This document shows positions 1 to 64,000 of a stretch of DNA of 64,000 bases, piece by piece. The stretch covers positions 45,289,058 to 45,353,057 of the forward strand of contig CM049310.1 of the NCBI GenBank assembly GCA_026874595.1, written 5' to 3'. The notes beneath the pieces are model-generated. The model was not told the origin of the DNA, made no database searches, and was given only the letters and a program-made list of their open reading frames with translations. Made by a program: the position numbers and the translations under genes. Within the stretch, counting starts at the first letter, position 1. Each line of letters begins with the position of its first letter. Origin of the DNA: Sipunculus nudus (Eukaryota; Annelida; Sipuncula; Golfingiida; Sipunculidae).

Positions 1-1000
1 TCCCTTCCCTTGTATGAGAATGACTCCTTCGCCATCTTCATATTTAGTTGACAATATCTGCCCGGCTGCCATTCTACTCTTCATGCGGTGTCTGCTCTCA
101 TCGGCACCAGTTTGATTTTGTTCACTGTTGTTGCAGCGCGTCCTAACTTTCTCAACCTGCGGACTATTGCTTATGGGAGCTCTCTGACTACCAAGCGTAG
201 GTGGAACCAACTCTGTTAATTGCTGTTGTCTTTCTTGTCTATGGAATGCCCACCGGCATGAGCTGTTTTACCATGTGCCAGACCTATCACTTGTACATTT
301 TATAAATACACCTTTTTCCTTTATTTCTACTGTACTTGCACCTTTTAGTGTTCTAACCAGCCATGTGTACTTGTGTCAAATACTACTGCTGTGTTTGTTA
401 AAAACACAAGCCAGTAGTAGCATGTTCTATGCATGTGTAATGCATGTCATGTGATCCATGACCTTGACCTTTGTGAGATGTGACCCATAACCATGTAAAG
501 TGTTTTTATATTTACTGATTTTAAGATTCATATTTTATTCCTCTATTTATTCTTATACTGTTTTGCTCAATTTTGAAATTGTATATGTCAAACAAGTGTA
601 TGAACAGTTTCTTTCAGGGATTCAATATATTAACAGAAATTTTGTAAGATTATGTAAAGATGTACATCAGACAGCTTCAGAAAGAATTCACAGCAGGTTT
701 CTAAAATTTATGGTAATTATAATTCTAATATCAGTTCCATATGGTAACTGTCAATACAAATTATCAACACAGAATTCTTTCTGACTGAGGTGCAGACCAC
801 AGTCCTCGTTGCTGAAGAAGAGGTATGGAGAATAAAATGTTCTTGAAACAAGACTCTTTTATAACATGAGAAGTATTGTAATCATTAAAAGACACAAAAC
901 AGGAGCTAAATCACTAGGAATTGCTGTGGATGTGGATGCTCTACCTGTCTGCTGCAGGTTCTAGAGTCTTCTGAAGGAAACAACATTTTGCGAAGTCATA

Positions 1001-1018
1001 TATCTATCTATCTATCTA

Positions 1019-1098
<80 letters not shown>
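1001..1098. repeat. Compound microsatellite (ATCT)n-(CT)n-(TA)n
   Basis: Three abutting simple repeats: ATCT, then CT, then TA. It lies directly beside the left SINE copy. Short open frames here are repeat translation only. Confidence 0.95.
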
Positions 1099-1101
<3 letters not shown>

Positions 1102-1212
1102 GTGTTACGAAGACAAATTGCTCAGGGGAAAACATTGGGCCGATCCTGGCTTCGGACCCATGTCGGTGGGGCACATCCGGTTTACCAACCGCTTCGCTAG
1201 AAAAGCTATCCT
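1099..1212 (-). repeat. tRNA-derived SINE, left copy of a head-to-head pair
   Basis: Read on the minus strand, this carries a degenerate tRNA-like promoter. The A-box-like segment reads TAGCGAAGCGGTTGG and the B-box-like segment is GGGTCCGAAGCC. The minus-strand end is CAATTTGTCTTCGTAACA. It is the inverted partner of 1236-1372 and a relative of the copy at 39690-39845. Confidence 0.7.
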
Positions 1213-1235
1213 GGATAGGCCCAGTGACATAAAAG

Positions 1236-1372
1236 TGGACCGAACTGTCTCGCCAGTAAAGCTTGCTTTGCTAGCAAAGCGGTTGGTACGCCGGACTTGT
1301 GCGCCACCAACATGGTTTCGAAGCCAGGATCGGCCCAATGTTTTCCCCTGAGCAATTTGTCTTTTAAACACA
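1236..1372 (+). repeat. tRNA-derived SINE, right copy of the pair
   Basis: The plus strand shows an A-box-like TAGCAAAGCGGTTGG followed by a B-box-like GGTTTCGAAGCC. It continues into CCCAATGTTTTCCCCTGAGC, matching the reverse complement of 1099-1212 almost base for base. The two copies can fold into a hairpin with arms of about 110 bp and a short loop near 1213-1235. Confidence 0.7.
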
Positions 1373-2018
1373 GGGCATTAAAAAAGATAAAAAATTGGAG
1401 AGTCAAGGACTCTAAGGCAAAATTCTGAAGAGTTACTGGGATTTTAGAGTGTCCCAAGGGGGAAAAAACATGTGAAGTACAATTATCACTGTGACGTCAT
1501 CACTATGAATTGTCAAGTGGTTGTAGTTTTAATCCGTCATCTAAGGTCATCACTGATATGTAGAAAGACTGTACATCTGTTCAGTCATATTTCTTTCTGA
1601 AATCATCATATGGAATCCATAAATGGGAGATTATTATTTTGCTGTTAGATAATCACCACATTTGTCTGAATTGCATCTGAGGTAAATAAAGGTAAACTTT
1701 AATGCATTGTATGAAAATTATCATGAAAAATTAGGTGGACAGGGTCATTGGAATGGAGTAAAGTGAATCATAATAAACCATGCCTCATAATTACAGCTGA
1801 ATCAAATCAGTGAACAGTACAGGCCTCTTTAACCAAGGTTTTCAACCAAAAAGTATGACAGGTCTCTCTGACTTAATGAAAAAAAAGTCTATTGGTTTAC
1901 ATAAGATGGTGGTACATGTTGAAATCTTTACTGAAGATGTTGTGCTGAGCAGCATGACCCCATGGTCACTTGTTTTTGAGCTTTTTGTTTCTCTTGGTTG
2001 GGTGATCAGATGTCACCA

Positions 2019-2024
<6 letters not shown>

Positions 2025-2074
<50 letters not shown>

Positions 2075-2090
2075 TTATTTGTACAAGAAA

Positions 2091-2150
<60 letters not shown>
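2025..2150. repeat. Two (TA)n microsatellites
   Basis: Two AT/TA runs (about 2029-2072 and 2097-2150), each preceded by a short GTGTGT. They are separated by about 20 bp. Confidence 0.95.
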
Positions 2151-2152
<2 letters not shown>

Positions 2153-3987
2153 TTAAGTAGAATCCACATGAAAGAAAAATGAATATACAGAAGAAAGAAG
2201 GAACAATAGTCTACGGTTTTTTACAAAGTCAGTAGACAATATAGGGGCATCTGACATTGCAAATACAATATTTGATTTATGGCTTGTCTGCTTCCTTTTG
2301 TGACTGTATGTGAGAACAAACTATATTGTTCCCTGTGAATACATTGAATTTATGTTGATGTCTGTGGGATTACACAAATTATGTATTAGTGTGTATTAGT
2401 GTGTACATATGGATTTCAGTTCTGTAAGTCAGAAAAGTCTTGAAAATAAGGGTTGTGACATTAAGACATAAATTTAAAATTCAGACTGAACTGTCTGTCA
2501 TAGACTTGCAGAAAGCTCATCCAAAATATTGTTGCATGGCAAATGCATAATTGTGTATTACAGGTGAACTAAATTAAAAAAAAATTACAATTGTTCAGTA
2601 ATTGGTGTAGATGTTCATGGGAATATTTCATTTGCTTTAGATAATAAAATAGCTGTTTCTGAATCACAGGAAGTGAATTTGGTCAATTATTGGATGTACA
2701 TGTATGTACCTTAGCACAGGTGCTTTCAGAGTACGCTCTTTACACAGTGCTTTACCCATAGGCCAACTATCTATATCGTTAGCGCTGTTTGTTATGACCT
2801 TGTATCCTGAATCTCTACACCAGAGGGAAGCACCGTATTTTGGTCCAATTGGATGAGACCCTGTGCTGGAAGATAAAAAGGTTTACCAGCCAAGCGAGGA
2901 ATACATGAAGCCAATGTTGTTCATTTCGTTTTGAGTGACAGCTCATCGCCCCAGCGACTGTTTGAACAGGCCACAGGCTCAGAGTGAATTGCCCCGCACG
3001 TGGTTTCTGGGCGGAGCCTGATACCTATCGAGTATTTGTTGACGTTCATTTGGTTGGCTGCTGGTCATATCAGCAGTTTTTGCAGCAGACAAGCCCATGT
3101 GCACCACTTAGTGTTTAAGTGCATCATAAACGGTCAAAGCAGGCAGCGGGAAAATCAGAAGCTTCTTTAGAAGCGCAAGATTTCCGCTGCCTCGGGAGCG
3201 CACTTTCAGAGTGATACACAAGATTTTATAAAGGTCCACAAGTAATCTTGCTGGAAGACAACTAAATATTAGTGAAAAGATAATCCTTTTTTCTCAGAGA
3301 TGCATTGATTTAGAGTAGGAGAGAATTTTATTGAATTGAAAATGTCAGTCTTCATTAACATAATGTATTAGATGACATAATAGTTTTACTTTCTTCTTCC
3401 CTCTAGATTTACTGTTGTTTAAAAAGCTTATTAGTCCCCTCTCTAGTAGTCCTTGACCTTGTGGTAACATCTAGAGCAGTGTGTTACTTAGATTCACATA
3501 TTTTTGTTACCATCATCATTGTAGTAATTATTAAAATCACTATATCTTAACCAATATCTCTGTGTCTTTGTATTTTTTTATCATATTTATGTAGGTTTAT
3601 AAATATTTGATTGAGATGAGCAATATCAGTAGATAAAAAGAAGAATAAATATTGATAATTTTGATGGAAATTTTATGAACACAAGATACATTTCTCAGAT
3701 CACCAAAAATTCTGTTTTAGGTATGTACTTCTTCATCAAGTATGTAATTACCACAGTGTAAAGTTTCAGAGCTTTTTGAGTAATCCTTTTCACTGGTACT
3801 TCTAAATCAAAGGCATGATTAAGGGTGTCTTTCTGTGGATTTATTTTATTATAGCCTTTACACAGGATATTGATAAGAAAGTTTAAAGTTGGTGCTAACT
3901 TGGAAAATACTTCTACTTTTAGGGTTTAAAATGAAAGGATGGTGTGATTTATAGGTGGGTTTGCTTAGTTATTGTGATCTTTTACAG

Positions 3988-4106
3988 CGCCCACCAAACC
4001 AGGCATAAGTCCACAACCAACCAAACTGGTCAAACCGATGCGCACTCTTGTGGAGGAGCAGCAGATGAAGGAACGAAAGCCACTGCTAAGACGAGACACT
4101 GAGGAT
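3988..4106 (+). CDS. KIF13B: Kinesin-3 (KIF13B/Khc-73-like), internal exon of the C-terminal tail
   Basis: The exon follows acceptor TTTACAG and ends at donor GAT|GTAAGT in phase 0. It begins with two bases of a split codon. It encodes about 39 residues of linker: P-T-K-P-G, then TKLVKPMRTLVEEQQ, then a basic KERKPLLRR and an acidic TED. The LVKPM...LVEE segment resembles the tail of KIF13-type kinesins between the DUF3694-like region and the CAP-Gly domain (from memory of the family). The motor, FHA and coiled-coil exons lie left of the window. Its phase joins exactly to the exon at 4742. Confidence 0.8.
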
Positions 4107-4359
4107 GTAAGTAAAGGCGATGTGTCACAGGTGTTTATACAGATAAAAATTTTGGCGCCACAAATATCAATTTCTCCATTCAGTTCATCATGACATTCAT
4201 TTTTACGGCACATTGTTTTTAGATCTTGGGTTGCTTAGAACTTTCCTCATATTTAAATATATATATATATATTTGACATATTAGTCAAATAATAATTTAT
4301 CAAGCACATAATAAAAACCATGATAGGTTAACACCCTGAACTGAAGAAAAACAATTTAC

Positions 4360-4449
<90 letters not shown>

Positions 4450-4741
4450 TTCATGTGGTTTAATCATTATAAAATCACAGGAAAAGTGACCTGCACCTTC
4501 TCTTGGAAAAAAAGTGATTTTATTTAAAATAATTTTGTGTTTGTCCTCTCAGGGTTTGTTTGATTTTGTTGATCATTATGTAGATATCACACACTTCACA
4601 TGGACATATGAACAAACAGGACAGCAAACACCGATGAAAGCATAACCTTTGACACAAGATTATGAAGATTTTTGTAATATATTCAAAGAAAGTAGGGTCG
4701 ACCATGGATGTTTAGTCATGTTTTATTTGTTGTTTTTTCAG
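4107..4741 (+). other. Kinesin intron with a (TA)n microsatellite
   Basis: Phase-0 intron from GTAAGT to TTTTTTCAG. It contains a (TA)n run at about 4371-4446 and no other coding signal. Confidence 0.85.
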
Positions 4742-5915
4742 TCTGAAGATGATGAGTTTGCAAAGCTCAAAGAAGACACCAAACTGCCAAGACAATCTGC
4801 CAGCGTAGAAAGTGATGACTTCCAGGATTTTGAATCCTACCAGGCTGACCAAGCCAATGCTAAATTCCCACCAACAGAGGGTGCTAGTTCTGCTGTGAAC
4901 GGGGATATTTCTACGGGAATGCCCCACTCATCAACCAATGACAGCTTGGTTGACGTGGCCACCAAAGGGTGTGTGGCTTCCAGCATAACATCAAGTGGTT
5001 ACGGATCACAAGCAGTATCCATCCAGACATTGTCGTCTGAAGATTCAAGTAGTGTGCGCAGTATGAGCATAGATGAAACACCTGAACAAGATGTGAAGAA
5101 AGACAGTGCTGTGAAATCTAATGACAAGATGGAGGAGAATGGTGACTCGAAAAGTAACGAGAAGGCAGTCCTACCACCAGTTAGTAATTTAATTGACACA
5201 GATTGTCCGTCAAATCTTGGTTCTCCAATAAAACCAGAGAATACAATACTGGAGGACTCCCAGGACCCTGAAAATCCTAAAACCATCGATGAAGAATCTA
5301 AGGTAGCCTTGAATAGTGATAGTAATGGAAGCACAGTGAGTAAAGCAAAGGTTCAAACTCCGTCAAAAATTTGCCAAAACACTGACATTCTAGCCAGCAG
5401 AGGCAAGCCAAAGAAGCCTCGTTCACGCATCAAGAAAATAAAGGAACCAGTTGTGGATGTGTACAGCGAAACTGCCATGGAAGAGTTGGAACGACTGGGG
5501 GAAGGTAGCGAAGAAGATGCTTCAACAAGTTCATTTGATGAAGCTGCAGAGGGTAGTGACTCTGATCGTGAACTAAGGCCAGTCAAATCTACCACAAACC
5601 TTCTGGAAACCAGTTCTGTCCCAAGTCAGCCGTCTTCACTGCCACATAGAAACTCAGCCTCGCAGCAGGACGTAAGCCTGGTCCAGTCTCCAGACTCTGA
5701 TAGCGGTCGGTCTGGAGATGAAATTTTGAATAAAGATCGTGATCATGGACTTGTCAAAAGTAGTAGTTTGAAGAAGCTGAGAAACGATTCAAGGAATTCT
5801 CGTGTCGGCCCATCCCCATTGAAAGCTACATACAGACCGGCATCCATGTATGAAATCTCCGGAGCGCTCGGAAGTACTGACAGTATAGACAGACAGGAGG
5901 AGGCACATCAGTCTG
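4742..5915 (+). CDS. KIF13B: Kinesin-3 (KIF13B/Khc-73-like), large disordered-tail exon
   Basis: This 1174-nt exon encodes about 391 residues. It starts at SEDDEFAKLKED after TTTTTTCAG and ends in phase 1 at TCTG|GTTAGT. The open frame extends upstream into the intron, but that part is not coding. Composition is low-complexity Ser/Glu/Asp/Lys, typical of an intrinsically disordered, phosphorylation-rich linker. A basic patch (about residues 222-238, around KPKKPRSRIKKIK) is followed by an acidic helix-like stretch (around AMEELERLGEGSEED). No folded domain is recognised. In KIF13B the equivalent tail binds cargo adaptors and is regulated by phosphorylation, but no specific motif is asserted here. 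Confidence 0.85.
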
Positions 5916-7034
5916 GTTAGTGCTCTTAGAAACATCAGCTGAACATTCATGGCATGCCTGACATTGTGTATAACTGGCTACTTTATATATGACTTACTTG
6001 ATCTGTCACCTAAGGATGGAGGGGTTTTGTGCCCAAATTACTGATGAAAGTTAAATAATTTTCTGTCTTGTCTTTTTGATGGGTTTTTCATATTTCTGTG
6101 CTTAGCATAAACAGGTGTTTTACCACCCTTCAGCTAGAGGTCATTTCTTATCAAAATGATCCTCTTCTATTTGGAGATTTTGCTGATGGCTGGGACTACT
6201 TTTCTTAACTGTAAAACTTCCAAAAATCAAAATTTGTTACATTTCAAGGAAACACCTTCTGTACACTTCAGATGCCATGCTCACAATATATTGCTTATTC
6301 TGTGGAGTCTGAAAAATACACCCATGTTATGTCATAAAACAATTCTGATCCAACAAATCTGAATGGACTACATGACCCTCTTCCCTTCATTTATACCTAT
6401 GCTGCTGGTGTATTTAGAAGCCCCTTGTGCATTGTTTAGCTATGATTTCTGTGCCTACAAGCCTTAACCAGCAGTCGTACACTTGCAAGTCTTGATTCTG
6501 GCAAGTGTGTTGATTTACCTGTCTCTGACATTATCTTCAGTTATACTTGTCATGTATGTGTTCATGTATGCTTCACCATGGGAGAGATTGTGTTTTGTCA
6601 GATCCATTTACTCAACTGCCAGTCACTGGGAATCAGCATCAAATTTACCACATTTGCTTGCTGTATTTTTAAATTGTCTGAAAATTTTATCAACCAATCG
6701 ACAAACTAATAATAGATAGAGATCCCACTATTCACCTGTTCTAACCAGTCTGCTTACTCTTCTGTCAGTAGATGATTAGATTAACATTCTGTAAACCAAT
6801 ACTTAAACATACCCATAATTGACCTGAGAAGAATTGTATATAGCCTTTTTTTAGGTAAGTACAGTGCAATCAATTCTACAGTATTTGGACATATTGATTG
6901 TGATCCTGACTAGCTAATTTGGAGTATGGATAATAATATAAACAGTGAACCTGTTACTTATAAATGATGTATGTCTTTAATATCTTATTAAAGTATAGAT
7001 GATATAGAGTGACCTTTGTTACTTGCTACTTCAG
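5916..7034 (+). other. Kinesin intron
   Basis: Phase-1 intron from GTTAGT to CTACTTCAG. Short open frames inside show no conserved content. No repeat was recognised. Confidence 0.8.
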
Positions 7035-7247
7035 ATAATGAAGATACAATGAGTATTTGTTCGTTTGGGAGCCGTGCTGATTTGCACCACTTTGGGGAAT
7101 CACCAGTTCCCTCCTGGGTACAGATCGGGGAGCCAGTAACAGTACTCTCCTCTCATGGAGGACAGAAAAGTGGCACTGTCATGTTCATCGGCACAACAGA
7201 GTTCGCCAGTGGGAATTGGGTTGGAGTTGCACTGGACACAGCAGAGG
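7035..7247 (+). CDS. KIF13B: Kinesin-3 (KIF13B/Khc-73-like), first part of the CAP-Gly domain
   Basis: This 213-nt, 71-codon exon has phase 1 on both sides. The codon split with 5915 restores Asp. After a short Ser-rich lead (TMSICSFGSRADLHHFGES) the CAP-Gly domain begins at SWVQIGEPVTV. It continues through GTVMFIGTTEFASGNWVGVA to LDTAEG. The W-V-G-V and L-D residues are the family's core. CAP-Gly domains bind C-terminal EEY/F motifs of tubulin and end-binding proteins. Among kinesins this extreme C-terminal domain marks KIF13B and insect Khc-73 and separates them from KIF13A. CLIP and dynactin proteins also carry CAP-Gly, but there the domain is N-terminal. Confidence 0.9.
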
Positions 7248-7789
7248 GTACGCATCCGTTTTATCCTACTTTATAGAAATTATAAATAGGAGCTACAGTG
7301 TTTGGATGAATATCCAACTACACACTTTGAACAGTCATTTTACAAACTTTGTCTTGCAAGAAAATCATGATTCCTGAATTTCGTTTACTTGGCTGAACAT
7401 CACAAGAAGTTTGCACAGATAAAATATTGTCAAGTAAAAAAATGAGTGTTATAATTGTTTAGTTATTAGTATGTTATAAATTCCCAAATGCTTGTACAAA
7501 TTTTCACTTTATATCCGTTGGAATAATGTTTACCATCACTAAATTTTGAAAAACGAATTGTCACAAGTGTAAAATTAATCTGTATGGGAAAGGTTGTTTT
7601 TGTCATTTATAAAAGCGGTTAAACAAGATAAAATAAAAATTTGTTATAAGGGATTTGGCTGCATTTTATGCAGATAATAAAAAGTGCATAAAAAAACCAG
7701 TAAATGGTATCTGAAATAAACATATGGAATTTGAATCTGCTTTTTATTAATGTTAAAATACTAACAGTTTCACAAATTGTCTCTTTCAG
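7248..7789 (+). other. Kinesin intron inside the CAP-Gly domain
   Basis: Phase-1 intron splitting the first Gly of the GKNDG motif, from GTACGC to CTCTTTCAG. Nothing else was recognised in it. Confidence 0.85.
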
Positions 7790-8016
7790 GTAAGAATGAT
7801 GGTTCAGTCAAAGGGACCAGGTATTTCAAGTGCAAGCCACGCCACGGTATTTTTGTACGTCATGACAAGTTAATCATGGATAAAAAGCGACGGAAATCAG
7901 GATCACTCCGCCGTAGCACAGGAAGTTTAGCTTCTCCAAGTCCACAGAAAGAGAACAGCAGTGGCTCAAGCTTTATGAGACCTACAGCAGCCAGCTCAGC
8001 TAAACACCATAAGTGA
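7790..8016 (+). CDS. KIF13B: Kinesin-3 (KIF13B/Khc-73-like), last exon: end of CAP-Gly and C-terminus
   Basis: The exon starts after CTCTTTCAG, and its first codon completes the Gly of GKNDGSVKGTRYF. That stretch contains the CAP-Gly hallmark GKNDG, which contacts the EEY/F tail. The domain closes with KCKPRHGIFVRHDK. A basic, Ser-rich tail of about 45 residues follows (KKRRKSGSLRRS and on to AKHHK) and ends at TGA 8014-8016. The Ser residues after RRS and SLRR are plausible basophilic-kinase sites by composition only. The four visible exons add up to 576 whole codons plus stop with no frame conflict. Confidence 0.9.
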
Positions 8017-9014
8017 ACAAAACCAATCTAAAGCTGACATTCCATACATACATGATGTGTGAAGTATGAGGCAGGTAGCTAAAATGTGAAACTATATATC
8101 TGCATTCTAAGGAATGCAACCCTCTGTTTGTGGGGGGGGGGGGGGGGAGTCCCTATTTTGCTTGCATTCACGTATTCCGCCAATGTTTATTTATGCATAA
8201 GTGACAGTACATTTGTGAATGTTCCTTGATGACATTCCTGAATCCAGATGTCAAGAGCCCAATCCACACCAAAATCTAATCAATTTTTCATTGGCCCCTT
8301 CCCAAAATGCTCTAAAAATTTCAGGAGATTCTGTTCAGGGTTTGAGTGAGTTATGTTGTGAACAAACACACAATCACACAAACGAACGAGGATGAATGCA
8401 TACCCTCCTGGCAGAGGCAGTGAAAGTATAACCTACCTGGAGACCGCCTGATTGTGTAAATCCCAGATTAGCATATGGTGACATGTCTTTAAAAACTGAC
8501 TAGCCTGCAAAATTTGAATCACACGTGTTCTTCAGTGTGATACATTTAGAAGAACTTCATCTGGGAGTTTAATGTTTTGCAAACATAAAAAGTGACACTT
8601 TATGATGGTGTGTATGTAAAGCAGCACTTGGCATTATTTGGCATTACTTGCCCATACTCTATTGTACATGTGTATGTGTGGAATCGTAGCTTTATATAGT
8701 GTGAGGACTGCTGAATAGTACAGTGAGTGTGTAAAAGAATATCACAGGCCTGTATCCAAGTATTTCTGTGGAAGGTTCAAAAACTCCCAAAGACTGAACC
8801 TCTTCATAATTAATTTCTTATGGATTCAGAATGACCCAAAAGTCTTCTGCTGTATATTCAAAGGTGACCACTTGAGGTTAAATACCCACTAATTTCACAA
8901 GATGTTTTGAAAATCTTAACCATATGTTGGGCTTCCCACTCACCCCACCCCTTGGGTACAATCCTGTATCATATTCTTATTCAAGCAGAACTACAGTGTA
9001 GATAGTAAGGTGTA

Positions 9015-9020
9015 AATAAA
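9015..9020 (+). promoter_or_regulatory. Possible poly(A) signal of the kinesin gene
   Basis: First AATAAA after the stop at 8016, giving a 3'UTR of about 1 kb. Further AATAAA copies lie near 9772 and 9813, so the site actually used is uncertain. Confidence 0.3.
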
Positions 9021-10483
9021 TCAGATCATTTACCTGTAGATAAGTCTCACCTTGAAGGCAGAGACTGTCTTCAGACATATTTGATGTAGCCAGGATTTCT
9101 GTATACTATACATAACATTTGTAGCTGGGACACATATTTAACACCCCCTGTTTCCATCTTTCTTCTGCTGGTTTGTGACTCCTGTCCCTGCTCAAATGAG
9201 TACCTGAAGAGTACTTTAAAGAGTACCTGATGAGTACTTGAGTACATATATCTTATCAGTCACACTACTATGACAGCCATCTTGTGCTTGTATCTCGTAC
9301 AACATTCCAGTTTTTTGTTTTGTGCATGGCGGCAACTGCTGTGTTGTTCTGTGATTATTGTTTTTACCTCTCTCTTTGTAGGATTTTTACAAAACACTTC
9401 AACTTTTTAAATTACCTTCGGTTTTACGTGTATACAAATTTATCCGTGATCTCTTTCTGAAGAGCTAATTATTCTCTGTATGTTTTTTGTATCACACCAG
9501 CTTCTTCTCTGTCTGTAGGTTAATATACATTATCCTAGACTGATCAAAGTCACATGACCAGATGACAAAAAAAGCAGCCTTGTCATATCTCTGATGTAAT
9601 GTGTTCATTAACTCACTTTTGCTGTAACTCAGCATTAGATCTAATGAGATCTAATTTGACTTCTCCATGATCTGTCACCTGTATTCTGTGAACTTGTTAC
9701 TAGGGAGAGAATGTTTTGAGCTTACAATCCTTTCAGGGGACCTAGGAATTCCATTCATTTAGATTTTTTTTTTACAATAAACACCCCCCACTGAGTCTGA
9801 TAAAGTCATGTTCACAATAAATCATGTGATGAATTATGAAATTTTATGGAGGAGATAGGAAATTGCAGCTTGATCCTATCAATATATAATATGATGGATG
9901 GTTTAAATCATAATTTATGATAAACCATTGTTCTTAGACCCACTGTATTTGTATGATCAGGTCATACCATCCTTATAGTGTGTTGTCATGTTCATTATCA
10001 GTCTGTGATAGACAGCCTTTACACTTCTATTTAATCTTCCAGATAAAATTGTTGTATGGTAAATTATTATATTGTGACAAGGGTTAAATAATTTTATCAA
10101 GCATTTTTGTCGAATTATTTAATTTTAAATCGCTGTAACCACAGTGACAATAAGACAAATTGGGGAGTGCTCACCAAGACTACACAAGTCTTCAGTGAAC
10201 TGCTAATGCTAATGTGGAAAAAAGAGCCTTTTTACTTGGAATCAAACTTTGGCTGCTCTCCTAGTGAGCACTTATACTATCTACTGGACAGCTAGGTATA
10301 AAAGCCTCTTTTCTTTTGTCACTGTTTAATAAGAGTATTTGGTGAGCAAATATAGGAGATAAGCTCTACAAAGATAAAAGATCAGCATTGACATCCAGAT
10401 CTAAACCAAAAATTGAAATGTTTTCCATATCCTGGGTCCAAATATCAAAACATGAAAATCCTCTCAGAGTCTATCCTGTTAAT

Positions 10484-10700
10484 CAGGGGTGGATCCTGGA
10501 CTTTGGAAGAAGTGAGTTTCAGCTTTCAGGAAGACAAATGAGAAGGTCCCTAGGACCATAAAAAGCAGCAGGTAAGACTGAAACCTTTAAAAAAGGTTGT
10601 GGCAGCTGAAAAGAAGGGTAACTAGATCTGCTTCTATTAATTGACATACAATTGATAATTGAACAAAAATCAGGAGACAGCTTTAACTGATTGACTTGAA
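10484..10700. repeat. Remnant of a hAT-like TIR element
   Basis: Starts CAGGGGTGGATCCTGGACTTT. About 100 bp on, it holds AAAAAAGGTTGTGGCAGCTGA, which resembles AAAAAAAGGTTGTTGCGGCTC near 23235. That second site follows the related terminus CAGGGGCGGAACCAG at 23118. The other end is not resolved. Confidence 0.4.
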
Positions 10701-12999
10701 GCAAATGTTATAGAACATAGATTATCTTACAGGATCAACCATTAATTTTCTGATAATAGAAATCTCAGAATTTATGTGAACTTCAGATGTTAATCTGGTG
10801 CATATTGCAAGGTCTTTAATAAAGCACATTTAAAAAGACCTCATTTCTTCCAGTACAATGGAAGAATATATTTTTCAGGTCACAAATGCATTTATTAGGT
10901 TTGTATAATACAATAAAGACAAGGTTTCAATTCAGGTTTCAACTATCAAACTCTAAATAAAGTACAACACCAGCCTGTCTCAGACATTTAGGCTAAATAT
11001 ACACAATGAAAGGTATAAATGACATACATTAAAAGGTAACAGGGGAAGATGGAAGTTCCATTCTTCATCAAGATATCAGTTTCAGGTGTTGTAAAATGTA
11101 ACTCACTTCTGTGAGTAGTTGTTATCTGTAAATGCATAGTGTAAGTGTAGTCCATATGGTTGTAAGGTGTTGGTTTTCCTTAACCCAGATCAGTATATCT
11201 GATTTGTACCCAGACAACAACATGTATACCGAGTGGAGGAGATAATGGTACACTTTGGTTCCAGACGTCATTGTTATGGCCAGTTTAAATTAAATTTTAC
11301 CTTTCTTTAAGTGGAGGCATTGCATTTGCAAATATTCTGCACACCTATATTTTTAATGAAGACAGAAATAATCAAGAGATCTTCATCAACTTTTGATAAA
11401 AAATGAATCAACCCATTGCCCCTCCCACAAAACTTCGTTGTAATCCACGTAATCAGACATACATGGTAGTACTAAGTGTTTTCATGAAATCCCTCTGATG
11501 TCTGCACTCTCTCTCAATTTATGTCCGGGTAAATCTATGTTAGTTTTTTTCTGTGTCACCTTTGTGTTTTTGTGGTTTAAACTGATTCTAACTAGAGCAG
11601 TGTACTTGCTCAGTACCAGGTTTAGTTTTTATATATTAGTTAATGGTGCTTACCAAGCCATACATGTCTGATATCAGCTATCTTTATGTCATTAATCACT
11701 GCTGTATATAAAGTATTCATAGTATATATTAACAATAACTGATGTGTATATATAAGGTATGAATTATATGAAACCAGAACTTGTAAATATTAAGAGTGTA
11801 TCTTAAAATTGTATGGTCAGTATATATCAATGGTTCATATATCACTGAATGTGAAATATACATCGGCAGTCCCCTGCAAAAAGTATTAATCCATAGTCCC
11901 ATAATAATAACTTTGGGATGTTCATGTCATCAGTTGAAACTTGTATATATAGTAGTTTTGTTGACTTGTAACCATTGGACTTCACAATATGACAACGTGT
12001 ATACAAATTGGAACCTTACATGATGTATGTTTATGATGCTTTCTGCATAATTTCGTCAGTTTTTTAGGCATACTCAATTGATAAGTATAAATGTTATATA
12101 CCATACTATGTGCATTTTGTGATATTTGCCGTTAGTTTATTTTAGGCTTGTTAACAATTGTGCCATTTTAGCATGTCTTATATTGGCCTAATGCTTAGGT
12201 TGTGGTATTGCATAAGAAGTCCTGCATTTGCTCTCACGTACACAGTGTAGCAAATAACATCTGAAAGCAAAGCAGCTCTCTTCATTGTTATAAACATTCC
12301 AGGTTAGAAGCGTGTTCCTTTAGACATAAGTGTTTTATGCACAATAGAAAATGCATTTGATAAAATCATAATATAGGGGTTGCTTTAAGGAACACTGTGT
12401 GGTCTTTTTAAGGCGTTCATGCCAGAAAACTTGTTCAGGTTTACAGGAGAACAGTAAACCTGTGCCCCATTCTCACAGGAAATTCCGAAAGAATAGATTC
12501 AAACGTTTTTGATATTAGCATTCATCTGGCAGTCCAAAGTTTTTAAAGCAAATAAATTAGAAAGTAATGAAACGTTTCCGGGTGATTGTGTCATAACGGC
12601 TGCAGTGTGTTGAGTCCAGCCGTTCAGTTTCGTGGGAACGCTCCAAAACGTTTTACGCGAGACTTGATTTGTAGGGGAAAGAGGTATTATTTCATGTCAG
12701 CTCAGCGGACGTCGTGCAATAAAATGTCTACCTTTAACCCTAACAGGTTTATATAGTGCCAGAATCGGGCCTGAATCAAGAGTCAAATATATGCACTAGG
12801 TGTAAGTCGGTCGGTAAGGATGATTGATAGTGTGTAAGTGATCTACAAAATGCACAAATTCTGAAGTTTATAATGGAGAATTTTGATTTTAAGAAACACC
12901 GAGATGAGTCAGTGTCGCCGTAACAGAGACGTTGATTTTATGGGTCTATTTTTACGGCTGAACTTGTCAATCATTCATTTGTTATAAAGACTGATGTAA

Positions 13000-13900
13000 C
13001 ATGGTATATCAAGTTGTAATGGTTACCAATTTTATTCATATTACGAAAACCAGCGTTTGTTTCATTTTAAGTGTATCACATTTAGATTAATTTATTTTAT
13101 ATAACATTGATTATCCGCAGCGGATATGTATATATAAGCAGTAATATATGTATATCTTGACCAGTTCATCACGTATACAGTGTAGTACAAAGCTGTCAAA
13201 CTGAGTGTATATATTCACCAATAGACCCGCTGTATTTATTAATGTGGTATGTGTACCAATATACATACGTCATTAACGTGTCTCTGATATAGCGGCATCA
13301 CGTACGACTTCCTATATCGATAGTGTACGGTTTTATTTTCTGTAACAAATTTCCAAATATCCAGATAAGTGATAGCTTGTGATAGTGAGAAGAAGGCTTA
13401 TTATATACATAATGATTAGTTATTCAGGCTGTACTACTAGCTGTATGTGATAATTAGTGATGGGTTAAGTTGTAAGTATAGTCTAATCTAGCTATTCCAT
13501 ATACTGCAAGGTCGGCATTCTGTGCGCCTGTTCCTAGGTTCATTACATTTATTTAGTATTATACCAATATCAGCAGTATAAGTATCACAGTCCGATGTTT
13601 ACATATTTGTCATTTGGTGTCAACTCATGTATTATACAGTATTGTTTATTCCTACATATACATATGACATGAACAGTAATATACGTCGTCCTAGCTAAAC
13701 ATCTGGTGGTAAACGCCTCTGAATGGTCAAATGGTGTCATTTTTTCCTAAATTCAAATGCACATCTTTTATTTTGGACTAAAGTGTGTATGTTTTACAAA
13801 GTTATTGGTAGAAAAGTTCAGATCAAGAACGTGTTGAGATCCAGTATCCGAATTTAATGCACACTTGAATTTGATAAAATCAACTACAATGGTAGAATGA
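13000..13900. repeat. Dispersed repeat, copy 1 (relative of 62880-63824)
   Basis: Extended similarity with 62880-63824 in the same orientation. Shared blocks include ATTTTAAGTGTATC, GATATAGCGGCATCACGTAC, TGATAGCTTGTGATAGTGAG, TTCTGTGCGCCTGTT and CGTCGTCCTAGCTAAACAT. This copy lacks the tRNA-like insert found in the other copy. Confidence 0.8.
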
Positions 13901-16180
13901 AAGCTTTTTGAGATATCATGTTGTTATAATATGATAAAGGTGAAACATGTTTTGAAATTCGTGTCAACCATATTTTATATATGACAAAAAGTTTAGTGTA
14001 ACCTTGAGAACCGTCATATTTTCATGGAAGTTTCAGTCACTCCAAATAAGTTACGGTCTATTTCTCTTAAGTGCTAAGGTTGTAATCAGTATGTAATCAG
14101 TTCATTACTTCATCTTAACAACATATTTAAACAAAAGTAAGTTAACATTCAGCCACTTAAAAGGCAGCTTCAAATTTTCAATTTCCTCTGGTAGGGAAAA
14201 AAGAAGTAAGCCTGACCGAACCTTATATATATAGAAAGATTTTTTTTTTCCTGAAACAAAAATATAAAGTTCTTTGGGATGGACATGATCATCGCCGCAT
14301 AACGTATCAGTTGCCGAAATATGTTTGGGCATTAGATGTTCTATCACTTGAGAAGCGTCACTGATCACTACCTGTATGTATTCAGTTGATTTGGTGTGGC
14401 TATATTAAGTTCAGTACAGCCGTTCTTTGCTGCTGAATTAATGATACTTTTTTGATCTCATTATAAACATAATAGTTAAGCTAATATATACGTGAGTAGT
14501 GTCTCTGAAACAGTGCGGCTTTATCCCACTATTTACCGATATGAAGAGAGTCAGGAATTGTACGAGGCATACTATATTATACATCTTAGACTGTGCACTT
14601 TTACATATGAATAAAATGTCCGATGAGACCATAATAAGACGTGTTGTGTGTTCAGTTTCTGTGTAATTCGAACTTTCCATATATGTTTTTTTCAGGTTGA
14701 AGCCCGCAATTCCGAAAATGTAATCTCAAAATATATATGGTTAAAAATGCCTTGACGGTTAGAAGTTATCATTTAGCAGCCTGTTCAGAACCAATGACGA
14801 GGAAGAGTATATTGACCTCGTCTGCTTTGAAAAAAAAGCAAATTATTTGCGACCCCTTCCTACCAAATGTTACCTTTAACGGAATTTGTGGATTTACCTC
14901 ATACATGTGAAGCATCCGTCCAGGTGGTGCCGTTTATAAGTGGAAGTTTTCAACGCTTGATGTCAGCATGTCTAGTCCGACAATTTGTTTGTATAAACGA
15001 ACAAAAGGACCCTGTATATAAATAAGCGCCTGGTCCAACAAAAAAATTGACAAAACTTTTGACTCCCCCCCCCCCCCCCCCCTTCTCTACACACACCAGG
15101 TCCGTATATCATTTGGTCCCCCCCCCCCCCTCATATAACGTCTTTCTCTAACCCAGTGCCACGTAATATCATTCATAAAGTTACGAAATCACCCGCCAAA
15201 AACTTACGAAGAGGGAAAGGCTGACATAGTGTAGATATTACTTATTCCCGGCGCAATGTTTCAGTATATTTTCCAGCCATCGACATGAAATAAGACCGAA
15301 ACATTTCATATATAGGAATATTTATTTTGAAAGGACATTTTTGTGTACATTCAAAAGCAACGCACTTATAGCTCTTAATTCAAAAGTACATGCATATATT
15401 CTCTCTTATGCTAATGCATTATGTAACCAAAATCTCGTGACATATTGCACCATATAGTACTCTTGGGTTTCCCCAACTTCAGAACACTAATTGCTTTCTA
15501 GGCAGACCCTCCTTAGAAGTACTAAATTTGGCCACTAGATATCAGCAGCAGTGACTTAAGACAAAAATGCATATGTACAAAGAACAGAAGAATGGTAGTT
15601 TGCTTCCACATTTAGATCCGGATCAACTTTCTTCCTATATTAACATACAGACAAACAAAATGAATGACAGGTATGTGGAGAAAATGCGATCCGAAGCTAC
15701 ATGCTTGTTACCATGATGTCAACTATCACCACGAGATCTGGAGATCACGGAACATTACTTGATATTATATATAGGCATTATTATGTATTTCAGACCAGGC
15801 TAGAATATAAATAAATGGCTTCTCCAAGGCAGAACTGCCCTCCCAGCTGACCTCTGGTCACCATTCTGTCCATTTTCACTATTTCCTCAATGTTAAACCT
15901 AAAGGCCTGCAGCAATTGAGCTAAAATAGTACTGTGTTACGACTGGAATTACATTTATAAGCATGTCATTGGACAAGGCCGGTCCACTATTTGAATAAAT
16001 GAACATATTGCCAGAACACCAAAAGGTGTTCTTGTGCATTAGATTTGACCAATTTTCCACCGACAGCAAACCTTCTATCGCAGAAACATCCCCCCCCCCA
16101 GCACTCCCCGCATTTAATATAAATTATGCAAGATATGCTAGTATACAAGTACACCTTCATATCAAACCTTCAATAATTCT

Positions 16181-18838
16181 TTTTAGCTCAACTGACTAGA
16201 AGTCAACCGAGCTATAGCGACAGTCCCTTGTTCGTCCGTCCGTAAAACTGGCACGTTTTGAAACCGTTGTACCTACGAATCCGGTTAAATGTCCAGAAAA
16301 CTGGGTCATTACGACTTCGTTCCTTCGATATATTAAGGTTAAACGTCAATTTTCCTTTAAAAACCATCGTCACACTTTAAGAATGCCTAATATCAAATAC
16401 CACTGATCTGTTTGATCTGTTTTTTTATCATATTTAATATAAAAAAAAAATATTCCTCTTTATATTTCCTATGCACATATCAGAAATTAGTTCAGTATTT
16501 AGGTCAGGACAGATATTTACTCACTTAACATGAGTAATGTTGAAGGTAGAGACTTTTTTTCAGGGATATAACTTAATTTAATCAAGATTCAGCTGCTTAC
16601 ATAAAATAAGTTATGCATTTTGCAATATTTTAAAGTTATGAGCATAAATATAAAATCTCTACCTTAAATTTTGCCCAACTTTGGTCATGGTACGTTTTTT
16701 AGCTCAGCTGGCTTTCAGTCATGCTGAGCTTTAGTGATGGGCCATTGTCTGTCGTCCGTCCGTTAGCAGGGCACAAATCGTAACCGTAAGGCAAGGATCA
16801 TGAACCCTGTGCAGTCTGATAGTTCCATGAAAAATCTCCTTGGACACCTTGAAATTAGGTCTCTGTTACCCATATCCTCCGAGCTATGGTGCTCAGAAGT
16901 AGCCCCAGAATGAATACAAATTTGATACAAAATTTCCAGTATCTGAACAACTAATGCATTGATGATCATGATTCTTCGCATGCATATTGATCAGGGAGTG
17001 TTTCTTCATTTCCTAAAGACTAGTCGCGCCATCGGATTTTGTCGAATTTTTACACATTTTTCTACTAGTTTTGAGACCTTTAAAGATGCGCTCACATGTT
17101 AATAGGGCACAAATCGTAACCACTGGACCTGGATTCTTCTAAATTGATATCAAGGGAAACCAAGGAAAAGAGTCCTCGAATACCTGAAATTTGGTCTCTG
17201 TTACCCATATCCTCTTAGCTATGGGGCTCAGATGTACCCCCCCCCCCTTAGAATAATTAAAAATTTAATACAAAAGCTCCAGTATCTGAACAACTAATCA
17301 GGGCACAAATCGTAACTACTGCACCTAGAATCTTCTTAATTGAGATCCTGGGTGGTCCGTGAAAAGTTTCCTTGGAAACCTGAAATTAGGTCTGTTATCT
17401 ATATTCTCCAAGCTATTGTCTTAAAATACCCTCAGGAATAAATGAAAATTTGATTCCAAAGCAGGGCACTCATGCTTACAGGTAACTTGTTTCCTGTAAG
17501 CTTTGTTGATTTAATTTTCATTTAAGGCACAAGTAAGGATTTTAGATTCTTAATTCAGAATTTTGAAAGGAATTGGCCAAAAATTGTAGCTATTATTGAA
17601 GTTTTAATGAGATCACGTCATACTTACACCTTCGCTATACTGAAGCCCCTCTACTGCACCTGTATGTCACCCTTGTTGACCTCTTAGGCTAATTATACAT
17701 GCTTGAAGCGGGACATACTGAGCGGCCGGTGTCCAACCCCCCTCCTCCAGTAATAATTGTTGTGGCCAACAATAAAACAATAAACAATAATGATATAATT
17801 TTTTATTGGTTTATAAAATAATAACAAATTTAAGAAAAATTAATGGAAAAGGAATTTGATAGTTAATGAGTAACAGGGTATTGTCTGGCAATTACTGATG
17901 TTGTGTGGTTAATGTATATATGGAAATGTTTTCCAAATGACACCATGTAGTCACCTTTAGGTCTTTTTCATTTCAATTTTAATAATGAAAAAAAAAATAT
18001 AAAATAAAATTGTTTTTTTTACTATTAGGGATTATATGAAGCCAATTAATGATAAACAAGGATGCAGTTGAGGATATTAAATCAATCTAAATTTCTAGGT
18101 GTTTTCCAAGTGTTTAAGTTTGTTAATTTATATTTATTGCAAATATTAAAATATGGAAAAAAATTAAAATATTACAAGAACTCATTACGTATGTCAATAT
18201 GTTTGACTAATGACATTAAGACTCTTTTAGCTGTATCAGCTGTCACATGATACTATGTAAATAATCAAAATTTATATAACTTATTTCATTTCAGTTGAAA
18301 AATTAAACATGCCCATCTCCAGTTTTCTCCTTGTATAATTTTTTGGGTTATTTTTATTTGCACATGCAGTAGTTTCATAAAGCTGAGATTACTTTTCATT
18401 TTTTTTATACATGTATTAAAAAATTTGTTTTAATTCAAATGTGATAAAAAAATTAGATCTTAGACAAGTTCTAATTATAATGTCTATCCAATTTGTATTT
18501 TCTAGATTCTCAACAATTTTGTTTGACTGAAACTGAATAAATACTCATGAGATCAAATTTACATGATAAATCTGACAAAATGGTGTATACTTGCAGCATC
18601 AGGCCTAGTCAAAACCTGTGTGACAATAGCACTCAATTTTCAAATGTAAATACTTTAAATCACATCAATCTTCTTCCCTATATCCCAGGATTCCATCCAA
18701 ATCTTACATAAGTTAAACACCATCATCTCATAATACAGCTTATATTACCACACAAAACTAACATTTATCTACCTCCTCTCAAAATCATATTTTGTAATCA
18801 TATATAACAGCTGAGTGCCGCAACCCAAAGGCCCCTGT
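16181..18838 (+). repeat. 2.6-kb AGCTCAGCTGAC-family repeat, copy 1
   Basis: Opens with TTTTAGCTCAACTGAC and then the GTCCGTCCGT signature. A second start lies at about 16692 (TTTTTTAGCTCAGCTGGC). Two or three degenerate units follow, marked by AGGGCACAAATCGTAAC at about 16769, 17104 and 17302. Then comes an AT-rich right half ending ACAGCTGAGTGCCGCAACCC. The right half matches the reverse complement of 23246-24500 throughout, for example CACCTGTATGT, AATTATACATGCTTGA and GATGCAGTTGA. Confidence 0.85.
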
Positions 18839-20287
18839 TAAAGCTAATGACCATCGTTGATCGCTTATTATAAATGACAATTATTAAATTTGTAAAACAA
18901 TGTCCGGATTTTTTTAAGAAAACAAATTTATACAAATCTTATTTGACTTCTTATCTCGAAATGTCACTTCATCACGACTTAAAGTGCAATTTATATCAAT
19001 GCTCATAAAGTACCACCACCACCCTCCCCATAACTAAGCGGTAAAAATGGTCCTTAAAGAGGCCCCAAAAATATCTTCTCTTTAAAATAAATTTGTACCT
19101 GCCAAAATATTTCCCTGAAACCGTTTGCTTACTCATGTAAACGAGTGTGAAAACAGTGGACCGGGCACGCTCACGGGTGTCAACATAAACACAGGCTGTG
19201 TATCGCCCGGCAACAACACGTGAAAATAAGGAGATGCCCCGAAAATGTTATACATATTCCCACTGGTTGAAACATGGAGTGATGTGGCTAACAATCGGAC
19301 GTCCGGTCACGCGGCCTTGTTACGGTAAACAGGACTGTGTTTGCCAACACGCAGAACCATAACAAGCTGTTGAACAGCCGTATGCGAGGTTCTAAGACTG
19401 TGTGCTGTGATTGTTTTTTCTGGAAAACCTTTGTATAAAGTAAACCTGAACTGTTAGTGTGAAAGAATAGGAATACTATTGTTCCTGAATTTGTCCCTTT
19501 AAATAAGAAATAGATCTGATGAATCACGGTGATTGTACCATTGCGGTACAAAGTATACGATATTTCCCTCTGCGTTATCACATTTGACGCAGTATGATGC
19601 ATATGATAAATACATCTTATGATACAATACCAGGCTACCAGGTTCTTTTATGAATTGTAAACTGTAACAGAAAATATTAAGGGGAAATATTCTAAATCCA
19701 CTCGATCAGTTTTTCATATTCTGAAACTGTGATTCATGTCAGTTATTAATATGGAAACAGGTGCAAATTAAAACATATATCTTGCAATTTACCGGAAGAG
19801 AATTCTTCATATTTGATTTGAAACTTCTTACATATTCGCTTAAAACACTTATGAAGAGAATATTTTTAATAAATTAATCAAATTAACTTCCAGTACAGTC
19901 AAATGTGTATAATGTGAAGGTATGGATGCATTTATATATGTGAATATATTATGTTTGGAAATACAAAAATAGTACCAGATTTCAGAAACAAAATGTGTGC
20001 ACATCATGCACCATTATTTGAGATGAGACATTTCATATAAGTTCAGTATATGTTGGGAAACTTTCGTTGGACTCTATGGCGGAGCCGTAATGAGATAAAT
20101 GTATACTCATCACTAAGTTCACAAGGGCGGTTATAGGGCGTGCCTTTTTACACCCATCAAATCTTGTAAAATAATACTTTTTTTTAATTTCTTTATCATA
20201 ATCCTCCCAAGCCCTCCCTCTCTTCTCCTCGCCTCCGCGGCCTATATGGGACAACTCCCCCTCTACCCCCTACTAATTTAAAATTCA
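18839..20287. other. Intergenic DNA downstream of the transporter, with a dispersed repeat
   Basis: Contains the repeat at 19060-19510 and the likely 3'UTR of the transporter (minus strand). A minus-strand ATTAAA at 20188-20183, about 100 nt past the stop, is a weak poly(A) candidate. No other gene was seen. Confidence 0.6.
19060..19510. repeat. Dispersed repeat, copy with an empty insertion site
   Basis: Similar in direct orientation to 43052-43446 plus 46020 onward. Shared pieces include TTTGCTTACTC, GTGTCAACATAAACA, GGAGATGCC and CACGCGGCCTTGTTA. Its tail ...TTTGTCCCTTTAAAT is uninterrupted, whereas the other copy is split there by a transposon. Confidence 0.8.
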
Positions 20288-20445
20288 CTATCCACCCCTG
20301 GATTTGGCTTGTTCCGATCTCTTGCGGCATACGTTAAGGATTCTAAATCTTTCTCCAATCGCAACGGCCAACGCTGACAAGCCAAAACCCACCGCCGCTA
20401 GGTAGGGCACGTTCCGGTACGTTCCTGTCTGGTCGTAAATAGCCC
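20288..20445 (-). CDS. SLC16-like (monocarboxylate transporter family) protein, last exon
   Basis: On the minus strand the exon follows acceptor CTTTGTAG and completes the split Gly of V-I-S-G-A. It encodes A-I-Y-D-Q-T-G-T-Y, the conserved segment before the last helix (GxxYDxTGxY in the family). TM12 follows (LAAVGFGLSALAVAI), then a short basic cytosolic tail ending at TAG. The last codons (K-S-R-G-G-stop) lie in CCAGGGGTGGATAG, which resembles transposon termini elsewhere in the window. The 158-nt length fits the incoming phase exactly. Confidence 0.88.
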
Positions 20446-20547
20446 CTACAAAGACAAAGAGATGACGGTCTTATTGGTATCCAGCAACATGCAATTTCTA
20501 AATTTTGTGTTGAAAGTCACCACTACTGTCCTTTTAGCCGCAATGGT

Positions 20548-20612
<65 letters not shown>

Positions 20613-21012
20613 TTTGCAGAGTGTTCACGCCTCCCAGTGAACAGGTATCTCGTTAAGGTCTTAGCGGGGCTCTATAAGGGATTATATATGAAACTTGGTT
20701 TAATACATATAAAATATGACTCATGAATATCTTCACTGCTAGTGTACAGGGCACATATATACACGAAAATATATAATGTAATTCATCATATGTGATATTT
20801 ATCCATAGTTATGCGAGTCAAATATGGAATCCATGTAGTAGTCAATTTTCTGACATTATAACATTATTTTAGCTTGTGTGCTGTTTGGGCTAACAGAATA
20901 AAACAAGATCGTTTGAGTCTCTTAATGGATTTATTATTATTCATTGTTTAGTTATTATCTTATGTATGGCTAAGAAATAACATATGTGAAGGCCATAAGC
21001 GTGCCGACTAAC
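20446..21012 (-). other. Transporter intron 3 with a 60-bp (TA)n run
   Basis: Phase-1 intron (GTTAGT to CTTTGTAG on the minus strand). The microsatellite occupies 20551-20610. Open frames here are repeat translation. Confidence 0.85.
20551..20610. repeat. (TA)n microsatellite in transporter intron 3
   Basis: Sixty bp of uninterrupted AT, about 105 bp from the last exon. Confidence 0.95.
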
Positions 21013-21933
21013 CGCTGATTACTGGGCACAAGGCGAGACCTGCTCCGAACCCGAAATTACCAATTCCAATCCCTACTCCCGCAAACTCCTCCCCTACGGC
21101 GAGAACCACCAAATGTCCGATCATGGACGCCGATCCGCCAACACAGAACCCCGTAACCACCAACATCAACGACATGAATATCATGGTCTTCCAGAACGAT
21201 AACAGAATAACCGCAGCTATCCCCACGAACATGTTCATTATCAACATTAGGTGTATGTTTGTGCATTTTAGATTACCGATGAATCCAATCACCAGTCGAC
21301 CGATTAAGTCTGACACTGCGAGAACTGACAGGAAAATAGGGATTTGTAACTTCCCGTATCCTATATCCTTTGCAAATGGCGGCAGGTATATCACAAACCC
21401 ATAAAACCCAAAGCCAAAACCAAGAACAAACAAGAAATAACAGGCTATTCTCAGATTTAAAAGATGTTTCATGGTCTGCCATGTTGAAGCAGTGAGTATT
21501 TCCGGACAGCAAGGTGCTCCTTTTTCAGCAATCTGCGTTTCAGGAACAGATCCGTTTTTGACCAAAGGATCGTCAGTTGGTACTATTCCTTTTTCTTTTT
21601 CCGATAGTTCTTCCATGGCGACCTCTCTGTAGCTCTCATCTTGTGTGATGGCGTATCCTTTGGACCCTCCGTTTTCGTCTTTACCCAGACCTCTGTGGTA
21701 TAAACTCCACACAAACACAGCACTCAGTAAAACATTAAGAATCAGCCCGGAGGCGACAATAAGCATCCCACGTGCGCTGTATTTGACTCCCAGGTAATTA
21801 TACAGGTAGGGTAAGACGATTCCTCCGCAGCTTCCGCCGGCAAACGCCATCCCCATCACCAAGTTCCGACTGTACGGGAACAGCTTGGGGATAGAGCCCA
21901 GCGTGACGGGGGTTATGATCCCATTGGAGAAAC
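21013..21933 (-). CDS. SLC16-like transporter, main exon (TM4/5 to TM11)
   Basis: This 921-nt minus-strand exon lies between TTTTCCAG and AGCG|GTTAGT. It encodes about 307 residues. GFSNGIITPVTLGSIPKLF leads into the TM5 family motif (YSRNLVMGMAFAGGSCGG). Next are TM6, then a hydrophilic loop of about 75 residues rich in Glu, Lys and Ser, the usual central loop of the family, and then TM7-TM11. TM8 has the expected Asp/Arg pair (SDLIGRLV), the residues that carry proton-coupled substrate binding in MCT1. SLC16 proteins are 12-helix plasma-membrane carriers of monocarboxylates, aromatic amino acids, thyroid hormone or creatine. The substrate cannot be told here. Open frames on the opposite strand are shadows. 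Confidence 0.92.
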
Positions 21934-22341
21934 CTGGAAAACATGACGAAATGTTAATATAGAATGATTGACTGAGTTGGAAAATGTACAGGAAAATGAT
22001 AAACTAATTTTTTGAAATGATCCCATACGCCAGTTTCAAAAATCTATATACACGTGATACATCAAATTTTTTTGGAGTGATCAGCGTGTTACTTTTTCAA
22101 TGATTCATTTAGATGATATCATATTAAAGTATGGCAAGCAGACAAACTCTTCCTGATACGCATACGCACCTATATATGAAATATTGTACATTCTCTTTTT
22201 TGCTGCAGAATTCTTGCGTCAGAGCAACATACTTTATCCTTGATAAATGTAGGTTTTGATGCTTATGTGTATGTATTACTGTGTGGCGCGCAGGTGCTTA
22301 CGTGCCGCAACGTGTGAAGACTTTGTAAAAATATTTCCTAC
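21934..22341 (-). other. Transporter intron 2
   Basis: Phase-1 intron from GTAGGA to TTTTCCAG on the minus strand. No repeat was recognised. Confidence 0.8.
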
Positions 22342-22485
22342 CAAATCCGAACCCCCAAGTGATGATAACAACTGCTATAGAAGGCGAGAAAGCACAGGCC
22401 ATCATGGAAACGGACCCGACGAGGCCGCCTACAGCCAGCAGCTTCCAGATGGCGAAACGGTCGCTGAGGCCGCCGGATATTGGAG
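22342..22485 (-). CDS. SLC16-like transporter, exon for TM2-TM4
   Basis: This 144-nt exon follows CGTGCACAG and ends TTTG|GTAGGA. Joined to the upstream exon it restores SPISGGLSDRFAIWKLLAVG. P-I-S-G-G-L-S-D-R-F is the conserved loop after TM2 in SLC16 carriers. It continues through TM3 (GGLVGSVSMMACAF) and TM4 (SIAVVIITWGFGFG). The phase-1 pattern is the same on both sides. Confidence 0.9.
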
Positions 22486-22883
22486 CTGTGCACGAAAATA
22501 AAAAGAAAAGCCACTCTGTACACTTGAAACGATCAAATCAAATCAAATGTTTTCTTTCATTAAACTGATAATTAAAGTGACTTAAGTGCAGTTAAAATAA
22601 TGCAAGTGAAAATCAAGAGAGGAGTGTGTTAATGAAGGTAAAATAAGGATGAGTCTACTAACGTGTGACTATAGCATGCAGTCAATGAATGCTGATGACA
22701 GGTGCCATATAATACTAATAGATTGCTATAGAATGCTAACAGCTGAACTATACCCCTAAATTTAAGATGGACAATATTCATGACCGGCAGAATCCGGTCT
22801 CCTATCTCTAAATTTAAATTAATACAAAATCTATTAAGTCACAAAATTAACCGCTAGATGATATGAACAATAACATAGCCGCA

Positions 22884-22886
<3 letters not shown>

Positions 22887-22931
<45 letters not shown>
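22887..22931. repeat. (TA)n microsatellite in transporter intron 1
   Basis: About 45 bp of AT beside the left arm of a short inverted repeat (22950-23000). Confidence 0.9.
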
Positions 22932-22932
<1 letters not shown>

Positions 22933-23245
22933 CGCCTATATGACGTAAATTATATTTTCATCTTCCTAGGAGCAAGGTTTCTGGCTCGGTTGCACAGAGA
23001 CCTTATACATTAACGGGAATTTTGAGCTGGTGCACATGTGATGGGGCCTAAATCATAAACAATAATGTTCACACGCCTTGTCAGCAGGAACGTATATGCA
23101 CCGGAAACCTACATATATCAGGGGCGGAACCAGAATTTTGGGAAGGGGGGAGGGGGTCCAAGTCAGAAAGGCATAAAGAAATCCTAAAAAATTGACCTAT
23201 GGATCCGGAAAGGAGGGGATCCAGATTCCCTAAAAAAAGGTTGTT

Positions 23246-25879
23246 GCGGCTCAAAACAAGGGACCTATGGGTCACGGCGCTCAGCTGTTACATATGATAA
23301 AAAAATATGATTTAGAAATGAGGCACATGCTGGTTTTGTGTGGTAATAAATATAAGCTGTATAATGAGTTGTTGTTGTTTAGCTTATGTATGATTTTGAT
23401 AGTACCTTTGGAGACAGGGAAGAGGATTGATTTCATTTATTTTATTAACAAATGGAGTACTACTGTCACACAGATTTTGACTAGGCCATATAACTTATAA
23501 GCAGAACATATAATATACGAGATTAACTATTTATTAAAAAAAAATTACAAATATTGTCCCAAATATAATTTTTATTAAAATAATAAGAGAATCGTAATTT
23601 TTTAAAATGAAATATAACTGAAATGATTATTAAAATAGTGTTAAAGAATATATTCATGAATGCATTCATGAATACATTTTGAAAGTTTTTGAACTGGTAT
23701 TCATATACTTTCATTTTTACCTGAATTCCCATTCTTATGAAAGAAATTTTATAATGGAGTACATATTCATATTCGTATTTAAATACAGTTGCAAAGTATT
23801 CGCACCATGTCTGGTATTTATTCAGTTTTCACCAAACAATGATGTTGAGAATCAAGAATATACAAAATTCACACCTTTAAATAATGATCATAAGTACCTG
23901 GTTTTATGGCTTTTATTTATATTAAAAAAAAAATAAATGTAATATATTCATTTTGGACTAATTTCACATCAATGTACACACTAGACACAGTAGGAATCTA
24001 GATTAATATTATCAACTGCATATTTGTCTATCATTAATTTTCTCCATATGATCCCTAATGATTAGTAATGAATAATATGATTTACTTTTTTATCATTAAA
24101 AAAAATACCATAGGTGACTGCATGGTGTTATTTGGAATAAATGACATTCTATCCATCGATACAAGATTCTTATATCATCAGTATCTGCAAGTTAATTTCC
24201 TGTTATTATAAACTAACAAATTCCTTTTCTATTTTTCTTTAATTTGTTATAAAAAAACAATAAAAAATTATTAATTTATTGTTTATTGTTATGTTGTTGG
24301 TTAAAACTACTAGATGATTTGGGTAGGACACCTGGATCAACTGTGGCTGGCCATAAGCTGCCAGGCTGCCCTAGTGTATGTCTCGCCTCAAGCATGCATA
24401 ATTTGCTAAAAGTTCAACAAGGTCAACATACAGGTGACTCAAGAGGGGCTGGAGAGAGTCAAGGTCTGTCATGGTCTCATAAAAACATTAATAAAAGCTA
24501 CAATTTTTGGCCGATTTCTTTCAGCTTTCTAAACTAAAAAGCTGAAATCCTTATGTGTGCAAGATATGAAAATTATATCAACAGTGCTCACAGGAAACAA
24601 ACGTGCTATGGTCAATTTGGGCAAAATTTAAGGTACTTATTTTATAATTATACTAATAACTTATAAAATTTGAAAAATTCAGAACTAATTTTGGGTATTC
24701 AATTGAATCTTGATTAAATAATGCTACATCCCTGACAAAAAATCTCTAGCTTCAGCAATCCCCTTGTTAAGGTAGTAAATATATTTCTTGATTTTTTACA
24801 AAGTGCATTATGTTTGGGCCCATAACTTAAAACAATTACGCAATACTGACATCATTTCTGGCATGTGCATAGAAAATGTTTAGAAAAAGATGTATATTAT
24901 ATATGATTAAAGTCAGATCAGTAGTTTTGATATTAGGAAGTCTTGAAGTGTAACAATGGGTTTGTAATGGAAAAACGAAGTTTTTCATTATTATCTCGAA
25001 GGTATAAAGTCCTAGTGACCAAATTCTTGGCATGGTAGGGGATTTTGGAGACATCTAATTGTATGCCAAATTTTAGGAACTGAGAGCTGAAGCTGGGGAG
25101 CTGAGCTCTTGCAAACTGCATAACACTAGCTTGATGTAAACAATATGTTACATGGTGCTTGAAAACTTGAATAAAATCTACAGTTTTTGATCAACTGGTT
25201 TCAAATTTTTGGTGTTAACAGACAAAATGCTAACAAAAACATGCTATGAAAATTAAATCCACAGTACTTACAGGAAAAAACGTGCCACGGTCAAAGTTGG
25301 GCAAAATTTAAGGTACAAATTTTTTATTTTTGTTAATATTTTAAAAAATTTAAAAGATTTTGATCTAATTTTGGGTATACAATTTAATTTTGATTAATTA
25401 AAGTTATATTACTGTAAAAAAGTCCATAGCTTTAACATATTTTGTGTTAAGTGATCAAATATCTTTCTTAAATTTTTACAAAATGCATTATGTTTGGGCC
25501 CATAACTTTTTTAAATTATATAATACAGACATAATTTCTGGCATGTATATAGGAAATATATTGAGGTATATTAATGGTAAATACGAGGAAAAACAGATGA
25601 GTGGTTTTGATATTAGGCAGTCCTGAAGAGTTAAAATAGGTTTATAATAAAAAATTGAGGTTTTTTCTTAATTTCTCAAAGGAACGAAGTCGCAAAGACC
25701 CAGCTTTCAGCTTGGTAGGAGATCTTGGGGACACTTAACATTATGCCGAATTTTGGATTCCTAAGTCTTACAGTTTCAAAACGTGCCACATCTACGGACG
25801 GACGGACGGACAGACGGACGGACGACGGACAATGGACCACGACTATAGCTCAGATGACTTATAGTCAGCTGAGCTAAAA
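23246..25879 (-). repeat. 2.6-kb AGCTCAGCTGAC-family repeat, copy 2 (inverted)
   Basis: On the minus strand it starts TTTTTAGCTCAGCTGAC at 25879, then CATCTGAGCTATAG and a run of CCGTCCGTCCG. Two units of about 680 bp follow, each with GGGCAAAATTTAAGGTAC on the plus strand (about 24617 and 25295). The AT-rich half ends ACAGCTGAGCGCCGTGACCC near 23270. It is inverted relative to 16181-18838. Confidence 0.85.
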
Positions 25880-27432
25880 ATAGGGGGGGGGGAGGTTCTG
25901 GACCCACTCTGGATCCGCCAGTGCATAAAGATACAAGTCTTTATATTACTGGTCAGATTCTTTATGACGTCTCCTGTTGCTAGGCGGTTGATCTAAAAAT
26001 ATCAGTAGATTTTCCTCCCACGCCACTATACGAGCCATACGGGGGCCTGATGATTGGTAAAGTTGTCTATTATTACTTCAGCACGCTCGAAGGCTTGCTG
26101 AACCGAGCCAGAAACATAGCTCTCAGGAAAATGGATATTTTAGAAGAAATAGACTCAAATGTATAATTCCTTTAAGTAAGTCTCATGTGCACTCATTTTT
26201 TTTCTTGCCCAATCTATGCACGTGTCTCCGGTTTCACCCTTGCTCTATTTCTCTCTTGCTCCACTGTCTGATGAATGAGGAAGCACAGTAGTACATATAT
26301 ACGATAAGAATGTTAATTCTTTATGCACTCTTTATTTCTGTTTTCTGGCCGGGAATATTCGAGAATTCATAACCTGTCGTTAAAACTTTGGGGAGAATCG
26401 CTGTGTTTCTGTGGAGATTACGTCATTCTTCTTTTTTTGCAGCAGTGAGGTTCGAACTGACAACTGTCTGCTCCCAAGTCAAACGTCACTAGTATGATAC
26501 CACCGGTTCCTCCCGGGGAGACTGACGGTGCTTTTCACACTGCGGTTCATCTCCATCCACCGAAGCGACAGTATCTGTCATGTCCCGATCAATAATAGAG
26601 CTATTGCTTAGAATAATCAAAATAATCCTCCCCGTTGTGTGTAAGGACGCTAACGTTAAATTCGAAAACACATCTCCAGGGTCACTGAATCACCGGTTAG
26701 ATATCTGAAACTCACGAACTCGAAGAGGAAAAAGCTAGAAATCATTCACCTCTCTCGTAAAAATGACAGAACGTCAATAAATATATTATTTTTTCTGTTG
26801 ATAGTTATAGGGATATTTTAATATCCATGTATAAGAATGTATGCTGCACAATTACCGCATGGCGATATTGATGGGATATTACATTGATAGTGTAAATATT
26901 TGTATTTCTATCCTTACATTCGTAAACTTCAGTATCAACAAGCCACTTTGGCAGATGAGGACCCTTCTCTCCCCGCGTTTACAGATAATTCACCTATTCC
27001 CTTACCACCGAATAAACACTAAACTCCTTACGTTATCAACCCCACTTCAACACTACAACGGTCTATAAATCCATCTCTCTCGAGTATATGGGGCATTTTA
27101 CTTCGTACTAATCGCGCATCTCCACTACATCTTTATTGAAACAGGTGATGCCTTAAACATGTCAATGATCGTTCCTTTTGTAGCAGGCTGTTTAACTGGC
27201 TAACACTAAATATAGATATATGATCATTTGTAATGATTAGATTACTATCTATATCTAGATAAGATTAAACATGTTAAAATAAAAGGTCATAAAGTGGCCC
27301 TATTTAGGTCATTTTATCTATTTTTCCTATTTTATCGGTCATTCCTTTCTCTCTCTCTTTAACGCTCGCTCCCTTGGATAATCCTCAAAACTATCTGTCA
27401 TATTTACAAATATGGTAAACTGACAAACTTAC

Positions 27433-27576
27433 ACGTAACCATGGTGACCAGGGAAAACGTTGTGGTAACCCAGCTGGTGGTTAGCGCCCCCTGCTGGAAG
27501 ATTTCCAGGAACTCCAAATAGACGAGACCAAAGCATCTTATGGTCCCCTCAAAAATGAACATGTTCAGCACTAGCC
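27433..27576 (-). CDS. SLC16-like transporter, exon for TM1-TM2
   Basis: This 144-nt minus-strand exon lies between TTATCCAG and ACGT|GTAAGT. It encodes TM1 (LVLNMFIFEGTIRCFGLVYL), then LEFLEIFQQGALTTSW and TM2 (VTTTFSLVTMVTS). The family's D-G-G-W-G-W signature should lie directly upstream in a first coding exon, which I could not find. The first codon is split, with two bases (GG) here, which would suit the Trp or Gly of that signature. The codons for F-Q-Q-G-A-L coincide with a consensus CTCF-like sequence (27481-27499). The four exons give 454 codons plus stop, so the full protein should be near 490-520 residues. Confidence 0.85.
27481..27499 (-). promoter_or_regulatory. CTCF-consensus-like sequence inside a coding exon
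   Basis: The minus strand reads TTCCAGCAGGGGGCGCTAA, matching the CTCF core CCASYAGRKGGCRS at every position plus the TA extension. It is in codons of the transporter exon, so the match could be coincidental. Confidence 0.35.
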
Positions 27577-30390
27577 CTGGATAACGAGAAAAACAGTAGG
27601 GATTTGTTATGTGAAAACGTTTATACATGTGTTTGCATAAAATCAACATATGCTGTTTCCCCAAAAATAAACACCGTGATAAAGGGATTATTATCACACG
27701 TGACACATTTGCAACTGATACTTAATTTGACCATGACCTAATTTTATTTTTGACTTTGACCTAATTCCCAATGTCTTGACCTTGGGAAGAGTCCTGTGAC
27801 CACTCAAAGACAACAGTTACCTCGTTATTTTTTCTTATACTGCCACTAGTTCAGTAGAATCAATGTGGTTGCTCAGTTGTCAAGTTTCTTAAAATAGCTG
27901 CAACCAACCTCTAATGTTAGGGTGGAGTGTTGATTGAGATCATTTAAATATAACAACAAATATAATCTGCTTTATGATTAAATGATTGAATAAGTATGCT
28001 AATATCTTGTTTTTTTTTCTAGCTGAAAGCATAAAAGTTTTTAATTACGATAAAATTGAAACAGAGTTAATGTAAGAGTATTTAATTGTAATTCTTTTCC
28101 GATGTGGGGGTATATTCAAGGTAGGGTATGATCAAACGAAACCCCTGCCCACTTACACACCTTATACAATGCAATCATTCTAAATCTCCTCCGTTTTAAC
28201 CAGCTCTTGGCTCTGTACCAGCCCTGGTGGTGATACCCGGAGAATCCTGCTATACAAAGCAGCGGTTAAAATTAAGGACATCCGGCATGACTACATTGTT
28301 TATTAACCACTAGCGCTGCGCCAGAAGTACGCTGCCCGCTGTGTAATATAAAAGAAGTTATATATATACCCAATAAATAATGGCGAGTGCCAAAGCCATT
28401 GTGTAATGACCTTGAGCCTTTTTTCGTATATAGTTAAGACATTACAGCGAATCGCTTATTTTTTAGGATCAAAAGGGAAAGGTTTCCTCCACTTCCACGG
28501 TCAAGGTCTGTCCCACACGGCCATCTCGGTTTTTATTAAAAAATACATTCTGGCCCCAACATCTGTATTTACGGTGACGACCGCCATGTTAATATACCAT
28601 GACACCTCTGCCCACTAACCTGAGGAAAAAAAAAACTAACTAAGCCCTGCGTCAGCCTGCACGTGTTATATATTTAGCCAGGGTAACCTGACTTCTCAGT
28701 TGCTGTGTATTCAGATATTTCACGTGTTCCGTTTAGTAAGCTGGAATTGCAGAACAAGTATTTTTCCGATATGCTTGCTCAATTGGTAGAATAACAACCA
28801 AGAACATTTCTCCTCCTAACCTTTTGACATTTTTACCCACGGGACTACAAACATGTGTAACATTCACATTCACCCCCCCCCCCCCCCCCAACCTATCAAA
28901 CAGCATTCAGTTAGCTTGTATTAGGCCTACGGAATAGTATCCTCTTTGTGTATGTAGCAATTGGGGAAGGCAACTGGTTGGTCAACGAATGATCTGCCAG
29001 GCTTTGGTGATACCCCGTGCCGTCCCCTCATGGACACATGTTTCTTGCTATGAAAATTAGTATTCGTTACATTTCAAGGAAAAGATGTTAACATTTGTAC
29101 AGATGATTAAAGGGACTCATTTTCAATAAGGTAAACAAATTCCTACCTGTTACCTTATTTAGGAAACAAAATTTAAAAAAAATATGAAAAATCAGTCTAC
29201 ATTTTCCAACATTTCAGCCCCACTGATGACGGGGAAAGGTCATTGGTCACATGTGAAAGCAGCCCCAGTTTACAGCTGCTGATTGGATGATGTCATGTAA
29301 ACCTTCTAAAAGGTATTTGCCACTCATGCAGGGACACATCTGATCTGTTAGTTATTTGTAAAAGAATGAAAAAGTTGCCAAATTAGACCGTCATTTCCAT
29401 GTGCAGCTTTCCGGATTTTTTTTAGAAATATAAACTGTTAAAAATATATATGTATATAAAAAAGATGGACATAGGTTGGTAGAACGGATTTTATAGCATA
29501 AGTAAAAACCCTGTAAATAATAGTCACTCGAACATTGGAAACAACATCATTTAAATATTATATAGTGGTAAGGAGAACCTATCTTCAACGGCGTTGCTCA
29601 CATATGCCGCCGTTCCGTTTAAATGCTTTTGTAGCATATTCTCTAGGAAAAAAAAGACAATGTCGACGAAGTTCATTTCAATGGGGTGGCAATGTGAAAA
29701 TGTTTTCAACTAGACAGGTGGGAGTATTATGACAATAAAATTAACCAGTAGCCCCTGACCCTAGTTTATTTGTTCGTATTATCTGGTTGTAGAAACAACC
29801 CAAGAGTTTTTGCATCAGAGTCGACTTCTGTTAGAAGATATAGTATTATGGATTCCAGACAAGAAGTTCCAAGTAAACCACAGGACATTTATAAGTTTTT
29901 GAACGGCGATAAAAAATGTCAGGGGAGACTATTGGATTCACTCTATACGTCCTCTTACTTATTTAAATGTCTGTTTCCCGAAACTGCATGTCCATTCGAA
30001 TGGCTTTACGGTTTTTACCCCGTAGTATTTATATCGTGTGGTTAACAGACGGCTTCCAAGGCCCTAAATACGGTTTGTTAGTAAGGTAAGTTTGTTGGAC
30101 CATACCTTGTGCAACATTTGTTCCCTATACCTTCACCCTAGTAATCACTTGATCTATATGTACATAAACCAAATACACTGCCCCTGTTTAATGAATATGA
30201 ACATTTAATGGAATACAGGAATATTCACATTTTCCAAAAGAGACCGGCAAACAAATGAGATCGGATATTCTAGGCTAGTGACGGCTAACTGTTATCTTCA
30301 CATGCAAACGAGCGCGTTGTCTCCAAGCCAATGCCTCTCTAATTCTCTAATGTCAAATAATATGACTATTGAAAGCGATGTGTTTTAATA
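27577..30390. other. Non-coding region upstream of the known transporter exons
   Basis: Expected to be intron or 5' sequence of the minus-strand transporter. A poly-C tract lies at 28873-28889. No exon carrying the D-G-G-W-G-W motif was found, and open frames show no family signal. Confidence 0.5.
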
Positions 30391-30681
30391 TTGACTGAAA
30401 TGAAAGAAATAAAAGGAGTCATATTTGTCCATTTGAATATTAGAAGTTTGATAAACAAATTTGATGAAATCTTACATTTGTTTCTGAACTCGAAAATCTA
30501 TATTTTATCATTGAACGAGACATGGCTATATGTAATTATAGTATACAAATTTCTTGCTATTCCCTTTTCCGTCAGGATCGAAATAAGACATGGGGGTGGG
30601 GTCTCGCTCTGTGTTTGTAATTCCTCATCTCCACTCTTCCCGGACAATTTTGTGGTTGATTTCGAAGCCGTTTTTTGTTAA
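30391..30681 (+). pseudogene. Fragment of a LINE endonuclease domain
   Basis: An open frame of 96 codons contains VHLNIRSLINKFDEI, ILSLNETWL and HGGGVSLCV. These match the start of the apurinic-endonuclease-like domain of non-LTR retrotransposons: the H-L-N-I-R-S-L strand, the catalytic-Glu motif (L-N-E-T-W-L) and the later G-G-G-V strand. The full endonuclease is about 230 residues. Here it is deleted internally between ETWL and HGGGV, and truncated after about 96 residues, so it is dead. The clade (CR1/L2/Jockey-like) cannot be fixed from this piece. Confidence 0.75.
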
Positions 30682-32804
30682 AGCCAAATGTCATAAAAAA
30701 ACTCTCCATATGGCTTATAATAGCTATGATGCGCATATGGCCTGTCGTCTCAACTGGAATTTTGCGCATTTGGCAGTCGCACATCTGAAAGTGGCGTAAC
30801 TGACAATGAAAGGGATCATCTGGCATGGAGCCTTACTGTCCTGTATATAGGCTCCTGAGCAGGAGACCATGTATATTGTTAGAACCTTGGTTCCCTGGCT
30901 CAGGCAATGTCATAATCACAGTGCTTTAGGTTTGCTGATGTACACTAACCTGTTTTTATAATCATTTGTGTGTCACTCGTACCTGAAATGAAGTATCGGA
31001 GCCTAGCTTCAGCTACTAGGAATACTCTCCTCTGACTTGGCTAGCGCGGATAGGGTACGTGCATGGCAAGCATGAGTCCGGTGGTTACTTTTGATGATGG
31101 TGATGTCGAAAAATCATTAGCTTTACATGCTTGACATAATGCTGACTATGATGATGCTAACAGAGCCTTTGCTTTTTCTAGCGCTGGAACCTTGCTTAAG
31201 TTTAGCTTATTATTTACCGAGTGACCAAGGAAGCCCCCCCCCCCCCCCCACGTCTCCTATTATTCTCGTTTGTTAAGCCTTCTTTTGGGAGTACCTTACC
31301 CCCCCCCCCCCCCCCGGTAATTATTAAGATATTCTGTCACATGTTGACACCTAGGTCATTTTCATTACTGCTATATTACTGCTGTATTTGTTGTATCATA
31401 TTTAACCTGGTTCCCTATTATATATGAATGTTATCGTAATTTTCAGGTTATTTCTGCCCTTATGGTAGAAACACAGGCAGAAAGGAATATGGTCTATTAC
31501 AAAATAAAATAAAATGAAATATAAAGAAATATATTGGTCTTGCAGGTATATAATTTTTAGTCGGAATTAGCCATTAACAGTGTCTTATATACATGTACAT
31601 TCATCATAGGTTTTTTTTTGCAACAATTCCAATCGCAGCTTTTCATTTTATGCTTAGTCATTTACTATCAGCAACTTTATATTATCGCGTTGATTGATGT
31701 ATGTGTTCTCTTCAGTGTTGATAACCCTGCACTTACACGAGCGTTTGTTCTGTTGGTCTATGTACCAAGGACGAAAGCTGAACAGAAAACTAATTAAGAC
31801 TGATAAAGAAAACCTACCAATTAGCGCCACCCAACGGCACAACGGTTCACGCATCTTGGGTCGAGGTTTGGTGTTCCTCCCTGACTTAGTCCTGTGTTTT
31901 ATTCCTGCCTGTTTTGCTTCTGTCTCTGGTCTTTACAAGTCGACTGACTTGTTTACTTGCAAGCTTATAATGAATGCCAGTTGCACATGCAGTGTTTTTG
32001 TATACTGGCTGTTAAGGCCACTTGGGGGCGCGCAAGGCAATTCAACCCACTGCCAACGCTTATAACATTACCGTAGCACCTCAAATCGTTCTGTAACTTA
32101 TACCTATCTACGTTACTTGTTACTTGTAGTGTTTGAGTCAACTATGAAATTATTATATTATTTATTTTTAATCAGCCAAAGGAATCAAAGCACTAGCATT
32201 TTTTGCCATGTTCTTTCTCCTCACTGGCTTAGCATTTTCTCTTTTATGATCATGTTTGCACAACCCTATTAAATTCATGTACGCATGAATTGTACAAATT
32301 CGTATGTTTCGGCTTTCAGTCTGTCGTACAATTTGAACTTGACAGAAAAAGGTATTTGCCCAAGATATACCTTTTTTATTATAAAATAACAATATTGCCA
32401 TAAAAAATTGAGAAATGTTTTAATTTGTTACGAAAATGGAATAATGAGCCCGATTCAGTATTGTTTTGGCAACAACCGACTGACAGTAATGCTGCGTCCG
32501 TTTAGACCATTTCTGACTTTGTTAGGACCACTGTTGGGCATTAACTTGTTCAAACTGAATAATTTATTTTGGAGAAAATATCATAAAACAAGAAAATACA
32601 TAGTTGGTGCAGTCGTGAACCCTTTGTTAATCCAGAGGTAAAAAAAATAACTTTAGGCTTAACCAAGAATGCCAGTGTGAGACACACTTGTTCGAATAGA
32701 AATGGTTTGCAAATGATACCATCTGATAAAGTGCGCCAAAAAGTGCGTAACAAACCCGTCGTGTTAAATACTGAATGTTCTAATTAAAATGTATTGATTA
32801 TTCA

Positions 32805-32807
<3 letters not shown>

Positions 32808-32863
<56 letters not shown>
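32808..32863. repeat. (TA)n microsatellite
   Basis: Uninterrupted TA run of about 56 bp. Confidence 0.95.
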
Positions 32864-32867
<4 letters not shown>

Positions 32868-35800
32868 ATTTTGACTGAAAATATTCAGAGCAAATCTAAT
32901 AAAAATCCATTGAATTCCATAGAAAAGCGTCGAGACGAAAATGCATGCATACAATTTGCATGATGCATAGAAGTCTTGTGCACATGACCGCATCAATTAC
33001 TTGTGTGTGTGGAATTAACTGATGGTCAAAATTTGAGAAGTCCTTTTTAATGGTAATTTTATATGGTGAGTTTAACTTAAATCCATTAAAAATCTGGTAA
33101 GTTATTCAGACACCAAAGGTTACCGGATGGACATAAAGCCTGACGGACGCTATCCATAACATTACGAACAGCGCATAAAAACCAACGCATGAAAACACTG
33201 TGAATCTGACGAATCATATAAAGACACAAGTACAAGACCGCCCTTTGTCTTCGTTTTTTTTCTGAAAGATCGATCGATCTTGTTTTCGGTACCCAAAGGG
33301 GAAATCATGGGTATTATATGACACGTAAGTAGTGTCAGGGTCTTTACAGACACAGCTTGATGGAAGTCCCAGCTGTGAAAACGATAGCTGAAATAGTTAA
33401 TTGAGTGGAGGGCTAATGTCAAGTTTCGAGGGCACACGTGGTACAAGCTTAATGAAAGTCTGTTGTTTAAATCCTGCATGATAAAAAATGGCTTCCCCGC
33501 TATCGTTATCATATATCTTATCAGACAAAGGAGCACAGATTTAAGACTTCAGATAAGAAACGGATCTATTGATCAGGAGCCATTTTGGGTATTATATACT
33601 GCAGCGTGTGTTTACATTATCCATATCACTAGACTAACTTACTTAACGACCAAGTTCGTTCTTGAGAAACACAAGTATATCCTAACATTATGAGAATCAC
33701 ACAAACCCAGCATCATTTTTATCTCTGTTATTTCGATGCCGGGTGGATACCATGCTTTCAGCCCTGTCTAGAGATTTTAGGTTTGTTTGTTTGTTTTTAT
33801 AGTTATCAGATATTGTAAGTTTATATCGTATTTCGTAAACTGATAATTATAGTGGTTTTGGTGAAGGTATGCATGCGCTCTTTGAGTGCTGTTTAGTTAT
33901 TAGGTTTGATAAACGGGAGTTCCTATGAATAACGGCATGGTCATCCTTCATTGATGAATATAATCAATTACGAGGGTTACAATTAGACTTATTAATCTTA
34001 TCTTAACCTCTTTATATAACTTAGCTGTTTGAGTATTTATGTCGAGAAAAAAACTCCTATAGGCCTGCTATCATGGAAAATCTTAGTCATTGTAATGTCA
34101 CAGGGAACTATAAAATCAATATCATATGTTATCATTTGTTTTGCCGCCGTTGCTTGGTTGGTTTGTGTTCTTTTTCTGTCAGGAACATTGCTCAATAAGT
34201 TGTGATATATTTAAACTTTAATTCTGTGTAGGTTAAAGGTGACAACCAATCATGCATCGATCGTGACACACATTTCCCTTTGCTAGTCATAGAACCGTAT
34301 TTCTTCTACGCTTATATACTCGTACGTACCACACATGCACCAATGTAATGACGTACCTGGTTGTATATTTCGAATACACTGAACGAGTATCATGGTGCAT
34401 GGACGTAAGCGGTCCCCAAGTGTTTTCTAGTTACATATCTCTATAGTGTATATATTCATCAAAGCTTTCAATAGGAAGAAATTTTGACGAGTTCGGGCCG
34501 CAAAGACCAAATTTTCGACATGTCAGTACGAATATATGGAGGCTCAAATTTGAAAGGTTGCGTAACATTGAACCTTCTTTATTTTACGTCATTTTAGTAA
34601 TAATATATGATTAAATATTCTGTCATTATAAGATTCTAGAGTGAAATCTAAGTGTCATAAGACCAAAGTAATGTTTGAAGTTTTTGGCAGGCGGTAATAC
34701 AAAAGCAAAATTTGATTCTTTAATTCGGTCCAACCCCTAGAAATTTCGCGTGTCTAGTCGGATGCCCGGATCCACAAACCCGAGCTTCTAATGAGATTTG
34801 TGAGCGTCACAGATGCTTATCTCCGCTTACATAAAAGCCCCGATTCTATTCAGCAAAAAGCAGCTAGGCGATTCAGATGTATTATATTATTCTATAATAT
34901 CCAGTGAAAATTTGAAAAAAAGAGAGAGAGAGAAAATTCAACATTCCCCTGTTCCTGCCAAAATTAAAACAGAACCTTTGATAGAGGAGGCACGCAACCG
35001 ATATCAGAGACATCAGATATTTTTTTACGAAGCCCATAAAACATACAGGGAGTAATTTATGGTCATTGACTGATGACACTTAATACAGGTGGGAACTGAA
35101 TCTGGAGCGGACGAAAAGACATACAATGAAAGGCAGCTTTTCCCCACACTCACAAAAGTTTAACCTTAATCAAGACGAATGTAAATACCGCTCTCGAATA
35201 TTTGTAACCCAAGATCAGGGATGATTGAAAACAGACTTGTGTAAACAGGTAACAAATCAAGCTTATATCTGTAGATATGGTCTGACTCGACAGTGCTAAG
35301 ACGTGCTGCCTGGAACGAGACAAGTTATAATAACAATTCTTAGGAAAAAAAAAACACAGCCGGCCTATTACAGTCAAACTAACGCATATGTAAGCCGAGC
35401 CATCTAATTCATTGTGCAAGCTAACAAGCGCCCGCACATGTTTACACGTATCTGGTAATGAATTCTAATATTTTAATATGAATTATAATTGTGTGGAATG
35501 TTAACTGGTTATTTTCATCATTTCACTATCATGGAATGGGTGTTAATTTTGAAATATATTGTATTTTGTTTGAATAAACTAGCAAGTTATTTACTTGGTT
35601 GATCGTGAATGTCAGGAAGTAGCCCTATACATAAATTTTGTTATGCATTTTTTACCCCTGCATGAAGATTATTTTTTTATCGTTAATAGAATAAACATAA
35701 ATTTGCGTCTGTGTAATTTGTCCACAAATGATACAACGTATTTTGAGGTTATAAAGCATACCAACCGGACAGCTCAAAAGCTATGATGGATATTCTAGAT

Positions 35801-36163
35801 CTCCTTTTGCGACATGGTAATATCTATGAGTTTTCAGCTCAGGGCTAGAACCGCAGATTGCACAGTTTTTAAAGTGACAAAAAACGAAATGGAATAACAA
35901 ATTTTCATTGTCAGAGAAAATCAAATATATGTAGCTATTCTCTTTCTACCACGCGCGCATTACCTCCCCTAATAAGATAAAGTTTTCATATGGCCCTTTC
36001 TTGGTCGTATATATATATCTGTCTCATTTTATAACCAATAAATCTCTCAATAAATATTGTGGAAACGTATAGACTTTGAAGAAGACAAAGTGCATGGGTT
36101 CATTCATGAATTTGATGCAACTTGCCTTGTATTGGCAACAGTTTAGGAGGCACTAACTACGGT

Positions 36164-36175
36164 GCCGCCATCTTG
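36164..36175 (-). promoter_or_regulatory. YY1-consensus-like motif
   Basis: The plus strand reads GCCGCCATCTTG; its complement CAAGATGGCGGC is the classical YY1 core. Such sites often sit just inside 5'UTRs, but no promoter or exon is recognised around it. Confidence 0.25.
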
Positions 36176-37199
36176 TGTTGGAATTCGGTATATTACTAAA
36201 ACAGGTATATATAAACTCTTCAAAAGCTACCAATAAAAAAAGATAATATATTACAGTAGGAATACTTAAAGGGGCCCAATCACTCATATGACCTTTATAA
36301 ACTAAAGGTAATCCCTTTGAGCTTTTATAAAAATAAACCAGAAAAGGTGGATTTCACCACACACAGGCTGCTTGTTTTCTATATATGAACGTGTTTATAT
36401 GTTGGGGCCCGCCAAAATAATCAAAACAAATTAAACAAGGGTGTCTGGCGGCAGTCAGATAAGCCATGAGGCGTTTTGCAACGAGTGACCTTTCTACCTC
36501 CGCAGATATGAACCCTTAGGTTACATGTTTTCCCATTTGTCAACATTGCTGTGTTTACAAACATGTTTTTGATAAACAAGCTCATACATCCTTCATGGAG
36601 GCGTTATAAGAACTTTTCATAACCAGAATTTCCATAGATCATTAATATATACACAGAGGAAGCCAGAAATCACATAAATTCTTTTTCAAAAGGTAGGTGA
36701 ATGGGCATCTTTAAGTCTACGAAATGATATAATGGTTGGTACAAAGGAAGTGGTAACTTAATTGATTAATAAATACTTCCAAAGCGACTCATTGGTAATC
36801 ACTGGCAAAGAACCACAAATAATACACCACCATAGTCGGAATTAACCCTAATTATTATAAGAATAATAAAGAATATTTATAAGAATAATAAAATGTAAAT
36901 GGAATGAAAACAAGTGACCCATGAATCTGCATGGATGCTCAGCTGTGTATATATGCTTTTATGATTTGAGTCCATATGTTCATGTTTATATTTTTAATCA
37001 TGGTATTATTTTATGCATTGTATTGATAGTTTAGTCATTGTATGTTTTATATGTACTGATACAGGGCACCAAGTAAGACCAGTTTAATTTAAACTGATTG
37101 GTTTTCCCTGTATAAACATAATGTAAATAAATAAAAATAAAATAAATAAAAGCTGACTAGCATTCACAACAGCAATTTTTCCTCTGTAAACCATATTTG

Positions 37200-37676
37200 G
37201 ATTAACTTAACATGTGACCTTGAGCTTTGATATTCTGACCCCAAAATCGATAGGGTTGTTAATTAAGTGATGGGTCAAACCTATGTAAAGTCTAAATCTA
37301 GTGATGGTTGGTCTATGACGATTGTTTAAGATTTGCAAAATACAGCTTTGGCCAATTTTGTGTATATTTGCATGCTTAGGTCGGGATATATGTGTTAATA
37401 AGAATGTTTTATTTCCGCAAAAACATACCAATGTTTACCCATGGGCCAACATCCACAACAACTGAAGGGAAAAATGTACTATATTTTAGCAAGTTTGACC
37501 TTGAAGATCAAGGTAAAAGGTATCAGTTTTCAAACTCCTACGAAACTGTGTATCAAATTTATGGAAAATAGGACCTATACGTATAAGATCTAAAGGTTGT
37601 TTGGTTAACCAACTTATATTTCGGCCGATTTGACCTAGAAGGGCAAGATGAAGGTCACCGGTTTCCAACTTGCCTT
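37200..37676 (-). repeat. Degenerate satellite monomers flanking the palindrome
   Basis: Minus-oriented relatives of the 145-bp satellite at 40000-40980. Examples are GACCTTGAAGATCAAGGT (about 37498) and GAAGGTCACCGGTTTCCAAC (about 37650), which correspond to the complement of the CTGGTGACCTTGACC monomers. Confidence 0.6.
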
Positions 37677-38600
37677 AGGCCATGGGCTAGTGGGGGTCAT
37701 AGTGCACCCCCCTTGTGATTTACTTTAATCGGTATTTTCATGTAGCCCTAGGTCTAACAAGTCAGAAAATTGATGTTGCCAGCAAAAAAACTGGGATGGA
37801 AGATACCTCCCATGGACTTTTTAACCACGCCTACTTTTACAGCTGGAGGCAGATAATTAGGGGTATGGAAAATCCAAACAACCCTAACTTTGCAACTCTT
37901 GACCAAAATATTTCAAATGACCACTTAAAATGTTTGCCTTGTCAAGATCTACCAGTTCATGCAAATAATATGCAAATTTATTTTGTGAAAGATCACAAGA
38001 GGTCAAAAGGTCAAAAACTTTGACCTTTACCTATAAATTCTCGCATTATCAGGGTTAATCTATTTCCAAGACCATATAAAGTGGTACTTTGAAATCTTTC
38101 ATTGAATCTTTGCAAATGACCACAAAAGATTATATTTGTGTGTTTCTATAAAATGAAATATAAATTATGCAAATATTTTCATCGAAGCGTTTGTTGGAGG
38201 CAAAAGTAAACAAAGGTTGACCTCACCAACACCATAGCTGTTTGTTACACATGGTCATTATAAAGTGTGCCATGGAATTTTAATATTGAAACAAATGTAT
38301 GTTACATTCTTTCTTTCAATTAACGCATTTCCAGTTAACACTCATTCTAATTATTACCGGTTTGTATCATATAACATGAATGTTATATGTTCTCAGATAT
38401 TTGTCACTGGTTCATTGATCTCTGTTAACAGCAAAGCCCTTATTTTAATTTGACTAGCAACAGCCAAAATATCATTGGGGGGGGGGGGGGGGGATAAATA
38501 CGCTTATATCACATATATCCATTTCCATCACTAGTATACAATATATAAGTTATTATAATTCATATTTTAATTGATTATTAATTCTCTAATTAATTACATA
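37677..38600 (+). repeat. Left arm of a large palindrome
   Basis: Starts TAGGCCATGGGCTAGTGGGG and matches the reverse complement of 41040-42131 almost continuously, including the AT-rich inner end (ACAATATATAAGTTATTATAA). A poly-G tract at 38477-38493 is found only in this arm. A 102-codon open frame here has a near-identical partner in the other arm; see rejected items. Confidence 0.9.
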
Positions 38601-38759
38601 TGATTAATATTATATCTCACCTGGATATATTACTGAGTTCGTCATAGTATAATAATTGTGATAACTGATTAAAGATTGCAGTTTTATTAATGAAGCGATC
38701 TTTTATACTTATACATTAATGGCCTGCCTCCGTGCATTTTGGCGACTTTGGTAGTCTGG

Positions 38760-39640
38760 TTTACTTTTGACTGTCTGTAAGTCTATTTGTTCGCTTGTCA
38801 TACATGTCTACTGACTATCATCTTGAACGAAAAAACTCTCTGACAGGCTGGCTCACTATCTAACCGGTACACCTGTTTATCATTTTGACTCTGATGAAAT
38901 GACTCTCTCTCCTGCGGTACATCATACTTTCTGTTTGAGTTAATGTCTATCTCTCTGACTAAATGTCTGACTGACAGACAGTTTTTTTTAGTATTCGAAC
39001 GACTGCATAGTCCATAAAAAAAAAAAAACACTGCCATTTGGATTTGCAGCAAGTCAGATTATCACTCATAGTCAGTAGATAGTCAGATACGACAGTCAGA
39101 CCAGCTATATCTCTGGGAGGATATTTGCCTGATAGTCAGATTAATGACTATAGCTCTAGCGGTGTTCAGTCTGTTTGATTAGTTAGCTAACACTCTGGTA
39201 GCCCAGCTGTCTTTATACCAATGTTTCTTAGTCGACAGGTGGTTAGTTATTTTCTGACTACCAGACTGGTAATCCACAAGACGGCGCCCCCTTTGTTCAA
39301 CGATACATACATGCTAGAGCCAGAGCTTTAGTCATCAATCTGACTATCAGGTATATATCCTTCCTTCCAACTAGCTAACTAATCGTCTAGGAGACAACAC
39401 ACCAGATAAATAATAAATATGTCAAACAGGCTGGCCGTTAAAGAGCTGGTCAGTCAGAAAGACCATGACAGATGAACAGCTCGAGTCATAGCCAGGTGGT
39501 GGAAATGATATGCCACCAGAGCTAGTCAAAATCAAATTAGATATCAGTGACTGCCTGACAAGCTTTGTGTAGGTCTGTCTGACTGTTCCGTCTGACTATC
39601 TATTGACTATCTGTGATAGTCTGACTGACTGGCAACCCAC
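38760..39640. repeat. CTGACTATC / GATAGTCAG-rich block in the palindrome spacer
   Basis: Many imperfect copies of CTGACTATC and its complement. A nested inverted pair, 38985-39036 against 39637-39689 (core ATGGACTATGCAGT and TTCGAATACT), encloses the second half. No coding signal. Confidence 0.55.
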
Positions 39641-39689
39641 TGGCAGTGTTTCTGTATTTTTCAATGGACTATGCAGTTGCTCGAATACT

Positions 39690-39845
39690 GTTACGAAGAC
39701 AAATTTTTCAGGGGAAAATTCTGGGCGATCCGGGATTTGAACCCATGTCGGTGGGGCACATGCCCGGCGTTCCAATCGCTTCGTTAGAAAAGCAAGCTTC
39801 ACTAGCGAGACAGTTCGGTCGGCTTTTATGTGAACCCGTAACACA
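39690..39845 (-). repeat. tRNA-derived SINE, best-preserved copy
   Basis: The minus strand shows an A-box-like TAACGAAGCGATTGG and a near-perfect B box, GGGTTCAAATCCC, then GAAAAATTTGTCTTCGTAACA. It is the same family as the pair at 1099-1372. Its outer ends also read TGTTACG...CGTAACA as a 7-bp inverted repeat. It is inserted directly after the nested inverted repeat ending GAATACT. Confidence 0.75.
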
Positions 39846-39999
39846 CCCCCTCTTAAGAGCGTTCTGCTATCATAATAAGATTAATATATCCCAGAAGTCG
39901 CACTTTGGTGAGCTTATTCCCTGGGCCATAAATATAAAGATCGCTTCATTTCTAAAATTGCAATTTTAATCAATTTTCACAATTATCATACTATCGTCA

Positions 40000-40980
40000 T
40001 CGTCTGTGTCATATTTTGTGAACGTGATTACATTTGAACGACTCAATAATTTTTCATGAAATTCAAAATTTAAATTGTTTCTACCAAGATCTCGGAGGAG
40101 TTCGAAAACCGGTGACCTTATCCTTCATTATCCCCCATAAATTTTGAAGTTTTGTATATTTTTTTCCTAAAATTTGAAACACTTATTGTTTAAAGCAAGT
40201 TCCTTAAGGAGCTTGAAACCTGGTGACCTAGTCCTGGATCTTCAAGGTCAAATCAGTCAGAATAGAAAGTATTTGTGAACATTATTACTTTTGAACCACC
40301 CAATATATTTTCATGGAATTTGACTTGTGGGATGCCTCTGCCAAAATCTCGGACAAGTTCGAAAACTGGTGACCTTGACCTTTAACATCATGGTCAAATA
40401 GGCTGAAATAGAATTATTTGTGAACCCAATAACTTTAGAAGTAGCGCATATTTTTTTCCTCAAATTTGAAACACCAATGTTTTAATTAAGCCCCTTGAGG
40501 AGCTCGATAACTGGTGACCTTGATCTGGATATTCAAGGTCAAATCAGCAAGAACAGAAATTATTTTGAACGCTATAACTTTTGAATCACTTGATATATTT
40601 TCATGAAATTCAACTTGTGAAATGTCTCTACCTGTATCTCGGACCAGTTAAAAATCTGGTGACCTTGACCTTCATCATCAAGGTTATATTGGATGAAATA
40701 AAAAAAATTGTGAATCCAATACCTTTTGAAGTATCACATATTTTCCCTCAAATTTGAACACACTTTATTAATAGAGTTTCTTGAGGAGCTCGATAACTGG
40801 TGACCTCGACCTGAATCTTCAAGGTTAAATCAACCAGAATAAAAAATAAAATCTCAGATCAGATCATAACTTGGTCACCTTGATCATCATCATACAAGGT
40901 TAAATCTTTAGAAACGCAGGGATTAAGTAAACACCAAACTTTTGAAGGGTTCCATTTTCCCTCAAATTTGGGAAAGTGAG
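40000..40980 (+). repeat. 145-bp satellite with alternating monomer types
   Basis: Six or so monomers, each with CTGGTGACCT, at about 40105, 40217, 40362, 40507, 40652 and 40796. Odd monomers carry GTTCGAAAACTGG or a close variant; even ones carry GAGCTCGATAACTGG and a following ATCTTCAAGGTCAAATCAG. The repeat is therefore a dimer of about 290 bp. Confidence 0.75.
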
Positions 40981-41039
40981 GCCCGTAGTGAGGGGAGACA
41001 TATAATTTTTTTGTGTCACAAAAACAGGTCATCTATTTA

Positions 41040-42131
41040 TTGAGAGAATTAATTATTAATTAATATATTAATTATAATAACTAATATATTGTCTACTAGA
41101 AATAGAAATTGATATGTGTGATATAAGAGTACATGTATTTATGCAACAAATAATACATTGGCTGTTACTAGGCAAATTAAAATTAGGGATTTGCTGTTAA
41201 CAGAGATCAATGAACCAGTGACAACTATCTAAGAACATATGTAACTGTCATAAAAGATACAAACTGGTAAAAATTAGGATGAATGTTAACTGGAAATGTG
41301 TTAATTGAAAGAAAGAAAGTAACATACATTTGTTTCAATATTAAAATTTCGTGACACGCTTCATAATGAATATGTGTAACAAACAGCTATGGTGTTGGTG
41401 AGGTCAACTTTGTTTACTTTTGACTCCAACAAACGCTTCGATGAAAATATTTGCATAATTTATGTTTCATTTTATAGAAACACACAAATATAATCTTTTG
41501 TGGTCATTTGCAAAGATTCAATGAAAGATTTCAAAGATACACTTGATAGATTTTGCCTTACTCCTATTATGCACAATGGGCAATACGTACAAAAAATGTG
41601 TAAAAGTGCAGAAATATCTCGCTCACCGCGGGGTAATCACTGCTTCTTTTCAAACGTTTTGACCCCAAATATTAAAAAGCACATGTAAACCTTCATTTTA
41701 ATTAATTTTCAATTAAAAAAAAAACTTTATATGGTCTTGGCGATAAATCAACCCTGATAATACGAGAAATTATATGGAAAGGTCAAAGTTTGTGACCTTT
41801 TGACCTCTAGTGACCTATCCACAAAATAAATTTGCATATCATTTGCATGAACTGGTAGATCTTGACAAGGTAAACATTTTGAGTGGTCATTTGAAATATT
41901 TTGGTCAAGAGTTGCAAAGTTAGGGTTGTTTGCATTTTCCATACCCCTTATTATCTGCCTCCAGCTGAAAAAGAAGGCGTGGTTAAAAAGTCCATGGGAG
42001 GTATCTTCCATCCCAGTTTTTTTGCTGGCAACATCAATTTTCTGAATTGTTAGACCTAGGGCTACATGAAAATACCGATTAAAGTAAATCACAAGGGGGG
42101 TGCACTATGACCCCCACTAGCCCATGGCCTA
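41040..42131 (-). repeat. Right arm of the large palindrome
   Basis: Inverted copy of 37677-38600, ending CTAGCCCATGGCCTA. The spacer between the arms is about 2.4 kb. Small indels between the arms shift the frame of the shared open frame. Confidence 0.9.
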
Positions 42132-43051
42132 CCTGAGATAACTGCTGAAACAGTTTGTTGAAACACTTTTGAGGTGACAATATGCATACTTTAAACGCTT
42201 ACAGTCCAGTGTTCATAGTGTTACAAAGCATGTTTTCGCTGAATAGCTCACAGGATATTTGCCACTATGCCCTATATGTTCTTGTTTCTATCAGTTACAA
42301 TTTGTGCCCTGTTAATAGATAACCTAGCGGAAGGACGACGGACAAAAACCTATCGCTTCAGGTCAGCAAGAAACTCTGCTGAACAACCAATAAAGGTTTT
42401 TCTGATAAAACTATTCTTGGTCAAAAGAGATACGAGGTTTAAGAACACTAGATGAGAAACTACAGCTGAGAAACTGATATACGATTGCTGTCACCTGACG
42501 TTCTCAAAAATAGAGGAAATAATGTTTAAATAAAAAAATGGGCCCAATGACCCAAAACTATTATAGTTCTTTGACCCTAGAGTAATCTTATAGAATAAAG
42601 TGACAATACCCACTTAAATTTCCTATAATATAGAACAGTTTGTAAATATAACATGCTTGCTATCAGGTATATATCTAGTGTATTTTATAACAGTTCGCAA
42701 TTCTTGCTATTTTCGAATTTGAAAAATATGCCCATGACAGTTTTTAAAAATTGTTGGACTGACTCTCATAAAAGCTGTATATGATCACAGAGATATTATT
42801 TGACATACATGATGTACACACTTATATAACTCTGATGGTATGCACAATGCCTGTACACGAGCTGAAGGTACTTTAATGATTGCTAAGAGCTGAGAATAAA
42901 CAAATGCGACAATAATTAAATGTAATATCTAATGCAGTCTGCCACCAAAAAGTGGCCATGCAACCTACTTATACCAAGAAATGAATATTTATAGTAAAAC
43001 TTCAAGCCTAACTTAAAGAAAAAAACCAACTGCATCAACAAGTACTTATAG
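42132..43051. other. Non-coding DNA with a fragment of the 2.6-kb repeat family
   Basis: Around 42285-42330 the minus strand reads GTCCGTCGTCC...AACAGGGCACAAATTGTAAC, a short piece of the AGCTCAGCTGAC family. The 62-codon open frame over it is therefore not a gene. Confidence 0.6.
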
Positions 43052-43446
43052 GGGCCGAATCACCTATAAACATGTACCTGCCATAATATTGCCTTGAAAC
43101 CCTTTGCTTACTCCTGTAAACGAATGTTAAAAACAGTGTATCGGGCACGATCACAGGTGTCAACATAAACAGAGCGTGGGGCCGTGTGTATCGCAATCAG
43201 GAGATGCCTTGACTGATACGGCCAAAAAATGTAATACATGTTCCCGCTGGCTGGAACACCACGTGTTTAGGGTCATATTCGGACCTTCGGTCACGTGGCC
43301 TTGTTATGGTAAACAGACATACGTGGACTGTGTTTACCAACACGCAGAGGCATAAAAGAGGGATAGTTTTCCTGGGAAACTTGTATAAAGCAAAACTGAA
43401 CTAATAGTGAAAAAATAGGCATAGTATTGCTCCTGATTGTGTCCCT
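43052..43446. repeat. Dispersed repeat, second copy (interrupted)
   Basis: Direct-orientation relative of 19060-19510. It is broken after GTGTCCCT by the transposon at 43447-46019 and resumes as TCCCTTTAATTT at 46020. Confidence 0.8.
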
Positions 43447-43577
43447 CAGGGGCGTAGCCAGGATTGGGGGAGGGGAGGGGGCCATCATCAGTGGCGGATC
43501 AAGAAAAACGGGGGGGGGGGGGGGGTAGGGGCGCTAATTTGCATGTATGGGCAATTGGAAAACGGTTATATATACAA

Positions 43578-43609
<32 letters not shown>

Positions 43610-44081
43610 TTATTATTATTATTATTGTTATTATTATAAATTTTTACTATATTTTATATATTTTCGTGTATGAAAATATATTTTTTTTTTATTTTCAATT
43701 ATGAACCATGGTGTAATTAAGGTTAGTTACAGGTACATGGGGAGGGTATGGGAGGGGGTTTCCCCCTCACATATTGGGAAATTTTTGAGTATACAATGTA
43801 AAGAGGACATTTTGAGGCAATTTTCACCAAAAAATAAGGATTTCCTGTTCCTGAAAAACTGTACCCTTATGTCATTGCGTTATGTAGTCAAACGGTTGAG
43901 AGGTTCAATATTTAATATTTATATTTCTTGAAAATTAGGATATAAAATTTCAATCGCTTTCACAACGAGTCAATGGCGCAAGAGCGCAATCACATTTGTA
44001 ACTATCAAAATATTATCTTTTAAATGTAATTCTCGTGGTGAAATAACTGATAAACTGAATTATTATGTTAAACTTTGCATT

Positions 44082-45019
44082 TTGCCGGGTTCCGTGGTCT
44101 CGACAGCAAACAGTACTCCTAAGAGTTCAACACGTAACTTAGCATGTGCAGATGTTAAAGACATAATGACTTGTAATGCACCTTTCTGGGAGGAAATTAT
44201 GAATTATTGGTGTGACAATAATTATTATAACCCAGATTCATATGAAGATATCTTGTCGCAATGTATTTGGTTTAATTCTCATATAAAAGGACAAAACAAA
44301 ACGTTACTATATAAAAATCTGTATAATAGTGGAATTTTATACATTAAAGATCTGTTAAAACAAACAAAAATACAGTTCATGAGTTATAAAGAAATATGTA
44401 ATAAATACAGATGTATAATTGATTTTCTCAGTTAATACAAAACAGATATACAATAGTATTGTTAACAAGCAAAAAGTTAAACCTGAAAAAGCAATAAAAA
44501 AAAGGTCAGACGAATGTCTACCAGGGTTTCTCCAAACTTTATAAAACCACAATATCATCAAAATTACGAATGTTCCAATATTATATATTACATAGAAAAC
44601 TTACATTAAACCCTTTTCTACATAAAATACGTATTATTGATACAAGCAAATGCACCTTCTGTAAAGTAGAAGATGAAACTCTTGCACACATTTTTTGCGA
44701 ATGCCCATTTACAGTGATATTGTGGACGGACATTTGGAGAACCTTAAATGCGAAATCTTCAAACACAGTGACCATTAAACCATCAAATGGCAATGTGCTA
44801 CTTGGTAACAGTAAATATGTTTGGCTGAATATGCTTTCTCTTGTTGTAAAGAAATATATATATAATTGCAGTTGTTACAAGAAGAAACCAGACTTGAAGG
44901 GTTTTTTGCAATTCATAAATGAAATATATTTAATAGAAAGAATGATAGCAATCAAAAGAGGTAAACTCAACCAACATAATAATAAATGGTCCAATTTTGT
45001 TTGCATCTTAAAGACATAA
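44082..45019 (+). pseudogene. 3' end of a non-LTR retrotransposon (LINE), frame-broken
   Basis: Two frames together resemble the C-terminus of a LINE ORF2. The first (44082-44435) contains APFWEEIMNYW, ILSQCIWFNSHI and LYKNLYNSGILYIKDLL, the region after the reverse-transcriptase domain. The second (open from before 44543 to 45019) has TTISSKLRMFQYYILHRKL and a zinc-knuckle, CTFCKVEDETLAHIFCECP (C-x2-C...H...C), typical of the zf-RVT domain. The frames differ (0 against 2) and a stop lies at 44433-44435, so the copy is inactive. Only the last third of an ORF2 is present; the catalytic core is absent. An A-rich tail occurs near 45283-45293. Confidence 0.85.
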
Positions 45020-45565
45020 CAGTATTTTGTTATTTTTTATGTATGTATCACTTTTTATCTATTAACAAACATGGACAAAAAAAAGTAAACTGCAACCTGG
45101 CAGATATAAACCTTTTAAGATAATAATATTATACTCTGTTATTATAAACTTGTTTTTCCATCTCATTTACATAATGTATAACACGTTCTGGATTCATTTA
45201 TTGTTTTGTAATTTGTTACATCATGTATCTATGTAATGTATTATATATGTTGCATGTATGTATGTTATGTATTATTTTCATAATAAAAAAAAAGGGTTCA
45301 ACACAGATTGCGAGTTTGAGTACCGGTATCACCAGAGGAGCCGTAAGATTGTTCACGGTCGACCCCAACCAGGGCCCGGTGCTCGATCGATCTGCAGTTG
45401 TTCTGCAGCTGTTAATAAATATCCTTATACTCAGTTAATAAATTTGAAAGTAATTGTAAATGCAGATAACTTAAATAAAGTCTAATTCCTTATTAATCAT
45501 AAGAAACATGAAAAACGAAACTTAATCACTAAAATCGGAAATATGATAAAATGTGAAATTTTGCA

Positions 45566-45651
45566 GCTCAACGGGGGGCCGCGCGCCGAAGGCGCCCCCT
45601 CTGGATCCGCCACTGATAGCATATATTTATCCCCTACTGATTTAATGCATG

Positions 45652-45708
<57 letters not shown>

Positions 45709-45870
45709 TTAAGTGAAATTCCGAAAGGACGGCGAGTACTGGATACCAGCGGGCCGGGGGGGGGGGGGGGCCATGGCAGCTCATTTTGCAGCTCAACGGG
45801 GGGCCGCGCGCCGAAGGCGCCCCCTCTGGATCCGCCACTGATAGCATATATTTATCCCCCACTGATTTAA

Positions 45871-45909
<39 letters not shown>

Positions 45910-45984
45910 TAAATTAAGTGAAATTCCGAAAGGACGGCGAGTACTGGATACCAGCGGGCCGGGGGGGGGGGGGGGGGGCCATGG
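45566..45984. repeat. Tandem duplication of a transposon end
   Basis: The segment GCAGCTCAACGGGGGGCCGC...GGATCCGCCACTG...(TA)n...GGATACCAGCGGGCC(G)n occurs twice (about 45566-45778 and 45788-45984). The copies differ mainly in TA and G tract length. Confidence 0.85.
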
Positions 45985-46019
45985 CCCCCTGCGGCCCCCC
46001 CCCCTTGGCTACGCCCCTG

Positions 46020-48187
46020 TCCCTTTAATTTCAACATCTCAGGATTGTCTCAAGAGTATGTATGTTCCAGTTTATCTCTTAAAATACCGAATAGCATATC
46101 ATGGTATTTTAAAATGGGTGTTTAGTTTTTACATTATGATTTATTTTATAATATTTATATTTTTATTTTGACCATCGTTCAATTTATAAGACTAAAGTTT
46201 ATATTGAGTTTTTATCAATACAGTTTTCAAATCAAGGCCATGTTAAAATTGGAATGAATTGTATCTTTATTATAAGTATAATAATTTTCTTCCTTCATAA
46301 GTAAAACTGAAAGCCACCTGATCAGACCATATTTATACCCATAGATGTAATAAGGGAAACTATCCAGGAGACCAAAACTGGATTCAGAACAATACCGAGT
46401 CACCAGGTGCAGGCTTAATGTACATTGAGGAGCCTAATCCTTCCAAATATCAATTTCTGAAGTTTTCTGTTATTGTTCTACGGATCCGCCGCTCCCGTTT
46501 TCCGTGGGTTTTTTTCTGGCAAAGGAAGATCTGGTCTTTGGTATAATGTCTCTAATTTGTGCCACGTCTCAAATTTCCTATAGGAGGCTTAAAGGTATGG
46601 AAGATGGACTAAATTTTGTCTTGATCATATACACCAGTTCACGAATTGAAGCAATTTTTTGTATTTCCTTCGCAAGCTGGCGAAATTCCTCTTATTGGGT
46701 CTCGACCGATAAAATAACGAAAGAAAAACATATTCGCTCGCTCGCACATATTTATTATTTTTGTTCCCACTTCCCAGAGTCCGAAACAATTTTTTTTGTG
46801 TGTGGCCCAATGATTTTTTAAACTGATTCATTTAATTTTGCTCAAATTTTCTGAGACGAAAGAAATGTATCTGGAGATCATGTACATTATTTTACTTTAA
46901 CATAATAATTAAAGATGATAGTGAAAAAGGCTTGAATACACGTTCGTGACTGTTAATTTCTAAATGTTGAAAAATGAACATAAAAACTCCTAAAATTGTT
47001 AAAAATGTTAACACCAGCCCCTAATATAGCAAATGATATGCTTTTGCAAGGTCAATAAATGTGCAAACACCAAGTGGTAACCTGCCCGGGGTAATATCTC
47101 AGCTACAGTTCTAAGAGTCCGACAGTAGGCGTAGGCCTATATGATGTGACGCTGACATGTACCAGGTAAATTTGTAACAGAAAGAGTCATAAAACTGTCA
47201 CGAATGCTGCTTGTACAGATCTGTTCATCATAAAATCGCCGAATATTGATTGTCATGTTTGGTGATGCCATCTGTGTATTAGAAAGTAAACCAATCTGGA
47301 TGAAAATACTGTATATATATTACATCACTCTTTTTTCCTAAGGCGATGAACAAAATTATGTACATGCATTTCCTAAAGCATCAAATGTAATAGGCCTGTG
47401 TTTTATAGCAATATATCAGTATAATTTAAGGCATGGAAGGAGCTCTCCTTTGAGGGATGAGGGGGCCTCAGGATGATCATGGGGATTGTTTACTGAGAAA
47501 TGTAAGGGGAAAAGGCCACGGGAGAACAGGCAGACGCTGAAAACTCCCCCCCCCCCCCCAGCTCCGGACCACCAAACTAAGCTTTAAATTTCTTGTTCAA
47601 AAGCGCCTCAAGGCATTTGCCCCCTATGCAAAAGAAGAAAAAAGCCCGTCTCCCTGAATATTATAATATTCATCTCTTCCACCCCATATCATGATTATTT
47701 ATTTTGGAAATTTTAAAGAAGATTTTGCTAAAATTTTCACTTATTTTTTTAACCATATTTCAATTTGATTTAAATCACTCCAGTTTACAAATTTTCAACA
47801 ACTTACAATGCGCCAACACTAATGAGTATTTAAAAATTATGATTTCATGCCAAACGTGCTTGTCACTAGATATGTTATCAAAGCTTAGCAAAGTTAAGAG
47901 TGAGACCCTAACAAGGCTGTTTAATTACTTACCGGTACTTCAGACAGGAAATTTGATTAATTGTCGAAGATTAAACCATTAATTCCAAATAGAGTGATGA
48001 TATGTCAGACTATATATACCAGGTTTCATAAGTTATTGTTTTAATGATATAACGTATTCTTTATATATTCTGTGTCAACATAGTGTACTAATCTGATTTG
48101 AAGAGGTAAAACTTTTTCCTGTTGTCGAGCTCAAATGGGATTCCGGGACTATATTTATTTAATCTTCGTTTGCCCCAACAGATGGCG
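46020..48187. other. Non-coding interval
   Basis: No credible gene. It has a 105-codon open frame (46504-46821) without family signal beside a GGATCCGCCGCTCC terminus-like motif (about 46481), a poly-C tract at 47546-47559, and AT-rich DNA. Confidence 0.55.
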
Positions 48188-49202
48188 TTACTAGCTGGCA
48201 GTGTGTAAAACCCGGACCCCACGGACCCCGGATCCCGGACCCCAAGAAAAATTTATAATTCTTAAAACTTTCAGGGTAATTTGTCGAGATATTTAGCAGA
48301 ATGATATCTAAAGACGTATTTTATATTATGTGTGTTAAAAATCCATAAAAATGGCAAGTTTTGCAAAAAATTAACACTTACGGACCCTGGCGCACTGACC
48401 TCACGGATCCCACGGACCCCTTGCATGCTTTTACTCGTTGTTTTACCATTTCTTTAGTACATATTTTAACATCACGTTTAGGCATGACACCCATGTGATT
48501 TAGTTATTCTGTTTTTATTTATTTATATATTTTCATGTTGTCTTACTTTTTCTTCAAATTCTTATATTTGCTATTTGTTTCATGTTTATCGTAATAAAAA
48601 AATAATAAGAACATTTATAAAATCATTATGTTTGTACCTGGAGTTTCTTACAATGCAAGTAATCAACAATTCCTTTGGGTAATTTTGTTATTACCAACTT
48701 TAAATCGGATGGTTGTTCATGAATGGAACACGAAACCTGTATTATGTGGAAGAGCTCTTATATCGATATATACTTTCAGTCTCAGGTCCGCATGCAATGA
48801 CCGCTGGCGCACTTCAAATAAATCTCTCCTAGTGTGCCTGCACTATATAATATTTTCACGAAAAATACAAATAATCATATCTAATGTTCGACACGAGTGT
48901 TTAATCTTTCTCATGGAGTCATAAATGAAAATATGAGCGGCGTTTACTAGGGTCCGTCAAAATGTAACATTCACCTAAGTCAAGCAGTTGGGGTCCGTCT
49001 CCAGCAAAATATTTTGTATACTTAAATCTTTCATTGAATGGTTATTTACAAAGTTTTAACATAAGGGGACTTTACTTTGTTCTTATATCAGCAACAGGGG
49101 TGCTTTTATCTGTATATAAAATCGACAGTGTGGAAATAGGTTTTGGGGGTCAGGGGTCCGGGATCCGACGGGTCCGGGTTTTACACACTGACTTACTAGC
49201 TG
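48188..49202. mobile_element. Non-autonomous TIR element with 10-bp target duplication
   Basis: The element (48198-49192, about 995 bp) has ends of about 50 bp. The left end is CAGTGTGTAAAACCCGG and then GGACCC-rich sequence; the right end is the inverse, CCGGGTTTTACACACTG. It is flanked by identical TTACTAGCTG at 48188-48197 and 49193-49202. Long TIRs with a 9-10 bp duplication fit a Mutator-like (MULE) element best. It encodes no transposase. Subterminal blocks are full of GGACCC/GGATCC repeats. Confidence 0.85.
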
Positions 49203-49508
49203 CACCTGGCGTCTGTTGGAGGGACTATCTGTGCGAGATGGCATTTAATCTCAAAGTGTCGTATCTGTTGTTGACAAGCTCCAGGGACGCCATTCACCAG
49301 GTTACAGGAGTCTGCACGACGCTGGTTTGTTTAACTTTCCGGTTTATCTGTAAGATATGGTCTGTGTGTGGTGATCAGTGGCCGGGGTTAACTGCTGACG
49401 TTTATTTTCAAGCTGAAAATCTGGCTTTCCTGACTGGGAGATCGCTGCCTGTCACTGGTCACTGAACTATAAGGTCACAATACCTTACTCCTTAGTCCTT
49501 ACCACAGC

Positions 49509-50320
49509 CAAAGGAACCTGTCACATATCACATGTGAATTTAAGTGATTAATAACCTATTTCCTAAAGAAAGCCGGTACTAAGGAGTGTCTCTATATACA
49601 TATAATGAACCAGGTACCTAACTTTATCTAACCCAGACTCGGGCGCGCCTGTTTCAACTGCTTTATCTGTTTATTTTCACTGATATTCCGCAAATTCGCA
49701 AAACACAACAAAAATCCATGTTTGACACAAAGAGCAGTACCTTATTTCCTGATGACACCACAAATGTGTTTTATAGGCACATCACAACTACGTCAGATCG
49801 GCTTGCATTCTCACAAAAACAAACGAACAACATGATTTCCTTCCAATCCTGAGAGATCACACTTCCGGTACATGTATAGCAAAAGGGACTTTCCAAAAAT
49901 CTAAGAATCCGCTGAGGGCTGGAGAATGACCGGGGAGTTTTTTTGTTTGTGGGAGGGGTGAATAACAAGAGCATGGCCAGCGTCAACTCAAGCAGAAGGC
50001 TTAGTGTCTCGCACGGGATTTGACACGGACAACTGCACAGTCGACAAAACGATTCATGTCTTAGTTCATGAGCAACAACAACATAAATTCCGTAAAAACA
50101 CCCATGGTTGAAGAAGCCAGATGATCTGGTATTCTTCAAAAATATTCTTCGGTCATTCTCCAGCGTCAGCAGATTCTTAGTTAGGTAAAATAAGTTACCT
50201 AGTCATGATATGTATACAGAGACACTCCCCGGTACTGGCCTTCTTTAGGAAATATGTTATTAATGACTTACTAAATTCACATGTGATATCGGACAGGACC
50301 TTAAAAAAAGGTCCTTTGGT
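49509..50320. mobile_element. Long-TIR foldback element
   Basis: 49509-49650 is an inverted copy of about 50175-50320, with shared pieces ATCACATGTGAATTTA, ATTAATAAC, TATTTCCTAAAGAA and GGAGTGTCTCT. The outer ends are CCAAAGGA on both sides. The loop is about 520 bp. An open frame in the loop (minus, 50139-49771) has no family signal. No clear target duplication was found. Confidence 0.65.
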
Positions 50321-50773
50321 CCAGAAAGGAGGGGATCCAGGTTGAAAAATTTTGGTTTGAAACCCTGGGTAAAAAAAATACGGTTGTTTAGGCTAAAAAA
50401 ATTGTGGGGGAGTCAGGATTGTCAGGACACCCCCCCCCCCCCCCCCCCCCAAACTGGATCTACAACAGCTATACACACCACAGGTGCTTGAATCCCTTTT
50501 TGTTCAAATATTGGCTTAAACAGTTTCCTATCAACCCTGCCCTTTTAACCAGTAAATAATATGCTTGTCAGCCTGAGTAACTTCATATAAAAAAATTAAA
50601 AAGAGTTTCACCCTTACTTCATCAACAAAGACACGCTTGGTTTTAAGCACAAAAACAGGTTATTAAGTTTTCTCAGAAAGTGTCAAAACAATGAGTATGA
50701 GCAATATATGAGGGAACCCTCATGTGTACACACCAGTGGAGTTCTTTACTCAAAATTCTGTTATTCTTTCCAG
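50321..50773. other. Non-coding interval before the multi-MLLE exons
   Basis: Contains hAT-like debris (GGGGATCCAGGTTG near 50332) and a poly-C tract at 50430-50450. The last 20 bp form a good acceptor (TTATTCTTTCCAG). No RNA-recognition-motif exon was seen. Confidence 0.6.
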
Positions 50774-50996
50774 CCATATTTATGACTCAGCAGAGTATAG
50801 GTGGCGCCACCTTACCCAGCACTCATGAAGTTCTGGCTGATCACGTCTACACAGCAGTGCGGGAGCTAGCACCAGCCCAGGCTGATCATGTGACTGGCAT
50901 GCTGCTAAATCTGGACAGCCAGGCCCTGCTGCAGATGCTGACAGACAAGTCGTTACTACAGGACAAGGTGCACCAATCGCTGGCTGCCCTCAACAG
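50774..50996 (+). CDS. Multi-MLLE (PABC-domain) protein, exon with MLLE 1
   Basis: Exon between TTATTCTTTCCAG and AACAG|GTAAAG. It encodes I-F-M-T-Q-Q-S-I-G-G, then a complete MLLE domain: EVLADHVYTAVRELAPAQAD, H-V-T-G-M-L-L-N, and DSQALLQMLTDKSLLQDKV. This is the fold at the C-terminus of poly(A)-binding protein, which binds PAM2 peptides. The usual K-I-T-G-M-L-L-E is H-V-T-G-M-L-L-N here, and the Phe that stacks in PABPC1 (in ERLFPLI) is Tyr, so binding may differ. The first codon is split, so an upstream exon is expected. If not, Met at 50782 or 50722 could start the protein. The acceptor makes the first option likelier. Confidence 0.85.
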
Positions 50997-51360
50997 GTAA
51001 AGGAAGACCTAGAGAATACCTCACACTTTCTAGACACAATACAAAAATTAGAAATCCACATTTTACGGAATGTAAGCCTCCGCCATGTTAAGGGTCCCTA
51101 TTGTGGTATGTTCCAAAAACAGTTTTGCATTCACTTATTTGGCCCATATTCCAAGGTTCATTTTTGCATAAATTACTGTACATTTGTGAATATACAATAT
51201 TTGATGACATTCCTGAATTCAGGACATGTGCCAGATCCACAGCAAAATCAAATAGTTTATGCATTGGTCCATTCCAGATTCAGTGAACAGTTCGTGAGAT
51301 TCTGTTCATGATTGCTACAGTTTTGTCGTGAAAAAAACACACACACAAACTTTAATGGAT

Positions 51361-51572
51361 CAGTCTTGGATCCAGAGGGGTTGGGGGTCGAAACCCGTCC
51401 CCCCCCCCCTCTCTCAACCAACAACTTTTTTTTTAGACAAATCTTATGATGCACTACAGGGGGTTTTGAGGATCGGGACATCCCCCCCCCCCTGCTCTCA
51501 ACCAAAAACCAACTGTTTTTATGCATGACACCCCTTGACTCCTCCCTGCAGAAAAACCCGGATCCATGCCTG
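51361..51572. mobile_element. Small hAT-like MITE
   Basis: The left end CAGTCTTGGATCCAG pairs with the inverted right end CGGATCCATGCCTG. Poly-C tracts lie inside. No clean target duplication. Confidence 0.4.
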
Positions 51573-52086
51573 TTAATACATATCCTCCTGCCAGGGCAAT
51601 TATTACTTGATTGTTGTCATTAAATATTGGATCAGGGCTTAGTGTCACACTATATGTGACAGGTGAACATATTTTAGACCCAGTTATGGCTAGCTTTCAG
51701 TTATTGATACATCGAGCCACAACTGGATCTAGTGAATTATTTCATTTGACTTTCTTTTAAATTATTTAAAGTGTGAAATGGAAAGGAACCAAGCCAAAAT
51801 AGAGACTCATTTTTCTGAACCGACAAGAGAGGTCTGATCAAAACCCATTAACTAATTACTAGATTAAATGATGAATTTAATTTAAGCATAATCTAAATGA
51901 TTTTGTATAAAAATAAAAATCACACTTGACATTGCATTCTGTATAATTGAATTATCATATGATTAATAAGGGGAAAAACTATTCTTAAGGTATTTATATA
52001 TATATATTAATCATTTCATTTTAACTTTTAGGATCACTTCATGTACTCTTTTATTCTTTCTTTCATTGACAAAGGCCAAAAAAATA

Positions 52087-52372
52087 AAAGGTATACTTCC
52101 CAGGCCCCACCCGCATCAATTTACCCCAGCATCAAAAAGTTTTATTTTGATTGCTATCTATCAAGAAAATAAAATATACAATTTTGATATGATTTACTTT
52201 GTTATGTATTGTTTTTACCTGTATAGCAAAAAAGTTCTGTTATTATCATGCTCTTGCCTGATCATATGACATTTTTATCAAAACATACAAAAAAATGGTA
52301 AAAAATAAAATATGGCCCACCCGCACTGATTTCTGAAAAAAAGTGCCTGAGAACCATACCTTTATTTTGCCT
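52087..52372. mobile_element. Small TIR element
   Basis: Left AAATAAAAGGTATACTTCCC is inverted at right as GAACCATACCTTTATTTTG. Both ends carry a CCCACCCGCA block just inside. Confidence 0.4.
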
Positions 52373-52415
52373 GATAAACTGTTGATTAAATGATTGAATC
52401 ATTGATTTATTCCAG

Positions 52416-52549
52416 TAAGCCTTCAACCTATCATTCATCATATCCAGATCATGGCAGCAGTGGTTCAGATCAGAAGAAAGAAGAATTAGGAGAAGTTCTT
52501 TTCTTCAAGGTGGCCTCAATAGAGTCTGAACTGTGTGCCCAAATTACAG
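52416..52549 (+). CDS. Multi-MLLE protein, exon with linker and first half of MLLE 2
   Basis: A 134-nt exon after TTATTCCAG, ending ATTACAG|GTAAAT in phase 1. A Ser/Tyr-rich linker of about 20 residues (KPSTYHSSYPDHGSSGS) leads into GEVLFFKVASIESELCAQ and I-T-G. This is the first two helices of an MLLE domain; compare the family pattern GExLFPxIxxxxPxLAxKITG. The aromatic pair L-F-F keeps the PAM2-stacking Phe. The domain is completed by M-L-L-E at the start of the next exon. Confidence 0.88.
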
Positions 52550-52904
52550 GTAAATGTTACAAACAGTAAATTACCCAGTGGCATGATTATAATCTTGAAC
52601 AGAGGTAGCTGTGGTTATAAATTGTAAACTGTCCATATCTGGTACAAGTACAGTAATACATTTTAAAGCCAGGTATTCCTCTGCCTTATCTATAGACAGG
52701 TTTGGGTATTTTACTGTTAAAAACCTGTTTTTTTACATTAAAGTGTAAAAAACTGTAAATAGTTGTAAAAACTGTTATTTATTTTATCCTTATTTAGTTT
52801 ATCCTTACATGTATATTTGAAACCTCTGATATATTAAGTAAGGTTATAGCATAAGGTTTATTAGGTCATATATGTACACAACATTATTTCTTTGAAACTT
52901 CATG

Positions 52905-53245
52905 AATGAAGTTTATTTGATGAACTCATGGGATCACTTAACAGAAATCCCACATGCATCTAGGTTGTTTACAGTTTTTCACACATGGGTGTAAAAAACC
53001 TGTTTATTACATGACATTAGTACATTAGACCATTAATAAATTTTATTTGTTGAACTCAGGGGAATCACTTAACAGAAATCTCACATGCATCCAGGTTTTT
53101 TTACACATGGGTGTAAAAAACCTGTTTTTTCATGGCATAAGTACATTAGATCATTAATGAAGTTTATTTGTTGAACTTAATCCCACATATATATAGTTTT
53201 TTTTAAACGTGTAAAAAACCTGTTTTTTACATGCATTAATTAACT
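52905..53245. repeat. Three-copy tandem repeat, unit about 125 bp
   Basis: Copies begin near 52911, 53040 and 53163 with GTTTATTTGTTGAACT-type sequence. Each ends in GTGTAAAAAACCTGTTT. The third copy is shortened. Confidence 0.8.
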
Positions 53246-54800
53246 CTAATCAATGGTGCAAATAAAGTTTGTGTAAAAATCTTGCCAACCCTATCTATAG
53301 AATGAATATGATTTCTGGCTTGCTCTGCCTACCTATTAGTGAACTGTAGGTAAATCCTGCTAAGAACAGTTCATATGATGCCTCTGTAATGGATGTATGA
53401 CCTTGTTTACCTACAAGCTGTTAGTGAACACGATACATGGGTCCATGTTGACAAACACAGAAATCATGTAACTGAAGGTGGTTGGTCTCATGTGTGCAGA
53501 AGTTTGAAGGTCACTAGCTGGGATAAAAGGCATTCATCAAACTTTCTGATTAATTTAGGCAGGCACCCAAAATGTAATAAACAGATGGATATAATTAAAC
53601 AAATGACCTGTGTTGGGGGGGATCCACTTTTTTTGGACTATGTTTAGGATTATCTACGGGATTATCTTCAATTGGAAGATGTCTGATATCAGAATAGGCT
53701 CCTTTAGGCTTGCTAAATTAAAGTCATATGTGGTACAGTTATAGGTCTTTCCCTCCGTTCCTTCCATCTGATCATCAGTATCTGCCATCCAGCTTCTTCT
53801 CCAAAAAGACTATATCCTATAAACATTAAAGTTAATAGTTATAATGTTCAGGTCATTGTGTAATCTACTGTCAGGTCTCAAATTAGGTCACTCTGACCTG
53901 ATTCAAATGAGATTTTAAGAAAGACAATATGACTGTCCTCAACACAGCCAAGCAGGAGTGTCATGCTGTGAGCAGTTCTGTCTGTAGAATCAGCCTGTTC
54001 TGTTAAAAAGTCTCTTCTCCACTCCCCCCCCCCCCCCCCCCCGCAGCTGGTAAGGACATGGTGAATATCACAATACCTGACAACACTGGTTTATGCTTCG
54101 GACCAGTCCTGCAGTGCCCCATGAATGTAAAAACCTCCAACATACATGAAAAATATAAACAAGATGCATGTCTATATATGTAATTTGAACCTCAAAATTG
54201 CAAAATAAACTTTTCTTTAAATCAGCAGAAAGGGACACACATATAGGAATTTCATCAGGTTCATGGGTCACTTGTTATGAGCTTTAAGTATTAGTTTGTT
54301 CTGATAAAGTGTGTGGCAAGTGTTCTGTTATATTGTCCAGTCTCTGATGATGCTGGAGTTTTATATTACATATACTGTATTAAATTAAACACTATAAAGA
54401 TGCCATTCCATACATGTCTATACAGTACGTATGTGTTGAGTTTATGTATGCAGCTGGTAAAAGGACACATTACTAATATATTCTTTTGGAGTGATTTCAT
54501 ATATATGTATATACATGATATGTGTAGCACATTTCAATCACTCATTGCAGCGATTGAAAATACACAGACATGGCAATAGACAGGGCAATTCTACACTTTA
54601 AAGTCAGTGTTAGGGTATTTCTCTGGTAGATGGTAGATGACTTCTCTGCTCATGCAGATCTTTACTGTAGGCCCAAATTTGCTGCATATGTACCACATAT
54701 GCATACTTATTAATGGAATCACAGTCATCTATTGTGTAGCTGCATATATGCATAAATACTGCATACATATATATGGAAAGCTAGCTTAAGACATACAGAT

Positions 54801-57350
54801 TTTTTAGCTCAGCTGACTGTAAGTCATCTGAGCTATAGCGATCTCTCTTTGTCCGTCCTCCGTCTGTCTGTCCGTTAACCTGGCAAAAATCATAACCCCT
54901 AGACCTAGAATCTTGTAACTTGACATTCTGAGAGGTCCATGAAAAATCTCCTTGGAAACCAGAAATCAGGTCTCTGTTACCCATATCGTTCGAGCTATGG
55001 GGCCCCAAAGTACCCCCCAGAATAGACAAAACTTTCATACAAAAACTTCAATATCTCATTAACTACATCACTGATGGTCATGATTTTTGGCATACATATT
55101 GATCATGAGATGTTCCATCAGTTCCTGCAGACTGGTGGCGCAACCTGTATTTTTTTTTATTTTTTTACGAATTGTTTTTATCTATTTTTGAGACCTTTAA
55201 AAATGTGAACATCTGTTAACAGGGCACAAATCGTAAAGACTGGACCTAGAATCTTGTAACTTGACACACTGAGAGACCTTTGAAAAGTCTCCATGGAAAC
55301 CAGAAATTAGGTCTCTGTTACCCATATCCTTTGAGCTATAGGGCCCCAAAGTACCCCCCCAGAATAGTCAAAATTTCATACAAAAACTTCAATATCTCAT
55401 TCACTACATCACTGATGGTCATGATTTTAGGCATACATATTGATCATAAGATGTTCCATCAGTTCCTGCAGACTGGTTGCGCCACCTGTATTTTTCGATT
55501 TTTTACGAATTGTTTTCTCTATTTTTGAGACCTTTAAAAATGTGAACATCTGTTAACAGGGCACAAATCGTAAAGGCTGGACCTAGAATCTTGTAACTTG
55601 ACACACTGAGAGACCTTTGAAGTCTCCATGGAAACCAGAAATTAGGTCTCTGTTACCCATATCCTTTGAGCTATAGGGCCCCAAAATACCCCCCCAAAAT
55701 AGTCAAAAACTTCAATATCTCATTAACTACATCACTGATGGTCATTGTCTTTGGCATACATATTGATCATGAGATGTTCCATCAGTTCCTGCAAACTGGT
55801 GGTGCCACCTGTATTTTTCGATTTTTTACGAATTTTTTTCTCTATTTTTGAGACCTTTAAAGATATGAACATCTGTTAACAGGGCACAAATCATAAAAAC
55901 TGGACCTAGAATCTTCATTCTTGACACACTGGGAGACCCATGAAAAGTCTCCATGGAAACCTGAAATTAGGTCTCTGTTACCCATATCCTTTAAGCTGTA
56001 TGGCTCCAAAATACCACCCCCCCCCCCCCCACCCAGAATAATGAAAAATTTGATACAAAAACAGCAGTATCTGAATAACTACAACACTGATGGTCATGAG
56101 TTTTGGCATACATATTGATCATGAGATTTTTCATCAGTTCCTGCAGACTGGTGGTGCCACCTGTATTTTTCGATTTTTTAAGAATTTTTTTCTCTATTTT
56201 TGAGACCTTTAAAAATGTGAACATTTGTTAACAGGGCACAAATTGTAAAGACTGGACTTAGAATCCTCATTCTTGACACACTGAGAGACCTTTGTAAAAA
56301 AACCTCCAGGGAAACCAGAAATTAGGTCTCAGTTACCCATATCCTTCGAGCTATAGGGCCCCAAAGTACCCCCCAGAATAGTCAAAAATTTCATACAAAG
56401 AGATCATGAGATGTTTCATCAGTTTCTGCAGACTGGTGGCTCCCTGGAAACCTGGAATTAGGTCTCTGTTACCTATATTCTTCAAGGTGGGGCTTGTTTC
56501 AAATTTTACGAATTTTTTTCTCTATTTTTGAGACCTTTTAAGATGTGGTTATCTGTCAACAGGGTACAAATCGTAACAACTGGACCTAGAATCTTCATTC
56601 TTGTCATGCAAGGAGGCCAATGAAAAGTGTCTGTGGAAACCTGAATTTAGTTCTCTGTTTGCCATATCCTTCAAGCCATAGGACTCCGAAGTATCCCTCA
56701 GAATAATGGACAATTTGATACAAAAGCTGAAGTATCTGAACAACTAATGCAGAGGTCACCATGATTCTTTGCATGGATATTGATTATGGAGTGTTTCATC
56801 AGTCTTCAGACTGGTGGTGCCACCTACATTTTATTAAATTTTTCGAATTTTTTTCTCTATTTTTGAGACCTTTAAGGATGCTGTCATCTGTTAACGTGGC
56901 ACAAATTGTAACAACTGGACCTAGAATCTTCATTCTTGTCATGCAAGGAGGCCCATGAGAGTGTCTGTGGAAACCTGAAATTAGGTCTCTGTTACTCATA
57001 TCCTTCACGCTATAGGACTCCGGAGTATCCCTCAGAATAATGGAAAATTTGATACAAAAGCTGAAGTATCTGAACAATTAATGCAGAGATCACCATGATT
57101 CTTTGCATGAATATTGACCATTAAGTGTTTTTATTAGTTTCTGCAGACTGATGGAGCCACCTGTATTTTTTTTTAAAGTTTATGCATTTTTTCTCTATTT
57201 TTGAGATATATAAATACAGACACAGTCTTGATCTATTCTTTAATCTGTTTGATGCTTCAGTTGAATGGGTATATACTACCATTCAGATGATAAAATTTCC
57301 TTTTGCGAATCTCTTCCCAGTCAGCTGAGCGTCATGACCCAGGGGTCACT
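54801..57350 (+). repeat. AGCTCAGCTGAC-family repeat, copy 3, expanded to about seven units
   Basis: Starts TTTTTAGCTCAGCTGACTGT, then GTCCGTCCTCCGTC. About seven units of 320-350 bp follow, each beginning GTTAACAGGGCACAAATCGT or a variant (near 54873, 55215, 55553, 55875, 56228, 56555, 56891). The right end CAGCTGAGCGTCATGACCC (from 57322) matches the right end of copies 1 and 2. The AT-rich half of those copies is absent. Open frames here are repeat translation. Confidence 0.88.
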
Positions 57351-57392
57351 TTTTTTTTTGCCAATCATCATCTACTTTTTTTCTCTGATCAG

Positions 57393-57605
57393 GGATGCTG
57401 TTGGAGCTGGAGATACAGCAGTTGGAAATGTTGGTCAGTGACCAAGAAAAACTGGAGCGGGCAGTTACAGCAGCCAGACAGGAGTTTATCAACAGTCTAC
57501 CTCAAGATATTAAAGCAAACCCACCTCGGGAAGATGCAGCACTGGGTGACCTGGTCTACCGAAAAGTGCACAAACAGTACCCTTCAGAGGCTGACAGGAT
57601 TACAG
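57393..57605 (+). CDS. Multi-MLLE protein, exon with second half of MLLE 2 and first half of MLLE 3
   Basis: A 213-nt, phase 1-1 (symmetrical) exon between TTCTCTGATCAG and ATTACAG|GTAAAT. It opens with M-L-L-E-L-E and QQLEMLVSDQEKLERAV, completing MLLE 2. A linker (around LPQDIKANPPRE) follows, then ALGDLVYRKVHKQYPSEAD and R-I-T-G, which open MLLE 3. Splitting at G|MLLE on both sides suggests the exon arose by tandem duplication of a half-domain/linker/half-domain unit. The last 37 nt of this exon are also the seed of the 44-bp minisatellite that follows. Open frames in other phases here are shadows. Confidence 0.9.
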
Positions 57606-58636
57606 GTAAATACATAAACTGTACCCTTCAGAGGCTAACAGGATTACAAGTATATACTCAAACTGTACCCTTCAGAGGCTGACAGGATTACAGGTAAATA
57701 CATAAACCGTACCCTTCAGAGGCTGACAGGATTACAAGTAAATACTCAAACTGTACCCTTCAGAGGCTGACAGGATTACAGGTAAATACATAAAAAGTAC
57801 CCTTAGAGGCTGACAGGATTACAGGTAAATACTCAAACAATACCTTTTAGAGGCTGACAGGATTACAGGTAAATACATAAACTGTACCCTTCAGAGGCTG
57901 ACAGGATTACAGGTAAATACTCAAACAATACCCTTCAGAGGCTGACAGGATTACAGATAAATACTCCAACAATACCCTTTACAGGCTGACAGGATTACAT
58001 GTAAATACATAAACCATACCATTCAGAGGCTGACAGGATTACAGGTAAATACTCAAACTGTACCCTTCAGAGGCTGACAGGATTACAAGTAAATACTCAA
58101 ACTGTACCCTTCAGAGGCTGACAGGATTACAGGTAAATACATAAAACGTACCCTTAGAGGCTGACAGGATTACAGGTAAATACATAAACCATACCATTCA
58201 GAGGCTGACAGGATTACAGGTAAATACTCAAACTGTACCCTTCAGAGGCTGACAGGATTACAGGTAAATACACAAACAGTACCCTTCAGAGGCTGACAGG
58301 ATTACAGATAAATACTCCAACAATACCCTTTACAGGCTGACAGGATTACAGGTAAATACATAAACCATACCATTCAGAGGCTGACAGGATAACAGATAAA
58401 TACTCAAACTGTACCCTTCAGAGGCTGACAGGATTACAGGTAAATACACAAACAGTACCCTTCAGAGGCTGACAGGATTACAGATAAATACTCTAACAAT
58501 ACCCTTTAGAGGCTGACAGGATTACAGGTAAATACACAAACCGTACCATTCAGAGGCTGACAGGATTACAGGTAAATACACAAACCGTACCCTTCAGAGG
58601 CTGACAGGATTACAGGTAAATACACAAACCGTACAC
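57569..58636 (+). repeat. 44-bp minisatellite made from the exon's own splice donor
   Basis: The unit is the last 37 nt of the exon (57569-57605) plus the first 7 nt of the intron. Donor-equivalent positions are 57606 (real), 57650, 57694, 57738, 57782, 57825, 57869, 57913, 57957, 58001, 58045, 58089, 58133, 58176, 58220, 58264, 58308, 58352, 58396, 58440, 58484, 58528, 58572 and 58616, so 24 units. Spacing is 44 bp, except two of 43. GT is kept in 20; four (57957, 58308, 58396, 58484) read AT. Sixteen keep CAG|GTAAAT exactly. Confidence 0.97.
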
Positions 58637-58872
58637 TCAACTCAAATTCATTTTTGGAAACCTTAGAAAGCACAAACTTCTAATCAGGCAAAGATAACTG
58701 TTCAGATCATGTTCAGAATTTCTCCCCTAAAAAATTCATCCTAAGTGCTTCTGTATTGCATTTATTTTAAATGATTGAATATTTATCATGAATGTGTGGT
58801 ATTGCTGATGAACTATCAGAACATATTAAAACTTACATAATTTCTAATTAAATGTTTTACTTATTTAAATAG
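58637..58872 (+). other. Rest of intron 3 of the multi-MLLE gene
   Basis: Unique AT-rich sequence from the end of the minisatellite to the acceptor ATTTAAATAG at 58872. Confidence 0.8.
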
Positions 58873-59006
58873 GTATGCTTTTGGAAATGGAACCTCAACA
58901 ACTACATTCATTGCTGGAGGACCAGGAAAAATTTAATGCCAAAATGAATCAGGCAGCCAAGCAATTAGAAATGAGAGAGTCACCTGGTCGATGTGCTTTG
59001 TCATAG
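58873..59006 (+). CDS. Multi-MLLE protein, last exon: second half of MLLE 3
   Basis: The exon after TTATTTAAATAG completes the split Gly and encodes M-L-L-E-M-E, QQLHSLLEDQEKFNAKMNQA and AKQLEMRESPGRCALS, then TAG at 59004-59006. This finishes the third MLLE domain and leaves only about 13 residues after it. The four visible exons total 233 codons plus stop. No RRM, HECT or other partner domain is visible, so this is neither an ordinary poly(A)-binding protein nor a UBR5-type ligase in the visible part. Likely a cytoplasmic binder of PAM2-containing proteins, by inference from the fold. Confidence 0.88.
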
Positions 59007-59094
59007 ATATATAATACAAGGTTTTCCCTATTTCAGTGATACAAGTCACAACTTGGACTCAAAGCAGCAGAAATTTTGTGTGTGATCTTTTTAA

Positions 59095-59100
59095 ATTAAA
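59095..59100 (+). promoter_or_regulatory. Candidate poly(A) signal of the multi-MLLE gene
   Basis: ATTAAA about 90 nt after the stop, followed by GT-rich sequence (GTGTGAAGTGTGTGC near 59132), as expected of a cleavage region. Confidence 0.45.
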
Positions 59101-60257
59101 TGTGTATGTAAAACTTTTTGTCTTTAAATAAGTGTGAAGTGTGTGCAATAGGGTGTATTTTTTATTTGGGAAGACATTTAATTTTCAGATCTTAATTTTG
59201 AGACCTTTAATGTTTAAGAGTGCATACAAACATAAATATTCAGAACATTTGTAACACCTTTATACTTAAGTCATAAAAAATGAACAATTATTTTCTGGAA
59301 TTATGTGAACACTTATGATGCATCTACATTAAACAATATTAGATACTGACTGCATGGTTGCCCTTGTGAATAGGTACCAAATCACAGCCATTGTAAAGTG
59401 TCATATAAAAAGTCGTGACTTCGTACTGACAACTAAGCATGGGCATAACAAGGTGTTGAGATGGCCAGTTGTGATGGATGCTCTACTGACTTACCTATAC
59501 AACTCCTATTTAAACATCTGGGAGCGAGTATAGAATCCGGTATACATGGACGAGGTTATGGGTGTTTACGGACGGACGTAATGATGTTAAGGATTCCTGT
59601 AATGGAGAAGTAAGAGGCATATCGATGTCATATCATCAGGCATGTCATGGCTCATGTTGATTACTACTAATATGAGACGGCTCAGTCAGTTTACATCAAT
59701 CATGGCAATGAAGACCGGATTCTATACTCGGGCCAACATCTGAATATCACCCCATTCACATGGAAAATGCAAACCGTTTTCAAACCGTTTTGAAAACGTT
59801 TTTGTGCAATCACACAGCAATCCAAACTGTTTTTGCCAAAGTGCTTTGGATCAAGCCCAGGATGTGGTTGAAAGGGAATTTGCTTCTTTTATATCACAAT
59901 AAAATGTCAATTAAGTATGTGTCCAGAATTTTATTGTCAATAATGTTGTAGAGTTAGTCTACAATGAATAATATCTTACCAGAGACATGAGACGATGACC
60001 GCTGAACAACACAGGCTCTTCTGCAGGGCTCAATAGCAGCAGCTTGTCGAGATCACCTTTGTCATATTTGGCGGTTTCTTATCGTCTGGCTAGCTGCACT
60101 TCCGGTCTTAGGCTGGTCATACACTTGTACTGTAGACCCCTACCTGCTCTATCCCATTAAGCCAGTTGTACAGATGAATTATGTAAAAATGCTTTGGTCT
60201 TGTTTTCCTGATCGAGTAAACGCCCTGACGCAAGAAGAAAACAATTAAATCTAGTAT

Positions 60258-60503
60258 GAACCTGTTTTGCTCGTTAATATGAGTGAAACTATTTTGATTG
60301 TTAATATGTCAAAGTGAACCTGTTTTTGATCGTTAATATGTCAAAGTGAACCTGTCTTGCTCTGTAATATTTTAAAGTAAACCTGTTTTGGTTGTTAATA
60401 TATCAAGGTTTACCTGATTTGATTGTAAATTTGTCATAGTGAACCTGGTTTGATTGTTAATGTGTTAAAGTGACTCTTTTTTACTTTTAATATGCCAAAT
60501 GCA
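60258..60503 (+). repeat. Minisatellite, unit about 31 bp, about eight copies
   Basis: Degenerate copies of AACCTGTTTTGATTGTTAAT followed by ATGTCAAAGTG. Copies begin near 60259, 60290, 60317, 60349, 60380, 60412, 60443 and 60473. Confidence 0.8.
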
Positions 60504-62879
60504 GATGTTGTGAGTCTTCTTGGTTATTAAACGGGGAATTTTAATTCCGAGTGTATGATGCATTAGTTCAAGATTTCTTTAACAGATGGCTCTAGTATAC
60601 CGCATTAGTGATATTTGCCATTGACACACTTCACCAAAGGTTGTTTTACCTCAAACGAACCTTATCAAATTAGGTACTATGGGACGGCCGTGACTACATG
60701 TCTCAGACGTGAAGTTTATTAAAATAGTAATTGGTACATTTCAAATAATCACCTTCCGTATATGCGCAGGAGATACGGTAACGCATCCGTTCGTGCGTCC
60801 GTGCGTCACGGGGTCAACGGTAAAAACCACAGGACCCACTTCTTGAAAAAGTTTTGGATGCATTTTTAAAATTTACATACCTATATAGGAAGAAACCTGT
60901 TGATTTTTAGGTGAAAGGGTCAAGGTCACAGAAGCGCTCTCCTGATTTTCACACTGTTTAATACATCCAGTCTAATTATGCTAACGTGCGAGGGGATGCT
61001 CCGCTTTGTGATGCCATTGTTATAAATGTATCGGTTTAGAACTATCTGTAAAGACCGAATTGCTTACTTTTGACTTCTTTCTCTGGCGAACCCAGATTTC
61101 TGTAAGTGCCACTTTCCTGATTTTTTTAAATCTAATTATTTTTTACACAACATGCAGTGATTTATGCTGTACACCAAATATAGTATATATGACGTTTTTT
61201 GAATGTATGCTGGTTAGCTGAACATTAGAATATGCCATAACAGCTCTGAGAGAATCATCTGTGAAGCTCCTCATAATGCGCACTAGGCACCCAGTGTTAT
61301 TTTGCTAATGATTTGCAAAAGATTTAGTAATTTTCTCTCGTAAGAATAATTGTAATTATTGTGTCTTTTAATTGTTAGAAAATACTAAGTAAAATTTGTA
61401 TAGGTCACCGACCGGATCCTGGATAAATATTGTAATTTTATGGGATGTATTCAGAATTCATTATACTTAGGCGACTAAAAAATATTATTGTTGTTGTAAA
61501 TCATATAGTTGTGATGTCGACGGATGTATTTCATAATGTACGGATGTAATACCTAATAGACATTATATGACATTCCTAATACATAAATCTGCTGGGGAAT
61601 TTTGTAGTCAACTTGAATTCATCCCTGAAACGAAGATACTTCATTTGGATCCTGTAACGTCTGTAAACCGTCAAGAAGACCTAACGCTCCATGCATCGAA
61701 TATTGATTACTCATTTATTTATTAAATATTGACATGCATGGAATATTTTAATACACCAAACACCTCCCATAATATGAGATATCCTACACAACATTTCTGA
61801 TTCCAAAACAATTAATTATAAGGTTTTCATTAAAAATATTAAATTAATAAATATGACAGACGTGCAGTGTTGCTATGTTCTCGCTCCAGATTTCGAGCAT
61901 ATTTATTATGATATGTAATTGGCATAATGGGTAAATTGGCCAATAAGTTTGACTTATCGGTCTGAAAATTTGCATGCCCATCCATCTAAATAGCTTGTGT
62001 TGCTTTTAGAAGACCTGTGGTCCCCCTTACAATCACATATTCGTACAATACACGAAGCAATTATCTCAGGAGTGGTTTGATCTGCCTGAAAATGAACATG
62101 TAGATCTTGGAATGGTTATCTTATATAAATGATAGACCATGGGCCAAAATGTCGAAACCATAACCCCTCCCCTTGTACACTTCAATTTCCAGCATGATTT
62201 TCTGTTACCATGGGTGGTCAGCCATCATTATCTGCATATTTGACATTTAAATGGTGGTGGGTGTGAGCATCAGAGCAGTTGCAATGGCAATATATTAGCG
62301 AAAATCAGGAATTTAAAAAAACCCATACATTTTCTAAATAAACACCATAAAAACATAATCAACGTTGGTATAAATAAATGTGTATTTTAAGTTGCCCAGT
62401 TCACTTAAATAGAGATTTGGTTCATAAAAGGTAACAGTGATGAAAAATCGCAGTTGAGAAACATAAATTAAATATTTTAGAAAATGTAACAAAAATGCAA
62501 CACATAAGTATAATCTAAAGGTATATTTATTCATGCTTATAGTTGTGTGGTTCATGGCCAACAGGATATGGCTCGTTTAACGTCACCTTCATGCAAAATC
62601 ATAGCCGTTTTCATGGTTACATAGACATGGTCATCATAGACACGATAGACTTAGGGGTGTCAAAATAGGGGCAGTCCATATAGCCTCCTGGGCCGGCATG
62701 GAGCTCCTCCCATTTAGACAGTAATTTAACCACGTTTTCTAGTTAGCCAAGAACCTGAGCTATAAAAGTTTCCTTGTTTCTCAAGTACCAAGTTCTACCA
62801 CCAGGTTTTAGCACTGGTGACAGTTCCTTTCATGAGGACACATGTACAAACTACCAAAATGATATAGCATATGGTAATT

Positions 62880-63824
62880 TATGGTTGCTACGGTTATCAG
62901 TCATTCATATGACGAACACCAGCGTTTTTTGCATTTTAAGTGTATCCCATTTAGATTAATTTATTTTTATATAACCTTGATTTTACTCAGCGGATATGTA
63001 TTTTTAGAAGTAATATATGTATATCTTTATCAGGTAGCTACAGAAAAAATTGGGGGTCGCTGTTAGCTCTGTGGTAGAGTAGACGACCGGCTGTCAGAGG
63101 GTCATGGGTTCGATTCCCATACTCTGTGATCCGAATGTATATATTCAGCAATACACCCACTGTATTTATGCATATGGTATGTTAACCAATAAACATACGC
63201 CATTAACGTGTCTGATATAGCGGCATCACGTACGACATTCTACATCCATAGTGAACAGTTTGATTTTCTGTAACAAATTACCAAATATCGAGATAAGTGA
63301 CAGCTTGTGATAGTGAGATGAGTGGTTATTATATACATAATGATTAGTTATTTAGGCTGCACTACTAGTTGTATATATGATAATTAGTTATATGTATAGT
63401 CTAACCTATCTATTCAATATACTCTAAGGTCTGCATTCTGTGCGCCTGTTTCAAGGTTCATTACACTTATTTAGTATTATACCACTATAAGCAGTATAAG
63501 TATCACAGTCCGCTGTTACATATTTGTGTTTTGGTTTCAGCTCATGTATTATACAGTATTGTTTATTCCTACATGTACATATGAAATGAACAGTAATATA
63601 CGTCGTCCTAGCTAAACATTTGGTGGTAAACGCTTCAAAATGTTCAAATTGTGTCATATATCCGAAATCCAAATGCGCATCTGTTAATTTTGACTACAGT
63701 GTGTGTGATATATACCATGTTGTTGGTAGAGATGACTTATTCAGATCAAGGACATTTTAAGATCCAGTCCCCGAATTCAATGCACGCTTGAATTTAATCA
63801 AATCGATTGCAATGGTAGAAAGAA
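62880..63824. repeat. Dispersed repeat, copy 2, with a tRNA-like insert
   Basis: Direct-orientation relative of 13000-13900. Unlike that copy, it carries a tRNA-like segment at about 63054-63130. Confidence 0.8.
63054..63130 (+). repeat. tRNA-like sequence (SINE head or tRNA pseudogene)
   Basis: D-arm-like TAGCTCTGTGGTAGAG and a perfect B box/T arm (ATGGGTTCGATTCCCAT) flank an Asp-like loop CTGTCAG. The acceptor stem pairs at only about four of seven positions and the anticodon stem at three of five. This is therefore not a working tRNA gene. Confidence 0.6.
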
Positions 63825-64000
63825 ATGTTCAAATTGTGTCATATATCCGAAATCCAAATGCGCATCTGTTAATTTTGACTACAGTGTGTGTGATATATAC
63901 CATGATGTTGGTAGAGATGACTTATTCAGATCAAGGACATTTTAAGATCCAGTCCCCGAATTCAATGCACGCTTGAATTTAATAAAATCGATTGCAATGG
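63640..64000 (+). repeat. 185-bp tandem duplication at the window edge
   Basis: ATGTTCAAATTGTGTCATAT starts at 63640 and again at 63825, and the following 175 bp are nearly identical. The second copy runs off the window. The relative at about 13720-13900 has only one unit. Confidence 0.95.

Follow-up and report, generated by a model that had tools for sequence, protein, structure and literature searches.

A minisatellite of donor-bearing 44-bp units at the exon 3/intron 3 boundary of an MLLE-family gene model in Sipunculus nudus

Which splice donor is used when the end of a coding exon, donor motif included, is repeated many times directly downstream of itself, and what do these repeats mean for the gene? 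The question is raised by a stretch of 64,000 nucleotides from Sipunculus nudus (assembly GCA_026874595.1, contig CM049310.1, forward-strand positions 45,289,058 to 45,353,057), called the window in the following and numbered from its first letter. Read directly from its sequence, an array of period 44 with 24.3 copies and 88% matches (Tandem Repeats Finder, 64,000-nt window) extends over 57569-58634, its 24 unit copies being arranged head to tail. A preliminary description had correctly defined the unit as the last 37 nt of an exon plus 7 nt of intron: the seed copy (57569-57612, plus strand) comprises exon positions 57569-57605 and intron positions 57606-57612 (GTAAATA), and the real donor of exon 3, with +1 at 57606, lies within this copy 1. 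The 23 extra copies occupy 57613-58622 of the same strand, their donor-equivalent positions running from 57650 to 58616, and a partial 25th copy of about 12 nt (58623-58634, plus strand) places the end of the array at about 58634 and not at 58636 as first given.

The 24 donor positions had been described as lying behind the real donor; their number holds, with the real donor counted among them, so that 23 are extra. The step between them is the expected 44 bp in 21/23 cases and 43 bp in 2/23. GT is retained at 20 and CAG|GTAAAT at 16 of the 24 positions, the real donor counted in, which agrees with the earlier counts. GT is missing at 57957, 58308, 58396 and 58484, and four further positions (57650, 57738, 58001 and 58089) keep GT within an altered motif. 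When up to two mismatches were allowed, GATTACAGGTAAATA occurred 25 times in the window (24 times in the array, once at exon 2) against 0.41 occurrences expected from shuffles, so the ladder of motifs is not due to chance. Copies of the unit are confined to the intron side of the exon 3 boundary.

The gene around the array was modelled with four phase-consistent exons on the plus strand, exon 1 being possibly preceded by others in the gene. Exon 1 (50774-50996) contains the complete MLLE-1 and ends at the donor AACAG|GTAAAG, its splice motifs being read from the sequence; the translation of 50737-50996 scores 51.1 bits for Pfam MLLE. Exon 2 (52416-52549) holds a linker and the N-half of MLLE-2 and ends at TTACAG|GTAAAT. 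A profile search of the stretch holding exon 2 gave no match, and the exon was found by a motif scan, using a self-devised motif set, in which an MLLE N-half had to run up to an in-phase donor; between exons 1 and 3 one candidate clearly stood out (score 11 of 13, runner-up 6). Exon 3 (57393-57605, 213 nt) carries the C-half of MLLE-2, a linker and the N-half of MLLE-3, and exon 4 (58873-59006) the C-half of MLLE-3 and the stop codon. Phases are consistent at 3/3 junctions and the frame is open from the ATG of exon 1 through the stop of exon 4. The modelled protein of 231 residues contains three MLLE stretches, scores 155.2 bits for Pfam PF00658 against a cut-off of 27, and is, judged by its sequence, a member of the MLLE family. 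It has this family in common with PABPC and UBR5, and carries three MLLEs.

An identification of the gene as PABPC was rejected; two PABP1-like MLLEs, both matching Pfam MLLE, are encoded at other places of the contig, namely at 77.875 Mb (matched by PABP1 chains at E 3.2e-36) and at 77.932 Mb. The second of these, at 77931847-77932002, is diverged and lies some 57 kb away from the first, on the opposite strand. Naming the gene via RRM or HECT motifs was likewise given up for want of a convincing match, the motif scan of the window having returned no RNP1, no HECT and four weak RNP2-like matches only. Both MLLE-2 and MLLE-3 are interrupted by an intron at a Thr-Gly site, at which MLLE-1 and the two PABP1-like MLLEs have none. 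A gene-specific gain of this intron is possible, and its common position in MLLE-2 and MLLE-3 suggests that it is older than the array.

Does copy 1 hold the real donor, and did the exon seed the array? By itself, exon 3 reaches an MLLE score of 34 bits. When it is ended at donor 1 and joined to exon 4, the whole protein scores 75.3 bits and the MLLE match (residues 41-100) spans the junction at 70/71. Splicing from donor 1 to exon 4 would thus rejoin both halves of MLLE-3, which supports copy 1 as the real donor. Additionally, the tail of exon 3 lies inside the region matching solved PABP and UBR5 MLLE chains (24 chain sequences at E<=1, best 1.2e-10). The exon is therefore the likely ancestor of the array, in line with the earlier proposal that a real donor had acted as seed.

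The 37 exonic nt are matched exactly by units 17 (58271-58307) and 21 (58447-58483). The preliminary description had noted one such exon-identical unit, near 58264; the identity holds over these 37 nt, but there are two such units, and both have AT in place of GT at their own donor. Copy 1 and units 17, 21, 23 and 24 retain the exon-like start CAC, and the first three bases of units 2-9 alternate between CAT and CTC. The longest exact internal repeats measure 97 and 87 bp, and repeats are spaced by 175, 176 and 351 bp, corresponding to four- and eight-unit blocks. Positions 57394-57700 were searched against the 1.43-Gb assembly by a method whose repeat counts are lower bounds; at least 10 matches were obtained, all those listed lying at the array locus. 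A search for relatives in viral contigs gave 17 stretches that fitted the pattern, 0 of which were confirmed.

The predicted pairing with U1 is -8.3 kcal/mol at 16/24 array donors, namely the real one and 15 of the 23 extra ones, and the donors of exons 1 and 2 reach the same value. The remaining eight array donors range from -1.6 to -4.0. Among 3,615 GT sites on the same strand of the window 1.3% pair with U1 as well as this, 30 of them outside the array. The score is a pairing energy and not a trained splice-site score, and by it the real donor is not separable from its 15 copies. Donor 2 was considered as the most crippled competitor and dropped, since despite its two changes it has the best value (-4.0) of the eight altered sites.

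With donors of equal predicted strength, the choice would depend on their position. The introns flanking exon 3 measure 4,843 and 1,267 nt, and use of the last donor would leave an intron of 257 nt. The intron limit reported for exon definition is ~250 nt (PMC9225289). In the same work, five minigenes, each having a pair of identical strong donors and 365-nt flanking introns, were spliced at the upstream donor only, and a genome-wide preference for the upstream donor was seen among near-equal pairs with long introns; when both donors were weakened, larger constructs skipped the exon (PMC9225289). For a human set without an equal-strength filter, use of the downstream donor is given for about 60% of 4,171 events (PMC9225289). 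As the flanking introns exceed ~250 nt and the donors are equal, exon definition predicts use of donor 1, although the rule comes from two donors in human cells and is applied here to 24 donors in a different animal. The claim that the cell must pick the first donor can be upheld in this form, as a prediction for equal donors with long introns (PMC9225289). The upstream-only use in the published minigenes implies that choosing the first donor needs no special device. A masking of the later donors by RNA structure was also considered, and folding of 57540-57740 revealed nothing unusual (z -0.35). At the same time, the equal predicted U1 pairing of 15/23 extra donors means that leakage could be large.

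What leakage would cost can be read from the sequence for each position. Donor 2 would add 44 nt and shift the frame, giving 109 residues from exon 3 onward with the end in exon 4. Positions 3-24 would all lead to the stop at 57680-57682 after 95 residues; this TGA (plus strand, frame of exon 3) is the in-frame stop that had been predicted for the third donor onward. Harm had been expected to start there; it would already begin with donor 2 and its frameshift in the last exon. MLLE-3 would be destroyed by splicing from any of the 23 later positions, four of which lack GT. The stop would precede the junction by 11 nt with donor 3, by 55 nt with donor 4 and by at least 99 nt with donors 5-24, of which 16/20 have GT. 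Nonsense-mediated decay usually follows a 50-55-nt rule, by which transcripts from donors 2 and 3 would escape, donor 4 would be borderline and donors 5-24 would be targets. Loss of message as the sole alternative to the first donor, as first claimed, is thus overstated: it is predicted for donors 5-24, but not for donors 2 and 3.

Altogether, the following course of events appears probable. A tandem duplication of the 44-bp exon tail with its donor at the exon 3/intron 3 boundary would have started the minisatellite, which then would have enlarged within the intron in two- and four-unit blocks. As the donors are equal and the flanking introns long, exon definition would select the donor nearest to the upstream acceptor, that is copy 1, and the downstream donors would be mostly silent, some leaking into truncated forms. 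The array would then be mainly a passenger without a selected function, seeded at the exon 3 boundary, with copy 1 as the predicted splice donor.

Alternatively, the extra donors could form a functional ladder of decoys, in which downstream U1 sites compete with donor 1, ladder isoforms or intron retention scale with copy number, and array length would set the amount of full-length protein. We regard this as unlikely. It would profit from the 15/23 extra donors that equal the real one in predicted U1 pairing, and there is precedent for both of its elements: a cryptic donor was able to induce intron retention by disturbing the real donor (PMC8706089), and the intronic array TERT VNTR6-1 acts as a splicing switch (PMC11830802). 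Against this, the account of the former work also gives no retention for cryptic donors at other positions (PMC8706089), and use of donor 1 is what exon definition predicts. Conservation within the array does not single out the donors either. The intact donor 9-mer is found in 15/23 extra copies, and 22/36 nine-column windows are at least as well preserved, the donor window itself counted in, so that a column comparison revealed no selection to keep the donors, their motifs being no better kept than the remainder of the unit. There is some variability at the two junction G columns: they hold 3/19 derived states over the whole unit (p 0.053) and 3/7 in its 3' part (p 0.011, the region being chosen post hoc), which could reflect weak selection against decoys. 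The donor motifs are thus not preserved, and their purging is no more than hinted at; being neither preferentially kept nor clearly purged, they fit a passenger. A tighter constraint on the core of the unit (3/19 variable columns at 18-36 vs 8/17 at 1-17; Fisher p 0.07) is not claimed.

In a stronger form of the decoy idea, which we consider quite unlikely, the array is a copy-number dial: the U1 site of each unit lowers the share of full-length mRNA or causes retention of intron 3, length polymorphism sets the dose of MLLE-3, and decay of donor motifs in some copies is the counter-response.

It is very improbable that the array serves as a landing site for U1, suppressing premature cleavage at downstream poly(A) signals (telescripting) or helping to define exon 3. 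With 16/24 units being strong predicted U1 sites in about 1 kb and two ATTAAA downstream of the array in intron 3, the ingredients are present, and deep-intron contacts of U1 can alter exon inclusion (PMC11289892). Intron 3 is however short (1,267 nt) and lacks AATAAA, whereas the longer intron 2, with four AATAAA and seven ATTAAA, has no donor ladder.

Self-renewing recursive splicing, in which TTACAG|GTAAAT acts as an acceptor abutting a donor and stepwise removal recreates the same donor, is hardly credible. CAG and GT are juxtaposed in 16/24 units, and the unit contains CTGAC, which we take to be branch-point-like by its consensus; yet CTGAC stands only about 11 nt from the AG, and pyrimidines make up a fraction of 0.35-0.45 ahead of the AG in the 24 units vs 0.55-0.80 at the four modelled acceptors, the weakest of which is that of exon 4 (0.55). 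An assembly artefact has the slightest chance, given that adjacent units differ at a mean of 4.96/44 positions and that the longest exact internal repeat of 97 bp lies in a contig of 93 Mb, although the copy number of the assembled array may be off.

The donor of exon 2, TTACAG|GTAAAT, offers an internal comparison, as it is a paralogous donor without an array. No copies of the exon 2 tail (20/26 or better) are present within 2.5 kb downstream, and a remnant array at this donor was accordingly rejected; what is left over is a match of 10 nt. Behind the donor, intron 2 starts with GTAAATGTTACAAACAGTA, and this start (52550-52570) includes the 10-mer ACAAACAGTA, which the exon 3 unit also has in its initial part, at a nearly equal offset from GTAAAT. 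In the window ACAAACAGTA is confined to the intron 2 start and the array, and of 20,000 random 34-mers from the window only 0.23% resemble the intron 2 start as closely as the unit in its exon form. The match may be due to chance, to an old shared donor flank that helped to seed slippage, or to sequence exchange from the array. Two findings argue against an old shared flank: 4% of random 34-mers match intron 2 as well as the exit of the array does, and no likeness is seen over longer stretches (0.41 of controls as good).

The neighbourhood holds further repeats. Upstream of exon 3, tandem arrays with units of about 341 bp (54874-56393) and of 334 bp (56501-57206) stop 186 bp before the exon, which is thus sandwiched between arrays. 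Downstream of the gene there is a minisatellite of 31-bp units (60257-60473). A distant open stretch of 424 codons (4646-5917, plus strand) has no Pfam match at E<=0.1, and its codon score is circular, the stretch having belonged to the training set.

With 16 donors that share a core motif and lie at most about 1 kb from a single exon, the locus is a natural test of spliceosome choice, for which the published minigenes with equal donors had two (PMC9225289). Clean use of donor 1 would strongly support cross-exon proximity from a natural case; otherwise the locus would represent a natural copy-number-dependent splicing dial. It is also an example of a tandem array that was probably coding-seeded, with copies only on the intron side.

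The array recalls several known systems. An earthworm paper with similar key words deals, as far as its account goes, with intron arrays and not with donor arrays. The model of Rogers, intron gain via tandem duplication of AGGT, is represented by a 24-bp case in fission yeast and by ATP2A1 (PMC4974935). AG|GT lies inside 16/24 of the present units. Unlike in that model, however, the unit is not exonic on both sides, since the junction is followed by GTAAATA and not by GTATGCT as at the start of exon 4, and the MLLE-completing acceptor, before 58873, lies outside the array and was not supplied by a duplicate. A Rogers-type gain was therefore rejected, as the unit does not run on into exon 4, and intron 3 seems to be older than the array. 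TERT VNTR6-1 is a 38-bp intronic repeat with alleles of 24-27 and 40.5-66.5 copies that affects splicing (PMC11830802). Its effect is tied to a G-quadruplex, whereas a sequence check found GGG to be absent throughout the present array, and donor amplification does not figure in the abstract's account of VNTR6-1 (PMC11830802).

The closest likeness is to a minisatellite that, like the present one, starts close to an exon end. A donor minisatellite is already known from human IFI6/6-16, and others may be in print beyond those covered by our literature search. Arrays of this kind start at or near an exon end; in IFI6, about 26 units of about 12 bp, similar to the donor consensus itself, start close to where exon 2 ends. 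Two of the downstream units serve as alternative donors (G1P3; Turri, Cuin and Porter 1995; PMC4526556). The array described here similarly starts 37 nt before the modelled end of exon 3 and its units carry donor motifs (GT 20/24, CAG|GTAAAT 16/24), but the unit is 44 bp long and includes 37 nt of coding exon. Judged by anatomy alone, it would be a splice-donor minisatellite of the IFI6 kind, striking in its size and coding seed, yet of a known type and most likely a tolerated passenger.
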